Source: Prevotella sp. (lineage in GTDB: Bacteria; Bacteroidota; Bacteroidia; Bacteroidales; Bacteroidaceae). Taken from it: a stretch of DNA of 64,000 nt. This document shows, piece after piece, positions 1-64,000 of this stretch. A program made the position numbers and the translations under genes. The stretch covers positions 20,236 to 84,235 of the forward strand of contig JAFUFJ010000021.1 of the NCBI GenBank assembly GCA_017469955.1. The letters run 5' to 3'. The notes beneath the pieces were generated by a model, which worked only from the letters and a program-made list of their open reading frames with translations, was not told the origin of the DNA and made no database searches. Positions within the stretch are counted from its first letter, which is position 1. Each line of letters starts with the position of its first letter.

Positions 1-1223
1 TTGACGTGCTTGAACAGCGTCCTGAAATGGTCATATTGTGGGCCGGATATGCCTTTTCGCGCAACTATAATACCCCGAGAGGACACAAACATGCACTTGA
101 AGACATGCGCAAGATCCTGAGAACCGGCAATCCCGGTATTGACGGCGACGGCGATATGCAACCTGCAACCTGCTGGACCTGCAAGGGACCGGACGTTCCT
201 CGTATGATGAGAGAATTGGGTGTTGGAGAATTTTACCATAAACGCTGGAGCGAACTTGGCGGTGAAATCATGAATACTATTGGCTGTTCTGACTGTCATG
301 ACGCGACAAACAAGGACCTCCGTCCTGCCCGTCCTGCCCTTTACGAAGCATGGAAGCGAGCCGGAAAGGACGTCAAGAAAGCTACACATCAAGAGATGCG
401 TTCGTTGGTTTGTGCCCGATGCCACACGGAATATTATTTCGACAAGGAGACCGACTACCTTAACTTTCCCCAAAACTACGGCCTGACTTGCGAAGACGCC
501 GAGAAATATTACGACGAGATTGGATTCTATGACTATATTCATCCATTGTCAAAGACTCCGATTCTGAAAGCCCAGCACCCCGGCTATGAGATTGCTCTTC
601 AGGGCATTCACGGTCAAAGAGGCGTCTCATGTGCCGACTGTCACATGCCCTACAAGCAAGAAGGCGGCGTTAAATACACTGACCACCACATCATGTCGCC
701 ACTGGCTCACATCGACCGTACTTGCCAAACCTGCCATCGCCAGGATGCAGAGGTGCTCCGACAGAATGTCTATGAGCGTCAGGCTAAGTGCAATGAAGTG
801 CGTGACCGGGCTGAGAAGGAACTGGCTACTGCCCACATTGAGGCCAAGTATGCTATTGAACACGGTGCAACAGACGCAGAAATGAAGCCTATTCAAGACC
901 TTCTTCGCAAGAGCCAATGGCGTTGGGACTATGCCATTGCTTCCCATGGCACCACATTCCACGCACCTCAAGAGGTCACCCGCCTGCTCTCTCATAGCGT
1001 AGACTATGCCCAACAAGCACGTCTTGCCACCTCTAAGGTATTGGCCAGACATGGCTTCATTGGCGATGTCCCTATGCCCGACATCTCTACAAAGGCCAAA
1101 GCACAGGCCTATATCGGACTTGACATGCCTGCACTGAAGGCGAAAAAAGACAAACTCCTTGACCAAATCGTTCCGAAATGGATTGACGATGCCAAGAAAA
1201 ACGGCAAGCTCGTCGAGATTTAG
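1..1223 (+). CDS. nrfA: Cytochrome c nitrite reductase NrfA, 5' end outside window
   Basis: Pentaheme periplasmic enzyme that reduces nitrite to ammonia with six electrons, taking electrons from the quinol dehydrogenase NrfH. The open frame enters from the left edge, so roughly 80-100 N-terminal residues including the signal peptide are missing. The visible part holds the family-diagnostic CWTCK motif, where lysine replaces the heme-ligating histidine at the catalytic heme, followed by four CxxCH motifs (CSDCH, CARCH, CADCH, CQTCH). Also present are TDHH and the SQWRWDYAIASHG segment typical of NrfA. The two genes downstream encode the ResB/CcsA heme-ligation machinery such a cytochrome needs, so the order nrf-resB-ccsA supports the call. 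nrfH would be expected just to the left of the window. Confidence 0.97.
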   Translation, partial: DVLEQRPEMVILWAGYAFSRNYNTPRGHKHALEDMRKILRTGNPGIDGDGDMQPATCWTCKGPDVPRMMRELGVGEFYHKRWSELGGEIMNTIGCSDCHDATNKDLRPARPALYEAWKRAGKDVKKATHQEMRSLVCARCHTEYYFDKETDYLNFPQNYGLTCEDAEKYYDEIGFYDYIHPLSKTPILKAQHPGYEIALQGIHGQRGVSCADCHMPYKQEGGVKYTDHHIMSPLAHIDRTCQTCHRQDAEVLRQNVYERQAKCNEVRDRAEKELATAHIEAKYAIEHGATDAEMKPIQDLLRKSQWRWDYAIASHGTTFHAPQEVTRLLSHSVDYAQQARLATSKVLARHGFIGDVPMPDISTKAKAQAYIGLDMPALKAKKDKLLDQIVPKWIDDAKKNGKLVEI

Positions 1224-1366
1224 TCTTCACTAGTATATGGAGCAAGGAGAGCAACTTCGCTCAATAGCACATGGCCTTCCCGGGGAGCATTCCCTCTGAA
1301 GAAGCACAGGCAGCAAGTTCTCTCCTTTCTCTTTTCTTACATTTCTCTCATTCTCCCTATACCTAC

Positions 1367-2284
1367 ATGTGGAAAAAACCTTGGACATCTGCTGAAGGAT
1401 TCTTTATCGGAGGCGGATTAATCGTCACCGGACTGTTGCTCGAACTGGCTGTCGGTGGCATTGACTGGAGCGCATTCGCATGGTCTGTCAATATCATTGT
1501 ACTGGCATTGTTCATTGCTTCTGTAGCGGTCATGCATCTGTTCAGGAAACGAGCCTACGTCTTTCAGTTCATCGGCACGCCCCAAGCTGCCGTACCAGCC
1601 TTAGCCTACGCCGTCATACTGACCACCGTCATGGGTCTGACCCGGCAGACTGTCAATGGTAACTGGATCAACAACATGCTGACCTTCTGGCCCTTTGTGC
1701 TTATCTATGCCTATCTTTCTGTCATCCTTGGAACCGTCATTCTGAAGCGGATCACCCACCCAAGCCATTGGCTTCGCGACTTGTCGTTCCTGCTCAACCA
1801 CATGGGTCTCTTCATCGTTCTTGTCACTGCAACCCTTGGCAGTGCAGACATGCAGCGACTGAAGATGATCTGTGCGACCGGCAATCCTGAATGGAGAGCC
1901 GTCGACCAGCAAGACAACATCGTAGAACTGCCATTGGCCATTGAGCTCAAGCGGTTCGTTATGGAGGAATATGACGACGGGTCGCCGAAACGTTTTGCCA
2001 GCGACATCCAGATACTCACCAAGACAGGCAAGAATCTTTTGGCTACTGTCGACGTGAACAAGCCCGTCCAAGTCGAGGGATGGGACATCTATCAATATGG
2101 CTATGATACGCAGATGGGAGCCATGAGCAGCACGAGCATCCTTGAGCTTGTGCGCGATCCTTGGCTTCCTGCCGTATATACAGGCATCTGTATGATGCTT
2201 GCCGGAGCCCTCTTCACATTTGCCCATGGACAAAGAAGAGCCGGACGGACGGCAAGAAGAAACACACATAAAGAAGAGGAGTGA
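1367..2284 (+). CDS. Cytochrome c biogenesis protein, ResB/Ccs1-like
   Basis: Integral membrane partner of CcsA in system II cytochrome c maturation, which delivers heme to apocytochromes such as the NrfA encoded just upstream. The 305-residue product has several hydrophobic spans in its first half, a periplasmic segment (DNIVELPLAIELKRF and a VDVNKPVQVEGWDIYQ motif that matches the ResB family signature around the 'P...G..IYQ' element) and a final C-terminal span. I chose the ATG at 1367 because homologues as I recall them start at MWKKPW; the same frame stays open to an ATG at 1271, which would add 32 residues of unfamiliar sequence. It lies about 140 nt after nrfA and 6 nt before ccsA, so an operon is likely. 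Confidence 0.88.
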   Translation: MWKKPWTSAEGFFIGGGLIVTGLLLELAVGGIDWSAFAWSVNIIVLALFIASVAVMHLFRKRAYVFQFIGTPQAAVPALAYAVILTTVMGLTRQTVNGNWINNMLTFWPFVLIYAYLSVILGTVILKRITHPSHWLRDLSFLLNHMGLFIVLVTATLGSADMQRLKMICATGNPEWRAVDQQDNIVELPLAIELKRFVMEEYDDGSPKRFASDIQILTKTGKNLLATVDVNKPVQVEGWDIYQYGYDTQMGAMSSTSILELVRDPWLPAVYTGICMMLAGALFTFAHGQRRAGRTARRNTHKEEE

Positions 2285-2290
2285 GCAGAT

Positions 2291-3256
2291 ATGAGTTGGG
2301 AACAGTTTGTCTATTTTGCCGTGTCGGCTCTTGTCCTGTGGGCCATCGGTGCCTTTTCAGCATGGAAAGGCAAGGCCATGACGGCCTATTTTTCAACCTT
2401 TGCAGGCCTCGTTGTCTTCCTTTGCTTCATCGTTTCCATGTGGATCTCATTAGAACGGCCTCCCCTTCGCACAATGGGCGAGACCCGATTGTGGTATGCC
2501 TTCTTCCTGCCTTTGGCCGGACTGATGGTCTATAGCCGGTGGAAATACTGCTGGATCCTTGCCTTCTCCACCATCCTTGCGACCGTATTTGTCGGCATCA
2601 ACCTGCTGAAACCCGAAATCCACTCGAAGACTCTCATGCCCGCTCTTCAGAGCCCATGGTTCGCTCCTCACGTCATTGTCTACATGTTTGCCTACGCTTT
2701 ACTGGGCGCAGCCTTCCTGATGAGCATCTATCTGCTGTTTACTACATCACCCTGGCTGGGAAGAATATCCGAAGGGAAGACCGCAAGAAGGCAGGGAAAG
2801 GCAGCAGAGGCGGCATTAGCAGAGAGCGGAAAACAGCCGTCCGTTTCCGAGACCTCAATGAGCCATGTCGACAATCTGGTCTATGTCGGCCTCGCATTCA
2901 TGACCGTAGGCATGCTGTTCGGCGCCCTTTGGGCCAAAGAAGCATGGGGACACTACTGGTCATGGGATCCCAAAGAGACCTGGGCAGCCGTCACTTGGCT
3001 GGCATATCTCACCTATATCCACTACCGTCTTCAGCCCCGTCATCGGCAGCAGACAGCCCTGTGGCTGCTCGTCATCGCCTTCGTTCTGCTGCAGATGTGC
3101 TGGTGGGGCATCAACTATCTGCCGTCTGCACAGGGTTCAAGCATACACACTTACGGAGGCGGATGCCCCCCCTTTCCTTCATCTGACTTGCAAAAACTAT
3201 CGGCGTCTGTGCCCTTTCGTCTTCACAACGGGCACAGACGCCGAACCAATAGTTGA
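2291..3256 (+). CDS. ccsA: Cytochrome c biogenesis protein CcsA (heme handling protein)
   Basis: Multi-spanning inner-membrane protein of the CcsA/CcmC/CcmF heme handling family. The tryptophan-rich WWD-type motif is clear: WGHYWSWDPKETWA, preceded by a run of membrane segments and followed by a final span. It acts with the ResB-like protein encoded 6 nt upstream to attach heme to c-type cytochromes such as NrfA. The last ~25 residues after HTYGGG look wrong: they are Pro/Ser/Arg-rich, follow a run of seven C at 3165-3171, and the frame then runs straight through a 14-bp hairpin (3201-3243) that looks like the operon terminator. One extra C would give a stop at about 3187, before the hairpin. 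The gene may therefore end earlier, because of a sequencing error or a slippage-prone tract. Confidence 0.93.
   Translation: MSWEQFVYFAVSALVLWAIGAFSAWKGKAMTAYFSTFAGLVVFLCFIVSMWISLERPPLRTMGETRLWYAFFLPLAGLMVYSRWKYCWILAFSTILATVFVGINLLKPEIHSKTLMPALQSPWFAPHVIVYMFAYALLGAAFLMSIYLLFTTSPWLGRISEGKTARRQGKAAEAALAESGKQPSVSETSMSHVDNLVYVGLAFMTVGMLFGALWAKEAWGHYWSWDPKETWAAVTWLAYLTYIHYRLQPRHRQQTALWLLVIAFVLLQMCWWGINYLPSAQGSSIHTYGGGCPPFPSSDLQKLSASVPFRLHNGHRRRTNS
3201..3243 (+). terminator. Long perfect hairpin at the end of the nrf-ccs operon
   Basis: Arms CGGCGTCTGTGCCC (3201-3214) and GGGCACAGACGCCG (3230-3243) pair perfectly over 14 bp, with flanking AACTAT/ATAGTT extending the stem. No good T-run follows. 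It overlaps the apparent last codons of ccsA, which argues that the true ccsA stop lies upstream. It lies between convergent genes and could serve both. Confidence 0.5.
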
Positions 3257-3269
3257 TGTTTTGGCGGGC

Positions 3270-3304
3270 AAAAGATGATGTTTTGCGTCGCAAAACATCA
3301 TCTT
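3270..3304. repeat. Perfect 17+1+17 palindrome sharing its core with 49516-49578
   Basis: AAAGATGATGTTTTGCG (3270-3286), one central T, then its exact complement (3288-3304). A partial direct copy (TTGATGTTTTGGC) lies just upstream at 3252-3264. The core GATGATGTTTTGC recurs in the palindrome at 49516-49578, 46 kb away. It lies between the convergent 3' ends of ccsA and qmcA and could be a terminator or a mobile palindromic unit. Confidence 0.7.
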
Positions 3305-3342
3305 TCACTCCGTGATTACCTTTCTTTCATCCCGTAAAGAGC

Positions 3343-4296
3343 CTATTCTCCCTTGAACAACTCTTTGATTCCTGCTATTGAACCCATCACGTTCGTGGCC
3401 TCGAAAGGCAGGTATACGGTCTTCGTCTGGTTGTTATGAGCCAGTTCTTCCATCATCGTGATGTACTTCTGGGCCAAAAGATAGTTGGCAGGATTGGTTG
3501 TCTTGCCGACAGCTTCGGTGACGAGTTCGATGGCCTTTGCTTCGGCTTCAGCCTTGCGAATGCGTGCCTGGGCCTCGCCTTCTGCATGCAGTATCTCCTG
3601 CTGTTTGGCTGCTTCAGCGCGGTTGATGGTAGCGGCCTTCTCACCTTCCGACTGCAGAATCTGCGACTGTTTGTTGCCTTCCGAGGTCAAGATGGCAGCA
3701 CGCTTGTTGCGTTCGGCCTGCATCTGCTTCTCCATTGCATTCAACACACTGGCAGGAGGAATGATGTCCTGCAGCTCAACGCGATTGACTTTGACGCCCC
3801 ATTTGTCGGTAGCATCGTCAAGAACGGCACGCAACTTGGTGTTGATGGTGTCGCGCGAGGTCAAAGTCTGGTCGAGTTCAAGTTCGCCAATGATGTTACG
3901 CAGGGTGGTCTGCGTCAGTTTTTCAATGGCATTTGGCAGGTTGGATATCTCATAAACTGCCTTGAACGGATCGACGATCTGGAAGTAAAGCAGGGCATTG
4001 ATCTCCATTTGGATGTTGTCTTTCGTGATCACATTCTGGCGGTCGAAGTCGTAAACTTGCTCACGCAGGTCGATGGTGTCAGAGTAGACATAGCGTCCAC
4101 GTGAGAGATTAATGATCGACTTCGCGCGGTCGATGAAGGGGATGATGATGTTGATGCCTGGGTTCAGCGTGGCATGATAGCGTCCCAGACGCTCGATAAT
4201 CTTTGTCTCGCTCTGCGGAATGATGACCAAAGCCATCTTGGCAAAGATAATAACCAGCAATACGATTGCAATCAAAATAATAAGTCCTGTGTCCAT
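3343..4296 (-). CDS. qmcA: SPFH/band-7 family protein (QmcA/stomatin-like)
   Basis: Membrane-anchored scaffold of the SPFH family, thought to organise membrane microdomains and proteases. The 317-residue protein has one N-terminal span (about residues 5-27), an SPFH/band-7 domain (about 28-200, with the conserved ERLGRYHATLNPG and VITKDNIQMEINALLYFQI stretches) and an Ala/Glu/Lys-rich coiled-coil tail (about 195-265). It lies 36 nt downstream of an NfeD-family gene, the classical SPFH-NfeD pair that functions together. The upstream membrane coiled-coil HTH gene points the same way and may share the transcript. Confidence 0.92.
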   Translation of the reverse strand: MDTGLIILIAIVLLVIIFAKMALVIIPQSETKIIERLGRYHATLNPGINIIIPFIDRAKSIINLSRGRYVYSDTIDLREQVYDFDRQNVITKDNIQMEINALLYFQIVDPFKAVYEISNLPNAIEKLTQTTLRNIIGELELDQTLTSRDTINTKLRAVLDDATDKWGVKVNRVELQDIIPPASVLNAMEKQMQAERNKRAAILTSEGNKQSQILQSEGEKAATINRAEAAKQQEILHAEGEAQARIRKAEAEAKAIELVTEAVGKTTNPANYLLAQKYITMMEELAHNNQTKTVYLPFEATNVMGSIAGIKELFKGE

Positions 4297-4331
4297 AATA
4301 ACTTGTTTTTAATTATTTAGTTCGTGAAATT

Positions 4332-4781
4332 CTATGCCAACTCTACAGTAATGATGATGCTCTCGCGCGACACCACCCTGACGTATGTGCCCACGGGCAC
4401 TGCCGTCTGTCCTGCATACATGGCCTTCCAGACGTCGCCGTCGATCGCTACATATCCGAAGCCTTCGGCCTCTATCTCCTCGACAACGCGCCCACGTCTC
4501 CCGATCAAGGCATCGGCATTGCTCACCCGATGGTCGTCGTTCTTGTGCAGATAGCGCAGTGCAAACGGGCGGACGAGGAACAAGCTCAGGGTGGTGAACA
4601 AGGCAAATACGGCTAACTGCCAGTAAAAGCCGAGTCCAAATACGGCTCCTACGGCTGCGAAGACTGCCCCTATTGAGAAGCAGATGATGAAGAAATCGCC
4701 TGCCGTGAGCTCCAGAATAAGGCAGACAACGGCTATTACTGCCCACATCTGCCACAGGTGTTGTGATAAAAAGTCCATCAT
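4332..4781 (-). CDS. NfeD family membrane protein (YbbK-type)
   Basis: Short NfeD-type protein (149 residues) with two to three hydrophobic spans (about 10-75) and a C-terminal OB-fold domain starting near LIGRRGRVVEEI and running through VAIDGDVWKAMY to VRVVSRESIIITV. It is the short form without the N-terminal ClpP-like protease domain. Such proteins pair with SPFH proteins, and here the qmcA-like gene follows directly on the same strand, so a joint role in membrane quality control is the standard inference. Confidence 0.9.
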   Translation of the reverse strand: MMDFLSQHLWQMWAVIAVVCLILELTAGDFFIICFSIGAVFAAVGAVFGLGFYWQLAVFALFTTLSLFLVRPFALRYLHKNDDHRVSNADALIGRRGRVVEEIEAEGFGYVAIDGDVWKAMYAGQTAVPVGTYVRVVSRESIIITVELA

Positions 4782-4814
4782 ATCGATTCTTGTTTTTTAG
4801 TTTCTTTTTCCTTT

Positions 4815-5495
4815 TTACAGGGAGAGGATGAAGTCGTCCCAGTCTTTCGACGAGCCTTTCCGGCCGAATACTTTCTGATAGAGCCTGCTGCGCGTCGAGG
4901 CGATGCTTTCCTTTGAGTGGACGGTCAGTGTGGCAATATCCTTGGGCTGCAGCCTTACCTTGATGAGAAGGCTCACGTGATAGTCCTGCTCTGTCATCTT
5001 ATACAGGCTGAAAAGGTGCTCTGTGAAGCTGGCATATACCGAGTTGACTACTTGTTCAAGCTGCTGCCAGTCGGAATCATTCATCGGTCGTCCTTGGGCA
5101 AGAAGCTCCCTCATGCGCAGATAGATGGTACTTCCGAAGATGACCGTCTCTGCCTGTTCACGCTTTTCTTTGTCGATGATTGCCATTGTGTTGGCATAGT
5201 CAAGCCGTGCTTTTTTCTCTTCCAACTCGAGCTTCAATACCGAGTTTTCATCGCCCAGACGCTGTATGATGTGCTCCAGTTCGGCTATTTTTTCGCGGTT
5301 CAAGGCAATGCTTTGCTCGCTTTTTGCCTGCTGCTGCTCCTGCATCGCGCGTACCTTGTTCAGTCTTTCCTGCATGAGAAGCAGTTTTCTACGGCTGTTC
5401 TGAATGGTCAGAATGAAGAGCGTCACATAGGTCACACTGCCCAAAACAAGGATAAACCACTCGCGGTCTGTCAGTATGGTCAACGTCGTAATCAT
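4815..5495 (-). CDS. Membrane coiled-coil protein with C-terminal LuxR-like HTH
   Basis: Probable membrane-tethered regulator of 226 residues. It has one N-terminal span (about 13-30), a long charged coiled coil (about 32-125) and a C-terminal helix-turn-helix segment (about 165-215, VSLLIKVRLQPKDIATLTV then SRLYQKVFGRKGSSKDWDDF). That ending is common in Bacteroidota membrane regulators of the TPR-HTH type, but here the TPR sensor is replaced by the coiled coil. The -7-like box TAACTTTG lies only about 5 nt upstream of the ATG, which would give a leaderless mRNA. It heads the nfeD-qmcA run, with 33 nt to nfeD. DNA binding is inferred from the C-terminal pattern alone. Confidence 0.7.
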   Translation of the reverse strand: MITTLTILTDREWFILVLGSVTYVTLFILTIQNSRRKLLLMQERLNKVRAMQEQQQAKSEQSIALNREKIAELEHIIQRLGDENSVLKLELEEKKARLDYANTMAIIDKEKREQAETVIFGSTIYLRMRELLAQGRPMNDSDWQQLEQVVNSVYASFTEHLFSLYKMTEQDYHVSLLIKVRLQPKDIATLTVHSKESIASTRSRLYQKVFGRKGSSKDWDDFILSL

Positions 5496-5499
5496 GATG

Positions 5500-5507
5500 C
5501 AAAGTTA
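5500..5507 (-). promoter_or_regulatory. -7 box TAACTTTG abutting a start codon
   Basis: On the minus strand TAACTTTG ends at 5500 and the ATG begins at 5495. Transcription would start at or within a base or two of the start codon, so the mRNA would be nearly leaderless. Confidence 0.5.
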
Positions 5508-5636
5508 AACGAAAAAAGCGAACCGTCCAAGAAAAACGGTTCGCAATAGTTTGCATTTATGCCGGCAGTTTGCAAAAGTTTGCGCAGCAAGCCTGCCGAT
5601 TGCCTTTCTCTTCTGTCACAGACCTACTCGAAAGCC

Positions 5637-6518
5637 TTATTTCTTCAGGCTCTTGAGGCTGACCGTACCTGCCGACTTCACTGTCGATGCCGGTGCAGAT
5701 GCGGCTGTTCCGTTGTAGTATTTCAGGGCCTCGGGCAGGAATTTCTTTTGTATGTTTGCGATGCGAGTGGCATCAGAGGGGTGGTCGCTGAGGAACTCTG
5801 CGGTCTGCGACGACGAGCTTGCTGCCATGCGTTGCCAGAAAGTGACGGCCACGTTGGGGTCGTATCCGGCCATTGCTGCAAAGACAAGTCCCATACGATC
5901 GGCCTCAGTCTCGTGGTCTCGGGAGTACTTTAAGTTGCGGAACTGCAGGCCATACTGCGCCACAGCCGAGGCCAAAGAGGTGGTACTTTCTCCCACTCCA
6001 AGTGCACCGGCGATGGCCGATCCGATGTTCAGTCCATACTGTTGCTTGATTTGTTTCGACATTTGCTCGGCCGAATGCTTAGCCACTGCGTGGGCAATCT
6101 CATGCCCGAGCACGATGGCCAGCGATGCTTCGTCCTGCGTGACGGGCAGCAGTCCCTCGTAGACTACTATCTTTCCTCCCGGCATACAGAAGGCATTCAC
6201 GCTCTGATCCTGCACGAGATTGAACTCCCATGCATACTGGCTCAGCTCGTCGCTCATGCCGTTTTCCTTCAGGAAGGACTCCACTGCCGAGGCAAGTTTC
6301 TGCCCTACGCGCTGCACAAGTGCCGTGTTTGTGGCATTAGACGACTTCTTTGCGGTCGACATATAGTTGGTATACTCCTGCGTGCTGAGGCTCAATACCT
6401 CGGCATCACTCACCATAAGACTCTGCTTCCGGCCCGTGATAGGCACGGTGCGGGTGGTGCCGCATGCTGCTAAAAGCGACGTGACGAACACCATCAGTAA
6501 AAGTTTTGCTTTGTTCAT
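5637..6518 (-). CDS. M48 family metalloprotease lipoprotein (BepA/LoiP-like)
   Basis: Zinc metalloprotease predicted to be lipid-anchored in the periplasm and to handle outer-membrane protein quality control. The chosen start (6518) gives a lipoprotein signal peptide with lipobox LLAAC (Cys19). The zinc-binding HEIAH sits at residues 139-143 and the third ligand lies in RDHETEADRMG. The 293-residue length is usual for the single-domain family without TPR repeats. The longer frame to 6551 adds 11 residues ahead of the signal peptide and is less likely. A -7 box TACATTTG (minus, 6556-6549) lies about 30 nt upstream of the start. Confidence 0.94.
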   Translation of the reverse strand: MNKAKLLLMVFVTSLLAACGTTRTVPITGRKQSLMVSDAEVLSLSTQEYTNYMSTAKKSSNATNTALVQRVGQKLASAVESFLKENGMSDELSQYAWEFNLVQDQSVNAFCMPGGKIVVYEGLLPVTQDEASLAIVLGHEIAHAVAKHSAEQMSKQIKQQYGLNIGSAIAGALGVGESTTSLASAVAQYGLQFRNLKYSRDHETEADRMGLVFAAMAGYDPNVAVTFWQRMAASSSSQTAEFLSDHPSDATRIANIQKKFLPEALKYYNGTAASAPASTVKSAGTVSLKSLKK

Positions 6519-6637
6519 ATCTTGTCGGTTAAGTTGATTTCGCGAATGCAAATGTAAGGATAAAACGGCAAATCGCCAAATGATTGGGAAGGAATTTCAC
6601 TCGAAGGGGCGACGATTTCCGTAGAAAGAATTTCCGA

Positions 6638-6736
6638 TTCCGAACAATACATGTGAGATGTATGGTTCATACACATGAGATGTACGAAGCATACATGTGC
6701 CTGGTATGGAGCATACCAACGGCATGTACGGGCCGG
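6638..6736. repeat. 22-bp-period dyad array, copy A
   Basis: Three 13-bp imperfect dyads, GTATGGTTCATAC (6660), GTACGAAGCATAC (6682) and GTATGGAGCATAC (6704), start exactly 22 bp apart. Degenerate half units lie one period out on each side, at 6638 (ending GAACAATAC) and 6726 (GTACGGGCC). Copy C at 56708-56804 has the same layout including the TTCC...GAAC...TAC left edge, and copy B at 21843-21921 is a variant. It lies between the 3' end of the subtilase gene and the start of the M48 gene. The 22-bp period excludes coding and places the sites on one DNA face. Confidence 0.8.
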
Positions 6737-6829
6737 TATGGCGCCTCTTCGGCCCGGCAGTGCACAGGAATGGCGGGCGCAATGGTATGCGTCCTTGACG
6801 GAAAATTACCGGGAAAAGGGCAAAACAAA

Positions 6830-6851
6830 GGGTTGGCTTCACAGCCAACCC
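6830..6851 (-). terminator. Rho-independent terminator of the subtilase gene
   Basis: Nine-bp stem GGGTTGGCT/AGCCAACCC with a 4-nt loop. Read on the minus strand it is followed by CTTTGTTTT. It lies about 145 nt past the subtilase stop. Confidence 0.75.
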
Positions 6852-6994
6852 AAAGCCTATTATACAAAAACATTATGAAATTCAACTGTGAGCAATCAGA
6901 GTTCTCGACTGAACTCTGCTGCAAAGGTAGGATGTTTTCTCCGGCTGTGCAATACCTAAAAATGATGTTTCTCAGCTGACACCCTCCCCTTCTG

Positions 6995-9223
6995 CTACAG
7001 ACGCACGAGCGTTGACCCGCTGATCGACGGCTCCTGAGCGTCGACCTGCACTGCATAGACGCCCGCAGGCAGCAGGGAGAAGTCGAGCGTATAGGCCGTG
7101 GCTCCGCGAGAGAGCGTGCGCTTGTCGGCAAGACGGCCCGACAAGTCGTAGAGCGATACCGAGAAATCATGAGCCGAAGGCTGCTGCAGCTGCAGCAGAA
7201 TCTTGCGTCCTGCCTGCGGAACAACTGTCAGCTGACGGGGTTGACGGGTCGAGATGGCGCCAACAGAGCTCAGTCCCAAGACCTTCAACAGGCCGCTGTA
7301 GACGTCTATCTGGCCATGTCCATACCAGTTGTTGGGATAGGAAAGCGAGGGGTCTGGGTGCGTAGCTGTCTCGGCAATCACCTCCATCACGTCGTCACGG
7401 GTGAGCCTTGGATTGGCCTCCAGCCACAAAGCAATGGCACCTCCCACAACAGGCGAGGCCATCGACGTGCCCGAGAAGGAGCACCAGCCGTAGGTTCGCC
7501 CTCCGAAGGGCTGCTCCTCCACGAGATATTCCATGTCGGACCCCTCGGGCTGGGCTTCCATATAATAGCTGCTCATCGACGAGACTACGTTCACGCCGGG
7601 CGCCATTACGTCGGGCTTCATGCGCCCGTCATAGGCAGGACCCACCGACGAATACTCGCCCCGCAGGCCCTTTTCGCCCCACGACGACGTGACCGTATCG
7701 CCGCGAACGTTGACAAAGCAGTCGACATAGCTCGTTCCGCCCACGCAGATGACAGCCCCGGCACTGGCAGGAGAGTTGACGCTGTGGGTGTGTTCGCCGG
7801 CATGCAACGACGGCGCAAGGTCGTTTCCTACCATGTCGCCCACCCCATGATAGAACTCAACGTCGGCCTCCGTGCCCGCCACCTCTATCGAAAACGGCAC
7901 GTAATAGCCAAACCAGTCGACCCCTTCGACATACACTTCGTAGACCATCTCGCGCTCGTCATAGCATGAAGGATAGCCGGCTATCTCGACCTTGAAGTCG
8001 ATTCTGCCCAACCGGAACGTCTCTGTATACATTGAATCCAGAGGCGACACCACCGAAGGAAGGGCGATCGTGGCCGAGTCGACTGCCTCACGATAGGCTT
8101 TCAGGCGCAGTTCAAAGGCGTCGGCGCTCTTCAAAGTGAAGTAGACATACCGACGGTTCGACCTCAGAAAGGTTCCGTCTGAGGCCTTGCCCCGGGGCTT
8201 TCTGAAGTAAGTATTGTAATGTCCGTTGTTGCCAGCCGATGCAACTATGATGCGTCCAGGACCCGTCAATGAGTCGAGAACGGCATGATAGAGCAGGTCG
8301 TCACCAATGAAATCCTGCGACGACCCTTCGCTGAACGAAATGACACAAGGCTGGTTGTGGGCTTCAGCATAGTCGAAAATGTATTTGAAGCCTAAGGCAT
8401 CAGTGGCATAGGTGTATTTATAGAGGTCGAGAGAGTCGATGAACTCGAGGTCGTCAGTCACCGCATTACTGACCAGACAGATGTCACTCTCGGGAGCAAT
8501 GCCCCGGTAAGGCGTGCCCGATCCGCTGCCTGCTGCCGTGCCAAGGGTATGAGTGCCGTGGGTAAGCTTAAGCCCGTCGCGCGAGTGAGCATAGCCAAGC
8601 AGGGCTGCTTCGCCCTCATAGTCGGCTCCTACAAACAGCGAAGAGCCGAGCGTGTCTGCCGAAAGCTGGTCCCATAAGGCACGGATGCGATAGTCAGGCC
8701 CCGTGATGTCGAAGAAGTTGGGATGGGTAAGGTCGAACCCTACATCCATGATGCCCATCACAACGCCACGACCCGTGTAGGCCTTCGGCAGCCCTTCTCC
8801 AGCATATACAGGACGGGCGTTCACCTGATCGGTCACCCTGTCCATCAACGTGTGCATGCTTTGATTGGCTTCTATGCGGCCAACCTCGCGCGCCAGCGAA
8901 AGACTTCCCAGCCTGTTCAGGGGAATCTCTGCAATATGTATATTGCCAAACCGGGCCAGACTCCTGCAGCCGTTGGCCGAAAAAAGACTGTCTGCCCGGC
9001 AAGAAACCTCGACAAAGGCACACACCGTGGCCTGCCTTCCTGCCGACTTGGGCATCTTGTGACGAACAGAAGCCGACGGATTGACGGTCTGATGATGCAG
9101 ATGCCTGACCAATGGAGACATCTTCCGGTAGTCTGCACGCTGAGCCATCGCCGGCAAAACAACCAGCATGCATATATATAATAAGGTGTAAAATCTGAAA
9201 CGCTTCATAGGCTTCTTCTTCAT
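6995..9223 (-). CDS. Secreted subtilisin-like (S8) serine protease with T9SS-type C-terminal domain
   Basis: Exported subtilase of 742 residues. A Sec signal peptide (residues 1-28, ending AMAQ) is followed by a propeptide-like region and an S8 domain with the catalytic triad Asp160 (GIMDVGFD), His222 (HGTH) and Ser587 (GTSMASP). The catalytic domain carries a large insertion between His and Ser, common in Bacteroidota subtilases. The last ~80 residues (VSLYDLSGRL, then PAGVYAVQV) match type IX secretion sorting domains, so secretion or surface attachment by that route is likely. A -7 box TAACTTTG at 9293-9286 lies about 60 nt upstream and a terminator follows. It appears to be a single-gene transcript. 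Confidence 0.94.
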   Translation of the reverse strand: MKKKPMKRFRFYTLLYICMLVVLPAMAQRADYRKMSPLVRHLHHQTVNPSASVRHKMPKSAGRQATVCAFVEVSCRADSLFSANGCRSLARFGNIHIAEIPLNRLGSLSLAREVGRIEANQSMHTLMDRVTDQVNARPVYAGEGLPKAYTGRGVVMGIMDVGFDLTHPNFFDITGPDYRIRALWDQLSADTLGSSLFVGADYEGEAALLGYAHSRDGLKLTHGTHTLGTAAGSGSGTPYRGIAPESDICLVSNAVTDDLEFIDSLDLYKYTYATDALGFKYIFDYAEAHNQPCVISFSEGSSQDFIGDDLLYHAVLDSLTGPGRIIVASAGNNGHYNTYFRKPRGKASDGTFLRSNRRYVYFTLKSADAFELRLKAYREAVDSATIALPSVVSPLDSMYTETFRLGRIDFKVEIAGYPSCYDEREMVYEVYVEGVDWFGYYVPFSIEVAGTEADVEFYHGVGDMVGNDLAPSLHAGEHTHSVNSPASAGAVICVGGTSYVDCFVNVRGDTVTSSWGEKGLRGEYSSVGPAYDGRMKPDVMAPGVNVVSSMSSYYMEAQPEGSDMEYLVEEQPFGGRTYGWCSFSGTSMASPVVGGAIALWLEANPRLTRDDVMEVIAETATHPDPSLSYPNNWYGHGQIDVYSGLLKVLGLSSVGAISTRQPRQLTVVPQAGRKILLQLQQPSAHDFSVSLYDLSGRLADKRTLSRGATAYTLDFSLLPAGVYAVQVDAQEPSISGSTLVRL

Positions 9224-9285
9224 AAAAGTCCCGTCGCAGCCCCGCCGTCGGCAGCTATCTGTCTGGCATACAGGCCCGTTGCCGG

Positions 9286-9293
9286 CAAAGTTA
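9286..9293 (-). promoter_or_regulatory. -7 box TAACTTTG for the subtilase gene
   Basis: Minus-strand match to TAnnTTTG, 63 nt upstream of the start at 9223. A variant GAACTTTG at 9370-9377 on the plus strand could serve the divergent PrsW-like gene. Confidence 0.5.
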
Positions 9294-9428
9294 GTAAGTA
9301 TTTTCCATAATCAGACATTTTAAACTCACCAAAATTTGCATATCTCGAAAAAAAAGAAGAACTTTGCGCTGGAATAGCATCCAAAGGACTGTCGCCGACA
9401 AGCGATAGCACTTGCAAACAGAACCCCT

Positions 9429-10226
9429 ATGGTCAACGAACTGATTATTCTGGCTTGCGCCCTGCTTCCGGCATTGGCGCTGATGATTTTCATCTACAAC
9501 AAAGACAAGAACCCTGAGCCTCCGCGCGTGGTAGCCAAAGGATTCCTGCTGGGCATGGCACTTGCCCTGCCCGTCTCTATTGCCGAATATTTCATTAGCG
9601 GACTGCTTTCGCCGTTCATTGCCATTCCCCTTCTCGGAGCCGTTGTGCAGGCTTTTGCCGTAGCTGCCTTACCTGAAGAGACGGGAAAGCTGCTCATGCT
9701 GAAGTGGCTTGTCAGGCAATATCCCGAAGAAATGGATGAACGTATAGACGGAATCGTCTATGCCGTGAGCATCGGACTTGGCTTTGCTGCAATAGAAAAC
9801 GTTGTATACCTCTTCAGTAATGCCGACGCTTGGGTCATGGTAGGTATCAGTCGTGCCCTGCTTGCAGTACCTGGGCACTACGCTTTCGGCATCTTAATGG
9901 GGTATTATTTCTCACTATACTACTTCGGAGAGAAGACAGAACACAACCGCATCAGCATCCTTTTAGTACCAGTTATGGCACATGGCATCTACGACACGCT
10001 TTGCTTTGCGTCGGAGATTGTTCCCGCTTTAGGGGGATTCATCACGATCATTCTGGTCTATTTCTGTTACCGAATGCATGTATATGCCTTGACAAAAGTG
10101 CACGAGCATGCTGGCTGGGATGAGGCAGCACAACGGCTGAAGCAGACCAGAACGACCGAGGGTGATGAGTGGGAAAGGGCAGCCGAGGCGCTGAGAAAGA
10201 CCATCGAGAACCATCGGAAGGCATAG
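9429..10226 (+). CDS. PrsW family intramembrane metalloprotease
   Basis: Polytopic membrane protease related to PrsW, which in Bacillus subtilis cuts an anti-sigma factor. The 265-residue protein shows the three family motifs in hydrophobic surroundings: EETGK (Glu83, Glu84, Lys87), AIEN (Glu123, Asn124) and HGIYD (His185, Asp189), with another conserved His150 in VPGHYAFG. A charged tail follows the last span. No anti-sigma gene is adjacent, so the substrate is unknown; the window does encode a membrane-tethered sigma factor 36 kb away, but no link is visible. The start at 9429 directly precedes the first membrane span. Confidence 0.9.
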   Translation: MVNELIILACALLPALALMIFIYNKDKNPEPPRVVAKGFLLGMALALPVSIAEYFISGLLSPFIAIPLLGAVVQAFAVAALPEETGKLLMLKWLVRQYPEEMDERIDGIVYAVSIGLGFAAIENVVYLFSNADAWVMVGISRALLAVPGHYAFGILMGYYFSLYYFGEKTEHNRISILLVPVMAHGIYDTLCFASEIVPALGGFITIILVYFCYRMHVYALTKVHEHAGWDEAAQRLKQTRTTEGDEWERAAEALRKTIENHRKA

Positions 10227-10261
10227 CTTTCCCGGCGAGAATGGCGGTGACACAACCGGCG

Positions 10262-10305
10262 AAGGGCTATAATACCACTCATTAAGGGCTATGATACAGC
10301 TCATT
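10262..10305. repeat. Two tandem 22-bp repeats
   Basis: AAGGGCTATAATACCACTCA followed by TT, then AAGGGCTATGATACAGCTCA followed by TT: two adjacent 22-bp copies differing at three positions. They lie between the PrsW-like gene and slyD. The GGCTAT core and a nearby CATAGCTTTCCCGGCGAGAA resemble the AGAAAGCTAT palindrome family, but this is only a resemblance. Confidence 0.6.
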
Positions 10306-10384
10306 TAAAACGGCAGGACGACCCGTAAGATGCGGCGAAGCTGGCAACGAAAACATTGAAATCCTTCAAATAGACATCAAGAAA

Positions 10385-10966
10385 ATGGAAAAGAACACGC
10401 ACAAGTACATCACACTGGCATACAAACTGTATACCATAGAGGACGGCAAAAAAGGACTCGTCGAGCAGACTTCTGCCGACCGTCCCTTTGAGTTCATCAC
10501 GGGATTCGGCATCACCATCGACGACTTTGAGCAGCAAGTTGCCGGTCTTCAGCCGGGAGAAGCCTTCGACTTTACGCTCCCTGTTGAGAAAGCATACGGC
10601 CCATACATCGAGGAAAAGGTGCTGCATCTCGACCGCGACATCTTCACTATCAACGGACATTTCGACCATGAGAACATCTTCAAGGGCGCAGCTGTGCCCC
10701 TGCAGAATGAGGAAGGCGACCGATTTATGGGACAAGTGCTGGACATAACCGACGACAAGGTTGTCATGGATCTCAATCATCCGCTGGCCGGAAAGGACCT
10801 CAATTTCGTGGGCAACATCATTGATACTCGCGAAGCTACCGATGAGGAGATTGTTGCAATGATCAACAGAGGCGACTGCGGATGTGGCTGTGATGACTGT
10901 GAAGACGGCTGCGGCGACCACGAAGGTCATGACCATCACGGATGCGGTTGCGGTCATTGCCACTAA
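10385..10966 (+). CDS. slyD: SlyD-type FKBP peptidyl-prolyl cis-trans isomerase
   Basis: Cytoplasmic prolyl isomerase and chaperone. The N-terminal FKBP half contains FEFITGFG and FEQQVAGLQPGEAFDFTLPVEKAYG, split by the insert-in-flap chaperone domain (about residues 70-130) as in SlyD. The C-terminal ~35 residues are extremely rich in Cys, His and Asp (GDCGCGCDDC, HHGCGCGHCH), the metal-binding tail that binds nickel in the characterised enzyme. There is no signal peptide. aroC follows 50 nt downstream on the same strand and could be cotranscribed. The length of 193 residues is normal. Confidence 0.94.
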   Translation: MEKNTHKYITLAYKLYTIEDGKKGLVEQTSADRPFEFITGFGITIDDFEQQVAGLQPGEAFDFTLPVEKAYGPYIEEKVLHLDRDIFTINGHFDHENIFKGAAVPLQNEEGDRFMGQVLDITDDKVVMDLNHPLAGKDLNFVGNIIDTREATDEEIVAMINRGDCGCGCDDCEDGCGDHEGHDHHGCGCGHCH

Positions 10967-11016
10967 GGACCGGCTGCCTTTGCCGGCAAACGAGAAACCC
11001 TTGACACCAAGAAATC

Positions 11017-12120
11017 ATGAGCAACACTTTCGGAAGACTCTTCACGCTTACTACCTTTGGCGAGAGCCATGGCCCTGCCATCGGAGGCATCGTCGACGGA
11101 ATGCCGGCAGGCATTGACGTCGACATGGACTTTATCCAGCACGAACTCGACCGGAGACGCCCCGGACAAAGCCATCTTACGACGAGCCGCAACGAGGCTG
11201 ACCGGGTAGAAATCTTAAGCGGCGTCTTCGAAGGGAAGACCACTGGCGCGCCGATTGGTTTCCTTGTAAGGAATGAAGACCACCGTTCGTCGGACTATAA
11301 TGCCATGAAAGACCTCTACAGACCTTCACATGCCGACTTCACTTACGAGTGCAAATACGGCATCAGAGACCACAGAGGCGGGGGACGTTCGTCGGCACGT
11401 GTGACCATAAGTCGTGTGGTAGGCGGGGCTTTTGCCAAGCTTGTTCTCAGGAGAATGGGCATCACTGTCGAGGGCTATACGTCGCAAGTAGGCCCTGTAG
11501 CATTGGCTCATGACTATTGGAAGTATGACCTCTCGCTGGCAGAATCGAATGCCGTGAGGTGTCCCGACGAGGCCAAAGCCGTCGAGATGGAGCAGCTTAT
11601 TGAACAAGTAAAGGCAGCCGGCGACACCATCGGGGGCACGGTTTCCTGCGTGGTTAAGGGATGTCCCACGGGCTTGGGCGAGCCCGAATTCGGCAAGTTG
11701 CAGGCCCAACTTGCCAGTGCGATGATGGGCATCAACGCTGCAAAGGGCTTTGAATACGGCGACGGATTTGCCGAACTCGACAAGCGGGGCAGCCAGCTCA
11801 ACGACGCTTTCCTGCCTGCCGACGACCAGAAGGGCCGTAAAGTGTCGCTGGCATCCAACCACTCTGGCGGCATCCAAGGGGGCATCAGCAACGGCGAAGA
11901 CATTTATTTCCGTGTGGCATTCAAGCCTGTTGCCACCCTGCTGAAGGCCCAACAAACGGTCGATTCGGAAGGAAAAACGGCCACCCTGACGGCCAAAGGA
12001 CGCCACGACCCGTGCGTATTGCCCCGAGCCGTACCCATTGTCGAAGCGATGGCAGCCATGGTTGTTTTAGACTGCTTGAGGCAAAATGGAACAGTCAAAT
12101 CAGTTTTTTTTCATAAATGA
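11017..12120 (+). CDS. aroC: Chorismate synthase
   Basis: Last enzyme of the shikimate pathway, converting 5-enolpyruvylshikimate-3-phosphate to chorismate with reduced FMN. All three family signatures are visible: [16 protein letters not shown] near the N-terminus, [20 protein letters not shown] in the middle and [14 protein letters not shown] near the C-terminus. The length of 367 residues is typical. It lies 50 nt downstream of slyD and ends just before an A-rich stretch with a strong promoter for the small RNA candidate. Confidence 0.98.
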
Positions 12121-12165
12121 GCAAAAAAAGTAGAAAAAAAGTATACACATTACAAAAAATATATG

Positions 12166-12173
12166 TAACTTTG
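12166..12173 (+). promoter_or_regulatory. -7 box TAACTTTG ahead of the small RNA candidate
   Basis: Perfect TAnnTTTG in an A+T-rich stretch just past the aroC stop. No clear -33 TTG was found. The next plus-strand gene starts 750 nt further on behind its own promoter. Confidence 0.6.
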
Positions 12174-12180
12174 CAAACGA

Positions 12181-12276
12181 CAATGCGGGGATTGTGAAAT
12201 TCCCAAATTTGTTTAGTTAAGTCTAGTTTAGTTTTTGTGTTGGTTGAGGGCTGCTGTTTGGCAGCCCTCAGATTTT
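12181..12276 (+). ncRNA. Candidate small RNA, about 95 nt, with own promoter and terminator
   Basis: A perfect -7 box ends at 12173, and 72 nt past the expected start a strong hairpin closes the unit: TGAGGGCTGC/GCAGCCCTCA (12245-12270, 10 bp, 6-nt loop), followed by GATTTTAT. Near the 5' end a small hairpin GGGGA...TTCCC (about 12186-12203) is possible. The middle is a U/A/G-rich single-stranded stretch with TTTAGTT and TCTAGTTTAGTTTT. There is no start codon with a sensible frame. The layout is what an independent trans-acting sRNA looks like; I do not recognise a known family. Confidence 0.5.
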
Positions 12277-12891
12277 ATGCCAACTCGCCGGCAAACGGCT
12301 GCAGAGCCGCTCTCAATCAGGCACCTTGCCACTCGCGGAAGGTTGTCTTTTCCTGTGGAACAAACGCCCATCTTGACCGATTCTCCATCCTTTTTCCTGA
12401 AAACGACTGTCAACTTTTCTGCTCGTTTTTAACACTTCGCAAGCAGAAAAAGAAGAGAAATACGGCAGGGAAATGCCCCTTTTGCGGGTGAAACGCAGGC
12501 TTTCCCGGCGCCGATGCTCCCCTCTCCTGCCGAGAAAGCATAGCTTTCTTGAGCACAATCCTGCAACTTCACTTGCAGAACGCATTGACTTCACAATGAA
12601 AATCCTTAGCTTTCTGGCTGAGAAAGGTGACACTTCTCGGAGAGAAGAGGCCGACGGCTATGACATAAAGAGGGGAGCTTTCGATAAAGATTCTCATAAT
12701 CTCCTGACATACTGCACGTTGCGGTTTTAGAAGAATCTGACGCCTGTTTTTAGGAAACTGAGACCTTCTCGCAGGCTTTTCCGCCTGTTCAGCAAAAGTT
12801 TGTCAATGTTTTTCTGAATTTTTAACATTTCATCCGCACATGAAAAGCAGGAAAAAAGGCTCCGAGGCTTTGCTGTTCTGCCGAAATGTTC
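12277..12891. other. Gene-free stretch with AGAAAGC palindromes
   Basis: No convincing gene. It contains a member of the AGAAAGC palindrome family (12531-12553, AGAAAGC-ATA-GCTTTCT, and half copies to about 12641) and ends at the promoter of the SGNH hydrolase gene. Short open frames here overlap the repeats and have no recognisable product. Confidence 0.6.
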
Positions 12892-12899
12892 TATCTTTG
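12869..12899 (+). promoter_or_regulatory. Bacteroidota promoter of the SGNH-GH43 pair
   Basis: -33 TTTG at 12869-12872 and -7 TATCTTTG at 12892-12899, with the consensus 19-bp spacing. It lies 25 nt upstream of the GTG start at 12925. Confidence 0.75.
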
Positions 12900-12924
12900 C
12901 ATCAAATAACAACAAAGCAACAAC

Positions 12925-13794
12925 GTGAAAAAACACATCCTAACCATCGCATTGACCGTCTGTAGCACACTGGCCATGCAGGCACAACAGCCTCTGGCAT
13001 GTTGCGGAAATGCTCAGGAAAAAGTCCCTCTGGCACAGCCGGGAGACGGCCTTTTCGCACATCCCTGGCAGGGACGACGCGTAGCTTACCTCGGCGACTC
13101 GATTACAGACCCCGACGTCAAGGCCGGGAAAGAGAAGTGGTGGACCTTTCTTGAGCAATGGCTCCAGCTGACATCGCTTGTCTATGGCGTCAACGGACAG
13201 CAGTGGTGTCACATACCCGAACAGGCAAATCGACTCTACAACGACCACGGACAAGACCTTGATGCCATCCTGATTTTCATGGGAACCAACGACTTCAACG
13301 ACGGTATTCCCCTCGGAAGATGGTTTGACGAGCAAGAGGAACGGGTGTTTGCTGCCACTGGAAAGCCGCAGAAAGAGGTGGAACGCAAGCGACGCATGCC
13401 CAACAAAAACCCCGGAACACTCTGCGGACGCATCAACATCGCCATGGAACAGCTGAAGAAATGCTACCCCGAGAAGCAGATCGTGCTGCTCACTCCCATC
13501 CATCGAGGCTATGCCTTCTTCGGCAATAACAACGTGCAACCGCCGGAGAACTACCAGAACAGCTGCGGGCTTTACTTCGACAGCTACGTGAAAGCCATCC
13601 GCGAAGCCGGAGAGATATGGGCCGTTCCCGTCATCGACCTGGCACAGCTCTCAGGCCTTCTCCCTACCCTCACGGAGCATCATCAGTATTTTGCCAACCC
13701 TGATACCGACCAACTGCACCCCAACGACAAGGGCTATCAAAGGCTGGCAAGGACGCTCTACTACCAGCTTCTCACACTACCCACCCAATTCTAA
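12925..13794 (+). CDS. Secreted SGNH/GDSL-family hydrolase
   Basis: Probable carbohydrate or lipid esterase of the SGNH superfamily, exported by a Sec signal peptide (residues 1-20, ending LAMQAQ). The four SGNH blocks are present: GDSI with nucleophile Ser59, Gly91 (GVNG), Asn122 in GTND, and Asp262/His265 in DQLH. The start is GTG at 12925, directly before the lysines of the signal peptide and 25 nt after an excellent promoter. A GH43 glycosidase starts 5 nt after its stop, so it likely removes acyl groups from the same plant polysaccharide. The actual substrate is not visible. Confidence 0.88.
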   Translation: MKKHILTIALTVCSTLAMQAQQPLACCGNAQEKVPLAQPGDGLFAHPWQGRRVAYLGDSITDPDVKAGKEKWWTFLEQWLQLTSLVYGVNGQQWCHIPEQANRLYNDHGQDLDAILIFMGTNDFNDGIPLGRWFDEQEERVFAATGKPQKEVERKRRMPNKNPGTLCGRINIAMEQLKKCYPEKQIVLLTPIHRGYAFFGNNNVQPPENYQNSCGLYFDSYVKAIREAGEIWAVPVIDLAQLSGLLPTLTEHHQYFANPDTDQLHPNDKGYQRLARTLYYQLLTLPTQF

Positions 13795-13799
13795 CCCAC

Positions 13800-14783
13800 A
13801 TGAGACACCTTCTGACCATTGCACTATGGGCCACGACACTCGGTCTGCCTGCCCAACAAAACACACTCAACATCAAGGACATCCACATCCGCGACCCGTT
13901 CGTCTATGCCGATGCCAAGACCAAGACCTACTATCTCTACAGCTCGATGGACACCATTGTCAACGGGAAACGTCACGGAGGCGTGGTTGTATACAGCAGT
14001 AAAGACCTCACGACATGGAGCCTTCCGAAGCGCGTCTATACCGCATCGGCCGAAAACTGGTCGGCAGGAAGGGTATGGGCGCCCGAACTTCACCGGTACA
14101 AGGGCCGCTACTATCTGTTTCTTACACTCAACAGCGACATCACATGGAAGGCACAACAGCCCAACTGGCCTGCCTACACCATGCGTTGTGTGCAAGTGAT
14201 GAAGGGCGACAAACCTGACGGAACATTCCGCGAGATGAGCCACATGCCGACCACGCCGACCGACGAAATGGCCCTCGACGGTACGCTCTACGTAGAAAAC
14301 AAGCAGCCCTACATGGTGTATTGCAACGAGTGGGTACAGCGTGTTGACGGAACGATGAGAATCGCACCCCTTTCGAAAGACCTCTCACACTTTACCAAAA
14401 GTCCCGTCGATCTCTTCTCGGCATCGGCCGCACCATGGAGCATTGGCGACAAGCCAGAAGACGGAACACCGCAAAGTTACGTAACCGACGGCCCATTCAT
14501 ATGGAAGACATCCGGGGGTGACTTGCTCATGATATGGTCGAGCTTCATGTACGGCAACTATGCACTTGGTGTGGCTCGTTCGGTTACAGGCAGCATACTT
14601 GGCCCCTGGAAGCAGCAAGAAGAACCGCTGTTCAAGGAAGATGGCGGACACGGAATGATCTTCAAGACGTTCGACAACAGGCTGTTGCTCGTACTGCACA
14701 GCCCCAATACGTCGGGACTCGAGCGGGCAACCTTCCACGAACTCATTGACGACGGCCACATGCTTCGCATCAAAAACCGATGA
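13800..14783 (+). CDS. Glycoside hydrolase family 43 protein
   Basis: Five-bladed beta-propeller glycosidase, predicted to be exported (signal peptide residues 1-20). The catalytic base motif RDPFV (Asp32) opens the domain, with the GH43-typical WAPELHRYKGRYYLF following, and the 327-residue length fits a single catalytic domain without accessory modules. GH43 enzymes act on arabinans or xylans; the exact bond cannot be read from the sequence. It is cotranscribed with the SGNH hydrolase 5 nt upstream and no SusC/SusD pair is nearby. Confidence 0.85.
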   Translation: MRHLLTIALWATTLGLPAQQNTLNIKDIHIRDPFVYADAKTKTYYLYSSMDTIVNGKRHGGVVVYSSKDLTTWSLPKRVYTASAENWSAGRVWAPELHRYKGRYYLFLTLNSDITWKAQQPNWPAYTMRCVQVMKGDKPDGTFREMSHMPTTPTDEMALDGTLYVENKQPYMVYCNEWVQRVDGTMRIAPLSKDLSHFTKSPVDLFSASAAPWSIGDKPEDGTPQSYVTDGPFIWKTSGGDLLMIWSSFMYGNYALGVARSVTGSILGPWKQQEEPLFKEDGGHGMIFKTFDNRLLLVLHSPNTSGLERATFHELIDDGHMLRIKNR

Positions 14784-14793
14784 GAACAACAAG

Positions 14794-14830
14794 CAATCCC
14801 ACCCTCCCGGCAAACGGAAGAGTGGGATTG
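14794..14830. terminator. Bidirectional terminator hairpin
   Basis: CAATCCCAC (14794-14802) pairs with GTGGGATTG (14822-14830). T-rich runs follow on both strands (TCGTTTATCT on plus, CTTGTTGTT on minus). It separates the convergent GH43 gene and the efflux operon. Confidence 0.7.
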
Positions 14831-14860
14831 TCGTTTATCTACCGGCCTGACATTGGCACG

Positions 14861-15931
14861 TCAGCTGTTCTTCTTATAGCTGAAAACGGCCCATACCGCA
14901 AAGAAAACTGCAAATGCTCCCAGAGCCATCACCTGATGAGCAATGCTCTGGAACGTGCCTCCACGTACGAAAACTGTGCGCATGGCATCAATATAATAGT
15001 GCATGGGGTTGACATATGTGGTCAGGTAGGCCCACGACGGCATCGAACGGACAGGAGTGAACAGACCGCTAAGCAGCATCAGACAGACCACGAAGAACCA
15101 CATGACAAGCATGGCTTGCTGCATGGTCTCGCTGTAATTGGAGACTATCAAGCCAAGGGAAGAGAAGAACAATGCCATCAAAACCGACACCAGATAGACC
15201 AGCAGGAGCGGCCCTTGGCAGGTGATGCCATAGACAGCCCAGGAAAGAACGAAGCATACCGTCAGCACAACCAGGGCTATCAACCAGTAGGGAATAAGCT
15301 TGGCAAGGATGAAAGTCCACTTCGAGACGGGCGTAACATTGATCTGTTCGATGGTGCCAGCTTCCTTTTCTCCCACAATATTCAGCGCAGGCAGGAAGCC
15401 ACAGAGCATCATCAACAAGATGCCCATTAAGGCAGGTATCATAAACACCTTATAGTTCTGGTGAGGATTGTACAGGAAAAACGGCTTCACCATGGCTTCT
15501 CCAAGACCGAGATCAGCAACAAGGCTGCTCATGTAGGCAGCCCCCATACTCCCCTTTGTGCCGTTGACAGCATTGGCTGCAATAAGTATCTGTGGCTGTT
15601 GTCCCGCCTCTCTCTGCCTTCCATAGTACTTAGGTATCTCAACTATCACGTCGGCACGGCTCTTGACGATATCGTCCATCGACTCAGAATAGGAGCCTTT
15701 CTGGCCGTTAAAGACAAAATAGCGGTTGGCTTCGATGCGATGTACCAGCTGCTGAGACAACGAAGAACGGTCGTTGTCAACAACATCTACGACAATATTC
15801 TTGACCTCCATATTCATCACCCACGGCATAACACACATTATCATGATGGGAAACACGAAGATGATCTTCGGCATGAATGAGTTTCTACGCATCTGAAGAA
15901 ACTCCTTTTGGATGAGATATTTCAGTGTCAT
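14861..15931 (-). CDS. ABC-2 type export permease (YbhR-like)
   Basis: Inner-membrane permease of an ABC efflux pump, 356 residues. The topology is typical: one N-terminal span (about 18-38), a large extracytoplasmic loop of about 130 residues, then five spans clustered in the C-terminal half. The conserved EKEAGTIEQINVTP segment is the coupling element between permease and ATPase. It overlaps the preceding permease gene by 4 nt and is the last gene of the run tolC-hlyD-ATPase-permease-permease. Confidence 0.92.
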   Translation of the reverse strand: MTLKYLIQKEFLQMRRNSFMPKIIFVFPIMIMCVMPWVMNMEVKNIVVDVVDNDRSSLSQQLVHRIEANRYFVFNGQKGSYSESMDDIVKSRADVIVEIPKYYGRQREAGQQPQILIAANAVNGTKGSMGAAYMSSLVADLGLGEAMVKPFFLYNPHQNYKVFMIPALMGILLMMLCGFLPALNIVGEKEAGTIEQINVTPVSKWTFILAKLIPYWLIALVVLTVCFVLSWAVYGITCQGPLLLVYLVSVLMALFFSSLGLIVSNYSETMQQAMLVMWFFVVCLMLLSGLFTPVRSMPSWAYLTTYVNPMHYYIDAMRTVFVRGGTFQSIAHQVMALGAFAVFFAVWAVFSYKKNS

Positions 15932-16986
15932 ATCGAAAGGCGGTTGTTGAATTTCTTGAGAGCTATGGCAAGCAAGACAATGGTCATCAGCGAAAGAATG
16001 CCCACTTCCTTGAGCACATCAGTGATGCCTACACCCATGATCATCAGTTTGCGCATGGCAGATATATAGTATCGGGGAGGCACAATGGACGATATCCACT
16101 GCAAAATCTGTGGCATACTTTCCACAGGAAACAGCATTCCTGAGAGCATTACCGTGGGCAACAACAGCACCATTGCAGAGACTAACAGGGCTACAAACTG
16201 TGTCTTGGCAATGTTGGAGATCAGCAATCCAAGCGACAAAGCCAAAAGGATATAGATGAGAGAGACGACCAATATCCATATCAAGGAACCGGCTATAGGC
16301 ACTTGAAGCACAGTGAACGACACCAGCAGGATGACCATCAATATCAGCAAGGCCTGCAGAAAATAGGGTACAGCCTTTGCCACGATGATCATAAGGGGCT
16401 GCACTGGCGACACCAATAGCACCTCCATCGTTCCTTTTTCCTTCTCCCTGACAATGGAAACCGAAGTCATCATGGCACAGATAAGCAGCAAAAGCATGCC
16501 CATAATAGCAGGAACAAAGTTGTAAGCCGACTTCAACTGCGGGTTGTACAACATCTTTATATTGGCAGAAGACGGCAGGTTCGCCATCGTCTGAGTGGCG
16601 TAATTCATCCATTGTTGTGCCATATTCGGATCTGAACCGTCAACAATAAACTGCACTCCACTGCGCTTCGAAGCAAAATTTGGGGCATAGACAACGGCCA
16701 TATCTGCCTTCTGGCTGCGGATAATCTGTTCGGCTTCAGCAGGAGAAGGGACCGTCCTCGTGACCACAAAGTATTCAGAAGCTGCCAACCTGTCTACTGC
16801 CTGACGGGTTAAATGGTCCTGCTGGGAAGTGACAATGACCGTCCTTACGTTGCGGACATCATTGGTAATAGCAAAGCCAAAGAGCAACATCAGCACCACC
16901 GGCATGCCGAAAAGTATGAGCATCGTACGCGGATCACGCAGTATATGCTTTGTTTCCTTGAATACAAATGATATGAACTGTCTCAT
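15928..16986 (-). CDS. ABC-2 type export permease (YbhS-like)
   Basis: Second permease of the efflux pump, 352 residues from the ATG at 16986, with the same layout as its neighbour: N-terminal span, large extracytoplasmic loop, then five spans, and the conserved EKEKGTMEVLLVSP element. The frame is open to 17022, but that start would overlap the ATPase gene by 32 nt and adds residues before the conserved MRQFISFVFKE opening. Two related permeases next to a double ATPase match the YbhFSR arrangement. Confidence 0.92.
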   Translation of the reverse strand: MRQFISFVFKETKHILRDPRTMLILFGMPVVLMLLFGFAITNDVRNVRTVIVTSQQDHLTRQAVDRLAASEYFVVTRTVPSPAEAEQIIRSQKADMAVVYAPNFASKRSGVQFIVDGSDPNMAQQWMNYATQTMANLPSSANIKMLYNPQLKSAYNFVPAIMGMLLLLICAMMTSVSIVREKEKGTMEVLLVSPVQPLMIIVAKAVPYFLQALLILMVILLVSFTVLQVPIAGSLIWILVVSLIYILLALSLGLLISNIAKTQFVALLVSAMVLLLPTVMLSGMLFPVESMPQILQWISSIVPPRYYISAMRKLMIMGVGITDVLKEVGILSLMTIVLLAIALKKFNNRLSI

Positions 16987-16990
16987 AATG

Positions 16991-18568
16991 TCAATCGCTG
17001 CTTCTGGTTGCCTGACGGGCAAGATAAGTAAAAACGTGGTCCATGTCCGGCTGTTTGAATTCCTCTTTCAGGCTCTCCGGCGTGCCAATAGCCCTTATTT
17101 TGCCATCAACCATGATGCTAATCCTGTCACAATACTCGGCCTCATCCATGTAATGTGTGGTAACAAAGACTGTAATGCCCTGATCTGCGGCACCATAAAT
17201 CAGCTCCCAGAACTGCCTTCTTGTAGCAGGATCGACACCTCCCGTGGGCTCATCAAGGAACACTACGGCCGGCTCATGGAAGATACTAACTGAAAAAGCC
17301 AGCTTCTGCTTCCAGCCAAGTGGCAGCGAAGACACGATGGTATTGCGGTGTTCTTCGAAATTCAACTTCCTCAACAGGTCGTCAGTCTTCTGCCTGATTG
17401 CCGATTCTTCCATGCCATATATCCCTGCAAAGAGGCGGATGTTCTCGCTAACGGTAAGGTCTTCGTAGAGCGAAAAGCGCTGACTCATGTAACCAATGTG
17501 CCGCTTTATCTGTTCATACTCGGTCCTGATGTCGTAGCCGGCTACGGTTCCTGTGCCGCTTGTCGGCTGATTCAGTCCCGTCAGCATGTGCATAGCCGTG
17601 GTCTTTCCTGCCCCATTAGCTCCTAAGAATCCGAATATCTCACCGCGCTTCACATCGAAACTGATGTCGTCGACGGCCCTGAATGAACCGAAAGCCTTTA
17701 CCAAGTGGGAGACAGAAATGGCATTTTCCGACGAAAGAGGTTCGGATGATGAAACTTCCGGCACTGACTTCACTGCGTCTTCCGTATGGCTTCCACCCGT
17801 TTCTTTTCGCTCTTCGAACCGTAATATGGGTGCCGGACAGAACACTTCGGCAAACCTTTCAAGGATAATCTCGGGGGTATCAATGCCACGGACATGCCCT
17901 CGGTCGAGGAAAGCGACACGCTCGCATTGACGCACTTCATCCAGATATGGCGTAGAAGCAATAATGGTGATGTCGCGTTCGCGAAGGGTTCCGAGCATCT
18001 CCCACAGCTCTTTGCGGCTTACAGGGTCAACTCCCGTAGTGGGTTCGTCAAGGAAAAGTATGCTTGGAGAATGCACTAATGCACATGAAAGAGCCAGTTT
18101 CTGCTTCATTCCTCCCGACAAAGCACCTGCCTTTCGGTTGCGGAAACGCTCTATTTGGGAATAGATGGCCTTGATACTGTCATAGCCTTCTTCGACAGTT
18201 GTGCCGAAAAGTGTGGCAAAGAAGTTAAGATTCTCCTCCACAGTCAGGTCCTGATAAAGAGAGAAACGTCCTGGCATATAGCCTATTCGGCTGCGAATCT
18301 TCCTCATCTGGCTTACCACATCATAGCCGTCAACCATAGCTGTTCCGCTGTCAGGCAGCAGCAAAGTGCAGAGGATCCGGAACATTGATGTCTTTCCTGC
18401 ACCATCAGGACCGATCAGACCGAACATCTCTCCCTTGGAAACCGAGAAGGAAACATCGTCGAGAGCCTTCACCTTTCCGTAGGCTTTCGATATGCCTTTT
18501 ACCTCGACTGCTGCCGCTTGTGCACCAGAAGGCTTTCCCTGCCACCCTGCTTTCAATGTTCTTTCCAT
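16991..18568 (-). CDS. Duplicated ABC transporter ATPase (YbhF-like)
   Basis: Two ABC ATPase domains fused in one 525-residue chain. The first has Walker A GPDGAGKTS (53-61), signature LSGGM (150-154) and Walker B LFLDEPTTG; the second has Walker A GANGAGKTT (316-324), the altered signature LPLGWKQK and VVFLDEPTGG. The altered second signature is usual in the YbhF family. It energises the two permeases encoded downstream. Its stop overlaps nothing, and it abuts the membrane fusion protein gene upstream (shared base at 18568), so the five genes form one operon. Confidence 0.93.
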   Translation of the reverse strand: MERTLKAGWQGKPSGAQAAAVEVKGISKAYGKVKALDDVSFSVSKGEMFGLIGPDGAGKTSMFRILCTLLLPDSGTAMVDGYDVVSQMRKIRSRIGYMPGRFSLYQDLTVEENLNFFATLFGTTVEEGYDSIKAIYSQIERFRNRKAGALSGGMKQKLALSCALVHSPSILFLDEPTTGVDPVSRKELWEMLGTLRERDITIIASTPYLDEVRQCERVAFLDRGHVRGIDTPEIILERFAEVFCPAPILRFEERKETGGSHTEDAVKSVPEVSSSEPLSSENAISVSHLVKAFGSFRAVDDISFDVKRGEIFGFLGANGAGKTTAMHMLTGLNQPTSGTGTVAGYDIRTEYEQIKRHIGYMSQRFSLYEDLTVSENIRLFAGIYGMEESAIRQKTDDLLRKLNFEEHRNTIVSSLPLGWKQKLAFSVSIFHEPAVVFLDEPTGGVDPATRRQFWELIYGAADQGITVFVTTHYMDEAEYCDRISIMVDGKIRAIGTPESLKEEFKQPDMDHVFTYLARQATRSSD

Positions 18569-19458
18569 CAGAAACGCACCTCGCCGTACATACCTATTTT
18601 TATATATCCGTCGCTTTTCACTGCCACTTTCACGGCATAGACCAGATCGGCGCGCTCATGATCTGTCAGTATACTCTTGGGAGTAAACTCCGAACGACTG
18701 CTAATCCAGGCGACAACTCCGTCGTATTGTTGTTTCTTTCCATCACCATAGTCGGCATAGACCACGGCCTTATTGCCCAGTTTTATCTGCTGCAACTGTG
18801 CCGAAGTGACATAGGCACGGATAAACATGTTCTCGGTGTCGGCCAGTTTCATCAAGGGCTTTCCTGTGGTTACAAACTCACCTCGCTCAACATATTTCTC
18901 AAGAACCGCTCCGCTGACGGGAGCGACGACATGGCATTTTGCGAGTTGATCGCGCAACTGGTTCATCTGAGCGCTGGTGGCTTCCATCTGCTTGTCAAGC
19001 GAACGCGTGTTGGTTGAGAGCGAAGACAGCTGGGCATCCAGCTGCCTTTGCAGCACCTTTACCTGCGAATCAGCATCGTCAAGCATCTTACTTGGCGCCG
19101 CTCCGTCGGCCACTAACTCACGGTATCGCTGCTGTTCCTGCCGAGCCTTGGCCAACTGCTGCCTCGTGACCGACAGTTGTTTCTCCACGTCAGGTTTCTG
19201 TGAACCGACAGCTTCCTTGGCAGCCTGCAGCTGAAGCAGCTGCAACCAGACCTGCGTCGTGTCGACAAGTCCCACTTCAGTGCCTTCTTCCACGGCGTCA
19301 CCCTCATTCACTTCAAACTTCACCAGCACTCCATTCTGCTCTGCACAGACCGTGGTCTCGGTGGCTTCGAAGGTGCCTGTGGCGTCATATTCGTTCTCTT
19401 TCTTTCCGCAAGCTGCCAGCATCAAGGCTGCAACAGCCAGTATTGTCATCTGTTTCAT
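18568..19458 (-). CDS. HlyD-type membrane fusion lipoprotein of the efflux pump
   Basis: Periplasmic adaptor linking the ABC pump to the outer-membrane TolC channel. A lipoprotein signal (LMLAACG, Cys17) is followed by a half-lipoyl strand (VLVKFEVNEGDAVEEGTEVG), a long alpha-helical hairpin (about 65-165, Gln/Leu/Arg-rich), the second lipoyl half (APVSGAVLEKYVERGEFV) and a beta-barrel domain. The 296-residue length fits the YbhG group. It lies between tolC and the ATPase gene. Confidence 0.92.
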   Translation of the reverse strand: MKQMTILAVAALMLAACGKKENEYDATGTFEATETTVCAEQNGVLVKFEVNEGDAVEEGTEVGLVDTTQVWLQLLQLQAAKEAVGSQKPDVEKQLSVTRQQLAKARQEQQRYRELVADGAAPSKMLDDADSQVKVLQRQLDAQLSSLSTNTRSLDKQMEATSAQMNQLRDQLAKCHVVAPVSGAVLEKYVERGEFVTTGKPLMKLADTENMFIRAYVTSAQLQQIKLGNKAVVYADYGDGKKQQYDGVVAWISSRSEFTPKSILTDHERADLVYAVKVAVKSDGYIKIGMYGEVRF

Positions 19459-19469
19459 ATCCGGTAGTT

Positions 19470-20738
19470 TTATTGATTCGTTGTGTATTTGAAGTCATAC
19501 AGCTGCTTAAGCATTTCTATTTCGTGCACCGACTGCTGCACGCGGGCCGTATTCTCGCTGTTGATTTCCTTGACAAGGTCGTTGGCATCGATAATTCCGT
19601 GGGCCAGTTTCGACTCTGCAGCCTTGCGCACTTTTGTGCGAAGTGCGATGATTTCCTCGTCGCTCGCCATCATTTCCCTATAGCATCGCGCGTTTTCCTG
19701 TTGCTGTTGCTGCTGCAGGTTGTTGTTAAAGAGGAACACGTCGCGCTCCACTTCGTAGGAGTCGCGCTGCAGTTGCAGCCTTGAACGGTCGTTCTTGCGC
19801 GTGTAAAGTGCCCCGATATTCCACGATATCCGTGCCCCAACCATGCCGTTGAGCGACCAGTTTCGGTGCATCATGTCTTCAAAGAGATTGTAGCCGGGAT
19901 AGCCGTAGTAGCCTTGAGCAAACAGGCTCAAGCGTGGCTTCAGGGCCGAGTCGAGGGCTTTTTCCTGCGCATCGACCAACAAAATCTTGGCCTCGATGGC
20001 CTGCAACTCGGGCCGTTGAGAATCAGAAGCAATAGCTTCGACGAGCGGAGGCTTCGACACTTCTGACACTTCGATGCCGCAGAAGAGGCTGAGCAGGCGG
20101 GCCAACGTGGCACGCTGAGAGGCCAGACTCGCGGCTTTTTGGTCAGCTAAGAGCCTCTCTGCCCTTACCACTGCATAGTCGCTTTCGGCAGCTGTTCCGC
20201 GCTGATACATCGACGAAAGCCTGCGCTCGTTGGCCGAAAGCAGCTCGAGAAGGCTGTTGTTCTGTTCGATTTGTGCATCGAGGAGCAGCAGTCCGAAATA
20301 CATCTCATTGACTCTTTGGCGCACGGCATAGAGTGTAACCGAGGTCTGAGCCTCCTGCAATTCGCCTTGCCGGCGGGCTATTTCCTGCTGGCTTTTGATG
20401 GCCCCGCCGTCGTAAACGGTCTGGTTGACGTCGATTCCCACCCGATACTGGTCCTTTTTCAGTCCTTCCATGTTGATGCCCATCTGCCGGTAGACGGCCT
20501 GAATCTGGTCGGGAAAGGCAGTGACGTCGCTCTGCAACGTGGCCTGAGCCGAGGCCGACAGTTGCGGAAGCCACCCTTTACGGATGTTGCTCACGGTCAG
20601 GTCGGTAGTCTTTCCGACGAGGTCATACTGCTGGATAAGGGGATAATTGCGCTCAGCAGCCCGCTGACATTCGTCAAGTGTCTGCGCCCATAGTGCCGCT
20701 TGTGGAAACAAGAGCAGGGCCAATAATAGTCTTTTCAT
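19470..20738 (-). CDS. TolC family outer-membrane efflux channel
   Basis: Outer-membrane factor of the efflux pump, 422 residues from the ATG at 20738, which directly starts a signal peptide (MKRLLLALLLFPQAALWAQ). The body shows two repeats rich in long amphipathic helices with the OEP pattern (TLDECQRAAERNYP, LPQLSASAQA, LDAQIEQNNSLLELLSANERRL). The longer open frame to 20810 would start upstream of the -7 box and is rejected. It is the first gene of the operon and lies opposite the AraC regulator. Confidence 0.93.
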   Translation of the reverse strand: MKRLLLALLLFPQAALWAQTLDECQRAAERNYPLIQQYDLVGKTTDLTVSNIRKGWLPQLSASAQATLQSDVTAFPDQIQAVYRQMGINMEGLKKDQYRVGIDVNQTVYDGGAIKSQQEIARRQGELQEAQTSVTLYAVRQRVNEMYFGLLLLDAQIEQNNSLLELLSANERRLSSMYQRGTAAESDYAVVRAERLLADQKAASLASQRATLARLLSLFCGIEVSEVSKPPLVEAIASDSQRPELQAIEAKILLVDAQEKALDSALKPRLSLFAQGYYGYPGYNLFEDMMHRNWSLNGMVGARISWNIGALYTRKNDRSRLQLQRDSYEVERDVFLFNNNLQQQQQQENARCYREMMASDEEIIALRTKVRKAAESKLAHGIIDANDLVKEINSENTARVQQSVHEIEMLKQLYDFKYTTNQ

Positions 20739-20763
20739 AAATGTTGCTTCATGTAATTGCCTG

Positions 20764-20771
20764 CAAAGGTA
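20764..20771 (-). promoter_or_regulatory. -7 box TACCTTTG of the efflux operon
   Basis: Minus-strand TAnnTTTG, 26 nt upstream of the tolC start. No good -33 TTG is present, which would fit activator dependence on the divergent AraC protein. Confidence 0.6.
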
Positions 20772-20869
20772 TGGTGTTTTCGGTGTATCATCGTTACCTA
20801 AATAAAACAAATAATGTTCTTTTTGTACTGAAAATAGATTTAAACAGGGGCAAATAGACCGAAAATAAT

Positions 20870-20877
20870 TATCTTTG
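20870..20877 (+). promoter_or_regulatory. -7 box TATCTTTG of the AraC regulator gene
   Basis: Plus-strand TAnnTTTG, 25 nt upstream of the ATG at 20902. It lies about 100 bp from the opposing efflux promoter, so one operator region could serve both. Confidence 0.65.
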
Positions 20878-20901
20878 CATCGGACAAAACAAATTTAATC
20901 A

Positions 20902-21792
20902 ATGAGAAAACAGCCAGAGAGATTTAACTTCTCGATGATAGAAGAGGCCATCGAACGTCTTGGGCCAAAGGAGGCGAGCACAGTGTTCAACAGCCATTTC
21001 GGCATGATCAACGGTCAAGACTCGCGCCTTTTCCAGTATATGCTGGGAAAAGGTGTGTCGCTACTGATTGACGACTACTGCATAGGGCTCGTCGTCGAGG
21101 GTGAGATTCACAGCCACATCAACCTTATCGAACGGCATGTCAAGGCAGGAGCCATCGTCTCCATCGGCCCGGGAACCATCGTCCAACCGGTTGACATCTC
21201 GCCCAACCTGTGCATAAAAGGCATCGCGCTGTTCGACGGACTGCCCTTTGCTGCCGGACGCAGGCCGGCCTTGTCAAACGGAACCGTGCGCGACTTCATA
21301 CAGGAGATCGCTCCTGAACAGCAGGCACTGGTAGAGAGCATCATCGACACCCTCTGGATGGCGGCCCGCACGGAGCCTTTCTGCCGTGAAGTATTCGACA
21401 TGCTCACGGCCGCACTCATTGAGCAATACAACCACATCTACAACATTCAAGCCCAGGAACAGACACCTGCATCGCACGCAACCGAGGTGTTCAACCGCTT
21501 CATACAGCTCGTAAACGAACATGCCGGACGGCAACATCAGCTCGACTTCTATGCCGACAAGCTGTGTCTTTCGACACGCTATCTGGGCACACTCATCAGG
21601 CAAGCAAGCGGAACAACGGCCAAAGAATGGATTGACAGGGCACTCATCACCGAGGCAAAGGTGATGTTGAAGCACACAGACAAGTCGGCTGCGCAGATTG
21701 CCTACCAGCTCTCTTTTCCCAATCCCTCGTTCTTCTCGAAATACTTCCGAAGGCTCACGGGCATGACTCCGGCCGAATACAGGGGCAAATGA
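20902..21792 (+). CDS. AraC family transcriptional regulator
   Basis: Regulator of 296 residues with a cupin-like N-terminal sensor half and a C-terminal AraC double HTH (about 195-293). The first HTH helix pair is YADKLCLSTRYLGTLIRQ; the second ends in the family signature AQIAYQLSFPNPSFFSKYFRRLTGMTPAEYR. It is transcribed divergently from the five-gene efflux operon with a 160-bp shared intergenic region, so it is the probable local regulator of that pump. The ligand is not apparent. Confidence 0.92.
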   Translation: MRKQPERFNFSMIEEAIERLGPKEASTVFNSHFGMINGQDSRLFQYMLGKGVSLLIDDYCIGLVVEGEIHSHINLIERHVKAGAIVSIGPGTIVQPVDISPNLCIKGIALFDGLPFAAGRRPALSNGTVRDFIQEIAPEQQALVESIIDTLWMAARTEPFCREVFDMLTAALIEQYNHIYNIQAQEQTPASHATEVFNRFIQLVNEHAGRQHQLDFYADKLCLSTRYLGTLIRQASGTTAKEWIDRALITEAKVMLKHTDKSAAQIAYQLSFPNPSFFSKYFRRLTGMTPAEYRGK

Positions 21793-21842
21793 GCCTGAAA
21801 GAGCAACCTGACGGCAAGCGTTCGTGGCAAAAACGGCAGCAT

Positions 21843-21921
21843 GGCCAGTTCATACACCTATGATGTATGGTCGATATACGTGGCATGTATGCCTCGTACA
21901 TGCCACATGTATGAACCGTAC
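21843..21921. repeat. 22-bp-period dyad array, copy B
   Basis: Dyad units start at 21865 (GTATGGTCGATATAC), 21887 (GTATGCCTCGTAC) and 21909 (GTATGAACCGTAC), exactly 22 bp apart, with a half unit ending TTCATAC one period earlier (21843-21855). It lies between the convergent 3' ends of the AraC gene and pyrD. The 13-mer at 21909 is identical to the first unit of copy C (56730). Confidence 0.8.
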
Positions 21922-21980
21922 CAGGCAGGAATCTCAGGCAGGACAGCAAGCGAAGGCCTCTGAAAAGGAATGCCTGCACC

Positions 21981-22021
21981 AAAAGAAAAGGCAGCCGACG
22001 GCACGAGAACCGAAGGCTGCC
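21981..22021 (-). terminator. Terminator of pyrK-pyrD
   Basis: GGCAGCC (21990-21996) pairs with GGCTGCC (22015-22021). On the minus strand TTTTCTTTT follows the stem (21989-21981). It lies about 90 nt past the pyrD stop. Confidence 0.7.
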
Positions 22022-22108
22022 AGAGCAATATCCAGAATTCAAAACAGGGGAAAAGGGACGCTTCAAGCGCTCGAAACGAAAGAGACGCCCTTCACTAAAA
22101 GGCCGGAG

Positions 22109-23020
22109 TCAGACGTTCAGACAGCCCACTATCTCCTGTACCGAGGAGCATCCATGGCGGTCGAGCCAGTCGTTCAGGCCGTCGCGCACCTTGATCGTCA
22201 CCTGCGGATCAAGGAAGTTAGCCGTGCCTATCTCAATGGCCTGTGCACCAGCCATGAGGAATTCCACGGCGTCTTCAGCCGTAGATATGCCTCCAAGACC
22301 AATAACGGGTATCTGAACAGCCTGAAAGACCTGCCATACCATGCGCAAGGCCACCGGTTTGACGGCAGGACCTGAGAGGCCTCCCGTGGCAATTGAGAGC
22401 ACGGGGCGACGGCGTTCAATGTCAACAGCCATACCCATGAGGGTGTTGATGAGCGACACTGAGTCGGCACCTTCTGCTTCACAAGCACGGGCAATGTCAG
22501 CTATCGAAGTGACATTGGGCGAGAGCTTCACGATGAGTGTCTTGTGATAGCGCGCACGAACGGCACGAACCACGCTCGCAGCTCCCTCACATGTGGTGCC
22601 GAAGGCCATGCCTCCCTGGCGCACATTCGGGCAGGAGATGTTCAGTTCGATGGCCGGAATGCGCTCCAAGGCATCGATGCGCGACGCACACTCGGCATAG
22701 TCGTCGACCGTAGAACCGCTCACATTGACTATCATACGCGTGTCAATATCCTTGATCTGAGGATAGATATACTCACAGAAATAGCCGACTCCTTTGTTTT
22801 GAAGACCAACACAATTGAGCATTCCAGAGGCAGTTTCGGCCATGCGGGGATAGTCATTTCCCTCACGAGGATGAAGGGTCGTGCCCTTGACAATGATGCC
22901 TCCAAGCTCGTTGAGAGGCACTAAATCGGCAAACTCCAGCCCATAGCCGAACGTGCCGGAGGCTGTCATCACGGGGTTTCTCAACTGAAGAGAACCGATG
23001 GAAACACTTAAATCTGCCAT
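22109..23020 (-). CDS. pyrD: Dihydroorotate dehydrogenase, catalytic subunit (class 1B)
   Basis: FMN enzyme of pyrimidine synthesis that oxidises dihydroorotate to orotate. The 303-residue TIM barrel contains the catalytic Cys130 in NISCPN, the substrate-binding NMVGLQN-like segment ([10 protein letters not shown]) and the phosphate-binding [20 protein letters not shown]. It is class 1B because the electron-transfer subunit PyrK is encoded immediately upstream with a 13-nt overlap, so electrons go to NAD+. Confidence 0.97.
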
Positions 23021-23886
23021 AACAATTCGTCAATATTAAATACAGGACCGTCTTTGCACACACAACGATTGCCCGTCGTGGTCTTCTCCACACAGCAAAG
23101 GCAGGCACCTAAGCCACAAGCCATCATGTTTTCAAGCGACACTTCACAACGTAAACCGTGAGCCTTGGCATAACGGGCAACGGCCATCATCATGGGCTTA
23201 GGACCGCAAGTAGCAATACTGTCAAAAGCCGTCAAGGGCACCTTGGCCGGCTTACCCGGCAACTCTCCATCGGCTTCTGCAGACAAAGGGAGGGCATCCG
23301 ACAGCGCATCACGGCCCACTTGCGGCGGATTTTCAGCCCCGGCAAGCACGGAATGGTTGGTCACAAAGCCCTGTTCGCCAAGCGAACCGTCCTCGGTTGT
23401 CACATAGACATCGCCTAACTCACGGAACTCGTCGATCAGCAACACATCGGAAGCCGTGCGCGCCCCAAGCAGAAACGAGGGACGAAAACCATGATCGCAC
23501 ATCGACTTGCCAAGAAAATACATCGGCGCCATGCCCACTCCTCCGCCAACAAGCAGCTTGCGCTCGCCCGCACGGGGCAGCGAAAACGAGTTGCCAAGAG
23601 GCAAAAGACAGTTCAAAGTGTCGCCGACATGCAACTGAGAGAGCCTGCGCGTGCCGCTTCCAACGGCTGCAACAAGCAGCCAAAGCTCATTGCGTGCGCG
23701 ATCAATATTATTAATAGAAATGGGCCTTCGTAAGAAAGTAGAGGGAGAACCGTCGACCCGCACCTCAACGAACTGGCCGGGAAGTGCAGCAGGCAAAGGC
23801 TCAGCGTGGGTCAGCTTCAGCAAGAAATGACGGTCGGAAAGTGACTCAATACTCGTGACTATAAGGTCTAATAAAAACTTCTTCAT
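23008..23886 (-). CDS. pyrK: Dihydroorotate dehydrogenase electron transfer subunit
   Basis: FAD and [2Fe-2S] subunit that passes electrons from PyrD to NAD+. The FAD-binding motif RRPISI is near residue 55, the NAD-binding [14 protein letters not shown] near 110, and the iron-sulfur cysteines lie in the C-terminal segment [10 protein letters not shown] and CVCKDGPVF. The gene overlaps pyrD by 13 nt, giving translational coupling. A -7 box TAATTTTG (minus, 23930-23923) lies 37 nt upstream. Confidence 0.96.
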
Positions 23887-23996
23887 CCTATAATCGGCGC
23901 ATGAAAATTAAAAATGATGATGCAAAATTACAAAAAAGCAACCCATACCACCAAATCTATATGAAACTATTTTGCACTAAAATAGAAGATTAACGG

Positions 23997-24154
23997 CCAC
24001 ACAACACAAGAAAAACTGACACAAATCCTGTCCGAAAAGCAACCGAAATCGCACCTAAGAAACAACAGAAAAGTCCAAAATCCACCACACAACACAAGAA
24101 AAACTGACACAAATCCTGTCCGAAAAGCAACCGAAATCGCACCTAAGAAACAAC
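23997..24154. repeat. Two 70-bp direct repeats with an 88-bp period
   Basis: The 70-bp sequence starting CCACACAACACAAG at 23997-24066 recurs at 24085-24154 with no mismatch by eye. The 18 bp between them (24067-24084) is unique. The segment lies between pyrK and the XRE gene and is not coding in any convincing way. It may be a recent tandem duplication. Confidence 0.85.
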
Positions 24155-24160
24155 TAAAAA

Positions 24161-24201
24161 GCAAAAAAAGACCCCCGCAGCATGAGAAAAACTGCGAGGG
24201 T
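24161..24201 (-). terminator. Terminator of the XRE regulator gene
   Basis: ACCCCCGCAG (24171-24180) pairs with CTGCGAGGGT (24192-24201). On the minus strand the stem is followed by CTTTTTTTGC, just past the stop at 24210. Confidence 0.8.
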
Positions 24202-24209
24202 TCTGACAT

Positions 24210-24698
24210 TCATTTCTTAGGTAAAAAGGTCTCCCACGTCTGATCATCGTAGAAGATTCGTATCTCTGTTATCTTACGAGGCACTTTGTCAACAATTTTC
24301 ACAGTCTCATTTCCCACATTTTGAGGCACGTTTTGCCCTCGCAAACCGTAAGACTGGTCCCGGACAACCGAAGGGGAAGAGGAGGAGCTTCGGCCGAAAT
24401 CAAGAACTTGCTCCTGAGCATTCAGAGTCACAGACTGACCGGAAGCCGACGACACCTCTGGCTGATCACCAGAAGAATGCTCGTCAAAAAACATCGGACC
24501 CTGGCCATAAAGCAACCAGTCAAGATTGATAGCCGGAAATCTTTTCTTGATAGCGTCGACATGAAACAGGCTCGGGTTTGACTTGCTATTAAAGATATTA
24601 CTAAGCGATGGAGCAGAGATGCCAAGCTCTTCAGCAAAGCTTTGTTGGTTCATCTGCTGAGAAACCATCAGTTGACGAATACGATCTTTTATGTCCAT
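24210..24698 (-). CDS. XRE-type helix-turn-helix regulator
   Basis: DNA-binding protein of 162 residues from the ATG at 24698. The N-terminal XRE HTH (about residues 5-60) includes IRQLMVSQQMNQQSFAEELG and ISAPSLSNIFNSKSNPSL, followed by the frequently conserved INLDWLLYGQGPMF. The middle is Ser/Gln-rich and probably disordered, and the C-terminus ends in IRIFYDDQTWETFLPKK. No peptidase or sensor domain is recognisable. A -7 box TACCTTTG (24751-24744) precedes it and a strong terminator follows, so it is monocistronic. Its regulon is unknown; the A+T-rich desert lies directly upstream. Confidence 0.82.
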   Translation of the reverse strand: MDIKDRIRQLMVSQQMNQQSFAEELGISAPSLSNIFNSKSNPSLFHVDAIKKRFPAINLDWLLYGQGPMFFDEHSSGDQPEVSSASGQSVTLNAQEQVLDFGRSSSSSPSVVRDQSYGLRGQNVPQNVGNETVKIVDKVPRKITEIRIFYDDQTWETFLPKK

Positions 24699-24751
24699 TG
24701 TAGTTACTTTTAGTGGAAAAAACACCCATTATTTAAGACTTTACAAAGGTA

Positions 24752-25687
24752 AAACAAAAAAATGGAACTTGCAAATTTTTAATTTAGAAAATGTATTTCA
24801 ATAATTAATGATTTAATTTAGTGAATAAATTCAAATTAATCATCATAAAATAAAATTTCCTTTATAATTATAAATTCTAAAATTCACAAGAAAACGCCGA
24901 CCACTTATCAATCTTTAATCAAACAAAACAACTTTTTGACTCATATTTATTTACTTTTGAAACAAATTCATCAATAAGAGCAAATATACAGTTTTTAGCC
25001 TTCTTTTTATTCAAAAATTCCGCAAAAAGCAATCACAAATCTCACTAATTGACTGAAAATAAGTCATATAATGATTGCGAAAATTATTGTATATTCAACT
25101 ATTTATCATCTTAAATCCATTCATAAATTTACGATAATAATGTTACTTACATCTTATAATTCTATTGATTTATGGTAAATTCAGATTTTAAAATATAAAT
25201 CAATTCTAAGATATTTAATGATGTAATTTATATTGTTTACGGTTGAAAATGTAAAAATGGGTTAAATATAAATATTGAAAGCAATTAATAGAGATATTTT
25301 CTTAAAATTTGCTTGTTTTGATATTACGGAAAGAAATCTTCTGAATTTTCGAATTATGAGACAGCAAAAATGAGCAAGAATGCCCTGTTTATCGGGGTTT
25401 TCGGTAGTTTTTTCTTGTATGATAAATTTTCATTTTTAGAACGAAAAAGAAGCATTTTTGCTTATTTTTGGACCAAATTGGGGGATAAAGTGGCTGTTTT
25501 TTGCAGTAGAATAGGGTGATTTTTGCCTAAAAAACGGTACTTTTACTCCTATAAATCAGAAAAACTATGGAAGAAAACACAATCTGACATGCACAAGAAT
25601 GGTTAGTTTTCTAAGAACAAACCTGTTGGATTCAATCTAAGAACCCAAAGAATTTAGGAAAAAGATCAGGAAAAGTTAGCTGAAGAA
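24752..25687. other. A+T-rich gene desert of about 930 bp
   Basis: Markedly richer in A+T than everything around it, with no gene I can support. There are many runs of A or T and AAATTAAT-type words. A 49-codon open frame (25370-25519, starting MSKNALFIG) has Phe/Lys-rich content and no recognisable homology; I do not call it. I looked for DnaA boxes (TTATCCACA) and found none with fewer than three mismatches. It may be a foreign remnant, a protein-bound silenced region or a long regulatory region of the XRE gene. Confidence 0.6.
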
Positions 25688-26716
25688 TTAATGCAAAATG
25701 AAAAATATCAGCTCCTTCATAAGGTCGCCAGATGTCGTGTTTGGGTTGTCCAACCCTTTGCCTTTAGCATCAATTTCTCTGATTTTCGAGATGATCTGCA
25801 GGGTCTTTCCTCCTGGATAATTTCTGAGTCCAGTGGCATAATCGCGAGCAGCCCACCCTCCTTTCAGTTCCAAATACTGGGCCAAACTATTCTCATTATT
25901 CCGTTGAGGAGCATAATAGGCAATCATCAAATTTTGGAAGTAATTGAACAGTAGAGGGAGTAAAGAATAAAGAGAACCAGCTTTCGGGTTTTTGTCAAAG
26001 TAATTCACAATTTGGTTTGCCTTGAAAACATCCCGATTTACGATTGCATTTCTGAGCTCGAAGGCATTGAATTCTTTGCTCACTCCTATCTGTCTTTCCA
26101 CGATATCGGGAGTGATATTCAGCTGATCTTTTGGCAAAGAGATCAGCACTTTGTCGAGTTCTGATGTTAATCTGTTAAGATCTGCCCCTATGCTTTCTGC
26201 CACCATTGCCGCAGCTTTCCTGTCAATCGTGGCATTTTTTTGCTGCAAATAGGTTGTGACAAAGCTGGGAAGTTCGTAATCTCTCATCTTTTTGCTTTCA
26301 AAAACCACCCCAGCAGCCTCGGCTTTTGCGATGATTTTTTTCCTGCGATCGATTGTTCCATTCTTATGACAGAGCACGAGGATGGTGCTTGCTACCGGGT
26401 GTTCACAGTATTTTTCGATCGGTTCAAGCCCGCGAAGAGCCTGTGCTTCCTTGACGATGACTACCCGATATTGGGCCATCATGGGATATCCCTTGGCCAT
26501 ATCGACTATCTGCGACGGCGTCACATCTGCCCCAAACAGGACAGTCTGGTTAAAGTCGCGCTCTTCAGGCATCAGGACATTGTCTGCGATATAGTCGGAT
26601 ATCCGGTCTATATAGTACGACTCCTCCCCCATTAAGATATAAATGGGAGCGTATTGTCGTTGTTTCAGAGCCTTCATAACAGACTCGTATGTCGCTGACA
26701 TTTTTTTTTCTGCCAT
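25688..26716 (-). CDS. holA: DNA polymerase III delta subunit
   Basis: Clamp-loader subunit that opens the sliding clamp. The 342-residue protein shows the family's N-terminal YILMGEESYYIDRISDYI, the AAA+-like middle (IVIVKEAQAL-type VVIVKEAQALRGLEPIEKY) and the helical collar region at the C-terminus. The length is typical. It is transcribed away from the HsdR-N gene, whose promoter lies about 30 bp beyond the holA start. Confidence 0.94.
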   Translation of the reverse strand: MAEKKMSATYESVMKALKQRQYAPIYILMGEESYYIDRISDYIADNVLMPEERDFNQTVLFGADVTPSQIVDMAKGYPMMAQYRVVIVKEAQALRGLEPIEKYCEHPVASTILVLCHKNGTIDRRKKIIAKAEAAGVVFESKKMRDYELPSFVTTYLQQKNATIDRKAAAMVAESIGADLNRLTSELDKVLISLPKDQLNITPDIVERQIGVSKEFNAFELRNAIVNRDVFKANQIVNYFDKNPKAGSLYSLLPLLFNYFQNLMIAYYAPQRNNENSLAQYLELKGGWAARDYATGLRNYPGGKTLQIISKIREIDAKGKGLDNPNTTSGDLMKELIFFILH

Positions 26717-26723
26717 CAGATTT

Positions 26724-26754
26724 TTTGCGTTTATGGAATTAATTCGTATCTTTG
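26724..26754 (+). promoter_or_regulatory. Bacteroidota promoter for the HsdR-N/phosphatase pair
   Basis: -33 TTTG at 26724-26727 and -7 TATCTTTG at 26747-26754 with 19-bp spacing. The first ORF starts 76 nt downstream at 26830. Confidence 0.75.
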
Positions 26755-26829
26755 CAGAGACTAATGTTGACGCCTTTATCAGCCTTTCCGGGGCTGTTGT
26801 CAGTGCATATGATGTGCAAAGTTACGAAA

Positions 26830-27282
26830 ATGATTCGATTAAACCTACCATCTTTTGAAATAAAATTGTCGGGTACTCGCGAACATCCCGTGATTTTTGA
26901 CGTGCTTCGCCGGCGATATGTGTCCCTGACTCCCGAGGAATGGGTGCGTCAACACTTCATTCACTACCTGATAGACCACAAAGGATACCCAGCTTCCTTG
27001 CTTGCAAACGAGGTTGCTCTGACGGTTGGAGACAAGCAACTCAGGGCCGACAGCGTGCTTTACGACACCCATCTTTGTCCCCGAATGATCATTGAATACA
27101 AAGCTCCGAGCGTCGCCATCACCCCGAAAGTGTTCGACCAGGCTATGGCTTACAACACACTTCTGCATGTAGACTACGTCATTGTCAGCAATGGTCTTGA
27201 GCACTATTGCTGCCATATTGACTACGAAACCCGTCAATATGCCTTTGTCAAAGGCATTCCCGACTATCAAGACATCACATGA
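26830..27282 (+). CDS. Orphan HsdR N-terminal-like nuclease domain protein
   Basis: Stand-alone protein of 150 residues resembling the N-terminal PD-(D/E)xK nuclease domain of type I restriction subunit HsdR. The predicted active site is Asp74 (LRADSVLYD) with Glu89 and Lys91 (IIEYKAP), followed by the helix carrying VFDQAMAYN. There is no helicase part and no hsdM or hsdS nearby, so a restriction role is unlikely. Single-domain relatives are widespread in Bacteroidota near holA; their role is unknown to me. The start at 26830 avoids an upstream extension without homology. It overlaps the phosphatase gene by 4 nt (ATGA). Confidence 0.85.
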   Translation: MIRLNLPSFEIKLSGTREHPVIFDVLRRRYVSLTPEEWVRQHFIHYLIDHKGYPASLLANEVALTVGDKQLRADSVLYDTHLCPRMIIEYKAPSVAITPKVFDQAMAYNTLLHVDYVIVSNGLEHYCCHIDYETRQYAFVKGIPDYQDIT

Positions 27283-27743
27283 AACAGCATCGCATACTAT
27301 TCGTCTGCCACGGTAATATCTGCCGTAGCCCGATGGCAGAGTTCGTCATGAAAGACCTTGTAGCTAAGGCAGGTCGCGGGGAAGCGTTCCATATCGAGTC
27401 GGCAGCCACATCAACTGAGGAGATTGGCAATGAGGTTTATCCCCCGGCTCGGCGCAAACTTGCCGAGCATGGCATTGGTTGCAAGGGCAAGACGGCCCGC
27501 CAGATGACCCGCGACGACTACCGTCGTTTCGACCTTCTCATAGGGATGGACTCGTGGAACCTGCGCAACATGACGCGCATCTGTGGCGGAGATCCCGACG
27601 ACAAGATACACCTGCTGCTCGACTTCACGCCACGTCCCGGCGACGTGGCCGACCCTTGGTATACAGGAGACTTTGAGTCGACCTGGCGAGACGTTGCCCT
27701 TGGCTGCCGGCGTCTGCTCGAAAGACTCTCTGAAAACGACTGA
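27279..27743 (+). CDS. Low molecular weight protein-tyrosine phosphatase
   Basis: Cytoplasmic phosphatase of 154 residues. The P-loop CHGNICRSP (Cys10, Arg16) opens the protein and the general-acid loop DPWYTGDF lies near residue 125. In bacteria such enzymes often oppose BY-kinases in capsule control, but no such genes lie here. Its start overlaps the HsdR-N stop by ATGA, so the two are translationally coupled. A strong terminator starts at its stop codon. Confidence 0.95.
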   Translation: MKQHRILFVCHGNICRSPMAEFVMKDLVAKAGRGEAFHIESAATSTEEIGNEVYPPARRKLAEHGIGCKGKTARQMTRDDYRRFDLLIGMDSWNLRNMTRICGGDPDDKIHLLLDFTPRPGDVADPWYTGDFESTWRDVALGCRRLLERLSEND

Positions 27744-27790
27744 TTCGCCCCTTTACCTCTTTCGGTAAAGCAGGCGAATCGGCCTTTTTT
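27742..27790 (+). terminator. Strong terminator overlapping the phosphatase stop
   Basis: Outer stem GATTCGCC/GGCGAATC (27742-27749, 27773-27780) and inner stem CTTTACC/GGTAAAG, followed by GGCCTTTTTT. Confidence 0.9.
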
Positions 27791-27833
27791 ATGCCTTGGC
27801 GGGCGTCTTTCTGCCCGTCAAATGCCCTTGTTC

Positions 27834-28430
27834 CTACAGATCTTCCCCGTGGGCGCGGTTGTATTCGTTGTCGTAGAACATTGCAATGTAATACTTCCCA
27901 TATAATTCACCAATCGTAAACCAAACCGACTTGTTAACAAAACAGTCAAGTTCCTTCTCCTTATATTCATCTGAATCCTCATCCAAACCTTCTGCTTCCG
28001 GCTTCTGAAAGTACATTGCTTGATACTGTTTGTTGTGCACAGTGATCTCATAGGAGATGTCTTCATCATCGGAAATCATATGGTCTCCGAACGGAGTTTT
28101 TCCATATTTCTTGTTTCTCTCAAACTGACGGCACAAATTGTTGAAGCGGATTTTTATGTCGCCTTCGTCTACAGTGCTCTTATCTGCCACCATAATTCGA
28201 CAAACCTTGTTGTTGTTTGTCACTATAAAGACATTTACCTGACTCCCATTGAACTCACCTTCCAGATAGTCTCCAGTCGCGTTATAGGTGAATCCTTTGA
28301 CTTTCAGTTTCTGAATCATGGCCGACTTGGTGCCGTCTACGGGGATTCCGAGAAACTTTGTTACTTCTTTTTGCGCATAGATGGCCATCGACATGGCCAG
28401 CAGCATGACAATCGATAAAACTCTTTTCAT
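27834..28430 (-). CDS. Small secreted protein of unknown function
   Basis: Exported protein of 198 residues with a Sec signal peptide (MKRVLSIVMLLAMSMAIYAQ). The mature part opens with KFLGIPVDGTKSAMIQKLKVKGF, a pattern seen in uncharacterised Bacteroidota proteins, then alternates short strands and is acidic near the C-terminus (AEGLDEDSDEYKEKE). I recognise no catalytic motif. Its mRNA would carry a 5' leader of about 200 nt with strong secondary structure, so expression may be controlled at that level. Confidence 0.75.
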   Translation of the reverse strand: MKRVLSIVMLLAMSMAIYAQKEVTKFLGIPVDGTKSAMIQKLKVKGFTYNATGDYLEGEFNGSQVNVFIVTNNNKVCRIMVADKSTVDEGDIKIRFNNLCRQFERNKKYGKTPFGDHMISDDEDISYEITVHNKQYQAMYFQKPEAEGLDEDSDEYKEKELDCFVNKSVWFTIGELYGKYYIAMFYDNEYNRAHGEDL

Positions 28431-28454
28431 ATCATTCAGTTTTTAGTTAATAAT

Positions 28455-28641
28455 AAACAAAAGGAGCGCAGACTTTCGCCATACGCCTCTCGGTTCACCA
28501 CAAACCACACACGTATATGGGAGAAATCTGCGCCCTTCAGGTGCAGCTCCTGTAACGTGTGTTGCTCTTTTGCGCGTGGTGGTGATTGAGAGGCTTCAGA
28601 GCAAATATGTCTTGGCTGAGAACTTTCGGTTCAAAACCAAC
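28455..28641 (-). ncRNA. Highly structured leader RNA with predicted pseudoknot
   Basis: Read on the minus strand from a -7 box TATATTTG (28651-28644). Hairpin 1: TTGG/CCAA plus GAAC/GTTC (28612-28640). A long nested helix pairs 28588-28594 with 28485-28491 (7 bp), 28579-28585 with 28495-28501 (7 bp) and 28555-28562 with 28507-28514 (8 bp). Its apical loop contains 28527-28533 and 28546-28551, complementary to the segment 28462-28472 just downstream of the helix (7 and 6 bp), which makes a pseudoknot. That downstream strand is followed by TTTTGTTT, so the loop pairing also resembles a terminator. A competing helix TTGCTCT/AGAGCAA (about 28563-28569 with 28598-28604) excludes parts of the nested helix. 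No known riboswitch consensus was recognised. Confidence 0.5.
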
Positions 28642-28643
28642 TG

Positions 28644-28651
28644 CAAATATA
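28644..28651 (-). promoter_or_regulatory. -7 box TATATTTG ahead of the structured leader
   Basis: Minus-strand TAnnTTTG about 215 nt upstream of the start codon at 28430, placing the structured segment within the transcript. Confidence 0.6.
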
Positions 28652-28878
28652 CGAAAAATCACTGAAACCTGCCGGTGATTTCAGAAAAATAGCGCCTGAA
28701 GGCCGATTTTTTGTGTTATTGTTTGTGAAAAGACGCCGTGAATACAAATCATTTGCTACCTTCGCATCCGATAGCGACGACGGTGACGAAGCGTGCCATG
28801 AAAAAAGCGAGGACTCCCCTTTCACGGCCTGAACGGCCACCGTACGCCACAGGAAACAACCGTTTAACCCGCAAGACG

Positions 28879-29091
28879 ATGGACCATCTTCCCAAAGACC
28901 CTGCCATACTCGTGTCGAGCATCAACATGCTACTGCGCGACGAAGAGTTCGACTCCCTAGAGCAACTGTGCTTCAGCTTCGGCCGCGACGTCAGCGAACT
29001 GAAGCAGTATCTCCGCCTGCACGGCTATGTATACAGCGAGACGCAGCGGCAGATGCGCCCCATCGGCTACGACCAGCCTGCAACATCATGA
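28879..29091 (+). CDS. DUF4250 domain protein
   Basis: Seventy-residue protein starting MDHLPKDPAILVSSINMLLRD, the hallmark opening of DUF4250, then a predicted helical HTH-like segment (LEQLCFSFGRDVSELKQYLRLHGY). Function of the family is unknown; its size and helix pattern suggest a small nucleic-acid-binding protein, which is only inference. The frame is open upstream to 28738, but the family start is at 28879. The stop overlaps the next gene's ATG (ATGA). Confidence 0.85.
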   Translation: MDHLPKDPAILVSSINMLLRDEEFDSLEQLCFSFGRDVSELKQYLRLHGYVYSETQRQMRPIGYDQPATS

Positions 29092-29333
29092 CGACCCGCG
29101 ACAGCATCGAGACCGCCTACAGCTTCTTTCATCAGAAGCTGCGCATATACATCCACTCCACACTCGACTGGCAACGCGACGACATCGAGCAGGCCATCGC
29201 GTCGTACACCGACGGCATGAGCCCCGAACTCTATGCCCGTCTGGCCCACGGCCGTCAGGATTTCCTGCGCGACCACAGCCGTTTCGCCGACGATTTGTCG
29301 CTGGCCGTCAGCGAGTTGGAGTCGCTCTTATAG
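29088..29333 (+). CDS. Small hypothetical protein coupled to DUF4250
   Basis: Eighty-one residues starting MTTRDSIETAYSFFHQKLRIY, predicted mostly alpha-helical, with no signal peptide or membrane span. The start overlaps the DUF4250 stop by ATGA, strong evidence that it is translated. I recognise no family. It may act with the DUF4250 protein. Confidence 0.7.
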   Translation: MTTRDSIETAYSFFHQKLRIYIHSTLDWQRDDIEQAIASYTDGMSPELYARLAHGRQDFLRDHSRFADDLSLAVSELESLL

Positions 29334-29372
29334 CAAGAACGTCCACCTTTCACGCCCGCCTTTCCAAGACTT

Positions 29373-29492
29373 GCCGGCGAGAAAGCTAAGGGTTTAGCCC
29401 GAGAAACCTTAGCTTTCATGCCAATAACCCATAGCTTTCTGGCCCAGAACCCATAGACTTCTCACCCTAAAAGCTAAGCTTTCTCGGGCACC
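29373..29492. repeat. AGAAAGCTA palindrome cluster between convergent genes
   Basis: GAAAGCTAAGG (29381-29391) is complementary to CCTTAGCTTTC (29407-29417), and GCCCGAGAAA (29397-29406) to TTTCTCGGGC (29480-29489); further half copies (CCCATAGCTTTCTGG, AAGCTAAGCTTTCTCGG) lie between. Related clusters occur at 12531-12641, 33148-33170, 42931-43060 and 45496-45619. Confidence 0.75.
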
Positions 29493-29533
29493 TCCGGATC
29501 CGTCGTCCCCGGCAATGCTTCCAGATGCCGGCC

Positions 29534-30475
29534 TCATTGCTCGTATCTTACGCTCTCGATGATGCCCCTGTTGGCCTTTTCCAGCTTGCAGTCATTGATG
29601 CCTCGGATATAGATGAGGGTCGTTTCGGGATTGTTATGCCCCATGCCCCGTGAGATAACAGAGAGCTCAACGTTCTTGTTATAGGCCATGCTTGCCCACG
29701 TATGACGGGCAACATACGAAGTGATTGGGGTCGAAAGCCTGGCCAAAGCCGACAATCTTGACAGACGATAGTTGTAGAGACGAAGCTGCGAAGTATAGCT
29801 TGAATTGTGCAGAATGGGGAAGAGAAAGTCGGACTTTCTCTGCCTGTATTTTCGCATAATCACCTGCATACAAGGCTCGATTTTCACCCTGACCAGCAGC
29901 CCTGTCTTATGACGTCTGTACTCAATGTGGCCGGCGACGACATTCTCTTTCTTCAGGTTGACCACGTCGATAAAGGCAATACCCATTGCATAGAAGCTGA
30001 AAAGGAAGATGTCGCGTGCCAGCGCCAGGTGGGGTTCATCCCCGAGTTCGAGCTCCATCAGGCGCCGGAGGTCGGTCTTTTTGATCGATCTTTTCCGGGT
30101 CTTCTGCACCGTAGTGGTGACCCTTCTGAACGGCTCGGCCACTCTTTCCAGCCCATACTCCTCAATGGCCCGCCGGTAGATGGTGCGGAGCGAGCGCATG
30201 TAGCACGAGGAAGTGTTTCGCGAAAGGCCCTGATCGAGGAGCCATCTCTGGAACCCATACACCTGCGATGCATCCATGTCTTCCACACGAATGTCGTCGT
30301 TCTTCATGTATTCCTCAAACTTCCTCACGGCCGTCTGATAGTTTTTTGCCGTGTTTTCGACCGCCAGCCCGATTTCTTTCCTTGCAAATGCCGAGAACGA
30401 GTGCATCCCTTCTGCACCAGACTGGTCCTTAACGTGCTTGCCAAGCAAGCTTCTGATTTTTCTGATTTCACGCAT
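29534..30475 (-). CDS. Tyrosine recombinase / integrase (orphan)
   Basis: Site-specific recombinase of 313 residues. An N-terminal SAM-like core-binding domain (about 25-115) is followed by the catalytic domain with the first Arg in LALARDIFLFSF, Arg257 in YVARHTWA (Tyr stands where many relatives have the His of HxxR), His280 in GMGHNN and nucleophile Tyr289 in LIYIRGI. No mobility, conjugation or phage genes flank it, so it is an orphan: a remnant, a chromosomal invertase or a small integron-like unit. The upstream region carries a 10-bp inverted repeat over the expected promoter and the downstream region the palindrome cluster. Confidence 0.92.
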   Translation of the reverse strand: MREIRKIRSLLGKHVKDQSGAEGMHSFSAFARKEIGLAVENTAKNYQTAVRKFEEYMKNDDIRVEDMDASQVYGFQRWLLDQGLSRNTSSCYMRSLRTIYRRAIEEYGLERVAEPFRRVTTTVQKTRKRSIKKTDLRRLMELELGDEPHLALARDIFLFSFYAMGIAFIDVVNLKKENVVAGHIEYRRHKTGLLVRVKIEPCMQVIMRKYRQRKSDFLFPILHNSSYTSQLRLYNYRLSRLSALARLSTPITSYVARHTWASMAYNKNVELSVISRGMGHNNPETTLIYIRGINDCKLEKANRGIIESVRYEQ

Positions 30476-30485
30476 TGATTGATTC

Positions 30486-30523
30486 CTTTCTTTAAATTAA
30501 CAATTTGTATAACTTAAAGAAAG
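30486..30523. promoter_or_regulatory. Inverted repeat upstream of the integrase gene
   Basis: CTTTCTTTAA (30486-30495) and TTAAAGAAAG (30514-30523), perfect 10-bp arms 18 bp apart, starting 10 nt upstream of the integrase ATG. Suitable as an operator or as a recombinase core site. Confidence 0.5.
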
Positions 30524-30537
30524 TCATCTATATTGCC

Positions 30538-30630
30538 GTTCCCAAAGGCCGTAAGCCTCCACGGGAACATCCTGAAAACCACACAAAGAGCCCCTGTCGT
30601 GCAAGGGTTCAGGTCCGCCTCCCGACCGTT
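30538..30630. other. Hairpin-rich non-coding stretch next to the integrase
   Basis: Consecutive stems: GTTCCC/GGGAAC (30538-30569, with inner AGGC/GCCT), CCTGAA/TTCAGG (30571-30613) with inner pairing of CCCCT and AGGG, and GGTC/GACC (30612-30628). A TATATTG element at about 30529 with TTTG 22 bp upstream could be a plus-strand promoter. It could be a structured RNA or a recombination site; I recognise no family and tRNA features do not fit. Confidence 0.3.
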
Positions 30631-30641
30631 TCAACCAAAAA

Positions 30642-30668
30642 GTGCCTGCCTTGATCCGTGGCAGACAC
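30642..30668 (-). terminator. Terminator of surE-lpxB
   Basis: On the minus strand GTGTCTGCC pairs with GGCAGGCAC around a 9-nt loop and is followed by TTTTTGG. Confidence 0.85.
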
Positions 30669-30726
30669 CTGTATATATAATAAGGTGTAGGACGACTGAC
30701 GGGCTGCCGGCCATCCATTCTCGCGC

Positions 30727-31917
30727 TCAACGCCCGGCAAGCAGGCCTGTCATGATGCGTGCTGCATTGTCGGGAGCTGACTCTTCTCCCAGACGACGCT
30801 TCACTTCCTCGTAGCCTTCAAGCATGACCTTGCGCGACGAACCTCCGAGAACAGCCTCCAGTTCATGCCTGATGTTGTCGACAGTGAACGTGTCGGCCAC
30901 CAGCTCTCTTACCACTTCACGGTCAGCAATCAGGTTGACAAGCGAGATATACTTCACTTTCAGCACCATCTTTCGCAGCTTTCCGATCAGGAAAGGCAAG
31001 GGTGTTTCGTAGCAAACCACCTGAGGCACGCCGAAAAGGGCCGTCTCCAAGGTGGCCGTTCCACTCGTTACAAGGGCAGCATGGGCATGCGAGAGCAGTT
31101 CATAGGTCTGGTTTCTCACCAGCTTGACGGGCTGTCCTGCCACGAAAGGCTCATAATAGCCGTCGTCAATCGACGGTGCTCCTGCCAACACCAGTTGGTA
31201 TTCTCCTGCAAAATGCTTGGCAGCTTCGACCATTGCCGGCAAGTTGTCTTTGATTTCCTGACGCCTGCTTCCGGCAAGAAGGGCAATGATCGGGCGGGTG
31301 TTTTCCAAGCCATTACGCTCGCAAAAAGCTTCAAACGTCTCGTCATGGGTGCGCTGGAAGTGGCTAACCTCTTCGGCTGTAGGGTTGCCTACGTAGTGAA
31401 TGGGATAGTGATGGCACTCCTCAAAGAAAGGCACTTCAAAGGGAAGTATGGAGAAGAGCTCGTCAACGTCGCGCTTGATGTTCTTGATTCTGTATTCCTT
31501 CCATGCCCATATCTTGGGAGAGATGTAGTAGTAGACGGCCGGACTGTCGGCCGTTCTCTCCCCTTCCGACGCCGCTTCACGGCGACGACGCTGCTTCCGG
31601 CGCGAGATGTCGCTGGCGATAGAGAGGTTGAAACCTGGGTAATCGACCAGTATAACGGCATCGGGCTGCCAGTCGCGGATATCTTTTTTGCACAACTTCA
31701 TGTTGCGGAAGATGGTGGGAAGATGGAGCAACACGGGCACGAATCCCATGTAGGCAAGGTCTTTATAGTGGCGTACGCGGGTGCCTCCGACGGCCGTCAT
31801 GAGGTCGCCTCCAAAGAATCTAAACTCTGCTTCGGGGTCTTCATGCTGCAGAGCATGCATGAGTCGTGAGGCATGAAGGTCGCCTGAAGCCTCGCCAACA
31901 ATCAGATAGTACTTCAC
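30727..31917 (-). CDS. lpxB: Lipid-A-disaccharide synthase
   Basis: Glycosyltransferase that condenses UDP-2,3-diacylglucosamine and lipid X in lipid A synthesis, acting at the inner membrane. The N-terminus KYYLIVGEASGDLHASRLM, the LVDYPGFNLSIA, and the C-terminal SGTATLETALFGVPQVVCY with LVNLIADREVVREL are all family features. I chose the GTG at 31917, because homologues begin with the KYYLIVGE strand; the frame is open to 31977 with 20 unrelated residues. There is an insertion of basic residues (RRKQRRRREAASEGERT) after the first nucleotide-binding region. It follows surE by 63 nt. Confidence 0.95.
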   Translation of the reverse strand: MKYYLIVGEASGDLHASRLMHALQHEDPEAEFRFFGGDLMTAVGGTRVRHYKDLAYMGFVPVLLHLPTIFRNMKLCKKDIRDWQPDAVILVDYPGFNLSIASDISRRKQRRRREAASEGERTADSPAVYYYISPKIWAWKEYRIKNIKRDVDELFSILPFEVPFFEECHHYPIHYVGNPTAEEVSHFQRTHDETFEAFCERNGLENTRPIIALLAGSRRQEIKDNLPAMVEAAKHFAGEYQLVLAGAPSIDDGYYEPFVAGQPVKLVRNQTYELLSHAHAALVTSGTATLETALFGVPQVVCYETPLPFLIGKLRKMVLKVKYISLVNLIADREVVRELVADTFTVDNIRHELEAVLGGSSRKVMLEGYEEVKRRLGEESAPDNAARIMTGLLAGR

Positions 31918-31980
31918 AAGGAATGGGTATGAGGGATGAATGATGAAGTGTAAAGAATTGCAATTGGGCGCGCCCATGCC

Positions 31981-32754
31981 CTAAAGGCCGAGCGAAGCGC
32001 GCAGCGCAGGCATGTAGTCGTAGGCAGTGACGTCAAGACGGATGGGCGTGAGGGCTACATATCCGTGGTTGATGGCCCACTGGTCAGAGTCTTCTGCCTC
32101 AGGCTCGTCGTTGCGATAGTGGCCCACCATCCAGTGGACATTATAGCCTCGCGGATGGCATTGGGTAACAACCTCATTGATCCACTGGCCCATTGTCATG
32201 CGTGTTACTCGAAGACCCTTGAACTCGTTCAGGGCGGGAAAGTTCACGTTCCAGCACACTCCTCGGGGCATTCCCTCGTCTAAGGCCTTCTGAACAAGCT
32301 GCCTTACGAGGGGCTTCAGTGGAGAAAAGTCGGCGTCAGGGCTATAGTTACACGACGAGAAGGCTATCGAAGGCAGGTATTTCATGCAGCCTTCAAGGGC
32401 CACGCCCACTGTGCCTGAATAGTGAGCATTGACTGTACTGTTGTCGCCATGGTTGATGCCTCCGAGCACAAGATCGGGCTTTCTATCCCGGCAGAACTGG
32501 TCGTAGGCCAGCTTGACGCAGTCGACTGGCGTGCCCGAACACGACCAAACTTTGACGCCTTCGCCCATATTGTCGCGACGAGTGAGCGTCAACGGCGGAA
32601 CGGCAGAGAAGGCACATGCATAGCCTGAACGTGCAGAGTCGGGCGCACAGACAAGGATGTCGGCCATGTCGCGCAGCATGTCAACGAGCGAACGGATGCC
32701 CTTGGCCTCGTAACCGTCGTCGTTTGAAATCAATATGAGTGGTTTTTGTTGCAT
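31981..32754 (-). CDS. surE: 5'/3'-nucleotidase SurE
   Basis: Metal-dependent nucleoside monophosphatase and survival protein. Family motifs are LISNDDGYEAKGI at the N-terminus with the metal-binding DD pair, GTPVDCVKLA and SGINHGDN-like GGINHGDN with the adjacent STVNAHYSGTVGVALEG. Of 257 residues from the ATG at 32754; the frame extends upstream without homology. A -7 box TAAATTTG (minus, 32785-32778) is 24 nt upstream. It is cotranscribed with lpxB. Confidence 0.96.
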   Translation of the reverse strand: MQQKPLILISNDDGYEAKGIRSLVDMLRDMADILVCAPDSARSGYACAFSAVPPLTLTRRDNMGEGVKVWSCSGTPVDCVKLAYDQFCRDRKPDLVLGGINHGDNSTVNAHYSGTVGVALEGCMKYLPSIAFSSCNYSPDADFSPLKPLVRQLVQKALDEGMPRGVCWNVNFPALNEFKGLRVTRMTMGQWINEVVTQCHPRGYNVHWMVGHYRNDEPEAEDSDQWAINHGYVALTPIRLDVTAYDYMPALRASLGL

Positions 32755-32785
32755 ATATTCACCTTTCTGTGAGTGTGCAAATTTA

Positions 32786-33384
32786 CAAAAAAGGACTGAG
32801 AAAACCGCCACTTCCCCAAAAAATCGTTATCGGAAAAGGCCCGCAACAACGACTGTCGGCAAGCTGACGGAGAAGAAAAACGGACGTCAGAAGTTATGAA
32901 TTATATTTACAAGATTCGAGCAAGAAACTCGCAAAAACAAGCCAACCACGGCAAGAGACCGATTTTTGTCAAAAAATTCAAGAAAAGATGCCGAGCACAC
33001 AAACAACTGATTATCAGACGAGAAGAAAAAGAAAGCGAGAAAAGTCCTTCCGAAGGCAGTGCAGAAAGGACATGTTTATGATCGAGAAAACTATTGTTTA
33101 TTAGCAAGAAATGGCAATTTTTACACCCAGAAGTCTTTGTTCTGTGAGCGAGAAAGCTATCCTTTCTCGCCGAGAAGACGGCGGGAAGCCGGCAAAAAGT
33201 CATAGAGAAGCCGAAAAGAAGCCTGTGTTTTCTCCTTCGCAACCCTTCCCTTTTCCTTCAAAGAAGCTTTTATCTACTACTAATTATTTTTACAAACCGT
33301 TTCAAAAATGAATATCTTTGAAGAAACGCTCAAATCGAAATTAATCTCAATAAATTGCGGGTTTTTGTTAATTTTGCAAGGCGT
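32786..33384. other. Gene-free region between surE and parA with a 9-bp palindrome
   Basis: No supported gene. It contains the palindrome GCGAGAAAG-ctatc-CTTTCTCGC (33148-33170), the cleanest single copy of the AGAAAGCTAT family, and A+T-rich DNA before the parA promoter. I saw no parS-like TGTTTCACGTGAAACA. Confidence 0.6.
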
Positions 33385-33385
33385 T

Positions 33386-33418
33386 TTGCGGTAGTCTCAT
33401 GGAAAATCACTAACTTTG
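33386..33418 (+). promoter_or_regulatory. Promoter of the parAB operon
   Basis: -7 TAACTTTG at 33411-33418 with TTTTGCGG about 22 bp upstream. The 5' leader is about 100 nt. Confidence 0.6.
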
Positions 33419-33521
33419 CAAAGCAAAAAGCGCGGAAGAAAGACGACTGCTGACCTCGTCAGACCTCATCAGAAAACCGCAAAACAGAAAAAAGTGGAAC
33501 TCTTGAAACAAGATAAGCATC

Positions 33522-34286
33522 ATGGCAAAAATCATCGCTTTAGCAAATCAAAAAGGCGGAGTAGGCAAAACAACCACAACCATCAACCTCGCTGCATCGC
33601 TTGCCACACTGGAGAAATCAGTGCTTGTCGTCGATGCTGACTCACAGGCCAACGCTTCAAGCGGACTGGGAGTCAACCTCGGAGAAATCGACTGCTCGCT
33701 ATATGAGTGCATCATCGACAACGCCGACGTACACGACGCCATCTACACTACCGACATCGAAGGCCTTGACATCATACCCAGCCACATCAATCTCGCAGGC
33801 GCCGAAATCGAACTGCTTAACGTAGAACACCGTGAACGCGTGATGAGAAAGCTGCTGGAACCCATCCTTGCCGACTACGACTATATCCTTATCGACTGTG
33901 CTCCGTCGCTCGGGCTCATCACAGTCAACTCGCTTACGGCAGCCAACTCGGTGATCATTCCCGTGCAATGCGAATACTTCGCCCTCGAAGGCATCACTAA
34001 ACTGCTCAGCACCATCAAGATTATCAAGAGCCGACTCAACCCGAAACTCGAGATCGAAGGCTTCCTGCTCACCATGTATGACTCACGACTCAAACTGGCA
34101 AACCAGATATACGACGAGGTGAAACGCCACTTCCAAGAGCTGGTTTTCACGACAGTCATACAGCGCAACGTGAAGCTTTCTGAAGCACCAAGCCACGGAC
34201 TGCCGGCCATTTTATACGACGCTGACTGCACCGGAGCTAAGAACCACATGAAACTGGCCGAAGAGATCATCAGCAAAAACAGCTAA
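33522..34286 (+). CDS. parA: Chromosome partitioning ATPase ParA (Soj-type)
   Basis: ATPase that drives segregation of ParB-bound origins. The deviant Walker A KGGVGKTTT lies at residues 11-19, the A' motif in VVDADSQANASSGLG and Walker B in YILIDCAPSLGLIT. The 254-residue length without an N-terminal HTH marks the chromosomal Soj type. parB follows after 25 nt. The same gene order parA-parB-DUF5683-mltD-RSH is conserved in Bacteroidota. Confidence 0.96.
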   Translation: MAKIIALANQKGGVGKTTTTINLAASLATLEKSVLVVDADSQANASSGLGVNLGEIDCSLYECIIDNADVHDAIYTTDIEGLDIIPSHINLAGAEIELLNVEHRERVMRKLLEPILADYDYILIDCAPSLGLITVNSLTAANSVIIPVQCEYFALEGITKLLSTIKIIKSRLNPKLEIEGFLLTMYDSRLKLANQIYDEVKRHFQELVFTTVIQRNVKLSEAPSHGLPAILYDADCTGAKNHMKLAEEIISKNS

Positions 34287-34311
34287 CACCCATCCTAAAA
34301 ACCACGACAAC

Positions 34312-35217
34312 ATGCCCGTAAGAAAGAAATATGGCAACTCGGCAAAGAGCAATGTGCTCGGCAGAGGACTCGACGCACTCATCTCAAACGACAACGTAAG
34401 CACAGGTGGATCGTCGACCATCAACGAGATTCCCATCAGCCAAATAGACGCCAATCCCAATCAACCCCGGCGTGACTTCGACCAAGAAGCACTGCAAGAA
34501 CTGGCCAACAGCATCCGGCAAATAGGCATCATTCAGCCCATAACCCTGCGCGAAACCGGCAACAACCGATACCAGATCGTGGCAGGAGAACGCCGTTGGC
34601 GCGCCTCACAGCTGGCCGGGCTCACCGCCATACCAGCCTATATCCGTACGATAGACGACGAGAACGTCATGGAAATGGCACTCGTCGAGAACATACAGCG
34701 CGAAGACCTCAACCCGATAGAAATAGCACTCGCCTACCAACACCTGCTGGAAACAAGCGGAATGACGCAGGAGAAAGTAGCCGAACGGGTAGGAAAAAGC
34801 CGCGCAGCCGTGGCCAACTTCCTCAGGTTGCTGAAACTTCCGGCACAAGTTCAGATGGCCTTGCAGAAGAAAGAGATCGACCAAGGACACGCACGTGCCT
34901 TGCTTTCCATCGACAGTCCGTCGCAGCAAATCAAGCTGTTCCGCGACATACAAAAGAACGGATACTCGGTCAGGAAAGTCGAAGACATCGTCAAACAGAT
35001 AAAAAGCGGACAAGACATCCAAGCCGTAAAGAAGATGATTGCAGCCAAGACAAAAGTGCCTGAAGAGTATGCTTCGTTCAAAAAGAAACTGGCAAGACTC
35101 TTCAATGCCAACGTACAGCTCAGCATCTCACCGAAAGGAAAAGGGAAAATCAGCATTCCATTTGCCGACACCGACGAGCTGGAACGCATCACGAAACTGC
35201 TCGATCAACTCAAGTAA
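34312..35217 (+). CDS. parB: Chromosome partitioning protein ParB (Spo0J-type)
   Basis: CTP-dependent DNA clamp that loads at parS. It has the N-terminal NPNQPRRDF and GERRWRAS motifs of the CTPase domain, the central HTH (GMTQEKVAERVGKSRAAVANFLRLLKLP) and a C-terminal dimerisation segment. The opening RKKYGNSAKSNVLGRGLDALIS contains the LGRGLDALI box that binds ParA. Of 301 residues. No parS site was seen by eye in the neighbourhood. Confidence 0.96.
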   Translation: MPVRKKYGNSAKSNVLGRGLDALISNDNVSTGGSSTINEIPISQIDANPNQPRRDFDQEALQELANSIRQIGIIQPITLRETGNNRYQIVAGERRWRASQLAGLTAIPAYIRTIDDENVMEMALVENIQREDLNPIEIALAYQHLLETSGMTQEKVAERVGKSRAAVANFLRLLKLPAQVQMALQKKEIDQGHARALLSIDSPSQQIKLFRDIQKNGYSVRKVEDIVKQIKSGQDIQAVKKMIAAKTKVPEEYASFKKKLARLFNANVQLSISPKGKGKISIPFADTDELERITKLLDQLK

Positions 35218-35235
35218 AACAACCCTTCCGAGGCT

Positions 35236-36012
35236 TTGGAAACAGTCTGTCAGCACATATCACGCACGCTTTTGACGGCAGCCATGCTCGTTGTCGGTTC
35301 GCTTTATGCCCTTGCACAGGAACCAGACAGCACGCAAACGGCAACCCTTCTCGACAGCCATGACGCCATCTTACAGGCTGTCGGCACTGACAATAATGCC
35401 ATTTTCAGCACCGATACCTCCGACATAGGCAACCTGCTAAGCAAGAAACAGCAGCGGAAACTGGCCAGAATGGAACAGAAAGGCCGGCAGCAACGCGACT
35501 GGAGCACATGGCATCCCGACCCCAAAAGAGCCATGTGGCTGGCACTCGTAATACCTGGAGCAGGGCAAATATACAACCATAAATACTGGAAACTGCCCAT
35601 CGTCTATGGCGGATTTGTAGGGTGTGCCTATGCCATGCGCTGGAACAACATGATGTATCGTGACTATTCACAGGCCTATATGGACCTTATGGACAATGAT
35701 CCAGAGACCAGATCCTACGACCAGTTCATGCATCTTGGCGCACAAATCAACAGCACAAACCAGTCGCGTTACGAGAAGCTTTTCAAGAGTCGCAAGGATC
35801 GTTTCCGCCGATGGCGCGACATGAGCTTCTTCGTACTCGTGGGCGTCTATGCCATCAGTGTCGTCGATGCCTACGTAGACGCATCGCTTTCAGAATTCGA
35901 TATCAGCGACGACCTGAGCCTGAGAGTAGAACCTATACTGCTCAACAACCCCGTAGAACGCGACCCAATAAAGTCAAATGCATTAGGACTGCAATGCAGT
36001 TTTACATTCTAA
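35236..36012 (+). CDS. DUF5683 membrane protein
   Basis: Predicted exported or inner-membrane protein of 258 residues, with an N-terminal hydrophobic segment (LLTAAMLVVGSLYALAQ) and the DUF5683 core PKRAMWLALVIPGAGQIYNHKYWKLPIVYGG followed by a second span near 200-215 (FFVLVGVYAISVVDAYVDA). It occurs in the conserved parAB-DUF5683-mltD cluster, between segregation and cell-wall genes. No biochemical function is known to me. Confidence 0.88.
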   Translation: METVCQHISRTLLTAAMLVVGSLYALAQEPDSTQTATLLDSHDAILQAVGTDNNAIFSTDTSDIGNLLSKKQQRKLARMEQKGRQQRDWSTWHPDPKRAMWLALVIPGAGQIYNHKYWKLPIVYGGFVGCAYAMRWNNMMYRDYSQAYMDLMDNDPETRSYDQFMHLGAQINSTNQSRYEKLFKSRKDRFRRWRDMSFFVLVGVYAISVVDAYVDASLSEFDISDDLSLRVEPILLNNPVERDPIKSNALGLQCSFTF

Positions 36013-36023
36013 AACAAGATAAA

Positions 36024-37316
36024 ATGAAAAAACTACAGACATTAGCAGCCACAATGATTCTTGTATTCTCTACCCCGGCATGGGCACAATACGAAAATAC
36101 AGAAATCACTGTGACCGACGAACAAGGCAAACAAGAAATCATCGACCTGCCAGAAGGCATGACACAAGACGTGGACAGTCTGCTGTCCTTATTCCACACT
36201 CAAGCATACTTGCAACCCGACGAAGGCTGCAATCTGCCCGACGTCAATCCCGTATACGACAAAGACACCTATGTACAGCGCCTCGGAAGCCTGCCGACCG
36301 TAATGGAGATGGCCTACAACAATGCCGTAATGGCCTGCATCGACCGCTACACAAACAGGCTCAGACGCTCGGTAAGCATCATGCTCGGTGCAGCAAACTT
36401 CTACATGCCCATATTCGAACAGGCATTGGAATCCTACGGCATCCCGCTCGAATTAAAGTATCTGCCAGTCATAGAGTCGGCATTAAACCCCAATGCCGTG
36501 TCGCGTGTCGGGGCTACAGGTCTGTGGCAATTCATGCTGGCAACAGGCAAACAATATGGACTTGAGGTCAATTCCCTCTACGATGAACGCCGCGATCCCG
36601 TAAAATCCTCCTATGCCGCGGCACACTATCTAAGCGACCTCTATAAGATATTCGGCGATTGGAACCTCGTAATCGCAGCCTATAACTGCGGACCTGAGAA
36701 CGTAAGCAAGGCCATGCACCGGGCAGGAGGCAGCAAAGACTACTGGCAGATATACCCCTATCTCCCACGGGAAACAAGAGGATACGTCCCAGCTTTCATT
36801 GCAGCCAACTATGTGATGAACTACTATTGCGAACACAACATCTGCCCAATGATAACTACACTTCCTACGAAAACCGACACGGTGATGGTGAATCGTGATG
36901 TACACTTCGAACAGATAGCACAGGTTTTGGGCGTAGACATCAACCAGATAAAGGAACTCAATCCACAATATCGGCGCAACATCATCAACGGAAGTACTCG
37001 CCCGATGGACCTGAGATTGCCCGCAAACATCATCAATAACTTTATCGATCAAGAAGAAGCCATTTACGCATATAATGCAGAAGAACTGCTCACCAAGCGC
37101 ACAGAAGTAGACGTAAATGAAGCACAAATGGCAGCTCTGAAACGACCATCAAAGTCAAGTCGTTCTGCGAAAGGAGCCTCAAGAGTGACAGTTCGCAAAG
37201 GAGACACGCTGGGAGCCATCGCAAAACGCAACCATACCACCGTGGCAAAACTGCGCAGTCTGAACCGAATCAAAGGCAATACCATCAAGGCAGGACAAAA
37301 GATAAGAGTCAAATAA
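36024..37316 (+). CDS. mltD: Membrane-bound lytic murein transglycosylase D-like with LysM
   Basis: Periplasmic transglycosylase that cleaves peptidoglycan with formation of 1,6-anhydro ends. A signal peptide (MKKLQTLAATMILVFSTPAWAQ) precedes an SLT domain with catalytic Glu151 in IESALNP, followed by GATGLWQFM and YNCGPENV, and a C-terminal LysM domain (about 385-430, VRKGDTLGAIAKRNHTT). A degenerate LysM may lie near residues 295-345. I chose 36024 because the open frame upstream overlaps the DUF5683 gene and lacks homology. Of 430 residues. Confidence 0.93.
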   Translation: MKKLQTLAATMILVFSTPAWAQYENTEITVTDEQGKQEIIDLPEGMTQDVDSLLSLFHTQAYLQPDEGCNLPDVNPVYDKDTYVQRLGSLPTVMEMAYNNAVMACIDRYTNRLRRSVSIMLGAANFYMPIFEQALESYGIPLELKYLPVIESALNPNAVSRVGATGLWQFMLATGKQYGLEVNSLYDERRDPVKSSYAAAHYLSDLYKIFGDWNLVIAAYNCGPENVSKAMHRAGGSKDYWQIYPYLPRETRGYVPAFIAANYVMNYYCEHNICPMITTLPTKTDTVMVNRDVHFEQIAQVLGVDINQIKELNPQYRRNIINGSTRPMDLRLPANIINNFIDQEEAIYAYNAEELLTKRTEVDVNEAQMAALKRPSKSSRSAKGASRVTVRKGDTLGAIAKRNHTTVAKLRSLNRIKGNTIKAGQKIRVK

Positions 37317-37368
37317 AATCGTCAACGAAACTGTCGGCAGCCAAGCATAAACCCCTAAAACCATCTCT

Positions 37369-39642
37369 ATGGACGAACCTAACATCAACGAGACTGAGCG
37401 AGAACTGGCCGAAGAACAAATGATCAATGAAGCTTTCCTAAGACTTCAGAAATCATATCTTTCTTCACCTCACCGAAAAAAAATAGACATCATCACAAAA
37501 GCCTTCAACTTTGCCAAGCAGGCTCATAAGGGTGTCAGAAGACTTTCAGGCGAACCTTACATCATGCACCCCATTGCCGTGGCGCTCATAGCAAGCGAAG
37601 AAATGGGACTTGGATCAACGAGTATCTGCTCAGCACTGCTGCATGATGTCGTAGAGGATACTGACTATACGGTAGAAGACATTGCAAACATCTTCGGACC
37701 TAAAATCGCTCAAATCGTAGATGGGTTGACAAAAATATCAGGAGGAATATTTGGCGACCAGGCTTCTGCACAGGCAGAAAACTTTAAAAAGTTATTGCTT
37801 ACAATGAGTGATGACATCAGAGTCATCCTTATTAAGATTTGTGACAGGCTGCATAACATGCGTACTTTAGAGTCGCAACCTGCCAATAAACAATATAAAA
37901 TAGCAGGAGAGACCCTCTATATATATGCGCCTTTAGCCAATAGACTGGGGCTAAACAAGATCAAAAGTGAACTGGAGAACCTCAGTTTCAAGTTCGAACA
38001 TCCGGAGGAATATCAGGCAATCACCAACAAACTTTCCTTCACCAAGGAACAGCGAGACCGTCTTTTTGAACAATTTACGGAACCAATCCACGAGGCTCTC
38101 GACAAGATGGGTATCAAATATGAAATCAAAGCAAGGGTAAAAACACCTTATTCCATCTGGACAAAGATGAGGAATAAGAATGTCACCTTCGAGGAAATAT
38201 ATGATATTCTTGCCGTCAGAATCATTTTTACGCCTAAGAAACGTGAGGAGGAGATCAATGAATGCTTCAACATTTACGTGGCTTTAAGCAAGATCTACAC
38301 CAGCCATCCCGACCGGATGAGGGAGTGGCTTAACCATCCTAAGGCCAATGGATACCAAGCTTTGCATGTAACTTTGATGTCAAGACAGGGTCGATGGATA
38401 GAAGTACAGATACGTTCCGACCGCATGCATGAGGTTGCAGAACAGGGGTTTGCCGCCCATTGGCAATATAAAGACGGAGCTGAGATTGGCGAAGACGAAG
38501 GAGAACTCAACGACTGGCTGAAGACTATCAAGGAAATTCTCGATGATCCGCAGCCCGATGCGATGGACTTTCTCGATGCCATAAAGCTCAATCTTTTTGC
38601 ATCTGAGATATTTGTATTCACTCCAAAGGGCGAAATCAAGACCATGCCGGCAGGCTGTACTGCGCTTGATTTTGCCTTTTCCATCCACACTTTCCTCGGT
38701 TCTCACTGCATTGGGGCCAAGGTCAATCACAAACTTGTGCCACTCAGCCACAAGTTACAGAGTGGAGATCAGGTAGAGATTCTTACTTCAAAAGCCCAGC
38801 ATGTCCAGCCATCCTGGATTACATTCGTAAGCACAGCCAAGGCCAAGTCAAAGATTCAGTCTATGCTTCGGCGAGAAGACCGTGAGACACAACGCAAGGG
38901 AGAGAAGATTCTTAACGACTGGCTTCAGCAAAATGAGCTGGAACTTACGACTGGAGTTCTTGATTCTCTTTGCGAGTTTCACGACCTGCAAAAGCACGAC
39001 AGCCTTTTTCTCGCATTGGGAAAAAAAGCCATTCTGCTAAGCGAAAAGGATATCGATGCCATACGAAAAAAAGGAAAGAAGAAAGGGAATTCATCTTCGA
39101 CAAGCTGGAGAAAATACGTTCCTTTCCTGCATGACAAACCAAAAAGCGAGAATACCGAAGACAAGCTATACGTTGTTGACAGCGATTTCAACAAAAAGAA
39201 GCCTGTCGTCATCACCGAACAGACCATCGAATCCTACATCTTCAAGAACTGTTGTCACCCCATTCCAGGTGATGACGCCTTGGGATTCATTAACAACAAG
39301 CAGCGAATTGAGATCCATAAACGCACTTGCCCCATTGCCACTAAGCTGAAATCAAGTTTCGGAAACCGCATTCTTGACGCCAAATGGGACATGCACAAAG
39401 AGCTTTTCTTCGACGCTACCATCCAGATTCAGGGTATTGACCGCAAGGGAATGATTCATGATGTGGCAGAAGTCATCTCTGGAGAACTTGACGTCAACAT
39501 TCACCGCGTCACCATATCGAGCGATAAAGGCATCTTCGACGGCAGCATAGAGTTGCGGGTTCACGATCGCGACGAGGTAAGAGTCGTCATGGAAAACCTG
39601 AAAAAAATTGACGGTTTGCAAGACATTCAACAAATATTATAA
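37369..39642 (+). CDS. Bifunctional (p)ppGpp synthetase/hydrolase (RelA/SpoT homologue)
   Basis: Stringent-response enzyme of 757 residues with the full long-RSH layout: HD hydrolase domain (His53; His92-Asp93 in LLHDVVEDTD), synthetase domain (about 240-370), TGS (about 400-460, TPKGEIKTMPAGCTALDFAF), a helical and zinc-finger-like region with NCCHPIPGDDALGF, and C-terminal ACT (about 680-757). The intact HD motif implies hydrolase activity. It follows mltD by 52 nt and precedes the tricorn-like gene by 2 nt. Confidence 0.95.
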   Translation: MDEPNINETERELAEEQMINEAFLRLQKSYLSSPHRKKIDIITKAFNFAKQAHKGVRRLSGEPYIMHPIAVALIASEEMGLGSTSICSALLHDVVEDTDYTVEDIANIFGPKIAQIVDGLTKISGGIFGDQASAQAENFKKLLLTMSDDIRVILIKICDRLHNMRTLESQPANKQYKIAGETLYIYAPLANRLGLNKIKSELENLSFKFEHPEEYQAITNKLSFTKEQRDRLFEQFTEPIHEALDKMGIKYEIKARVKTPYSIWTKMRNKNVTFEEIYDILAVRIIFTPKKREEEINECFNIYVALSKIYTSHPDRMREWLNHPKANGYQALHVTLMSRQGRWIEVQIRSDRMHEVAEQGFAAHWQYKDGAEIGEDEGELNDWLKTIKEILDDPQPDAMDFLDAIKLNLFASEIFVFTPKGEIKTMPAGCTALDFAFSIHTFLGSHCIGAKVNHKLVPLSHKLQSGDQVEILTSKAQHVQPSWITFVSTAKAKSKIQSMLRREDRETQRKGEKILNDWLQQNELELTTGVLDSLCEFHDLQKHDSLFLALGKKAILLSEKDIDAIRKKGKKKGNSSSTSWRKYVPFLHDKPKSENTEDKLYVVDSDFNKKKPVVITEQTIESYIFKNCCHPIPGDDALGFINNKQRIEIHKRTCPIATKLKSSFGNRILDAKWDMHKELFFDATIQIQGIDRKGMIHDVAEVISGELDVNIHRVTISSDKGIFDGSIELRVHDRDEVRVVMENLKKIDGLQDIQQIL

Positions 39643-39644
39643 TT

Positions 39645-42600
39645 ATGTTCAGAAAGATTTTCACCTGTTTTCTCATGGCCTTTGCCATGACATCACAGGC
39701 ACAAGAAGCACCATTGTGGCTTCGCCATTGCGCTATTTCGCCAGACGGAAAGACCATTGTGTTCTCCTATAAGGGTGACCTTTTCACCGTTTCTTCAATG
39801 GGAGGAGAGGCACAGCAGCTCACAACCAATGCAGCCTACGAAGCCTATCCCGTCTGGAGCCCTGACGGATCGCAGATAGCATTCGCATCAAGTCGCGAAG
39901 GAAGTCTCGACATATATATTATTAATAAGGTGGGGGGCGAGCCAAGAAGGCTGACAACAACCAGCGGAAACGAAATTCCTCTGACGTTCAAGGACGCCCA
40001 TACCGTGCTGTTTCAGACATACATCATGCCGACGGCCCAGTCGATCATCTTCCCAAGTGCACAGTTTCCTCAGGTATACGAAGTGGCAACAGAGGGAGGC
40101 AGTCCGCGCCTTTATTCGGCATTAACCATGGAAGGCTTGCAGCTGAATGCCCAAGGCGACGCCCTTTACTACGACAAGAAAGGTTATGAAGACGAGTTTC
40201 GCAAGCACCATAAGTCGCCTATTGCCCGCGACATTTGGCTCGTCAGCAATGGCAGACACACCAAGTTGACCACCTTCCCAGGTGAAGATCGCAACCCCAT
40301 ATGGGCTTCTGACGGGCAGTCTTTCTACTATCTCAGCGAGCAAGACGGCACCGGCAATGTCTATCACCGCATGCTTAGCGGTGCTGAGAAACAGCTTTCA
40401 AGTCTGAAAAACCATCCCGTCCGCTATCTCTCTGCTGCCAAAAATGGCACTCTTTGCTTCAGCTATGACGGCGAGATCTATACCCTTAGAGAGGGAGAAC
40501 AGCCCAAGAAGGTCCTGATCAGCATCACGACCGACCGACAGGACAAAGACCTTATCCGCCAAGTTCGCACGTCGGGAGCCAGCGAGATTGCCATCTCTCG
40601 CGACGGCAAGGAGGTGGCCTTTGTGCTGCGTGGCGACGTATTCGTCACGTCAACCGAATACCGTACCACCAAGCAAATCACCGATACTCCCGAACAAGAG
40701 CGTTCCATCTCGTTTGCACCCGATGGCCGTTCTATCGCCTATGCTGCCGAACGTGACGGACATTGGCAGATCTATCAGGCCAAGCTGACAAAGCCTGAAG
40801 AGAAGCGTTTCACCTATGCCACGGCCATAGAGGAGGAAAGACTGACGCAGACCGACGTCACTTCGTTCCAGCCACAATACAGTCCTGACGGCAAATTGCT
40901 GGCCTTCATCGAAGACCGCGGTGCGCTTTGTGTGATGGATCTGCAGACAAAGTCGGTGCGCCGAGTGATGGAGAAAGACTTCAACTTCTCCTATAGTGAC
41001 GGAGACGAGTGGTTTGAATGGAGCCCGGACTCACGCTGGCTGCTGTCGAGTTACATCGGTCACGGGGGATGGAACAGCCAAGACGTGGCACTTGTTAATG
41101 TTGCTAACGGAGAGATTCACAACCTCACCCAGAGTGGATACAGCGAAGGCTCGGCACGATGGGCACTTGGAGGCAAGGCGATGATTTTCGAAAGCGACCG
41201 TGCCGGCTACCGAAGCCATGGCAGCTGGGGTGCCGAAAGCGACATCTATATCATGTTCTTCGACCTTGATGCCTATGAACGCTTCCGCATGACCAAGGAA
41301 GAACGCGCCCTGATGGACGAGGCCCAAAAGGAAGCCAAGAAAGACAACACCTCGGCCGATGCTTCAAAAGACGGCGACAAGAAGCCGAAAGACAGCGACA
41401 AGAAAGGCAAGAAGAAGGGGAAAGACAGTGGAAAAGCCGACGAGAAGAAGGTTCCCGAACTGGTATTCGACCTTGAAAACTGCCGTGACCGCGTGGCCCG
41501 TCTGACCGTCAACTCTTCTCGTTTAGGCGATGCCATACTGTCTCCGGGGGGCGATACCCTCTACTATCAGTCGGCCTTTGAGGGCGGTCTCGACCTTTGG
41601 AAGCACGACCTCAAGGAGAACAAGACCGAGCGGGTGATGCGCGGAGTGGCCGGACGCATGGTGGCCGACAAAGACTTCAAGCAGATTTTCCTGTGCTCCG
41701 GTGGCGGCATCAAGAAGATTGACCTTGGCAAGAACGACCAGAAGAGCATCGACTTCGAAACCGTGTTCAACTATCAGCCTTACAAGGAACGTGCATATAT
41801 CTTCGATCACATCTGGCAACAGGTGAAAGACAAGTTCTACGTCGAAGACCTTCATGGCACAGACTGGGACATGTACCGCGAGGCTTACCGCCGTTTTCTG
41901 CCCCATATCAGCAATGAATACGACTTCAGAGAGATGCTCAGTGAGATGCTTGGAGAGCTCAATGGCTCGCATACTGGAGCCCGATACTACCCCGGAGGTC
42001 CCACGCTTTCTTCGGCCTATCTCGGAGCCTTCTTCGACCCATCCTATGAAGGTGACGGCCTGAAGATTGAGGAAATCATCAAGCGCGGGCCCTTTGCTGT
42101 GAAGAAGACGGGCGTAGAACGGGGCTGCATCATTGAGCAAATCGACGGCATACCCTTGCAGAAAGGCACCGACCATCAGCCCCTGCTCGACGGCAAGGCT
42201 GGCAAACCAGTCAGGCTGACGGTGCTCAACCCGCAGACCAACAAACGCTTCGACGTTGTCATCAAGGCCATTTCACTCAGTCAACAGAACGACTTGCTCT
42301 ATCGCCGATGGGTCGATCGCAACCGTCAGTTGGTCGACTCGCTCTCGGGAGGCCGGCTGGCTTACGTGCATGTGAAGGCCATGAACAGCGACAGTTACCG
42401 CACAGCCTACCGCGAACTGCTCAGCGACGAGAACCGCAACCGCGAGGCAGTCATCGTCGATGAGCGCCACAACGGCGGAGGATGGCTGCACGACGACCTC
42501 TGCACATTGCTCTCTGGTCGCGAATATCAGCGCTTTATCCCGCATGGAAAGTACGTCGGCAGCGACCCTTACAACAAGTGGACCAAGCCCTCATGCGTGC

Positions 42601-42896
42601 TGATGTGCGAAGACGACTATAGCAATGGCCACGGTTTTCCGTGGGTCTACAAGACCTTGGGCATCGGCAAACTCATCGGAACTCCTGTGGCTGGCACGAT
42701 GACAGCCGTATGGTGGGAGACCTTAATCAATGGCATGGTGTTCGGCATTCCTCAGGTTGGCTGCCAGGGAATGGACGGACGCTTCGGCGAAAACATCCAG
42801 CTCGATCCCGACATCGAGGTCTACAACACACCAGAAGACTTCCTCATCGGCCACGACACCCAGCTCGAACGTGCCGTAAAGGAAATGCTCCGATAG
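39645..42896 (+). CDS. Tricorn-like S41 family peptidase
   Basis: Large secreted peptidase of 1083 residues. A signal peptide (MFRKIFTCFLMAFAMTSQAQ) is followed by two WD40/PD40-type propellers (repeated SPDGKTIVFS, SPDGSQIAFAS, SPDGKLLAFIE), a Lys/Asp-rich insertion (about 555-605), a helical C1 region, a PDZ-like domain (RGCIIEQIDGIPLQKG) and the S41 catalytic C2 domain with nucleophile Ser993 in DDYSNGHGFP. Bacterial tricorn relatives degrade peptides in the periplasm. The lysine-rich insertion is unusual in composition but in frame. The gene starts 2 nt after the RSH stop. Confidence 0.94.
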   Translation: MFRKIFTCFLMAFAMTSQAQEAPLWLRHCAISPDGKTIVFSYKGDLFTVSSMGGEAQQLTTNAAYEAYPVWSPDGSQIAFASSREGSLDIYIINKVGGEPRRLTTTSGNEIPLTFKDAHTVLFQTYIMPTAQSIIFPSAQFPQVYEVATEGGSPRLYSALTMEGLQLNAQGDALYYDKKGYEDEFRKHHKSPIARDIWLVSNGRHTKLTTFPGEDRNPIWASDGQSFYYLSEQDGTGNVYHRMLSGAEKQLSSLKNHPVRYLSAAKNGTLCFSYDGEIYTLREGEQPKKVLISITTDRQDKDLIRQVRTSGASEIAISRDGKEVAFVLRGDVFVTSTEYRTTKQITDTPEQERSISFAPDGRSIAYAAERDGHWQIYQAKLTKPEEKRFTYATAIEEERLTQTDVTSFQPQYSPDGKLLAFIEDRGALCVMDLQTKSVRRVMEKDFNFSYSDGDEWFEWSPDSRWLLSSYIGHGGWNSQDVALVNVANGEIHNLTQSGYSEGSARWALGGKAMIFESDRAGYRSHGSWGAESDIYIMFFDLDAYERFRMTKEERALMDEAQKEAKKDNTSADASKDGDKKPKDSDKKGKKKGKDSGKADEKKVPELVFDLENCRDRVARLTVNSSRLGDAILSPGGDTLYYQSAFEGGLDLWKHDLKENKTERVMRGVAGRMVADKDFKQIFLCSGGGIKKIDLGKNDQKSIDFETVFNYQPYKERAYIFDHIWQQVKDKFYVEDLHGTDWDMYREAYRRFLPHISNEYDFREMLSEMLGELNGSHTGARYYPGGPTLSSAYLGAFFDPSYEGDGLKIEEIIKRGPFAVKKTGVERGCIIEQIDGIPLQKGTDHQPLLDGKAGKPVRLTVLNPQTNKRFDVVIKAISLSQQNDLLYRRWVDRNRQLVDSLSGGRLAYVHVKAMNSDSYRTAYRELLSDENRNREAVIVDERHNGGGWLHDDLCTLLSGREYQRFIPHGKYVGSDPYNKWTKPSCVLMCEDDYSNGHGFPWVYKTLGIGKLIGTPVAGTMTAVWWETLINGMVFGIPQVGCQGMDGRFGENIQLDPDIEVYNTPEDFLIGHDTQLERAVKEMLR

Positions 42897-42930
42897 CCGC
42901 TGCCCTGCCCCTTCAAAAGGGCATCCCTCT

Positions 42931-43060
42931 CGGTTGCTGCCGAGAAAGGTGCCCTTTTAGGGTCAGAAGTCATAGCTTTATTGCCGAGAAAGGATAGCTT
43001 TATCCTTAATAAACCTAAGACTTCTCAGGCTAAAACCTAAGCTTTCTTGCCAGCAACCGG
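42931..43060. repeat. AGAAAGCTA palindrome element with terminal inverted repeats
   Basis: About 130 bp bounded by CGGTTGCTGCC (42931) and GCCAGCAACCGG (43049-43060), which are complementary apart from one position. It contains CCGAGAAAGG, CATAGCTTTATTGCCGAGAA and CTAAGCTTTCTTG. Situated between the tricorn-like gene and the GH110-like gene. Confidence 0.7.
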
Positions 43061-43107
43061 AAAACTTCCCGTTGAGAAATCCCTGAAAAGCCCCGAAAGA
43101 TAACCTT

Positions 43108-44784
43108 ATGAAACTCCGTAAGCTTTTGATCTTCATATGCTTAGCCACAATCAGCCTTGTCGTCAACGCTGGCAAGGTCGTCTCTGTTTCCGACTTCGGA
43201 ACCGTGGCTAACGACACTGGAAACGACCTTGAAGCCTTGCGGAAAGCTGCAGCCTACTGCCGGACGCACCGCGGAACCACCCTCCTCGTGCCCGCCGGAA
43301 CCTACATTCTTCGCGACGAAGAGGCCGTAGACATCGAGCGAAAAGCCGTCAGCGGAGCCCTTGGACGAGGCATTGAAGTGCAATGGAAGCTGTTCAAGCC
43401 CGACGCACCCTTTGTGAAAGGTCTCGACTTCACGGGCGCACGCGACCTGCATATCGAAGCCTCCGGTGCCACTTTCGTCGTCGAAGGCTGGATGCAAGTC
43501 TTGACGTTTACGCAGACAAAGGACGTCACACTCCGGGGCCTCTCTATCACTTCCCGGCGTCCTTCAGCCACCGAAGCCCGCGTGACCGACTGCAATAGCA
43601 GCCGGGTAAGGCTTGCCTTCGACCCCGCTCTCTTCACCCATATCGACAGCATTGCCCAAGGACGCACCTATTTTTTCGACCCGCTTCAGCGCCATTTCTA
43701 CTATGCAGGTTCCGAACAGATGCAGCTGGTCTCACCCGGAATCATCGACATGTCAATGCCGCAAGACAGCCGGCAGCCGTTGCCAAAGGTGGGCGATGTC
43801 TGCGTGATTCGCTACGGAGGCCACTATCGCCCGTGCATCATGCTCAAGGAGTCTGAGGACATAACTCTCCGCGATGTCACCATCTTCAGCCACTCAGGCA
43901 TGGGCGTCGTGGGCCACATGTGTCGAGACATCACGGTCGACGGCCTGAAGGTTGTGCCCCAACCGGGGCTGGTAAGTTCGACAACAACCGATGCCACCCA
44001 CTTCACGTCGTGCAGTGGTCAGCTCACGATTCGCAACAGTATTTTCAAAGGAAACGGCGACGACTGCACCAACATCCACAACTACTACTATTCCATCCGT
44101 CCCCATTCGTCCGACCAACGCTCGTGCGAGATACGCATCGAGGGGGCCGATCTGCATGCCTTGTCGCTCGACTATCCCTCACGAGGCGACACGATGATCG
44201 TCATCAACAACCGCAACATGCAGGAGCAGGGGCGCTATGTCGTCAGGAAAGTCAATGCCTCTGAGGCCGAATGGTGCGTCGACATCACGCTCGACCGTCC
44301 CCTCCGCCTGGACGACCCCAATGCCTTCTTCATGTACAACTACACGCGTTTTCCGAAGGTCACCATCGAAAACAACCGCGTATACTATCAGAACGGGCGC
44401 GCCTTTCTGCTGAAGGCCCGCCACATTGAGGTCAGAGGCAACGCTATTTCGGGCAGCACCCTGTCGGCTATCAAGTTGGGTGCCGAGATGGGTTGGCGCG
44501 AAGCAGGGCCTGTAGAGTATGCCTTGATAGAAGACAACTACATCTACGACTGCGGTACCCATGCCCAAGGCAACGGTGCTTCCTGTGTGATGGTGGGCAC
44601 AGAGGCTCCCGAACAGCCCGACTTTCCTAACCGGAACATCATCATCCGCAACAATGTTTTCGACACCGACTGTGCCACTGCAGTCCTGCTTCAAGACGCA
44701 TCCAACGTCGTCATCAGCAACAACCAGACGCAGCAGACTGACTATGTCAGGCAGCACAACTGCCGAATGGTCGAGATCAAGTGA
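43108..44784 (+). CDS. Secreted right-handed beta-helix glycosidase, GH110-like
   Basis: Exported protein of 558 residues with signal peptide (MKLRKLLIFICLATISLVVNA) and a parallel beta-helix. The segments SVSDFGTVANDTGND, VVPQPGLVSSTTTDATHF and GNGDDCTNIHNYY resemble GH110 alpha-1,3-galactosidases, where the equivalent regions read DATHF and DDAINIHG and include the acidic active-site residues. GH110 enzymes remove terminal alpha-1,3-galactose, for example from blood group B antigen. The alternative is another polysaccharide lyase or GH28-type beta-helix. It stands alone between the palindrome element and a terminator. Confidence 0.7.
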   Translation: MKLRKLLIFICLATISLVVNAGKVVSVSDFGTVANDTGNDLEALRKAAAYCRTHRGTTLLVPAGTYILRDEEAVDIERKAVSGALGRGIEVQWKLFKPDAPFVKGLDFTGARDLHIEASGATFVVEGWMQVLTFTQTKDVTLRGLSITSRRPSATEARVTDCNSSRVRLAFDPALFTHIDSIAQGRTYFFDPLQRHFYYAGSEQMQLVSPGIIDMSMPQDSRQPLPKVGDVCVIRYGGHYRPCIMLKESEDITLRDVTIFSHSGMGVVGHMCRDITVDGLKVVPQPGLVSSTTTDATHFTSCSGQLTIRNSIFKGNGDDCTNIHNYYYSIRPHSSDQRSCEIRIEGADLHALSLDYPSRGDTMIVINNRNMQEQGRYVVRKVNASEAEWCVDITLDRPLRLDDPNAFFMYNYTRFPKVTIENNRVYYQNGRAFLLKARHIEVRGNAISGSTLSAIKLGAEMGWREAGPVEYALIEDNYIYDCGTHAQGNGASCVMVGTEAPEQPDFPNRNIIIRNNVFDTDCATAVLLQDASNVVISNNQTQQTDYVRQHNCRMVEIK

Positions 44785-44797
44785 TGCCATCAAACAG

Positions 44798-44834
44798 CAG
44801 GAGGGGCTTGAACACGCGTTCAAAGCCCCTCCTG
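44798..44834. terminator. Bidirectional hairpin between convergent genes
   Basis: CAGGAGGGGCTTGAAC and GTTCAAAGCCCCTCCTG pair over 16 bp with one bulge. It lies between the GH110-like gene and the MerR gene; TTCTATTTACT follows on plus. Confidence 0.8.
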
Positions 44835-44857
44835 TTCTATTTACTCCCTAAGCGATC

Positions 44858-45205
44858 TTACACTATCTGGTCAAGCTGATGCTTGAGTTCCTTCAGTTCA
44901 TCGCGCACGGCAGTTAATGTTGACAGCACATCGGCACTACGGTCTACGCCCTGACGGTTCTGGTGCATCATCTTCCGGGCTGCCGAAAGCTTGAAGCCAC
45001 GCACCTTCACAAGGTTGTAAATCACCGAGATTTGGTCGATGTCTTTTTGCGTATATTGGCGAACATTCTGCCCCACCGTCTTGGGTTTCAGGTCGGGAAA
45101 CTCCGTCTCCCAATAGCGCAGCGTGCTTTCGTTGATGCCAAACTGCTGGGCAACCTCCCTGATGCTGTAGTACAGCTTTACGTTCTTATTCGTGTTGAGT
45201 GCCAT
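44858..45205 (-). CDS. MerR family transcriptional regulator
   Basis: Regulator of 115 residues from the ATG at 45205. The winged HTH is clear: YYSIREVAQQFGINESTLRYWE, then NVRQYTQKDIDQISVIYNLVKVRGFKLSAARKMM, followed by a short coiled coil (LTAVRDELKELKHQLDQIV) for dimerisation. There is no C-terminal ligand domain or metal-binding cysteines, so it is an HTH-only MerR protein as is common in Bacteroidota. A -7 box TATATTTG (45241-45234) lies 29 nt upstream, which excludes the longer frame to 45313. Confidence 0.88.
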   Translation of the reverse strand: MALNTNKNVKLYYSIREVAQQFGINESTLRYWETEFPDLKPKTVGQNVRQYTQKDIDQISVIYNLVKVRGFKLSAARKMMHQNRQGVDRSADVLSTLTAVRDELKELKHQLDQIV

Positions 45206-45233
45206 AATCTCTGTCTCTTTTCTATTTCTTGTG

Positions 45234-45241
45234 CAAATATA
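45234..45241 (-). promoter_or_regulatory. -7 box TATATTTG of the MerR gene
   Basis: Minus-strand TAnnTTTG 29 nt before the start codon. Confidence 0.6.
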
Positions 45242-45495
45242 CGAATATTTTTTAATATCTGACATTTTTCCCTTTTTAATTTCCACTTCTGAACTATTTT
45301 TCATGATTACCAACCGGTTGCCTGTCTAAGTGACTGTCAAAAAAGCGAACAAACAGGCCGTTCGGGTGCCGGAAATCGCAGCGTTTCCGGCATCAAGCGT
45401 GAACATTGTCTGAAATTTCCCTATTTTTCAGAGTTTTCACAAGCCGTTGATATTCAGCCAAATGGCAAGCACTCTCAGGAAACAACAGAAAAATG

Positions 45496-45619
45496 CTGCC
45501 CGAGAAAGCTATCGTTTCCTGTCAAGAATGATGGCCTTTCTCGGGCAGAAACAGCCGTATCATAACGGTGAACCGTCAGGTTTGTGGGCGAGAAAGGGCA
45601 GATTTCTTGCCCACAAACC
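45496..45619. repeat. Two AGAAAG palindromes upstream of the sigma-fusion operon
   Basis: CTGCCCGAGAAAG (45496-45508) is exactly complementary to CTTTCTCGGGCAG (45536-45548); GGTTTGTGGGC (45579-45589) to GCCCACAAACC (45609-45619), with AGAAA/TTTCT inside. The rest of 45242-45857 holds no supported gene. Confidence 0.8.
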
Positions 45620-45857
45620 TTCCATGAATGCCCCGAAAACGGCTGTTTTCAGCGCCTAAAGCCTTCTTTTCCTATAGCACTTCAACAGCCGGCCATGCTG
45701 AATTATCACAACATTCCTGCTCTTTTCCACCACCCCCAGAATGCCCTTCGCTGACCGGTCAGACAGTAAGTCTATGACCTTCTTCTGCAAAAAAGACGCC
45801 TCGGAGGGTATTGTTTTCGTTCGTTCATGCGTTATATAGTTAAAGAAGCGACGAAAT

Positions 45858-47462
45858 ATGGTCTACAACGAACAACAATTTGGCGAACTCTTCACGGCTC
45901 ACTATGAGTCGTTGCTCGGGCAAGCCCACGCGATGCTGGGCGACAAAGAAGAGGCTCGCGACGCTATAAGCGACGTGTTCGCCCGCCTATGGCACCAGAA
46001 CGTGGCCGGCACGCTGCTCATTCCTCTTGACGATGGGGCGGAAAGGTTCCTCAGACTGGCCGTGAAACGGGCGTGCATCGACGTGCTGCGCAAGCGTAAA
46101 TACCGGCGGGCATGGCGCGAAAAGCTGACGCCCGACGACCTCTTTGCCGACGAACCAGCCACAAGAGAGGAACAAATGGCACAGGTAGAGCAGCTCATGC
46201 AGACCCACCTCACTGAGCAAGACCGCCGTGTGCTCTCGCTCGTTTACGACGAGGAACAGACCTATCGAGAGGCAGCTCAGCACCTGGGCATCAGCACTTC
46301 GGCCGTCAACAAGCATGTCACTCAGTCGCTGCGCAAGCTGCGTCGCTTAGCCATCATGCTGGCATTGCTGGCCGGAGTGGCCACGGCAGCTGTCATTACC
46401 ATCAGGCATGCCTCACGAAACACGTCCGAGAACACCGCGCCGTCACCTCAGGAAACGCCCCTGATCAAGGCCGTTTCTGCCGATGATGAACAGCCTGCCG
46501 ACAGCGATTCTGTCGCAACAACCGTGACCGTTCCTGTTGAAAAACCTGCTGTTCCAACCCTGCGCGAACGCCTGGCAACAATGCCAGAGAGCGTCACTGT
46601 CGTGGCCAACAAGCATGCCGACGAGCCTATAACCCGCCTGCAGCTGGACGACTTGCTGCGCCGTTACAACATCGTCAGTGTCGATACTCTGCCCGACAAG
46701 GGGCTCAGCCTGAACACCATCCACAAGAATGTGCTGCGCATCACTACCCATCGGCGGTCAGAAGAGACGAGGCACCTGAACCTCTTGTCGTGGTATCCAC
46801 GACTGGTTTCGGTAGAAGGAACCGTCAGCGGAGGCCCGATTTTCAACGGGAAACCGCTCAACAATGCCACCATCAACGTGAGCTATCACAACGACAAGTG
46901 GCAGGCTGCCACCGACGGCTACGGCCGATTCTCGCTGACAATCCCACGCGGAGCGCGCGTCACTTTCAGCCATCCTGGCTCGCAATCTTATTCGTTCCGC
47001 GCGAAAAAAGACAAGAGCCGGCTCGACATCCGGCTGAAAGACCAGGCACACCTGTCGATGGTCATGCCCGACTTGCGACTGCTGTCACGGGCCGACATTA
47101 TCTATATCAACGGACGACAGGCCAGCCCCGAGGAGGTGAAGGCGCTGCCTTGGCAAGATATTAAGACAGCCGACTTCAGCAGTTTCATGACCGCTCACGA
47201 GAACTATCACGACCATTTCTGGGCGATTATCGGCAAGGTTGTCGACGAAAACACGGGCAAACCCGTCGCAGGAGTAGCAGTCAGCACGTCGGCATGGCAC
47301 TCGAACGACCACAGCTATTGGGTCTTTACCGACCTTGAAGGACAGTTTGCCATCCGCACAACCGGCTCCGGACACATCTACACCGAGGCCAAAGGCTACG
47401 CACCTTCGTGCACCGACATCACCGAACACAACGAATATATCATCAAAATACATCAGCAATGA
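45858..47462 (+). CDS. ECF sigma factor fused to membrane span and extracytoplasmic carboxypeptidase-regulatory/plug-like domains
   Basis: Single chain of 534 residues. Residues 1-80 form sigma region 2 (FTAHYESLLGQAHAMLGDKEEARDAISDVF) and about 112-163 region 4, with the HTH TYREAAQHLGISTSAVNKHV and LRKLRR. A membrane span follows directly (about 164-182, LAIMLALLAGVATAAVITI), preceded by positive charges so that the sigma part is cytoplasmic. After a Pro/Ser/Thr-rich linker (183-235) come a CarboxypepD_reg-like beta-sandwich (about 317-395, VEGTVSGG, TDGYGRFSLTIPRG), a stretch resembling TonB receptor plugs (IIYINGRQASPEEVKALPWQDI) and a second CarboxypepD_reg-like domain (456-530, GKVVDENTGKPVAGV, TDLEGQFAIRT). 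No separate anti-sigma gene is adjacent. It overlaps the next gene by ATGA. Confidence 0.88.
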   Translation: MVYNEQQFGELFTAHYESLLGQAHAMLGDKEEARDAISDVFARLWHQNVAGTLLIPLDDGAERFLRLAVKRACIDVLRKRKYRRAWREKLTPDDLFADEPATREEQMAQVEQLMQTHLTEQDRRVLSLVYDEEQTYREAAQHLGISTSAVNKHVTQSLRKLRRLAIMLALLAGVATAAVITIRHASRNTSENTAPSPQETPLIKAVSADDEQPADSDSVATTVTVPVEKPAVPTLRERLATMPESVTVVANKHADEPITRLQLDDLLRRYNIVSVDTLPDKGLSLNTIHKNVLRITTHRRSEETRHLNLLSWYPRLVSVEGTVSGGPIFNGKPLNNATINVSYHNDKWQAATDGYGRFSLTIPRGARVTFSHPGSQSYSFRAKKDKSRLDIRLKDQAHLSMVMPDLRLLSRADIIYINGRQASPEEVKALPWQDIKTADFSSFMTAHENYHDHFWAIIGKVVDENTGKPVAGVAVSTSAWHSNDHSYWVFTDLEGQFAIRTTGSGHIYTEAKGYAPSCTDITEHNEYIIKIHQQ

Positions 47463-48868
47463 AACTCACATTCCGACTCATCCTTTCGCTGACAGCTGTC
47501 CTTTCAGCTGTTGAACAGGCCTCAGCACAGGCCTTTACCATCGATCCTCAACCCCGGGAAGGCACACTTGTCTCGCGCAAAGAGGGCGTCCTTGGCAGCA
47601 TCGTCTATACCTTTGGAAACGGAGCCCGGGCTGCCTTCATCCCGACAACATTCTACAATCAGCCCGTCGACATTCGCGGACTCAAGCCAGGAGGGCTCAG
47701 TCTCTTCGGCGAAACCGACCGCCATGCGGCCTGCATCGTCGACGAAATCGTAGCCAAAAGCTCGCTGGGGCCCTACACTTGTGACGACATTCAGGAGCTG
47801 AACAACAGCGAAGGCCTCTTTTTCGAACGGCACATCGAAGACTATTACGACAGCTTCTATGCCCGCAGCAAGCCCGAACAAGTGGAAGACATCCTACGGC
47901 TCATCTACCTTTCGGCCACACAAGCCCACACCGACACAGTGGGTATTCTGAAGGGTTTCGAAGCCTTCAGCAAGAGAATCGAGTTCAGCCACGTATTCTT
48001 CTTTCAACAGGCTCTGAACGATTCGGCAGCCGTCATGAAGAGAAACGGAATCCTTCGCAAGGCCTTGCCCAGCGAAACACTGAGAGCACTCAATGCCGAT
48101 CCCGAACGATTCATTGCCGTCGGCCAGCGCGCCTTTGAGCTTTACCGGCAGCACATGGACAACTTCTGCGGCTTCACCCTTTGCATTGGCGGTGCCATTC
48201 GGGAGGAATCACTGCTGCCACTCCTGCTCAAATACATCGCAACGCTGCCCTCCAAGCAGGTTGCCGACAGCTATTGCGTGAGTGAAAGCGACAAGTTCTG
48301 CCCCACCGACCGCAGTATTTTCATCGAGAACGACAGCGCAAACATCAATGGTTTGCGGATGATGTTCGTGCAGACGGAGGACGTTTCCTACGACGGAGCG
48401 AACCACTTCCTGCAGGAAGCCTTCACGAAAGTGGCTCAAGACAAGCTGCGTCGTCTCTGCAAAGGGATTGCCGAGGTCACCTTTTATGTAAGCGGTGCCG
48501 ACTTCATCCTGCCCCAATCCGGCGTACAACTCAATGTATCAATGAGCATGGAGACCGATGTCGATCCGGCGGAAATGGCGCAAGACGTGAGAAAAGCCAT
48601 CAGGCAGATTGCCGACGGAGACTTCGACACTGCAGCACTGGAAGCCTATCAGCAGGGCATCTACAGAGGCTATCCACAGTGGAACTCAACCAATGCCTTC
48701 AAGATTTTCTTGCTCCGGCGCTACTATCACGACGGAGAAGTGGAGCTCGACCGGGACGTCTATCGCACGGTAAAGGCCATCATGCCGGCCGACATACAGC
48801 GCTTTGCCCGCAACCTGCTGGAGAAAGGCCACGTCTATCTGGCTGCAATGCGCAAGAACACCCATTGA
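47459..48868 (+). CDS. Secreted M16-like pseudopeptidase (PqqL C-terminal-half type)
   Basis: Periplasmic protein of 469 residues with a signal peptide (MKLTFRLILSLTAVLSAVEQASAQA). The sequence VYTFGNGARAAFIPTTFYNQP, RGLKPGGLSLF and the VEDILRLIYLSATQ segment match the C-terminal half of M16 insulinase-type peptidases such as PqqL. The zinc motif HxxEH is absent, so it should not be catalytic by itself; in M16 enzymes such halves help form the chamber or dimerise with an active half. Its start overlaps the sigma-fusion stop by ATGA, which implies coordinated synthesis and a role in the same pathway. Confidence 0.8.
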   Translation: MKLTFRLILSLTAVLSAVEQASAQAFTIDPQPREGTLVSRKEGVLGSIVYTFGNGARAAFIPTTFYNQPVDIRGLKPGGLSLFGETDRHAACIVDEIVAKSSLGPYTCDDIQELNNSEGLFFERHIEDYYDSFYARSKPEQVEDILRLIYLSATQAHTDTVGILKGFEAFSKRIEFSHVFFFQQALNDSAAVMKRNGILRKALPSETLRALNADPERFIAVGQRAFELYRQHMDNFCGFTLCIGGAIREESLLPLLLKYIATLPSKQVADSYCVSESDKFCPTDRSIFIENDSANINGLRMMFVQTEDVSYDGANHFLQEAFTKVAQDKLRRLCKGIAEVTFYVSGADFILPQSGVQLNVSMSMETDVDPAEMAQDVRKAIRQIADGDFDTAALEAYQQGIYRGYPQWNSTNAFKIFLLRRYYHDGEVELDRDVYRTVKAIMPADIQRFARNLLEKGHVYLAAMRKNTH

Positions 48869-48913
48869 CAGACCGCCAAGAAGAAAACAACAAATCTATA
48901 AATTGACAGACAC

Positions 48914-49417
48914 ATGAAACAGAAACTATTCATCATCGCCGTCCTGACGGCAATCCTTCCAGCCGTTGCCCAGGCGCAATCGTTCACCATGCAGCAGAAA
49001 GATTCGCTCGGCATCTACTTCGTTCCCGACCAGCTTCCGCAATATCCAGGGGGCAACGAGGCCATGCAACAGGACATCATGAAGCAGCTCGGACAGCTCG
49101 ACTTAGGAGAGATGCACCGCTTAGGACTCTCGATGACGCTCACGCTCTCAATGGTGATCGACGAAAAAGGACGCGCCGGCAGCTTCGCACCTCACTGGAT
49201 GCTCGTGCGCCCGGCTCGCGAAACACTGCCATCAACAGAAGAAATCGGCGAGGAAGCAGCCCGCGACGTGCTCACGAAAGAACGGCTGGACGGCTTTCAA
49301 TCGGTCATCTACGAGGCAAGCACGAAGACCTTTGGCAGCCACATGAAGCGGTGGAAACCGGCACGGCACAAGGGAAAGAAAGTGAAATGCCACTATACCA
49401 TTCCGCTCAGGTTCTGA
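48914..49417 (+). CDS. Secreted TonB C-terminal-like protein
   Basis: Periplasmic protein of 167 residues with a cleavable signal peptide (MKQKLFIIAVLTAILPAVAQAQ). The mature part resembles the Bacteroidota TonB C-terminal domain: LPQYPGGNEAMQQDIMKQL at the start, LSMVIDEKGRAG in the middle and MKRWKPARHKGKKVKCHYTIPLRF at the end. The usual TonB membrane anchor and Pro-rich spacer are absent, so it cannot span the periplasm as an energy transducer. It follows the M16-like gene by 45 nt and closes the operon. It may bind the plug-like segment of the sigma fusion; this is inference. Confidence 0.78.
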   Translation: MKQKLFIIAVLTAILPAVAQAQSFTMQQKDSLGIYFVPDQLPQYPGGNEAMQQDIMKQLGQLDLGEMHRLGLSMTLTLSMVIDEKGRAGSFAPHWMLVRPARETLPSTEEIGEEAARDVLTKERLDGFQSVIYEASTKTFGSHMKRWKPARHKGKKVKCHYTIPLRF

Positions 49418-49515
49418 CGTTCACGGGCTCTTCCAGCCTGAGAAACAGCAAGAAAGGAACCCGACAACCGCCGCTTTTCCTACACATCATGACAACCAAC
49501 GGCAGGAAAGGCAAA

Positions 49516-49578
49516 GCAAAACATCATCTATTGCCGGACAAAACATCATCTATTACCCGGCAATAGATGATGTTTTGC
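49516..49578. repeat. Palindromic element with three GCAAAACATCATCT copies
   Basis: A 22-bp arm starting GCAAAACATCATCT (49516-49537) is exactly complementary to 49557-49578; a direct third copy CAAAACATCATCTATTACCC lies between them (49539-49558). The core matches the palindrome at 3270-3304. It lies between the sigma-fusion operon and alaS and may act as terminator of the former. Confidence 0.8.
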
Positions 49579-49678
49579 TCCTGCAACCCTGCCCTTTCTG
49601 CCCGACAACCCTCAACCGGGAAATCGCTATTTTGCTCATTTAACAGGGAAATTGCACCCTGTTTTCATATTTTCTTCG

Positions 49679-49686
49679 TACCTTTG
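49679..49686 (+). promoter_or_regulatory. -7 box TACCTTTG of alaS
   Basis: TAnnTTTG 57 nt upstream of the alaS start. Confidence 0.65.
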
Positions 49687-49742
49687 CAGCCAATATGGCG
49701 TACGCGCGTGATAAAAAGAAAGAACAAGAAAACAGATAAACA

Positions 49743-52373
49743 ATGATGACTGCAAAAGAAATTCGCGAATCGTACAAGAGATTTTTCGAGTCGAAAGGCC
49801 ACGTAATCGTACCCTCGGCTCCGATGGTAATCAAGGATGATCCCACACTGATGTTCACCAATGCGGGCATGAACCAATGGAAAGACATCATCCTGGGCAC
49901 GAAAAACCCTGAACCAAGACGGCGTGCCGACACGCAAAAGTGCCTGCGCGTGAGCGGCAAGCACAACGATCTTGAGGAAGTAGGCCACGACACCTACCAC
50001 CATACCATGTTTGAAATGCTGGGCAACTGGTCGTTTGGCGACTATTTCAAAGAAGGAGCCATCGACATGGCGTGGGAATATCTGGTAGACGTCCTGAAGC
50101 TGAATCCCGAGAATCTCTATGTGACCGTCTTCGAAGGCGACAGCAAGGAAGGGCTCGACCGTGACGACGAAGCAGCAGGATACTGGATGAAGCACGTGCC
50201 AGAAAGCCACATCATCAACGGCAACAAGCACGACAATTTCTGGGAAATGGGCGACACGGGACCCTGCGGGCCATGCTCTGAGATTCACCTCGACTCGCGT
50301 TCTGAGGAAGAAAAACGGCAGACGGGCATCAGCGGGCGCGACCTTGTGAACAAAGACCATCCGCAAGTCATCGAGATATGGAACATTGTCTTCATGCAAT
50401 ACAACCGCAAAGCCGACGGCTCGCTGGAGAAACTTGCCATGAAAGTGATTGACACGGGCATGGGATTCGAACGCCTCGTACGCGCCCTGCAGGGCAAACA
50501 GTCGAACTATGACACCGACGTCTTCCAGCCAATCATCAAGGAAGAGGAGATACTCACTGGCAAGAGCTACGGAGAAACGGAAGACATCGACGTGGCAATG
50601 CGCGTATGTGCCGACCACCTTCGTGCCGTAGCCTTTGCTATTGCCGACGGTCAGCTGCCGTCAAATGCCAAGGCCGGCTACGTCATCCGGCGCATCTTAC
50701 GCCGTGCTGTGCGCTATGCCTACACGTTCCTCGGACAGAAAGAGGGCTTCCTCTACAAGCTTCTACCCGTACTGATCGAAGAGATGGGCGACGCATTCCC
50801 CGAACTTCCTGCCCAGAGAGAGCTCATAGGACGGGTTATGAAGGAAGAGGAAGAATCGTTCTTGCGCACGCTTGAACGTGGCATTAACCTACTGAACTCG
50901 GCCATGGACGACCTGAAAGCCGAAGGCAAGACGGTGCTCGACGGAGTATCTGCCTTCCGCTTGTTCGACACTTACGGATTCCCGCTCGACCTCACTGAGC
51001 TCATCTGCCGTGAAAACGGCTATACGGTCGACGAAAAACAGTTTGCCGAAGAGATGCAGAAACAGAAGGACCGTGCCCGCAATGCCGCACAAGTAGAGAA
51101 CGGAGACTGGGTGATCGTCAACGAGCAGGCTGAGCAAAACTTCGTAGGATACGACTATACGGAGTACGAATGTCATATCACCAGATACAGGAAAGTGACG
51201 CAAAAAAAGGCGTCATACTATGAACTGGTGCTCGACAACACACCGTTCTATGGCGAAATGGGAGGACAAGTGGGCGACCAAGGCGTGCTGGTTTCTGAGA
51301 ACGAGACGGTGGAAATCGTCGATACAAAACGAGAAAACAACCAGTCAATCCATATCGTCAAGGAGCTGCCAAAGCAGATTGATGCCGACTTTATGGCATG
51401 TGTCGACACCGACAAGCGTGAGGCTTCGGCAGCCAACCATACGGCAACCCACCTGCTTGACTATGCTTTGAAACAGGTATTGGGCGACCATGTGGAGCAG
51501 AAGGGATCGTATGTGTCGGCTGACACACTGCGTTTCGACTTCTCACACTTCCAGAAAGTAACCGACGAAGAGCTCCGGCAAGTGGAACGACTCGTCAATG
51601 ACATGATACGACAGGACATCCCTCTCGACGAACATCGCGACACTCCTCTCGAAGAAGCCAAAAAGATGGGAGCCATAGCCCTATTCGGAGAGAAGTACGG
51701 AGATACGGTTCGCGTAGTGCGTTTCGGCCCATCCTGCGAGTTCTGCGGTGGCATTCACGCCCAGTCTACTGGCCGGATAGGCATGTTTAAGATACTTTCC
51801 GAAAGCAGTGTGGCTGCAGGCATTCGCCGCATAGAAGCCATTACTGGCCGTAATTGCGAAGAAGCCGTCTATGCTCTTGAGGACACAGTAAGGGCAATAA
51901 AGGCATTGTTCAACAACGCAAAAGACCTGAAAGGCGTGCTCGAAAAGTACATGGAAGAACATGACTCAATGAAAAAGAGCATCGAACAGTTCCAGGCACA
52001 AGCCGTAGAACGTACGAAACAAACACTTGTAGACCGCGCACAACTTGTCAACGGAGTACACGTTATCAAGGCAGTTTTGCCCATAGAAGCAGCACAAGCC
52101 AAAGACCTTGCATTCAAGATTCGCGAGGCTTTACCACAACATCTCTTGTGTGTCATAGGCTCAACAGCCCACGAAAAACCCCTGCTTACGGTAATGCTCT
52201 CCGACGACATGGTGAACGATCACGGGCTGAATGCAGGCCAAATGGTGAGAGAAGCCGCACGACTCATCCAAGGAGGCGGTGGAGGTCAGCCCCATTTTGC
52301 TTCCGCAGGCGGGAAACAACTGGACGGAATCAGCGCAGCAGTCGACAAAGTTGTCGAGCTTGCCAAACTGTAA
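49743..52373 (+). CDS. alaS: Alanine-tRNA ligase
   Basis: Charges tRNA-Ala. The 876-residue protein has the N-terminal class II catalytic domain ([33 protein letters not shown]), the editing domain with HTATH and the zinc-binding SCEFCGGIH, and the C-terminal C-Ala domain with [14 protein letters not shown]. The length is typical. It has its own promoter and terminator. Confidence 0.98.
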
Positions 52374-52377
52374 TAAA

Positions 52378-52414
52378 AAGGTATGAAGGGGTCTTTACGG
52401 CTCCTTCATACCTT
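52378..52414 (+). terminator. alaS terminator
   Basis: AAGGTATGAAGG (52378-52389) pairs with CCTTCATACCTT (52403-52414), 12 bp, followed by ATATTATATA. Confidence 0.75.
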
Positions 52415-52499
52415 ATATTATATACAGAGAGCGCAGACATCAAGCGGAAAAAGAATCGCTGGACTGCGATCATTTCAATTATCTTAAATCTGGAAACCA

Positions 52500-54509
52500 A
52501 TGAAGAGAGCAATGCTATCAATCCTGCTGTTGGCATCATTCGCCATGAAAATGACATCCCAAGAGCCGGTATCCAACCGTGCTCCACTTGCAGAAAAGAC
52601 GTATATGCAGCTGCCTTTGGGAAACATACGTGCCGAAGGATGGATGCTTGAACAGCTAAACCGCATGAAAACCGGACTGACTGGCCACCTTGACGAGGCC
52701 TATGAAAAGGTATGCGGACCACGAAACTGCTGGATTGGTGGCGACGGTGATGCATGGGAACGCGGACCTTACTGGATTGATGGTCTGCTCCCTCTGGCCT
52801 ACATTCTTGACGATAACGACCTTAAAAAGAAGGTGCAACCATGGGTGGAATGGGCTCTTTCTTCCCAACAAGAGAGCGGACAGTTCGGACCAACCGTTGA
52901 CCGTCCTTACGAATCTGGGCTGCAACGTGACAATGCACAAGACTGGTGGCCACGCATGGTGATGCTGAAAATCATGCAGCAATACTATCAGGCTACGGGT
53001 GATCGGCGCGTAATTACCTTCCTTACCCGATACTTTCGTTATCAGCTGGAGGAACTTCCAAAGAATAATCTCGGCCATTGGAGCTTCTGGGGACAGCGCA
53101 GAGGCGGTGACAACTTGCAGGTCGTTTACTGGCTTTACAACCTTACTGGCGAGGAATTCCTGCTGAAACTCGCCGAGATAATCCACAGGCAAACCCATGA
53201 CTGGACAAGAATCTTCACCACTGGCGATGAACTTTACCGCCAGCTAAGCCTCCATTGTGTCAACCTCGGACAAGGATTCAAGGAGCCAGTCGTATACTAT
53301 CAGCAGTCGAAAGACAAGAAACATCTCGAAGCACCCAAACAAGCCTTGCGCACAATCAAGAAGACTATCGGCCTTCCAACTGGCCTTTGGGGAGGAGATG
53401 AGTTGATACGTTTCGGTGAGCCTACTGTGGGTTCAGAGCTATGTACGGCCACAGAGATGATGTTTTCGCTTGAAAGTATGCTCGAAATCACTGGCGATAC
53501 CGAGTGGGCAGACTACTTGGAGCGTGTGGCATACAATGCACTTCCCACCCAGCATGACGACGACTTTCAGTCACGCCAGTACTATCAGCAGACCAATCAG
53601 GTGGCCATTTATCCTGGATGGAGGCAGTTTTCTACTCCACATGACGATACAGACCTGCTCTTTGGGGTGCTCAATGGCTATCCGTGTTGTACCTGTAATA
53701 TGCATCAAGGGTGGCCTAAATTGGTGCAAAACCTATGGTATGCTACTGCCGACCACGGTCTTGCTGCGCTTGTTTACGGCCCTTCTTCCGTGAGCACTGT
53801 GCTGTCTAACGGAGAAAATGTTACCATCCATGAGTCAACCAACTATCCCTTCGACGAGGAAATCCGTTTTACAATCAGCCTGAACAACAGGACGAAAGCG
53901 ACCGTTGATTTTCCCCTGCATCTGCGCATTCCGACATGGTGTAAGGATGCCCTTGTGACGATCAATGGCGAGACTTTCGATGCAGAATCCAATGCAGGAT
54001 CGATCATTATCATCAACCGTACATGGAAAGACGGCGATGTTGTTGCCCTTGAACTGCCGATGACGGTCGGCTCAAGCCGTTGGTATGGAGGCAGCGCCTG
54101 TATCGAACGTGGCCCGCTGGTCTATGCATTGAAGATGGAAGAACATTGGGAAAAGAAGGAGTTTGATGCCGAACATGCCGGTCAGTACGGTTCTTGGTAC
54201 TATGAAGTCAGCAGTCCTACGCCATGGAACTATGGCCTTCGCCGTCATGTTGTCGACCATCCGTCGGAAAACATCGAGGTAATCAAGAACGAGAATACAG
54301 GCTCCTATCCCTGGAATGTGGCCAATGCACCCGTCACGTTGCGGGTGAAAGCCCTCAGAATGAAAGACTGGACGATGGCACGAAACTCATGTGGGCCGAT
54401 CAGCTATTTCACCCAACAGGGGCGTGACTATGATGAAGACGAACCGACTATCGAACTGATTCCCTACGGATGCACCACCCTTCGCATCACAGAGTTCCCC
54501 GTAAGATGA
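52500..54509 (+). CDS. Glycoside hydrolase family 127-type beta-L-arabinofuranosidase
   Basis: Secreted enzyme of 669 residues (DUF1680/GH127 superfamily) that removes beta-L-arabinofuranose, as in plant extensins and arabinans. A signal peptide (MKRAMLSILLLASFAMKMTSQ) is followed by an (alpha/alpha)6 barrel and C-terminal beta-sandwiches. The zinc and catalytic cysteines lie at 396, 397 and 399 in PCCTCNMHQGWPKLVQNLWY. GNIRAEGWMLEQLNRMKTGLTGHL and GDGDAWERGPYWIDGLLPLA are family signatures. It is followed by the aldo/keto reductase and a second glycosidase on the same strand, a small arabinoside-use cluster. Confidence 0.9.
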   Translation: MKRAMLSILLLASFAMKMTSQEPVSNRAPLAEKTYMQLPLGNIRAEGWMLEQLNRMKTGLTGHLDEAYEKVCGPRNCWIGGDGDAWERGPYWIDGLLPLAYILDDNDLKKKVQPWVEWALSSQQESGQFGPTVDRPYESGLQRDNAQDWWPRMVMLKIMQQYYQATGDRRVITFLTRYFRYQLEELPKNNLGHWSFWGQRRGGDNLQVVYWLYNLTGEEFLLKLAEIIHRQTHDWTRIFTTGDELYRQLSLHCVNLGQGFKEPVVYYQQSKDKKHLEAPKQALRTIKKTIGLPTGLWGGDELIRFGEPTVGSELCTATEMMFSLESMLEITGDTEWADYLERVAYNALPTQHDDDFQSRQYYQQTNQVAIYPGWRQFSTPHDDTDLLFGVLNGYPCCTCNMHQGWPKLVQNLWYATADHGLAALVYGPSSVSTVLSNGENVTIHESTNYPFDEEIRFTISLNNRTKATVDFPLHLRIPTWCKDALVTINGETFDAESNAGSIIIINRTWKDGDVVALELPMTVGSSRWYGGSACIERGPLVYALKMEEHWEKKEFDAEHAGQYGSWYYEVSSPTPWNYGLRRHVVDHPSENIEVIKNENTGSYPWNVANAPVTLRVKALRMKDWTMARNSCGPISYFTQQGRDYDEDEPTIELIPYGCTTLRITEFPVR

Positions 54510-54606
54510 CGGCAAGTGCAAGGGTTCGCAAGGAGCATTCCATCCCTTCCCCCACCTATTCATATCGAGACAGGTACACTATACATACACATCAAAAGCA
54601 AACAGC

Positions 54607-55563
54607 ATGGACTTGAAAGGAATCTATCTGGCCGACGACCGTCGCTATGACGACGGAAACCTCTATGTTCGCTGCGGAAAGAGCGGCATTAACCTGCCGA
54701 AGATAAGCCTTGGCTTCTGGCATAACTTCGGCGGAACCGACCCCTACGAGCGAAGCAGGGCCATCACTCATTATGCATTTGACCACGGAATCACCCACTT
54801 CGACCTTGCCAACAACTACGGTCCCCCTTACGGAAGTGCCGAAGAAACGATGGGACGTCTGATGGACGATGACTTCCGTCCTTACCGAGATGAGTTGTTT
54901 ATCAGCAGCAAAGCGGGCTATGATATGTGGCCCGGTCCCTATGGAAACTGGGGCTCGCGCAAGTATCTTATGGCCAGCATCGACCAGAGTTTACGACGTA
55001 TGCGCTTAGACTATGTCGACTTGTTCTATAGCCATCGTTTCGACCCCGAGACCCCTATTGAGGAGACTTTGCAAGCCTTGGTGGACATCGTCCGCCAGGG
55101 AAAGGCTCTGTATGTAGGCATTTCAAACTGGCCTTTAGAGCCATTGAAGGCTGCCGAAAAGTATCTTCGCGAGCACGATGTGCCCCTGCTCATCTATCAA
55201 GGACGCCTCAACCTCATCGACAGGGCACCCATGGAACAGGGTATTCTCGACTTCTGCCACGAGAGCGGAGTAGGCTTTATCGCCTTCTCGCCTCTCGCTC
55301 AAGGCCTGCTTACCGACCGATATCTCAACGGAATACCGGCCGATTCGCGCATGGCACGTGAGTTTCATCTCAAGTCAAGCCGCCTGACGCCCGAGTATTT
55401 TGCCTACATTGCAGAGCTGAAAGACAAGGCCGAATGCCAAGAAAAGACCATTGCCGAGGCAGCCTTGGCATGGGTGCTCGAGCAGAAAGGCGTCACTTCT
55501 GTCCTGACAGGTGCCAGTTCTGTGGACCAACTGGCCAAGAACCTGCGGTGCGTCCGTCCCTGA
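54607..55563 (+). CDS. Aldo/keto reductase (YghZ-like)
   Basis: NADPH-dependent cytoplasmic reductase of 318 residues, most like L-glyceraldehyde 3-phosphate reductases. The nucleotide and active-site features are in LPKISLGFWHNFGG, HFDLANNYGPPYGSAEETMG (Asp and Tyr of the tetrad), ISSKAGYDMW (Lys) and FYSHRFDPETPIEET (His). It has no signal peptide. It lies 97 nt after the GH127 gene and 50 nt before the GH43-like gene, so it may process a sugar released by them; the exact substrate is unknown. Confidence 0.92.
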   Translation: MDLKGIYLADDRRYDDGNLYVRCGKSGINLPKISLGFWHNFGGTDPYERSRAITHYAFDHGITHFDLANNYGPPYGSAEETMGRLMDDDFRPYRDELFISSKAGYDMWPGPYGNWGSRKYLMASIDQSLRRMRLDYVDLFYSHRFDPETPIEETLQALVDIVRQGKALYVGISNWPLEPLKAAEKYLREHDVPLLIYQGRLNLIDRAPMEQGILDFCHESGVGFIAFSPLAQGLLTDRYLNGIPADSRMAREFHLKSSRLTPEYFAYIAELKDKAECQEKTIAEAALAWVLEQKGVTSVLTGASSVDQLAKNLRCVRP

Positions 55564-55613
55564 AGGCAGGCATTACTGCTACCATCATCCTCCACTTTAA
55601 CACGATTAGAATC

Positions 55614-56621
55614 ATGAAAAAGAAGTTTTTCCTGCTGCTCGCCATGACCTTCATGGCGCAGATTTCCCATGCCCAACAGCATAAGGCGCCAGCTCCCATG
55701 TTCAGAGACCCCGTGACTGACGGCGCAGCCGACCCCGTTGTTTTCTATAACCGCAAAGAGAAGGCCTGGTGGATGCTGTATACTCAGCGCCGGGCCAACA
55801 GCGAAACAGCCGACGTTGCCTACTGTTTCGGCAATCCAATCGGCATTGCCGAGAGCGTCGACCATGGCAGTTCATGGTATTACCGGGGCACTCTTGACCT
55901 CGATTTTGAGCGCGGACACAACACGTTCTGGGCTCCTGACGTGGTCTATTATCGGGGCACCTACCACCTTTTTGTCACCTATAAACGCGGAGTACAGAAC
56001 CATTGGGGAGGCACGGCCCGCATGATTCACTACACAAGTAAGAACGGTTGGGACTGGAAATACAAAGGTCCGCTGGATCTTGGCGAGAAGAATATCATCG
56101 ACATCTCGCTCTGTCAAGACGAGAAAGGACTATGGCACGCCTGGTACAAGAAAGACGATCAGGCCAATATCTGGACTTCTGAAAGCCGAGACCTGAAGCA
56201 CTGGACGCCCGGAAAGCCTGCCCAAACCGAGGGCGCATGTGAGGGTCCGAAGGTATTTCGCTTTGCGGGCTACTACTGGATGCTCACCGACGAGTGGCAC
56301 GGCATGCGCGTCTATCGCTCGTCAGACTTGCAGACGTGGCAGCGACAGGGACTCATTCTCACCGACGGGACACAGCGTCCCGACGATCAACCCAGCGGAG
56401 CACACGGCGACGTGGTGGTGGTTGACGGAAAGGCCTACGTGGTCTATTTCACGCATCCCGAACGAAAGACCCACGGAGAAGCCCACATGAACGCCTCGGG
56501 CAACTACCCTTATGAGGAACGCCGGTCGTCCATCGAATGCGGAGAGCTGGTCTTCCAAGACGGAACTCTTGTGTGCAACCGCACTGACTTCGACTTCTTC
56601 CTGCCCGACTTGGCCGACTAA
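55614..56621 (+). CDS. Secreted GH43/GH117-like beta-propeller glycosidase
   Basis: Exported protein of 335 residues with signal peptide (MKKKFFLLLAMTFMAQISHAQ). A five-bladed propeller is indicated by the acidic DGAADPVVFYN at the start, the WAPDVVYYRGTYHLFVTYKRG middle and the later ACEGPKVFRFAGYYWMLTDEWHG. The layout is GH43-like but the leading motif is AADP rather than RDP, so a related family (GH117 or a GH43 subgroup) is equally possible. The start at 55614 begins the signal peptide; the frame upstream overlaps the reductase gene. It is the third gene of the cluster. Confidence 0.78.
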   Translation: MKKKFFLLLAMTFMAQISHAQQHKAPAPMFRDPVTDGAADPVVFYNRKEKAWWMLYTQRRANSETADVAYCFGNPIGIAESVDHGSSWYYRGTLDLDFERGHNTFWAPDVVYYRGTYHLFVTYKRGVQNHWGGTARMIHYTSKNGWDWKYKGPLDLGEKNIIDISLCQDEKGLWHAWYKKDDQANIWTSESRDLKHWTPGKPAQTEGACEGPKVFRFAGYYWMLTDEWHGMRVYRSSDLQTWQRQGLILTDGTQRPDDQPSGAHGDVVVVDGKAYVVYFTHPERKTHGEAHMNASGNYPYEERRSSIECGELVFQDGTLVCNRTDFDFFLPDLAD

Positions 56622-56707
56622 CCCTTCGGCAACAGCCACCATTCCCGGGGCAAAGCGAGGCCTTCCAAGACCTTCATCTCAAAGATGATGCGCGAGAAAG
56701 GGCATGT

Positions 56708-56804
56708 TTCCTGAACGTACATCATAGATGTATGAACCGTACCAACGACATGTATGAAGCATACACCTTAGATGTACGGAGCATACCAACGGCATGTACG
56801 ACAC
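56708..56804. repeat. 22-bp-period dyad array, copy C
   Basis: GTATGAACCGTAC (56730), GTATGAAGCATAC (56752) and GTACGGAGCATAC (56774) are spaced exactly 22 bp. Half units lie at 56708 (TTCCTGAACGTAC ending) and 56796 (GTACGACAC). CAACGGCATGTACG at its right edge is identical to copy A (6717-6730). It lies between the convergent 3' ends of the GH43-like gene and rsmD. Confidence 0.85.
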
Positions 56805-56887
56805 AAAAAGAGCAGAGGCGCGCCTTGCGCTTCTGCTCTTTCTTTTGCAGGAACCTGCCGATGGCAGCCGTGTTTCGGAGGCGTTGC

Positions 56888-57490
56888 CTACTTGAACAGC
56901 GAGAAATTGACGCTGCCATAGGCCCGATGCTCGACGAAATGGGGATGGGCCGAGAAGTCGTTCTGCCTGCCGTGCTCAAGAACAAAGAGCCCGTCTGGCG
57001 CCAGAAGATCGGCAGAAAAGACCAGGTCGGGAAGCTTCTGAAGGTCGGGAAGCTGGTATGGCGGATCGGCAAAGACAAGGTCGAAGGGTTGCTTGGACGA
57101 CTTCAGAAAACGGAAAACGTCGCCCCTGATGAGCACGTGGGCAGTGTCGCCCAGCTTCTGTACACACTGCTGTATGAAGCGGGCATGGTCTTTGTCGAGC
57201 TCTACGCTGACCACTTGCGGGCATCCCCGGGAGAGCAATTCGAGCGAAATGCTTCCAGTCCCGGCAAAAAGGTCGAGCGCCCTGGCCGTGTCATAGTCGA
57301 CATATGCATTGAGCACATTAAAGATATTCTCCTTGGCAAAGTCGGTCGTGGGCCTTGCCTTGAAGGTGCGCGGGATGTCAAAGTGCCGTCCCTTGTATTT
57401 TCCTGTGATGACTCTCAAAATGAATGGTGTTAGAAGTGGTGAACATTGGTACGCGTCGGGCCCCGGAAAGCTGCCAGCCTGCGAGGGCAA
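56888..57490 (-). CDS. rsmD: 16S rRNA (guanine966-N2)-methyltransferase
   Basis: SAM-dependent methyltransferase of the small ribosomal subunit. Features are RVITGKYKGRHFDIP near the start, ENIFNVL, the SAM-binding ALDLFAGTGSISLELLSRG and the catalytic DPPY in LVFADPPYQLP. Homologues start at the RVI(S/T)GKYKG strand, which is preceded here by a TTG at 57418; an ATG at 57490 adds 24 residues without homology but sits 10 nt after the upstream stop. Either is possible. It is downstream of the DUF3822 gene, its usual partner in Bacteroidota. Confidence 0.94.
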   Translation of the reverse strand: MPSQAGSFPGPDAYQCSPLLTPFILRVITGKYKGRHFDIPRTFKARPTTDFAKENIFNVLNAYVDYDTARALDLFAGTGSISLELLSRGCPQVVSVELDKDHARFIQQCVQKLGDTAHVLIRGDVFRFLKSSKQPFDLVFADPPYQLPDLQKLPDLVFSADLLAPDGLFVLEHGRQNDFSAHPHFVEHRAYGSVNFSLFK

Positions 57491-57499
57491 CCGTCCTGT

Positions 57500-58315
57500 C
57501 TATCTGCCTTTTGCGAAAAGGGTCATCATGTCAAGGGGCATTCCTGCGACCTGCGTAATGGGCGCTCTGTTGAATTCTGCCGTAGGATTGACGACGAACA
57601 CCTGCTGCAAATACTGCCTGAGCACCTTGACAACCTGGTCGCTGCTCTCCACGCTCCCGCAGAGAAACAGGGTGTCGGCCGTGCTCTCATAGCCCAGTTG
57701 CTTCCATACATAAAGCAGGAAATAGACGGCATCGAGATCGTGGGTGTAGTCGAAGGCATTGTAGAACTTGAAGCGGTTCTTGCCAAAGCTGAAGGCTTCT
57801 ATCCTGTTGTCGTGGAAGTAGGCATAGAGTTTTTCCTGGCTTCCGGAAAAGCTGCGATGGTGAAGGAAGGTCCAGACAGGCTGCATCAACGGCATGTAGC
57901 GGGCGTTCGGACAGTGTTCTTCCACGACACTTGCCCAGCTCTTTGCCACAGGATAGGCAGCAATGGCGCTCAGGTCGGGCAGCACTGCCGTCTGGAGCAC
58001 TTTGCCTTTAAGGCTCGAGAAGGCATGCTCGTAGAGGATTTCCAGTTCAGGTTCGCGCAATTCATCCAAGGGAACCAGCATGACAGGCGAGTCTATCATC
58101 ACCTGTACGTGGCCGTAAGACTGGCGCAAGAGGGCCTGGTTTCCGAAAGCTTCCTTGAGATTGGCAGCCATGGAGATGCCTGCCGACAAGGGATATTTCT
58201 TGTATTCAACCTGACTACCCGTGTCGTTTGAGCATGCAAAGGAAAAAGCATTACCGCTGATGCGCAGCGTAATGCGGGTGTAAAGATCGGCATCCAGCCC
58301 TTTTGTCGTGTCCAT
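57500..58315 (-). CDS. DUF3822 family protein
   Basis: Cytoplasmic protein of 271 residues characteristic of Bacteroidota, next to rsmD as usual. LRISGNAFSFACS at the start, the YAYFHDNRIEAFSFGKNRFKFYNAF segment and LFLCGSVES suggest an actin/HSP70-like (ASKHA) fold, similar to type IV pilus PilM-like ATPases, but I cannot see a complete phosphate-binding set. Function unknown. Confidence 0.85.
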   Translation of the reverse strand: MDTTKGLDADLYTRITLRISGNAFSFACSNDTGSQVEYKKYPLSAGISMAANLKEAFGNQALLRQSYGHVQVMIDSPVMLVPLDELREPELEILYEHAFSSLKGKVLQTAVLPDLSAIAAYPVAKSWASVVEEHCPNARYMPLMQPVWTFLHHRSFSGSQEKLYAYFHDNRIEAFSFGKNRFKFYNAFDYTHDLDAVYFLLYVWKQLGYESTADTLFLCGSVESSDQVVKVLRQYLQQVFVVNPTAEFNRAPITQVAGMPLDMMTLFAKGR

Positions 58316-58394
58316 ATAAAATCAAAATGAGGAGGAAACGCCCGCTTCCTCCGTACTTGGGAAATGCATAACACACAGGGACTAACCCCTGAGA

Positions 58395-58625
58395 CTATTT
58401 CAACTTAGCATAGAGCCACAGCACAATACTGGCACCTACGACAGCACAGACGAGCTCTCCAAGGCAACCTCCGGCCTGGATGCCAAGCAAACCAAACGCC
58501 CAACCGCCAACAATACCGCCCAGAAGGCCAAGGAAAAGGTCGACGAGCAAGCCCTTGCCTGCCCCACTTGTCAGCTTACTGGCTATGAAACCTGCCAGAA
58601 TGCCCATGATGATTGATCCGATCAT
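58395..58625 (-). CDS. GlsB/YeaQ/YmgE family small membrane protein
   Basis: Seventy-six-residue, very hydrophobic protein with three Gly-rich spans: MGILAGFIASKLTSGAGKGLL, LGLLGGIVGGWAFGLLG and LVCAVVGASIVLWLYAKLK. The pattern matches the family formerly called transglycosylase-associated proteins, linked to stress. A 57-residue membrane protein is encoded 43 nt upstream on the same strand. Confidence 0.93.
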   Translation of the reverse strand: MIGSIIMGILAGFIASKLTSGAGKGLLVDLFLGLLGGIVGGWAFGLLGIQAGGCLGELVCAVVGASIVLWLYAKLK

Positions 58626-58667
58626 AATTCTTTCTTTCTATTATATAACAATAAGTACATGCAGCCG

Positions 58668-58841
58668 TCACTGCTCGAAAAGGGCCGTATCTTGCACACT
58701 TTCCACAGCCTCTACCTGCTCTTCCACAGCCTCTCCCGACAGCCTTTGGCCTGTGTCTATGGCGTTTTTCACACTGAGAAAACAGATCAGCAACAGGGCA
58801 AAAATGCAGAACATCAAGATATAATTATGATTCATTTTCAT
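58668..58841 (-). CDS. Small single-span membrane protein, hypothetical
   Basis: Fifty-seven residues from MKMNHNYILMFCIF: one N-terminal span (NYILMFCIFALLLICFLSV) and an acidic, Val/Glu-rich tail (GEAVEEQVEAVESVQD). The composition is that of a real small membrane protein, and it lies 43 nt upstream of the GlsB-type gene. An alternative start two codons later is equally possible. I recognise no family. Confidence 0.5.
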   Translation of the reverse strand: MKMNHNYILMFCIFALLLICFLSVKNAIDTGQRLSGEAVEEQVEAVESVQDTALFEQ

Positions 58842-58861
58842 TTCTTTTCCGGAATTCTTTG

Positions 58862-58869
58862 TATTTTTG
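58862..58869 (+). promoter_or_regulatory. -7 box TATTTTTG ahead of the helicase-SprT pair
   Basis: TAnnTTTG about 108 nt upstream of the helicase start; no clear -33 TTG. Confidence 0.45.
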
Positions 58870-58976
58870 CAGTTGCTTGGTAAGATAAGAAAGCTTGAAA
58901 ATCGGCCCAGAACCCCAATGGCTACGGCCTTTCTCCAGCATATCTGCCGACAAATGTACAAAAAGTTTTCGTAATA

Positions 58977-60524
58977 ATGCTTATCGATGAGTTAATTTTT
59001 CAAATTAAACGACAATTTACTTTCCCGCCAACCCATGAGCAAGAGGTCGCGATGAGGACGTTTTCCGAGTTTCTTTCCTGCCGAGACAACCGTTCATTGA
59101 TGATTCTTCGAGGGGCAGCAGGCACAGGAAAGACCACCTTGGCAGCATCGTTTGTGAAGATGCTTGCAGCCTTAAGACAGCGGGTAGTCTTGCTTGCGCC
59201 GACGGGAAGAGCTGCCAAAGTGCTCGCCTTGAACAGCGGACATCCGGCATACACCATACACAGTCACATCTACAGACAACAGCAATCTGACGGACTTCAG
59301 GGACGATTCTCCATCGATTTCAACAAACATTCCGACACGATCTTTTTCGTTGACGAGTCGTCAATGATAGCCAACGACGGACAAAACAGCATCTTCGGAT
59401 CGGGCTTTCTGCTCGATGATCTCGTACAATACGTCTATTCGGGACGCAATTGCCGGATGGTCATCATCGGCGACTACGCCCAGTTACCGCCTGTCGGCGA
59501 AGAAGAGTCACCCGCATTAAGCCCGACTTTCATGCGCGGATATGACCTTCAAGTGTTTGAATGCACCCTCTCCGAGGTGTTAAGACAGGCCGAAGAGAGC
59601 GGCATCCTCTGGAATGCTACGCGATTAAGAAACGGAAACTACCTGACCAACCTGGCAAAACAGACGGAGAATGCTGCCGATTCAACCAGCCATCTGCAGC
59701 TGTCGCTGCTGCCAAAAATCCGCTTTCACGGCTTTGCTGATATCGTAATGGTGCCAGGAAGCGAACTTATCGAGAGCTTAACGACAAGCTATGGCGAGGT
59801 AGGAACTGATGAAACCATCGTTATTACGAGAAGCAACAAGCGGGCAAACATCTACAATCAGGGCATCCGCAACACCGTTCTTTGGCGAGAAGACGAACTG
59901 TGTACGGGTGATTTGCTGCTGGTGGTGAAGAACAACTACAAGCATTCCATCCCTAATCCACAGCCCGGACAAGGCGCAAAGGACAGCATTCAGGAAACAA
60001 GCTCTAAGGATTCACAGCCATCAGCCTCGACGGAAATGAGTGGGTTTATTGCCAATGGCGACCGTTGTGTGGTGCAAAAGGTGCGCAACATGCATGAGAT
60101 GCACGGCTTCAAGTTTGCCAAACTATGGCTGCAATTCCCAGACTTCGACAACTATGAGATACAGGCTCTGACCCTGCTTGACACCCTTTCAACGGAAGCT
60201 CCGGCACTTACACGCGAACAACAGGAAAGCTTTTACCTCAAGGTCATGGAGGATTATGCCGATATTCCACAGAAGAAAGAACGGCTGAAACGGCTGAAAG
60301 AAGACAAATACTACAATGCCTTGCAGGTGAAATTTGCCTATGCCGTGACCTGCCACAAGGCCCAAGGCGGCCAATGGTCGCATGTATACGTCGATCAAGG
60401 ATTCATGAATGACGACATGCTTACGCCCGAATACATCCATTGGCTCTATACTGCCTTCACACGAGCTACCGAGAAACTGTTCCTTGTCAATTGGCCTCAA
60501 CAGCAGACAGATGAAGATAAATAG
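58977..60524 (+). CDS. RecD-like superfamily 1B DNA helicase
   Basis: ATP-dependent 5'-3' DNA helicase of 515 residues with Walker A GAAGTGKTT (46-54), motif II DESSMI, a motif III with GDYAQLPPVGEEESPA, and the C-terminal UvrD_C_2 segment AYAVTCHKAQGGQWSHVYVDQG with WLYTAFTRATEKLFLVNWP. It is shorter than exonuclease V RecD and has no RecB/RecC, so it is the stand-alone RecD2-like type. A SprT-like gene overlaps its 3' end by 14 nt. Confidence 0.92.
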   Translation: MLIDELIFQIKRQFTFPPTHEQEVAMRTFSEFLSCRDNRSLMILRGAAGTGKTTLAASFVKMLAALRQRVVLLAPTGRAAKVLALNSGHPAYTIHSHIYRQQQSDGLQGRFSIDFNKHSDTIFFVDESSMIANDGQNSIFGSGFLLDDLVQYVYSGRNCRMVIIGDYAQLPPVGEEESPALSPTFMRGYDLQVFECTLSEVLRQAEESGILWNATRLRNGNYLTNLAKQTENAADSTSHLQLSLLPKIRFHGFADIVMVPGSELIESLTTSYGEVGTDETIVITRSNKRANIYNQGIRNTVLWREDELCTGDLLLVVKNNYKHSIPNPQPGQGAKDSIQETSSKDSQPSASTEMSGFIANGDRCVVQKVRNMHEMHGFKFAKLWLQFPDFDNYEIQALTLLDTLSTEAPALTREQQESFYLKVMEDYADIPQKKERLKRLKEDKYYNALQVKFAYAVTCHKAQGGQWSHVYVDQGFMNDDMLTPEYIHWLYTAFTRATEKLFLVNWPQQQTDEDK

Positions 60525-61155
60525 CGAATGGATGCGCCGACAATTTGCGCAATTCAACAGGGATTACTTCGGGAACGGGCTGCCCGAACCGCGTCTTTCC
60601 ACATCAAAGGCCCGCACAAGGCTCGGCACTTTTTCGTGTAAAAAGCGCCGAAAGTTGCTGAGAACCGAGCTCTATGACTTCGCGATACGTCTCTCTACCT
60701 ATTATGAACAGACAGAAAGGGACTATCAAAACACGCTGCTTCACGAGATGATCCACTACAGTATTGCCTATACAGGGCTAAAGGACACGTCGCCACATGG
60801 GGTCGTTTTCCGAGGGATAATGGACAATCTCAATCGGAAATACGGCTGGGAAATCTCGGTAACGGGAAAGAAAACTGCCGTAGAACGCCCACGAACGATG
60901 AGCAGAAGTCTGCTGCTTGCCCTTATTACCCACGACAATCGTCGCATGCTAACGATAGTCAATCCTCGCTATGCCCGCAGCCTTGACGCCCGTCTGAAGC
61001 GTCATAGCGAGGTGAAAAGCTATCGCTGGTATACGACGACCAACAGTTTTTTTCTTGATTTTTCGAAGGTTCGCAGCCTTCGCGGACGCCTTGTCAGCCT
61101 TGCAGACTTCGCAAGACTGACCGACGATGCCATTCCTGTATCTCTTCTTCCTTAA
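60511..61155 (+). CDS. SprT-like zinc metalloprotease domain protein
   Basis: Protein of 214 residues with a SprT-type zincin: HEMIH at residues 78-82 (LLHEMIHYSIAYTG), the preceding LGTFSCKK strand and the DTSPHGVVFRGIMDNLN helix with the third His. In eukaryotes the SprT protease Spartan removes DNA-protein crosslinks; bacterial relatives are uncharacterised. The start at 60511 overlaps the helicase gene by 14 nt, so the pair is translationally coupled and probably acts together on DNA. Confidence 0.85.
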   Translation: MKINSEWMRRQFAQFNRDYFGNGLPEPRLSTSKARTRLGTFSCKKRRKLLRTELYDFAIRLSTYYEQTERDYQNTLLHEMIHYSIAYTGLKDTSPHGVVFRGIMDNLNRKYGWEISVTGKKTAVERPRTMSRSLLLALITHDNRRMLTIVNPRYARSLDARLKRHSEVKSYRWYTTTNSFFLDFSKVRSLRGRLVSLADFARLTDDAIPVSLLP

Positions 61156-61167
61156 CGACTTGACGGC

Positions 61168-61779
61168 TTATAGCAGGCGCCTGATGGCGTCGGCAACGGC
61201 TTTCATGTCGTCAGTAGGTTCGAATCGTGCCACTACCCGGCCCTTCTTGTCGACCAGAAACTTCGTGAAATTCCACTTGATGTCTGGGCTTTTTTCATAG
61301 TCGGGATCGGCATTCTTCAGCATTTTGTGCATCATTTGCCCGCGCTGACTGTCGCCAAAGCCATGGAAAGGCTGCTGGCTTTTCAGGTAGACAAACAAGG
61401 AATCGGCTCCGAGACCGTTGACTTCAACCTTGTCGAACTGGGCAAACCGTGTGCCATATGTGCCGGTACAAAATGCTGTTATCTCACGTATGTCTTCTGG
61501 AGCCTGGCCTCCGAACTGGTTGCATGGGAAGTCAAGCACCTCAAGACCCTGCTGGTGGAACTCCTCATAGAGCTGTTCCAAGTCGGCGTACTGTGGCGTA
61601 AATCCGCAGCGGGTGGCCGTGTTGACGATGATCATCACGTGCCCTTTGTACTGTTTCAGGCTGACTTCCTTGCCGTCGGCATCCTTCACTTTGAGTTGAT
61701 AGATGCGGGGGCGTCTGGCCTCGACCATCGCAACTCCTGCCGAGAGGAGCACGATCAGCAGTAGGATTCGCTTCATCAT
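61168..61779 (-). CDS. Exported glutathione peroxidase family thiol peroxidase
   Basis: Thiol peroxidase of 203 residues carrying an N-terminal signal peptide (MKRILLLIVLLSAGVAMVEA), so acting in the periplasm. The peroxidatic Cys58 lies in VNTATRCGF (a cysteine, not selenocysteine), followed by FPCNQFGGQ with Gln and the WNFTKFLVDKKG ending with Trp and Asn of the catalytic tetrad. Such enzymes usually use thioredoxin. ATGs at 61779 and 61776 are both possible. Confidence 0.93.
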   Translation of the reverse strand: MMKRILLLIVLLSAGVAMVEARRPRIYQLKVKDADGKEVSLKQYKGHVMIIVNTATRCGFTPQYADLEQLYEEFHQQGLEVLDFPCNQFGGQAPEDIREITAFCTGTYGTRFAQFDKVEVNGLGADSLFVYLKSQQPFHGFGDSQRGQMMHKMLKNADPDYEKSPDIKWNFTKFLVDKKGRVVARFEPTDDMKAVADAIRRLL

Positions 61780-61808
61780 AGCTTAGTGTTCTGTTGTTGA
61801 TTGGATGA

Positions 61809-63107
61809 TTAATATTCGGTTGTGGCCTCAAAAGAGGCTTCTGTCATGTCGAGAAACTTGTTCCAGTTCTTGTCAAGCTGATAGTTTGTGATCGAGCCTT
61901 GGCGCACATACAAGGTGCCTTCCTTATAAGAGCTCTTGGCAAACGAGCTGCTGCTGATCTTCGCAGGTGCCGCTCCCAGCACACAAACCTCCTTTAGGCT
62001 TGTGCAACTGGCAAAGGCATCGCCCCCGATCTTTTTCAAAGCACTGGGAAGAGCGATTCGCTTCAGGCTGCTACAGCCGGCAAACGTGTGGTTGCCGATG
62101 ATGCGAAGCGAGTTTGGAAGGCCAATTGTCTCGAGGTTTGTGCAGTTGCGCAACAGGCTGTTGGGCAGCTCTTGCAGGCCGTTGGGGATATTGATCTTGC
62201 GCAGGTTGCTGCAGTTGGCAAAGGCCGACGACTGCAGTTCACGGATGGAGTTGGGCAGACTGATGGAGTCGAGGCTTACGCATCCGTTGAAGGCATCATG
62301 GCGAATACTGTTTACCGACTTGGGTATCACCACCTCTTTCAGGCTCGAGCAGTCCATGAAGAACGAGGAGGGTATGCGTGCCATGCTGCCTGGAAGCTCG
62401 ACATTCTTCAGGCTTGAGCAGCCCGAAAACACCTTGTCGCCCCAGCTTTTGATGCCTGTCGGCAGCAGGATGGTCTCCAGAGAGGTGCAGTTTTCAAACA
62501 CATTGTTGCCGAAAGCGGTAAGTCCGGAGGGCAGAACGGCGTCTTTCAAGGCCGAGCAACCGCTGAAAGTACCGCTTGGAAGCGTTGTCAGGCCGGCGGG
62601 AAGCGTGATGGTCTCGAGCGACTTGCAGCCTTTGAACACGTCAGACTGCATCTTCACTATCGAGCGGGGAAGGTCGACTTCGGTCAGGCTTGCACAGCCT
62701 TCAAAGAGACTTGCAGGCAGTTCCTTGACCAGTCTCGGCACCGAGACGGCCTTCAAGCTTGAGCATCCTTTGAAAGCATTGGCTCCAATCTTGGATATTG
62801 ACTTCGGGATGACGACCGAAGTCACTCCCGAACAGCCCTGAAAGGCGTTCGAAGCAATGGCTTCCACATAGTAGGTCACGCTGTCGACGGTCACCTTCTC
62901 GGCAATCTCCACGTCGCCTTGATAGCCTTGAGGATGTCGGATGACGACGGCAGTCTGTTGCTTTGCCGCCAGCTGATAGCACACTCCGTCGACAACTGTC
63001 GCCCCATTGTTCTTCTTTTTCTGGGCTCCCCAGGCCGTTGTTGCAAACAAAAGTCCGAAGGCCAGCAGAGTAGTCATAGTTTTTGTCTTGATAGTCATAT
63101 CGCACAT
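61809..63107 (-). CDS. BspA-type leucine-rich repeat surface protein
   Basis: Secreted protein of 432 residues with a signal peptide (ending ATTAWGAQ) and about 13 TpLRR (LRR_5) repeats of 23 residues with the pattern AFxGCSSLKxVxxPxSVKxI, here for example NAFKGCSSLKAVSVP and SSFFMDCSSLKEVVIP. BspA-like proteins mediate adhesion to host proteins and other bacteria. No type IX sorting domain is evident at the C-terminus. A -7 box TAACTTTG (63135-63128) lies about 20 nt upstream. The integrative element at the right edge begins 440 bp further on. Confidence 0.92.
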   Translation of the reverse strand: MCDMTIKTKTMTTLLAFGLLFATTAWGAQKKKNNGATVVDGVCYQLAAKQQTAVVIRHPQGYQGDVEIAEKVTVDSVTYYVEAIASNAFQGCSGVTSVVIPKSISKIGANAFKGCSSLKAVSVPRLVKELPASLFEGCASLTEVDLPRSIVKMQSDVFKGCKSLETITLPAGLTTLPSGTFSGCSALKDAVLPSGLTAFGNNVFENCTSLETILLPTGIKSWGDKVFSGCSSLKNVELPGSMARIPSSFFMDCSSLKEVVIPKSVNSIRHDAFNGCVSLDSISLPNSIRELQSSAFANCSNLRKINIPNGLQELPNSLLRNCTNLETIGLPNSLRIIGNHTFAGCSSLKRIALPSALKKIGGDAFASCTSLKEVCVLGAAPAKISSSSFAKSSYKEGTLYVRQGSITNYQLDKNWNKFLDMTEASFEATTEY

Positions 63108-63127
63108 ATCTTTTTATTCAGTGCCGA

Positions 63128-63135
63128 CAAAGTTA
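63128..63135 (-). promoter_or_regulatory. -7 box TAACTTTG of the BspA-like gene
   Basis: Minus-strand TAnnTTTG 21 nt upstream of the start at 63107; a second copy lies at 63222-63215 within a palindrome. Confidence 0.6.
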
Positions 63136-63190
63136 CATAAAATTGAGCGCAGAACAAAAGAAATTCATTTCTTTTTTATGCCGAGACCCG

Positions 63191-63223
63191 GTAACTTCGC
63201 CGATTTCCTATCGGCAAAGTTAC
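63191..63223. repeat. Imperfect 33-bp palindrome near the integrase gene
   Basis: GTAACTTcGCCGAT (63191-63204) and ATCGGCaAAGTTAC (63210-63223) are complementary except at one position. Both halves resemble a TAACTTTG box. It may be an operator or an end site of the element starting at 63.5 kb. The rest of 63136-63547 holds no supported gene. Confidence 0.55.
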
Positions 63224-63547
63224 GAAAAAAGGTTGTAACAAACGAGGGATTTTGGAGAATTAACGCAAATCGGCCTAAAATAAAGGCAAGACGGGGAAAA
63301 ACGGGGAAGTCCAGAAATCGGGATTACGCAAATTTGGGAGGATTGAAGAAGAAGTTAGGTTGCCAAATCGTAACCCCGATAACCCGCCAAAAGCGAGTTA
63401 AACTTTGTTAAGTCACTACGCAATTTTGGGCAGAACGGCGCACCTCTCACCGCCCGTTTCGAGTTCTGCAAACTGCTATATTTTGCATAGCAATAGATTC
63501 CCGGAAAGATATTACTTTTGCAGCCCGAAATTAAAAAGGAATTAAGT

Positions 63548-64000
63548 ATGAGGAGTACATTCAAGATTTTGTTCTATGTGAACAAGAGTAAGGAGAAAGG
63601 GGGCATCGTGCCTGTCATGGGCCGAGTGACCATTAACGGCACACAGTCGCAGTTCAGTTGCAAACATAGCATTCCATTGGACATGTGGGACGTGAAGGGC
63701 AACTGTGCCAAGGGGCGTAGCAAGGAATCATTGCAGATAAACCGTGACCTCGACAACATCAAGGCGCAGATTATCAAGCACTACCAGCATCTGTCAGACC
63801 GTGAGGCATTCGTCACCGCTGAAATGGTGCGCAACGCCTATCAAGGTTTTGGCAGCGAATACGAGACTTTGCTGTCTGCTTTCGACAAGGATATTGCCAG
63901 TTTGAAGAAACGAGTAGGAAAGGACAGAGTCGCAAGCACGTTTTGGGCAATGCAGCGGTCAAGAAATGACGTGGAAGAGTTCATTAAGTTGCACTACCGC
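63548..64000 (+). CDS. Tyrosine recombinase of an integrative element, 3' end outside window
   Basis: N-terminal 151 residues of an integrase; the frame is open to the right edge. It begins MRSTFKILFYVNKSKEKGG, then VMGRVTINGTQSQFSCKHSIPLDMWDVKGN, the Arm-type DNA-binding domain of Bacteroidota conjugative transposon and ICE integrases, followed by the start of the SAM-like core-binding domain. The catalytic part is not in the window. Its position at the end of the conserved chromosomal genes suggests the left end of an integrated element. Confidence 0.88.
   Translation, partial: MRSTFKILFYVNKSKEKGGIVPVMGRVTINGTQSQFSCKHSIPLDMWDVKGNCAKGRSKESLQINRDLDNIKAQIIKHYQHLSDREAFVTAEMVRNAYQGFGSEYETLLSAFDKDIASLKKRVGKDRVASTFWAMQRSRNDVEEFIKLHYR

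Follow-up and report, generated by a model that had tools for sequence, protein, structure and literature searches.

A predicted one-polypeptide ECF sigma factor, membrane span, and CarboxypepD_reg fusion in Prevotella and its two-gene relatives

A single ORF (45858-47462; coordinates and frames verified) in the 64,000-nucleotide stretch of Prevotella sp. DNA analyzed here, referred to as the window, encodes a 534-amino-acid protein in which an ECF sigma domain runs directly into a membrane span and an extracytoplasmic part. We favor, with moderate confidence, the reading that an ECF sigma factor has become joined to an anti-sigma-like protein, of which the span and the extracytoplasmic sensor remain while the sigma-binding cytoplasmic tail is lost, and that the sigma domain is released as in IutY of Pseudomonas. 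The features are as follows.

45806-45835, plus strand: ECF promoter, predicted to be autoregulated; GGGTATT-N17-CGTTAT stands 22 nt upstream of the ATG, in the same arrangement as in front of the fusion in genome RUG12198
45858-46346, plus strand: ECF sigma domain, residues 1-163 (Pfam and NCBIfam; 60% identity to RUG12198)
46347-46403, plus strand: single membrane span, residues 164-182 (hydropathy scan), beginning where sigma region 4 stops, with no linker
46404-46580, plus strand: low-complexity linker, residues 183-241, probably disordered (model pLDDT mostly <50)
46833-47048, plus strand: first CarboxypepD_reg-like (transthyretin-like) domain, about residues 326-397 (second Pfam stretch; modelled beta-sandwich)
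47226-47447, plus strand: second CarboxypepD_reg-like domain, about residues 457-530 (Pfam)
47459-48868, plus strand: M16-like secreted protein that corresponds to the C-terminal half of M16 peptidases and lacks HxxEH (Pfam; alignment to relatives)
48914-49417, plus strand: TonB_C-like secreted protein without a membrane anchor (Pfam; hhalign)
49498-49596, no strand assigned: imperfect inverted repeat downstream of the third gene, a putative transcript end (complementarity 76% over arms of 49 nt and 95% over the inner arms of 19 nt)

The sigma part matched the NCBIfam sigma70-ECF superfamily at 70.1 bits (cut-off, 42.9) and Pfam Sigma70_r4 at 44.5 bits (cut-off, 24.1), and Sigma70_r2 at 23.1 bits, slightly below the cut-off of 24. 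Regions 2 and 4 were the only ones present, with no region 3, as is the rule for ECF sigma factors. In the extracytoplasmic part, Pfam identified CarboxypepD_reg in two stretches (E 3.8e-14), and a SusC N-terminal profile gave a sub-threshold match to residues 330-397. Confidence was low in both structure models of the fusion (mean pLDDT, 52.9 and 57.6); in the first, pLDDT was below 50 over residues 183-233, just behind the span. For the second CarboxypepD_reg-like domain, Foldseek with the second, likewise low-confidence, model gave single-domain matches that included the transthyretin-like domain of carboxypeptidase D and the N-terminal-extension domain of SusC BT3090; pilins, its top matches, were set aside because of an rmsd of >11. 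The initial annotation had described the stretch IIYINGRQASPEEVKAL as plug-like, which was not upheld: Pfam Plug did not match it at E 1, and the modelled pLDDT there was mostly <50. Pfam likewise found no outer-membrane beta-barrel family in the fusion at E 1, its C terminus being a CarboxypepD_reg domain, and no FecR_C domain, which protein P0011 does have.

The same fusion, with its frame intact from end to end, was found in RUG12198 (uncultured Prevotellaceae) at 42% identity. Since this second genome retains the whole frame, the fusion is neither an artefact nor a chance product, and a frameshift at the sigma-membrane junction, which the initial annotation had raised along with absence from all relatives as grounds for doubt, is ruled out by the identical layout. 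Thus, the proposal that a sigma domain, a span, and an extracytoplasmic receptor-like part share one polypeptide is borne out by profiles, hydropathy, and conservation. The distribution is nevertheless narrow: the fusion occurred in 2 of 398 genomes of a genus sample (three candidates scored per genome) and, in a family sample of 301 genomes (four candidates scored per genome), in the window's own genome only, which was also the only one of 201 family genomes matched by the extracytoplasmic part alone. One scan of genome contig records for the fusion gave no match, and a further scan returned RUG12198 and one unrelated sigma factor from a Gemmatimonadetes record.

Comparison of the two proteins indicates that conservation is stronger in the sigma domain, with 60% identity (97/163 positions) against 34% (125/364) in the remainder. 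This bears on the possibility that the fusion is in decay or no longer acts as a sigma factor and serves as an envelope protein. The sub-cut-off region 2 of the window protein and the retention of the fusion in two genomes only would suit such decay, but we regard it as very unlikely given the conservation of the sigma part, the well-matched region 2 of the orthologue (38.2 bits), and a common promoter element that is still in place.

The nearest sigma relatives of the fusion are separate proteins; in the tree, a branch with values of 95/83 unites them with the two fusions. These sister systems belong to the same genus and family (L048-L075 and L097-L125) and have a -35-like element in common with the fusion. 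In 49 of 57 sister loci, the next gene starts with a conserved short cytoplasmic motif of the DIDKKIGMPDVDxEW type, followed by a membrane span; among loci with a called downstream ORF the count is 49/50, or 48/50 by the strict pattern, the difference being L049, in which the motif deviates at a single letter and was recognized by eye. The tail protein is probably the anti-sigma factor of these loci, a candidate named so by position only; anti-sigma profiles gave no match to the sister tails. Sister partner proteins carry CarboxypepD_reg and TonB_C. Sigma and partner are two genes in the sister systems and the partner has a cytoplasmic tail, whereas the window has one gene, from which the tail motif is absent. 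The sensor part of the window protein resembles a sister partner in one CarboxypepD domain only (hhalign 63%), and because this domain is common, the likeness does not establish descent from the sister-family partner.

If the tail has been lost, a separate anti-sigma factor encoded elsewhere might still control the sigma domain, with the fused part merely localizing it. No anti-sigma gene was found adjacent to the fusion among the surrounding ORFs, as had been proposed at the outset, and the sister tail-motif profile had no match at E 10 in either fusion genome (76% and 81% complete), while all four controls matched; the pairing anti-sigma that would have undermined the initial annotation thus did not come to light. 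Besides, sister loci have their candidate next door in 49 of 50 called cases, although it was sought only there. Both fusion genomes are incomplete assemblies (75.6% and 81%) from which an unlinked gene may be missing, and among anti-sigma families the genome search covered the sister-family motif only. We consider control by such a factor unlikely.

In the window's genome the promoter pattern matched exactly at one place, and likewise at one in RUG12198; the promoter was picked out by inspection, however, and the patterns used for searching were built from the very promoters that they then matched. Its -35-like element is common to the nearest two-gene relatives, which carry a -10-like GTCT at N18, unlike the CGTTAT at N17 of the window fusion. 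Since this element has been retained from the two-gene relatives, the sequence suggests that the fusion gene is autoregulated.

Several known systems resemble the fusion. IutY of Pseudomonas putida (ECF243) likewise joins a sigma domain (to residue 168), one membrane span, and an extracytoplasmic anti-sigma part in a single polypeptide (PMC5411451, PMC8999054). Its FecR-type sensor operates in cell-surface signaling together with the TonB-dependent receptor IutA; in contrast, the window protein has CarboxypepD_reg domains and no FecR_C, and no TonB-dependent receptor gene was found among its neighbors. Dma3 of Bacteroides thetaiotaomicron, known here by description, is also from Bacteroidota and has an N-terminal sigma domain in an envelope-spanning protein (PMC13088901), but Dma proteins end in a C-terminal outer-membrane beta-barrel, which Pfam did not find in the window fusion, so membership of the Dma family is ruled out. 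The other hallmarks of this family of dual membrane-spanning anti-sigma proteins are an N-terminal anti-sigma domain, replaced by a sigma domain in Dma3, and a disordered tether behind the membrane span. In a Dma3-like protein (L128) from a survey of three further genomes for fused sigmas, both the sigma and the barrel matches were above cut-off, and its sigma lies far from that of the window in the tree. ECF48, ECF52, and ECF53 (e.g., SCO4117) also fuse sigma to a membrane span and an extracytoplasmic part (PMC8999054); they differ from the window fusion in being actinobacterial and in retaining a zinc-finger anti-sigma domain that separates sigma from the span. Sigma/receptor fusions in one polypeptide are therefore already known, IutY and Dma3 being published precedents, and the fusion is an unusual variant, less new than the initial annotation had supposed. 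What is new, judging from sequence comparison, would be the domain combination and the evidence suggesting that inhibitor-less sigma-membrane fusions arose repeatedly in this bacterial family. We found no paper on the window protein or such fusions in Prevotella in a literature search that had most subscription journals outside its range.

The junction itself is bare: no residue separates region 4 from the span in either window-type fusion, and among 11 fused sigmas of three types the linker is 0 to 6 residues in 10 and 12 in the eleventh. Regulators of the ToxR and CadC type work while membrane-bound, and the fused sigma might do the same, with the sensor part altering its activity without cleavage. 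Such action would need nothing beyond the fusion for tethering, cleavage here being only inferred, and the IutY sigma domain alone is described as tightly membrane-associated (PMC5411451). However, with region 4 directly abutting the span, a membrane-held sigma would probably have little room to engage RNA polymerase and its promoter DNA. The same source reports that IutY is activated by Prc and RseP and that its activity is abolished without RseP (PMC5411451), and we judge membrane-bound action to be improbable. Release of sigma by intramembrane proteolysis is plausible by analogy, because IutY, with the same topology, works in this way and both fusion genomes carry a gene for an M50 (RseP-type) protease. 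In this scheme, sigma would be inactive because region 4 sits straight on the membrane; an extracytoplasmic event would make the sensor part accessible to a site-1 protease, after which a site-2 protease of the RseP type would cut the span, and the freed sigma would transcribe its own operon (the fusion, M16-half, and TonB_C-like genes) as a positive loop.

The neighbors of the fusion are M16-like, TonB_C-like, and alaS-like genes (the last assigned by eye). The second gene begins at 47459 in an ATGA overlap with the fusion ORF. In 10/10 loci compared, out of 29 relatives fetched (L003-L031), it aligned to the C-terminal half of a long M16 protein with HxxEH at residues 47-84; the lengths of these ten are minima, as their frames reach an end of the fetched stretch. 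The coupled M16 half without HxxEH was thereby confirmed, as was the TonB_C-like nature of the third gene: it scored 15.6 bits against Pfam TonB_C, below the cut-off of 24.6, but hhalign related it to TonB_C-bearing partner proteins of related loci (probability 95%, E 3.6e-8). Partner protein P0006, however, had 21 matches in the window's genome, the third gene at E 8.7e-5 and several places better (best, 1.1e-10). Since TonB_C-like domains are common in this genome, the third gene has no specific link to the sigma system, and its domain link to sister-family partners is a weak one. In RUG12198, the fusion is followed by a secreted CarboxypepD-serpin protein and then an HMA-domain protein, which rules out a conserved three-gene system; the products of the second and third genes can thus no longer be taken as the dedicated partners first envisaged.

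A second, syntenic case is in line with the favored reading: the genome of the window itself encodes sigma and tail-span-FecR_C separately (L156), and five relatives have one sigma-span-FecR_C gene in that place. The same promoter-like element occurs in all six, which makes them a natural before-and-after pair. A bolder generalization, tentative and rather doubtful, would be that in bacteria of the Bacteroidaceae type, sigma/anti-sigma pairs repeatedly become one-piece switches through loss of the cytoplasmic inhibitor and direct attachment of region 4 to the span, the bare junction being the off-state. The window type would then serve essentially its own operon, whose secreted products (the empty M16 half; the serpin in RUG12198) would act on the site-1 protease and so set the threshold of the loop. 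If the membrane junction alone does silence sigma, an anti-sigma domain would be dispensable for regulation, and a one-piece switch could move between hosts as a single gene.

The open reading frame at 45858-47462 encodes 534 residues in which, as the initial annotation had claimed for a single frame, an ECF sigma factor (residues 1-163), a hydrophobic span (residues 164-182), and, behind a linker, two CarboxypepD_reg domains are joined; profile matches and the span itself confirm this architecture. The sigma part scored 70.1 bits with the sigma70-ECF model (cut-off, 42.9), with region 4 far over its cut-off and region 2 at 23.1 vs a cut-off of 24. The concern that all relatives might lack the fusion was not upheld. 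Scoring three or four candidates per genome, we searched 398 genus-level genomes and recovered it twice, from the window's own genome and from G339 (recorded as RUG12198, uncultured Prevotellaceae, and also found by name). A family sample of 301 genomes yielded a single full match, again the window's own, and no additional fusion. RUG12198 has the whole fusion, with 42% identity across residues 1-517, and the alignment continues past the sigma part to take in the span and the two CarboxypepD domains (60% identity in the sigma part and 34% in the remainder).

The remaining best matches were sigma proteins of normal length, encoded beside a separate partner. We inspected 57 such two-gene-type loci with about 1.5 kb on either side; five had no script-recognised sigma ORF and two no recognised downstream ORF, leaving 50. 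A DIDKKIGMPDVDxEW-like motif followed by a membrane span opens the downstream gene in 49 of these 50 (48 by strict pattern plus L049 read by eye; L074 is the exception), and the strict pattern occurs somewhere in 55 of the 57. Many of the loci are from genomes that are close relatives, and they do not count as independent cases. Among five partners scanned, TonB_C was matched in four and CarboxypepD_reg-type domains in all, some under the cut-off. No anti-sigma profile matched this cytoplasmic tail; judged by position, it would be the sigma-binding part, as in the classical cell-surface signalling anti-sigmas (PMC5411451). In the window protein and its RUG12198 counterpart, region 4 runs straight into the span with no linker, and the fusion lacks the tail. 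Nor did an anti-sigma elsewhere, the alternative raised initially, come to light: a profile of the sister family's tail and span matched all four control genomes (E < 1e-26) and nothing in either fusion genome at E 10, the window's own genome being an incomplete assembly (2.26 Mb, 22 contigs, 75.6% complete).

A second system offers a natural before-and-after. At L156 4913-5927 in the window's own genome, a FecR_C system is divided between two genes, one for a sigma of 164 aa and one for a partner of 175 aa made of a 57-residue cytoplasmic tail, a span, and FecR_C, vs five syntenic relatives in which it is one gene.

Sigma-span-FecR_C fusions, each a tail-less single gene
L088 1888-2754
L089 1752-2582
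L090 1713-2546
L091 7065-7892
L094 858-1727

The downstream flanking gene is common to all five (83-85% identity) and the upstream one to four (81-84% identity), being undetected in L090. Furthermore, GTTAGCATTT-N12-TGTACTAT precedes the sigma gene in all six loci (with the variant GGTAGC in L091); L093, L095, and L135, fused loci from other parts of the tree, gave no match to this pattern. The full sigma-span-FecR_C fusion occurs in at least 8 genomes of a 200-genome genus sample. In proteins fused in this way, the FecR_C profile scored above the cut-off in P0011, below it in P0012, and not at all in P0010; a seven-sequence alignment of such fusions contains the same region.

In a tree of 46 sigma domains, the two window-type fusions grouped together (100/100) and with 28 two-gene sigmas (95/83). 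The sigma-span-FecR_C type fell into another clade, in which the window's own genome also has an unfused sigma. A third type, the sigma-span-barrel protein L128 from another genus of the family, grouped with yet another unfused sigma of the window's own genome. The tree program warned of long branches, chiefly in and around the FecR_C types, and within that type a single joining may have been followed by splits. Since the fused types sit in separate clades beside unfused sigmas, at least three sigma-span joinings are the simplest reading. L128 itself (2187-3707) is a single protein that carries an outer-membrane beta-barrel as well as the sigma and the span, with Pfam sigma and barrel above cut-off, the architecture reported for the Bacteroides protein Dma3. 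Besides, L155 1395-3177 in the window's own genome holds a separate sigma and then a protein with a C-terminal outer-membrane barrel, which looks like a two-gene Das/Dma-type pair.

The element GGGTATT-N17-CGTTAT ends 22 nt before the ATG of the window fusion and recurs 26 nt before that of the RUG12198 fusion. Exact matches were single in each fusion genome, each at this site; there were none in G262 and G426, and one in G463, together with one of the reversed control. The large two-gene family (L048-L075 and L097-L125) has a strongly conserved promoter-like GGGGTATTT-N17-GGTCTTATA. Of 47 two-gene loci, 45 have GGGT[AG]TT-N15-20-GTCT no more than 150 bases from the ATG (N18 in 44), vs 31 occurrences per 2000 pieces of 150 bases taken at random from these loci, some of which may include true promoter sites. 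This pattern was found once, ahead of sigma, in five of nine genomes and was absent from G290, G038, and both fusion genomes, G290 and G038 having the element with an altered -10 part; its reversed control gave zero in all nine. Because the patterns were derived from the very promoters they find, what is informative is that the -35 element is shared and that no further exact matches occur. Looser recognition of the element would enlarge the regulon.

The start of gene 2 overlaps the fusion end by ATGA. Its product is a secreted M16-like protein that corresponds to the half without HxxEH, in a 509-aa frame, vs frames of 594-1089 aa for the matches listed from 150 genomes of the genus, and gene 3 encodes a secreted TonB_C-like protein (signal peptides judged by eye). 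A long imperfect inverted repeat lies at 49498-49596, between the operon and the following gene. RUG12198 has another gene in the place of gene 2, 21 nt behind its fusion.

L076 7606-9081 (RUG12198), CarboxypepD_reg and serpin (E 1.2e-94) in one secreted protein, directly behind the sigma fusion

An HMA-domain protein follows, and neither gene 2 nor gene 3 is therefore a fixed partner, contrary to the initial proposal. The M16 half and the serpin both come from the world of proteolysis, which is at most a hint of a function at a site-1 protease. For IutY, a Pseudomonas putida sigma/FecR fusion, it has been proposed that some component shields the sensor part (PMC5411451).

The IutY sigma is freed by Prc and RseP (PMC5411451). 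IutY shares the topology of the window fusion, and both fusion genomes contain a strong match to the M50 protease family, which is near universal and was matched in 14 of 14 control genomes too. From this likeness and the protease we infer that the window sigma would be silent while at the membrane and released by proteolysis; once released, it would drive its own operon. The one-polypeptide principle is already known from IutY, from the actinobacterial groups ECF48/52/53 (PMC8999054), and from Dma3, a Dma protein with an N-terminal sigma domain (PMC13088901). The window fusion is neither a Dma protein, having no barrel, nor of the IutY type, lacking both FecR_C and a receptor gene. The added interest lies in the comparative case that the inhibitor was lost repeatedly.
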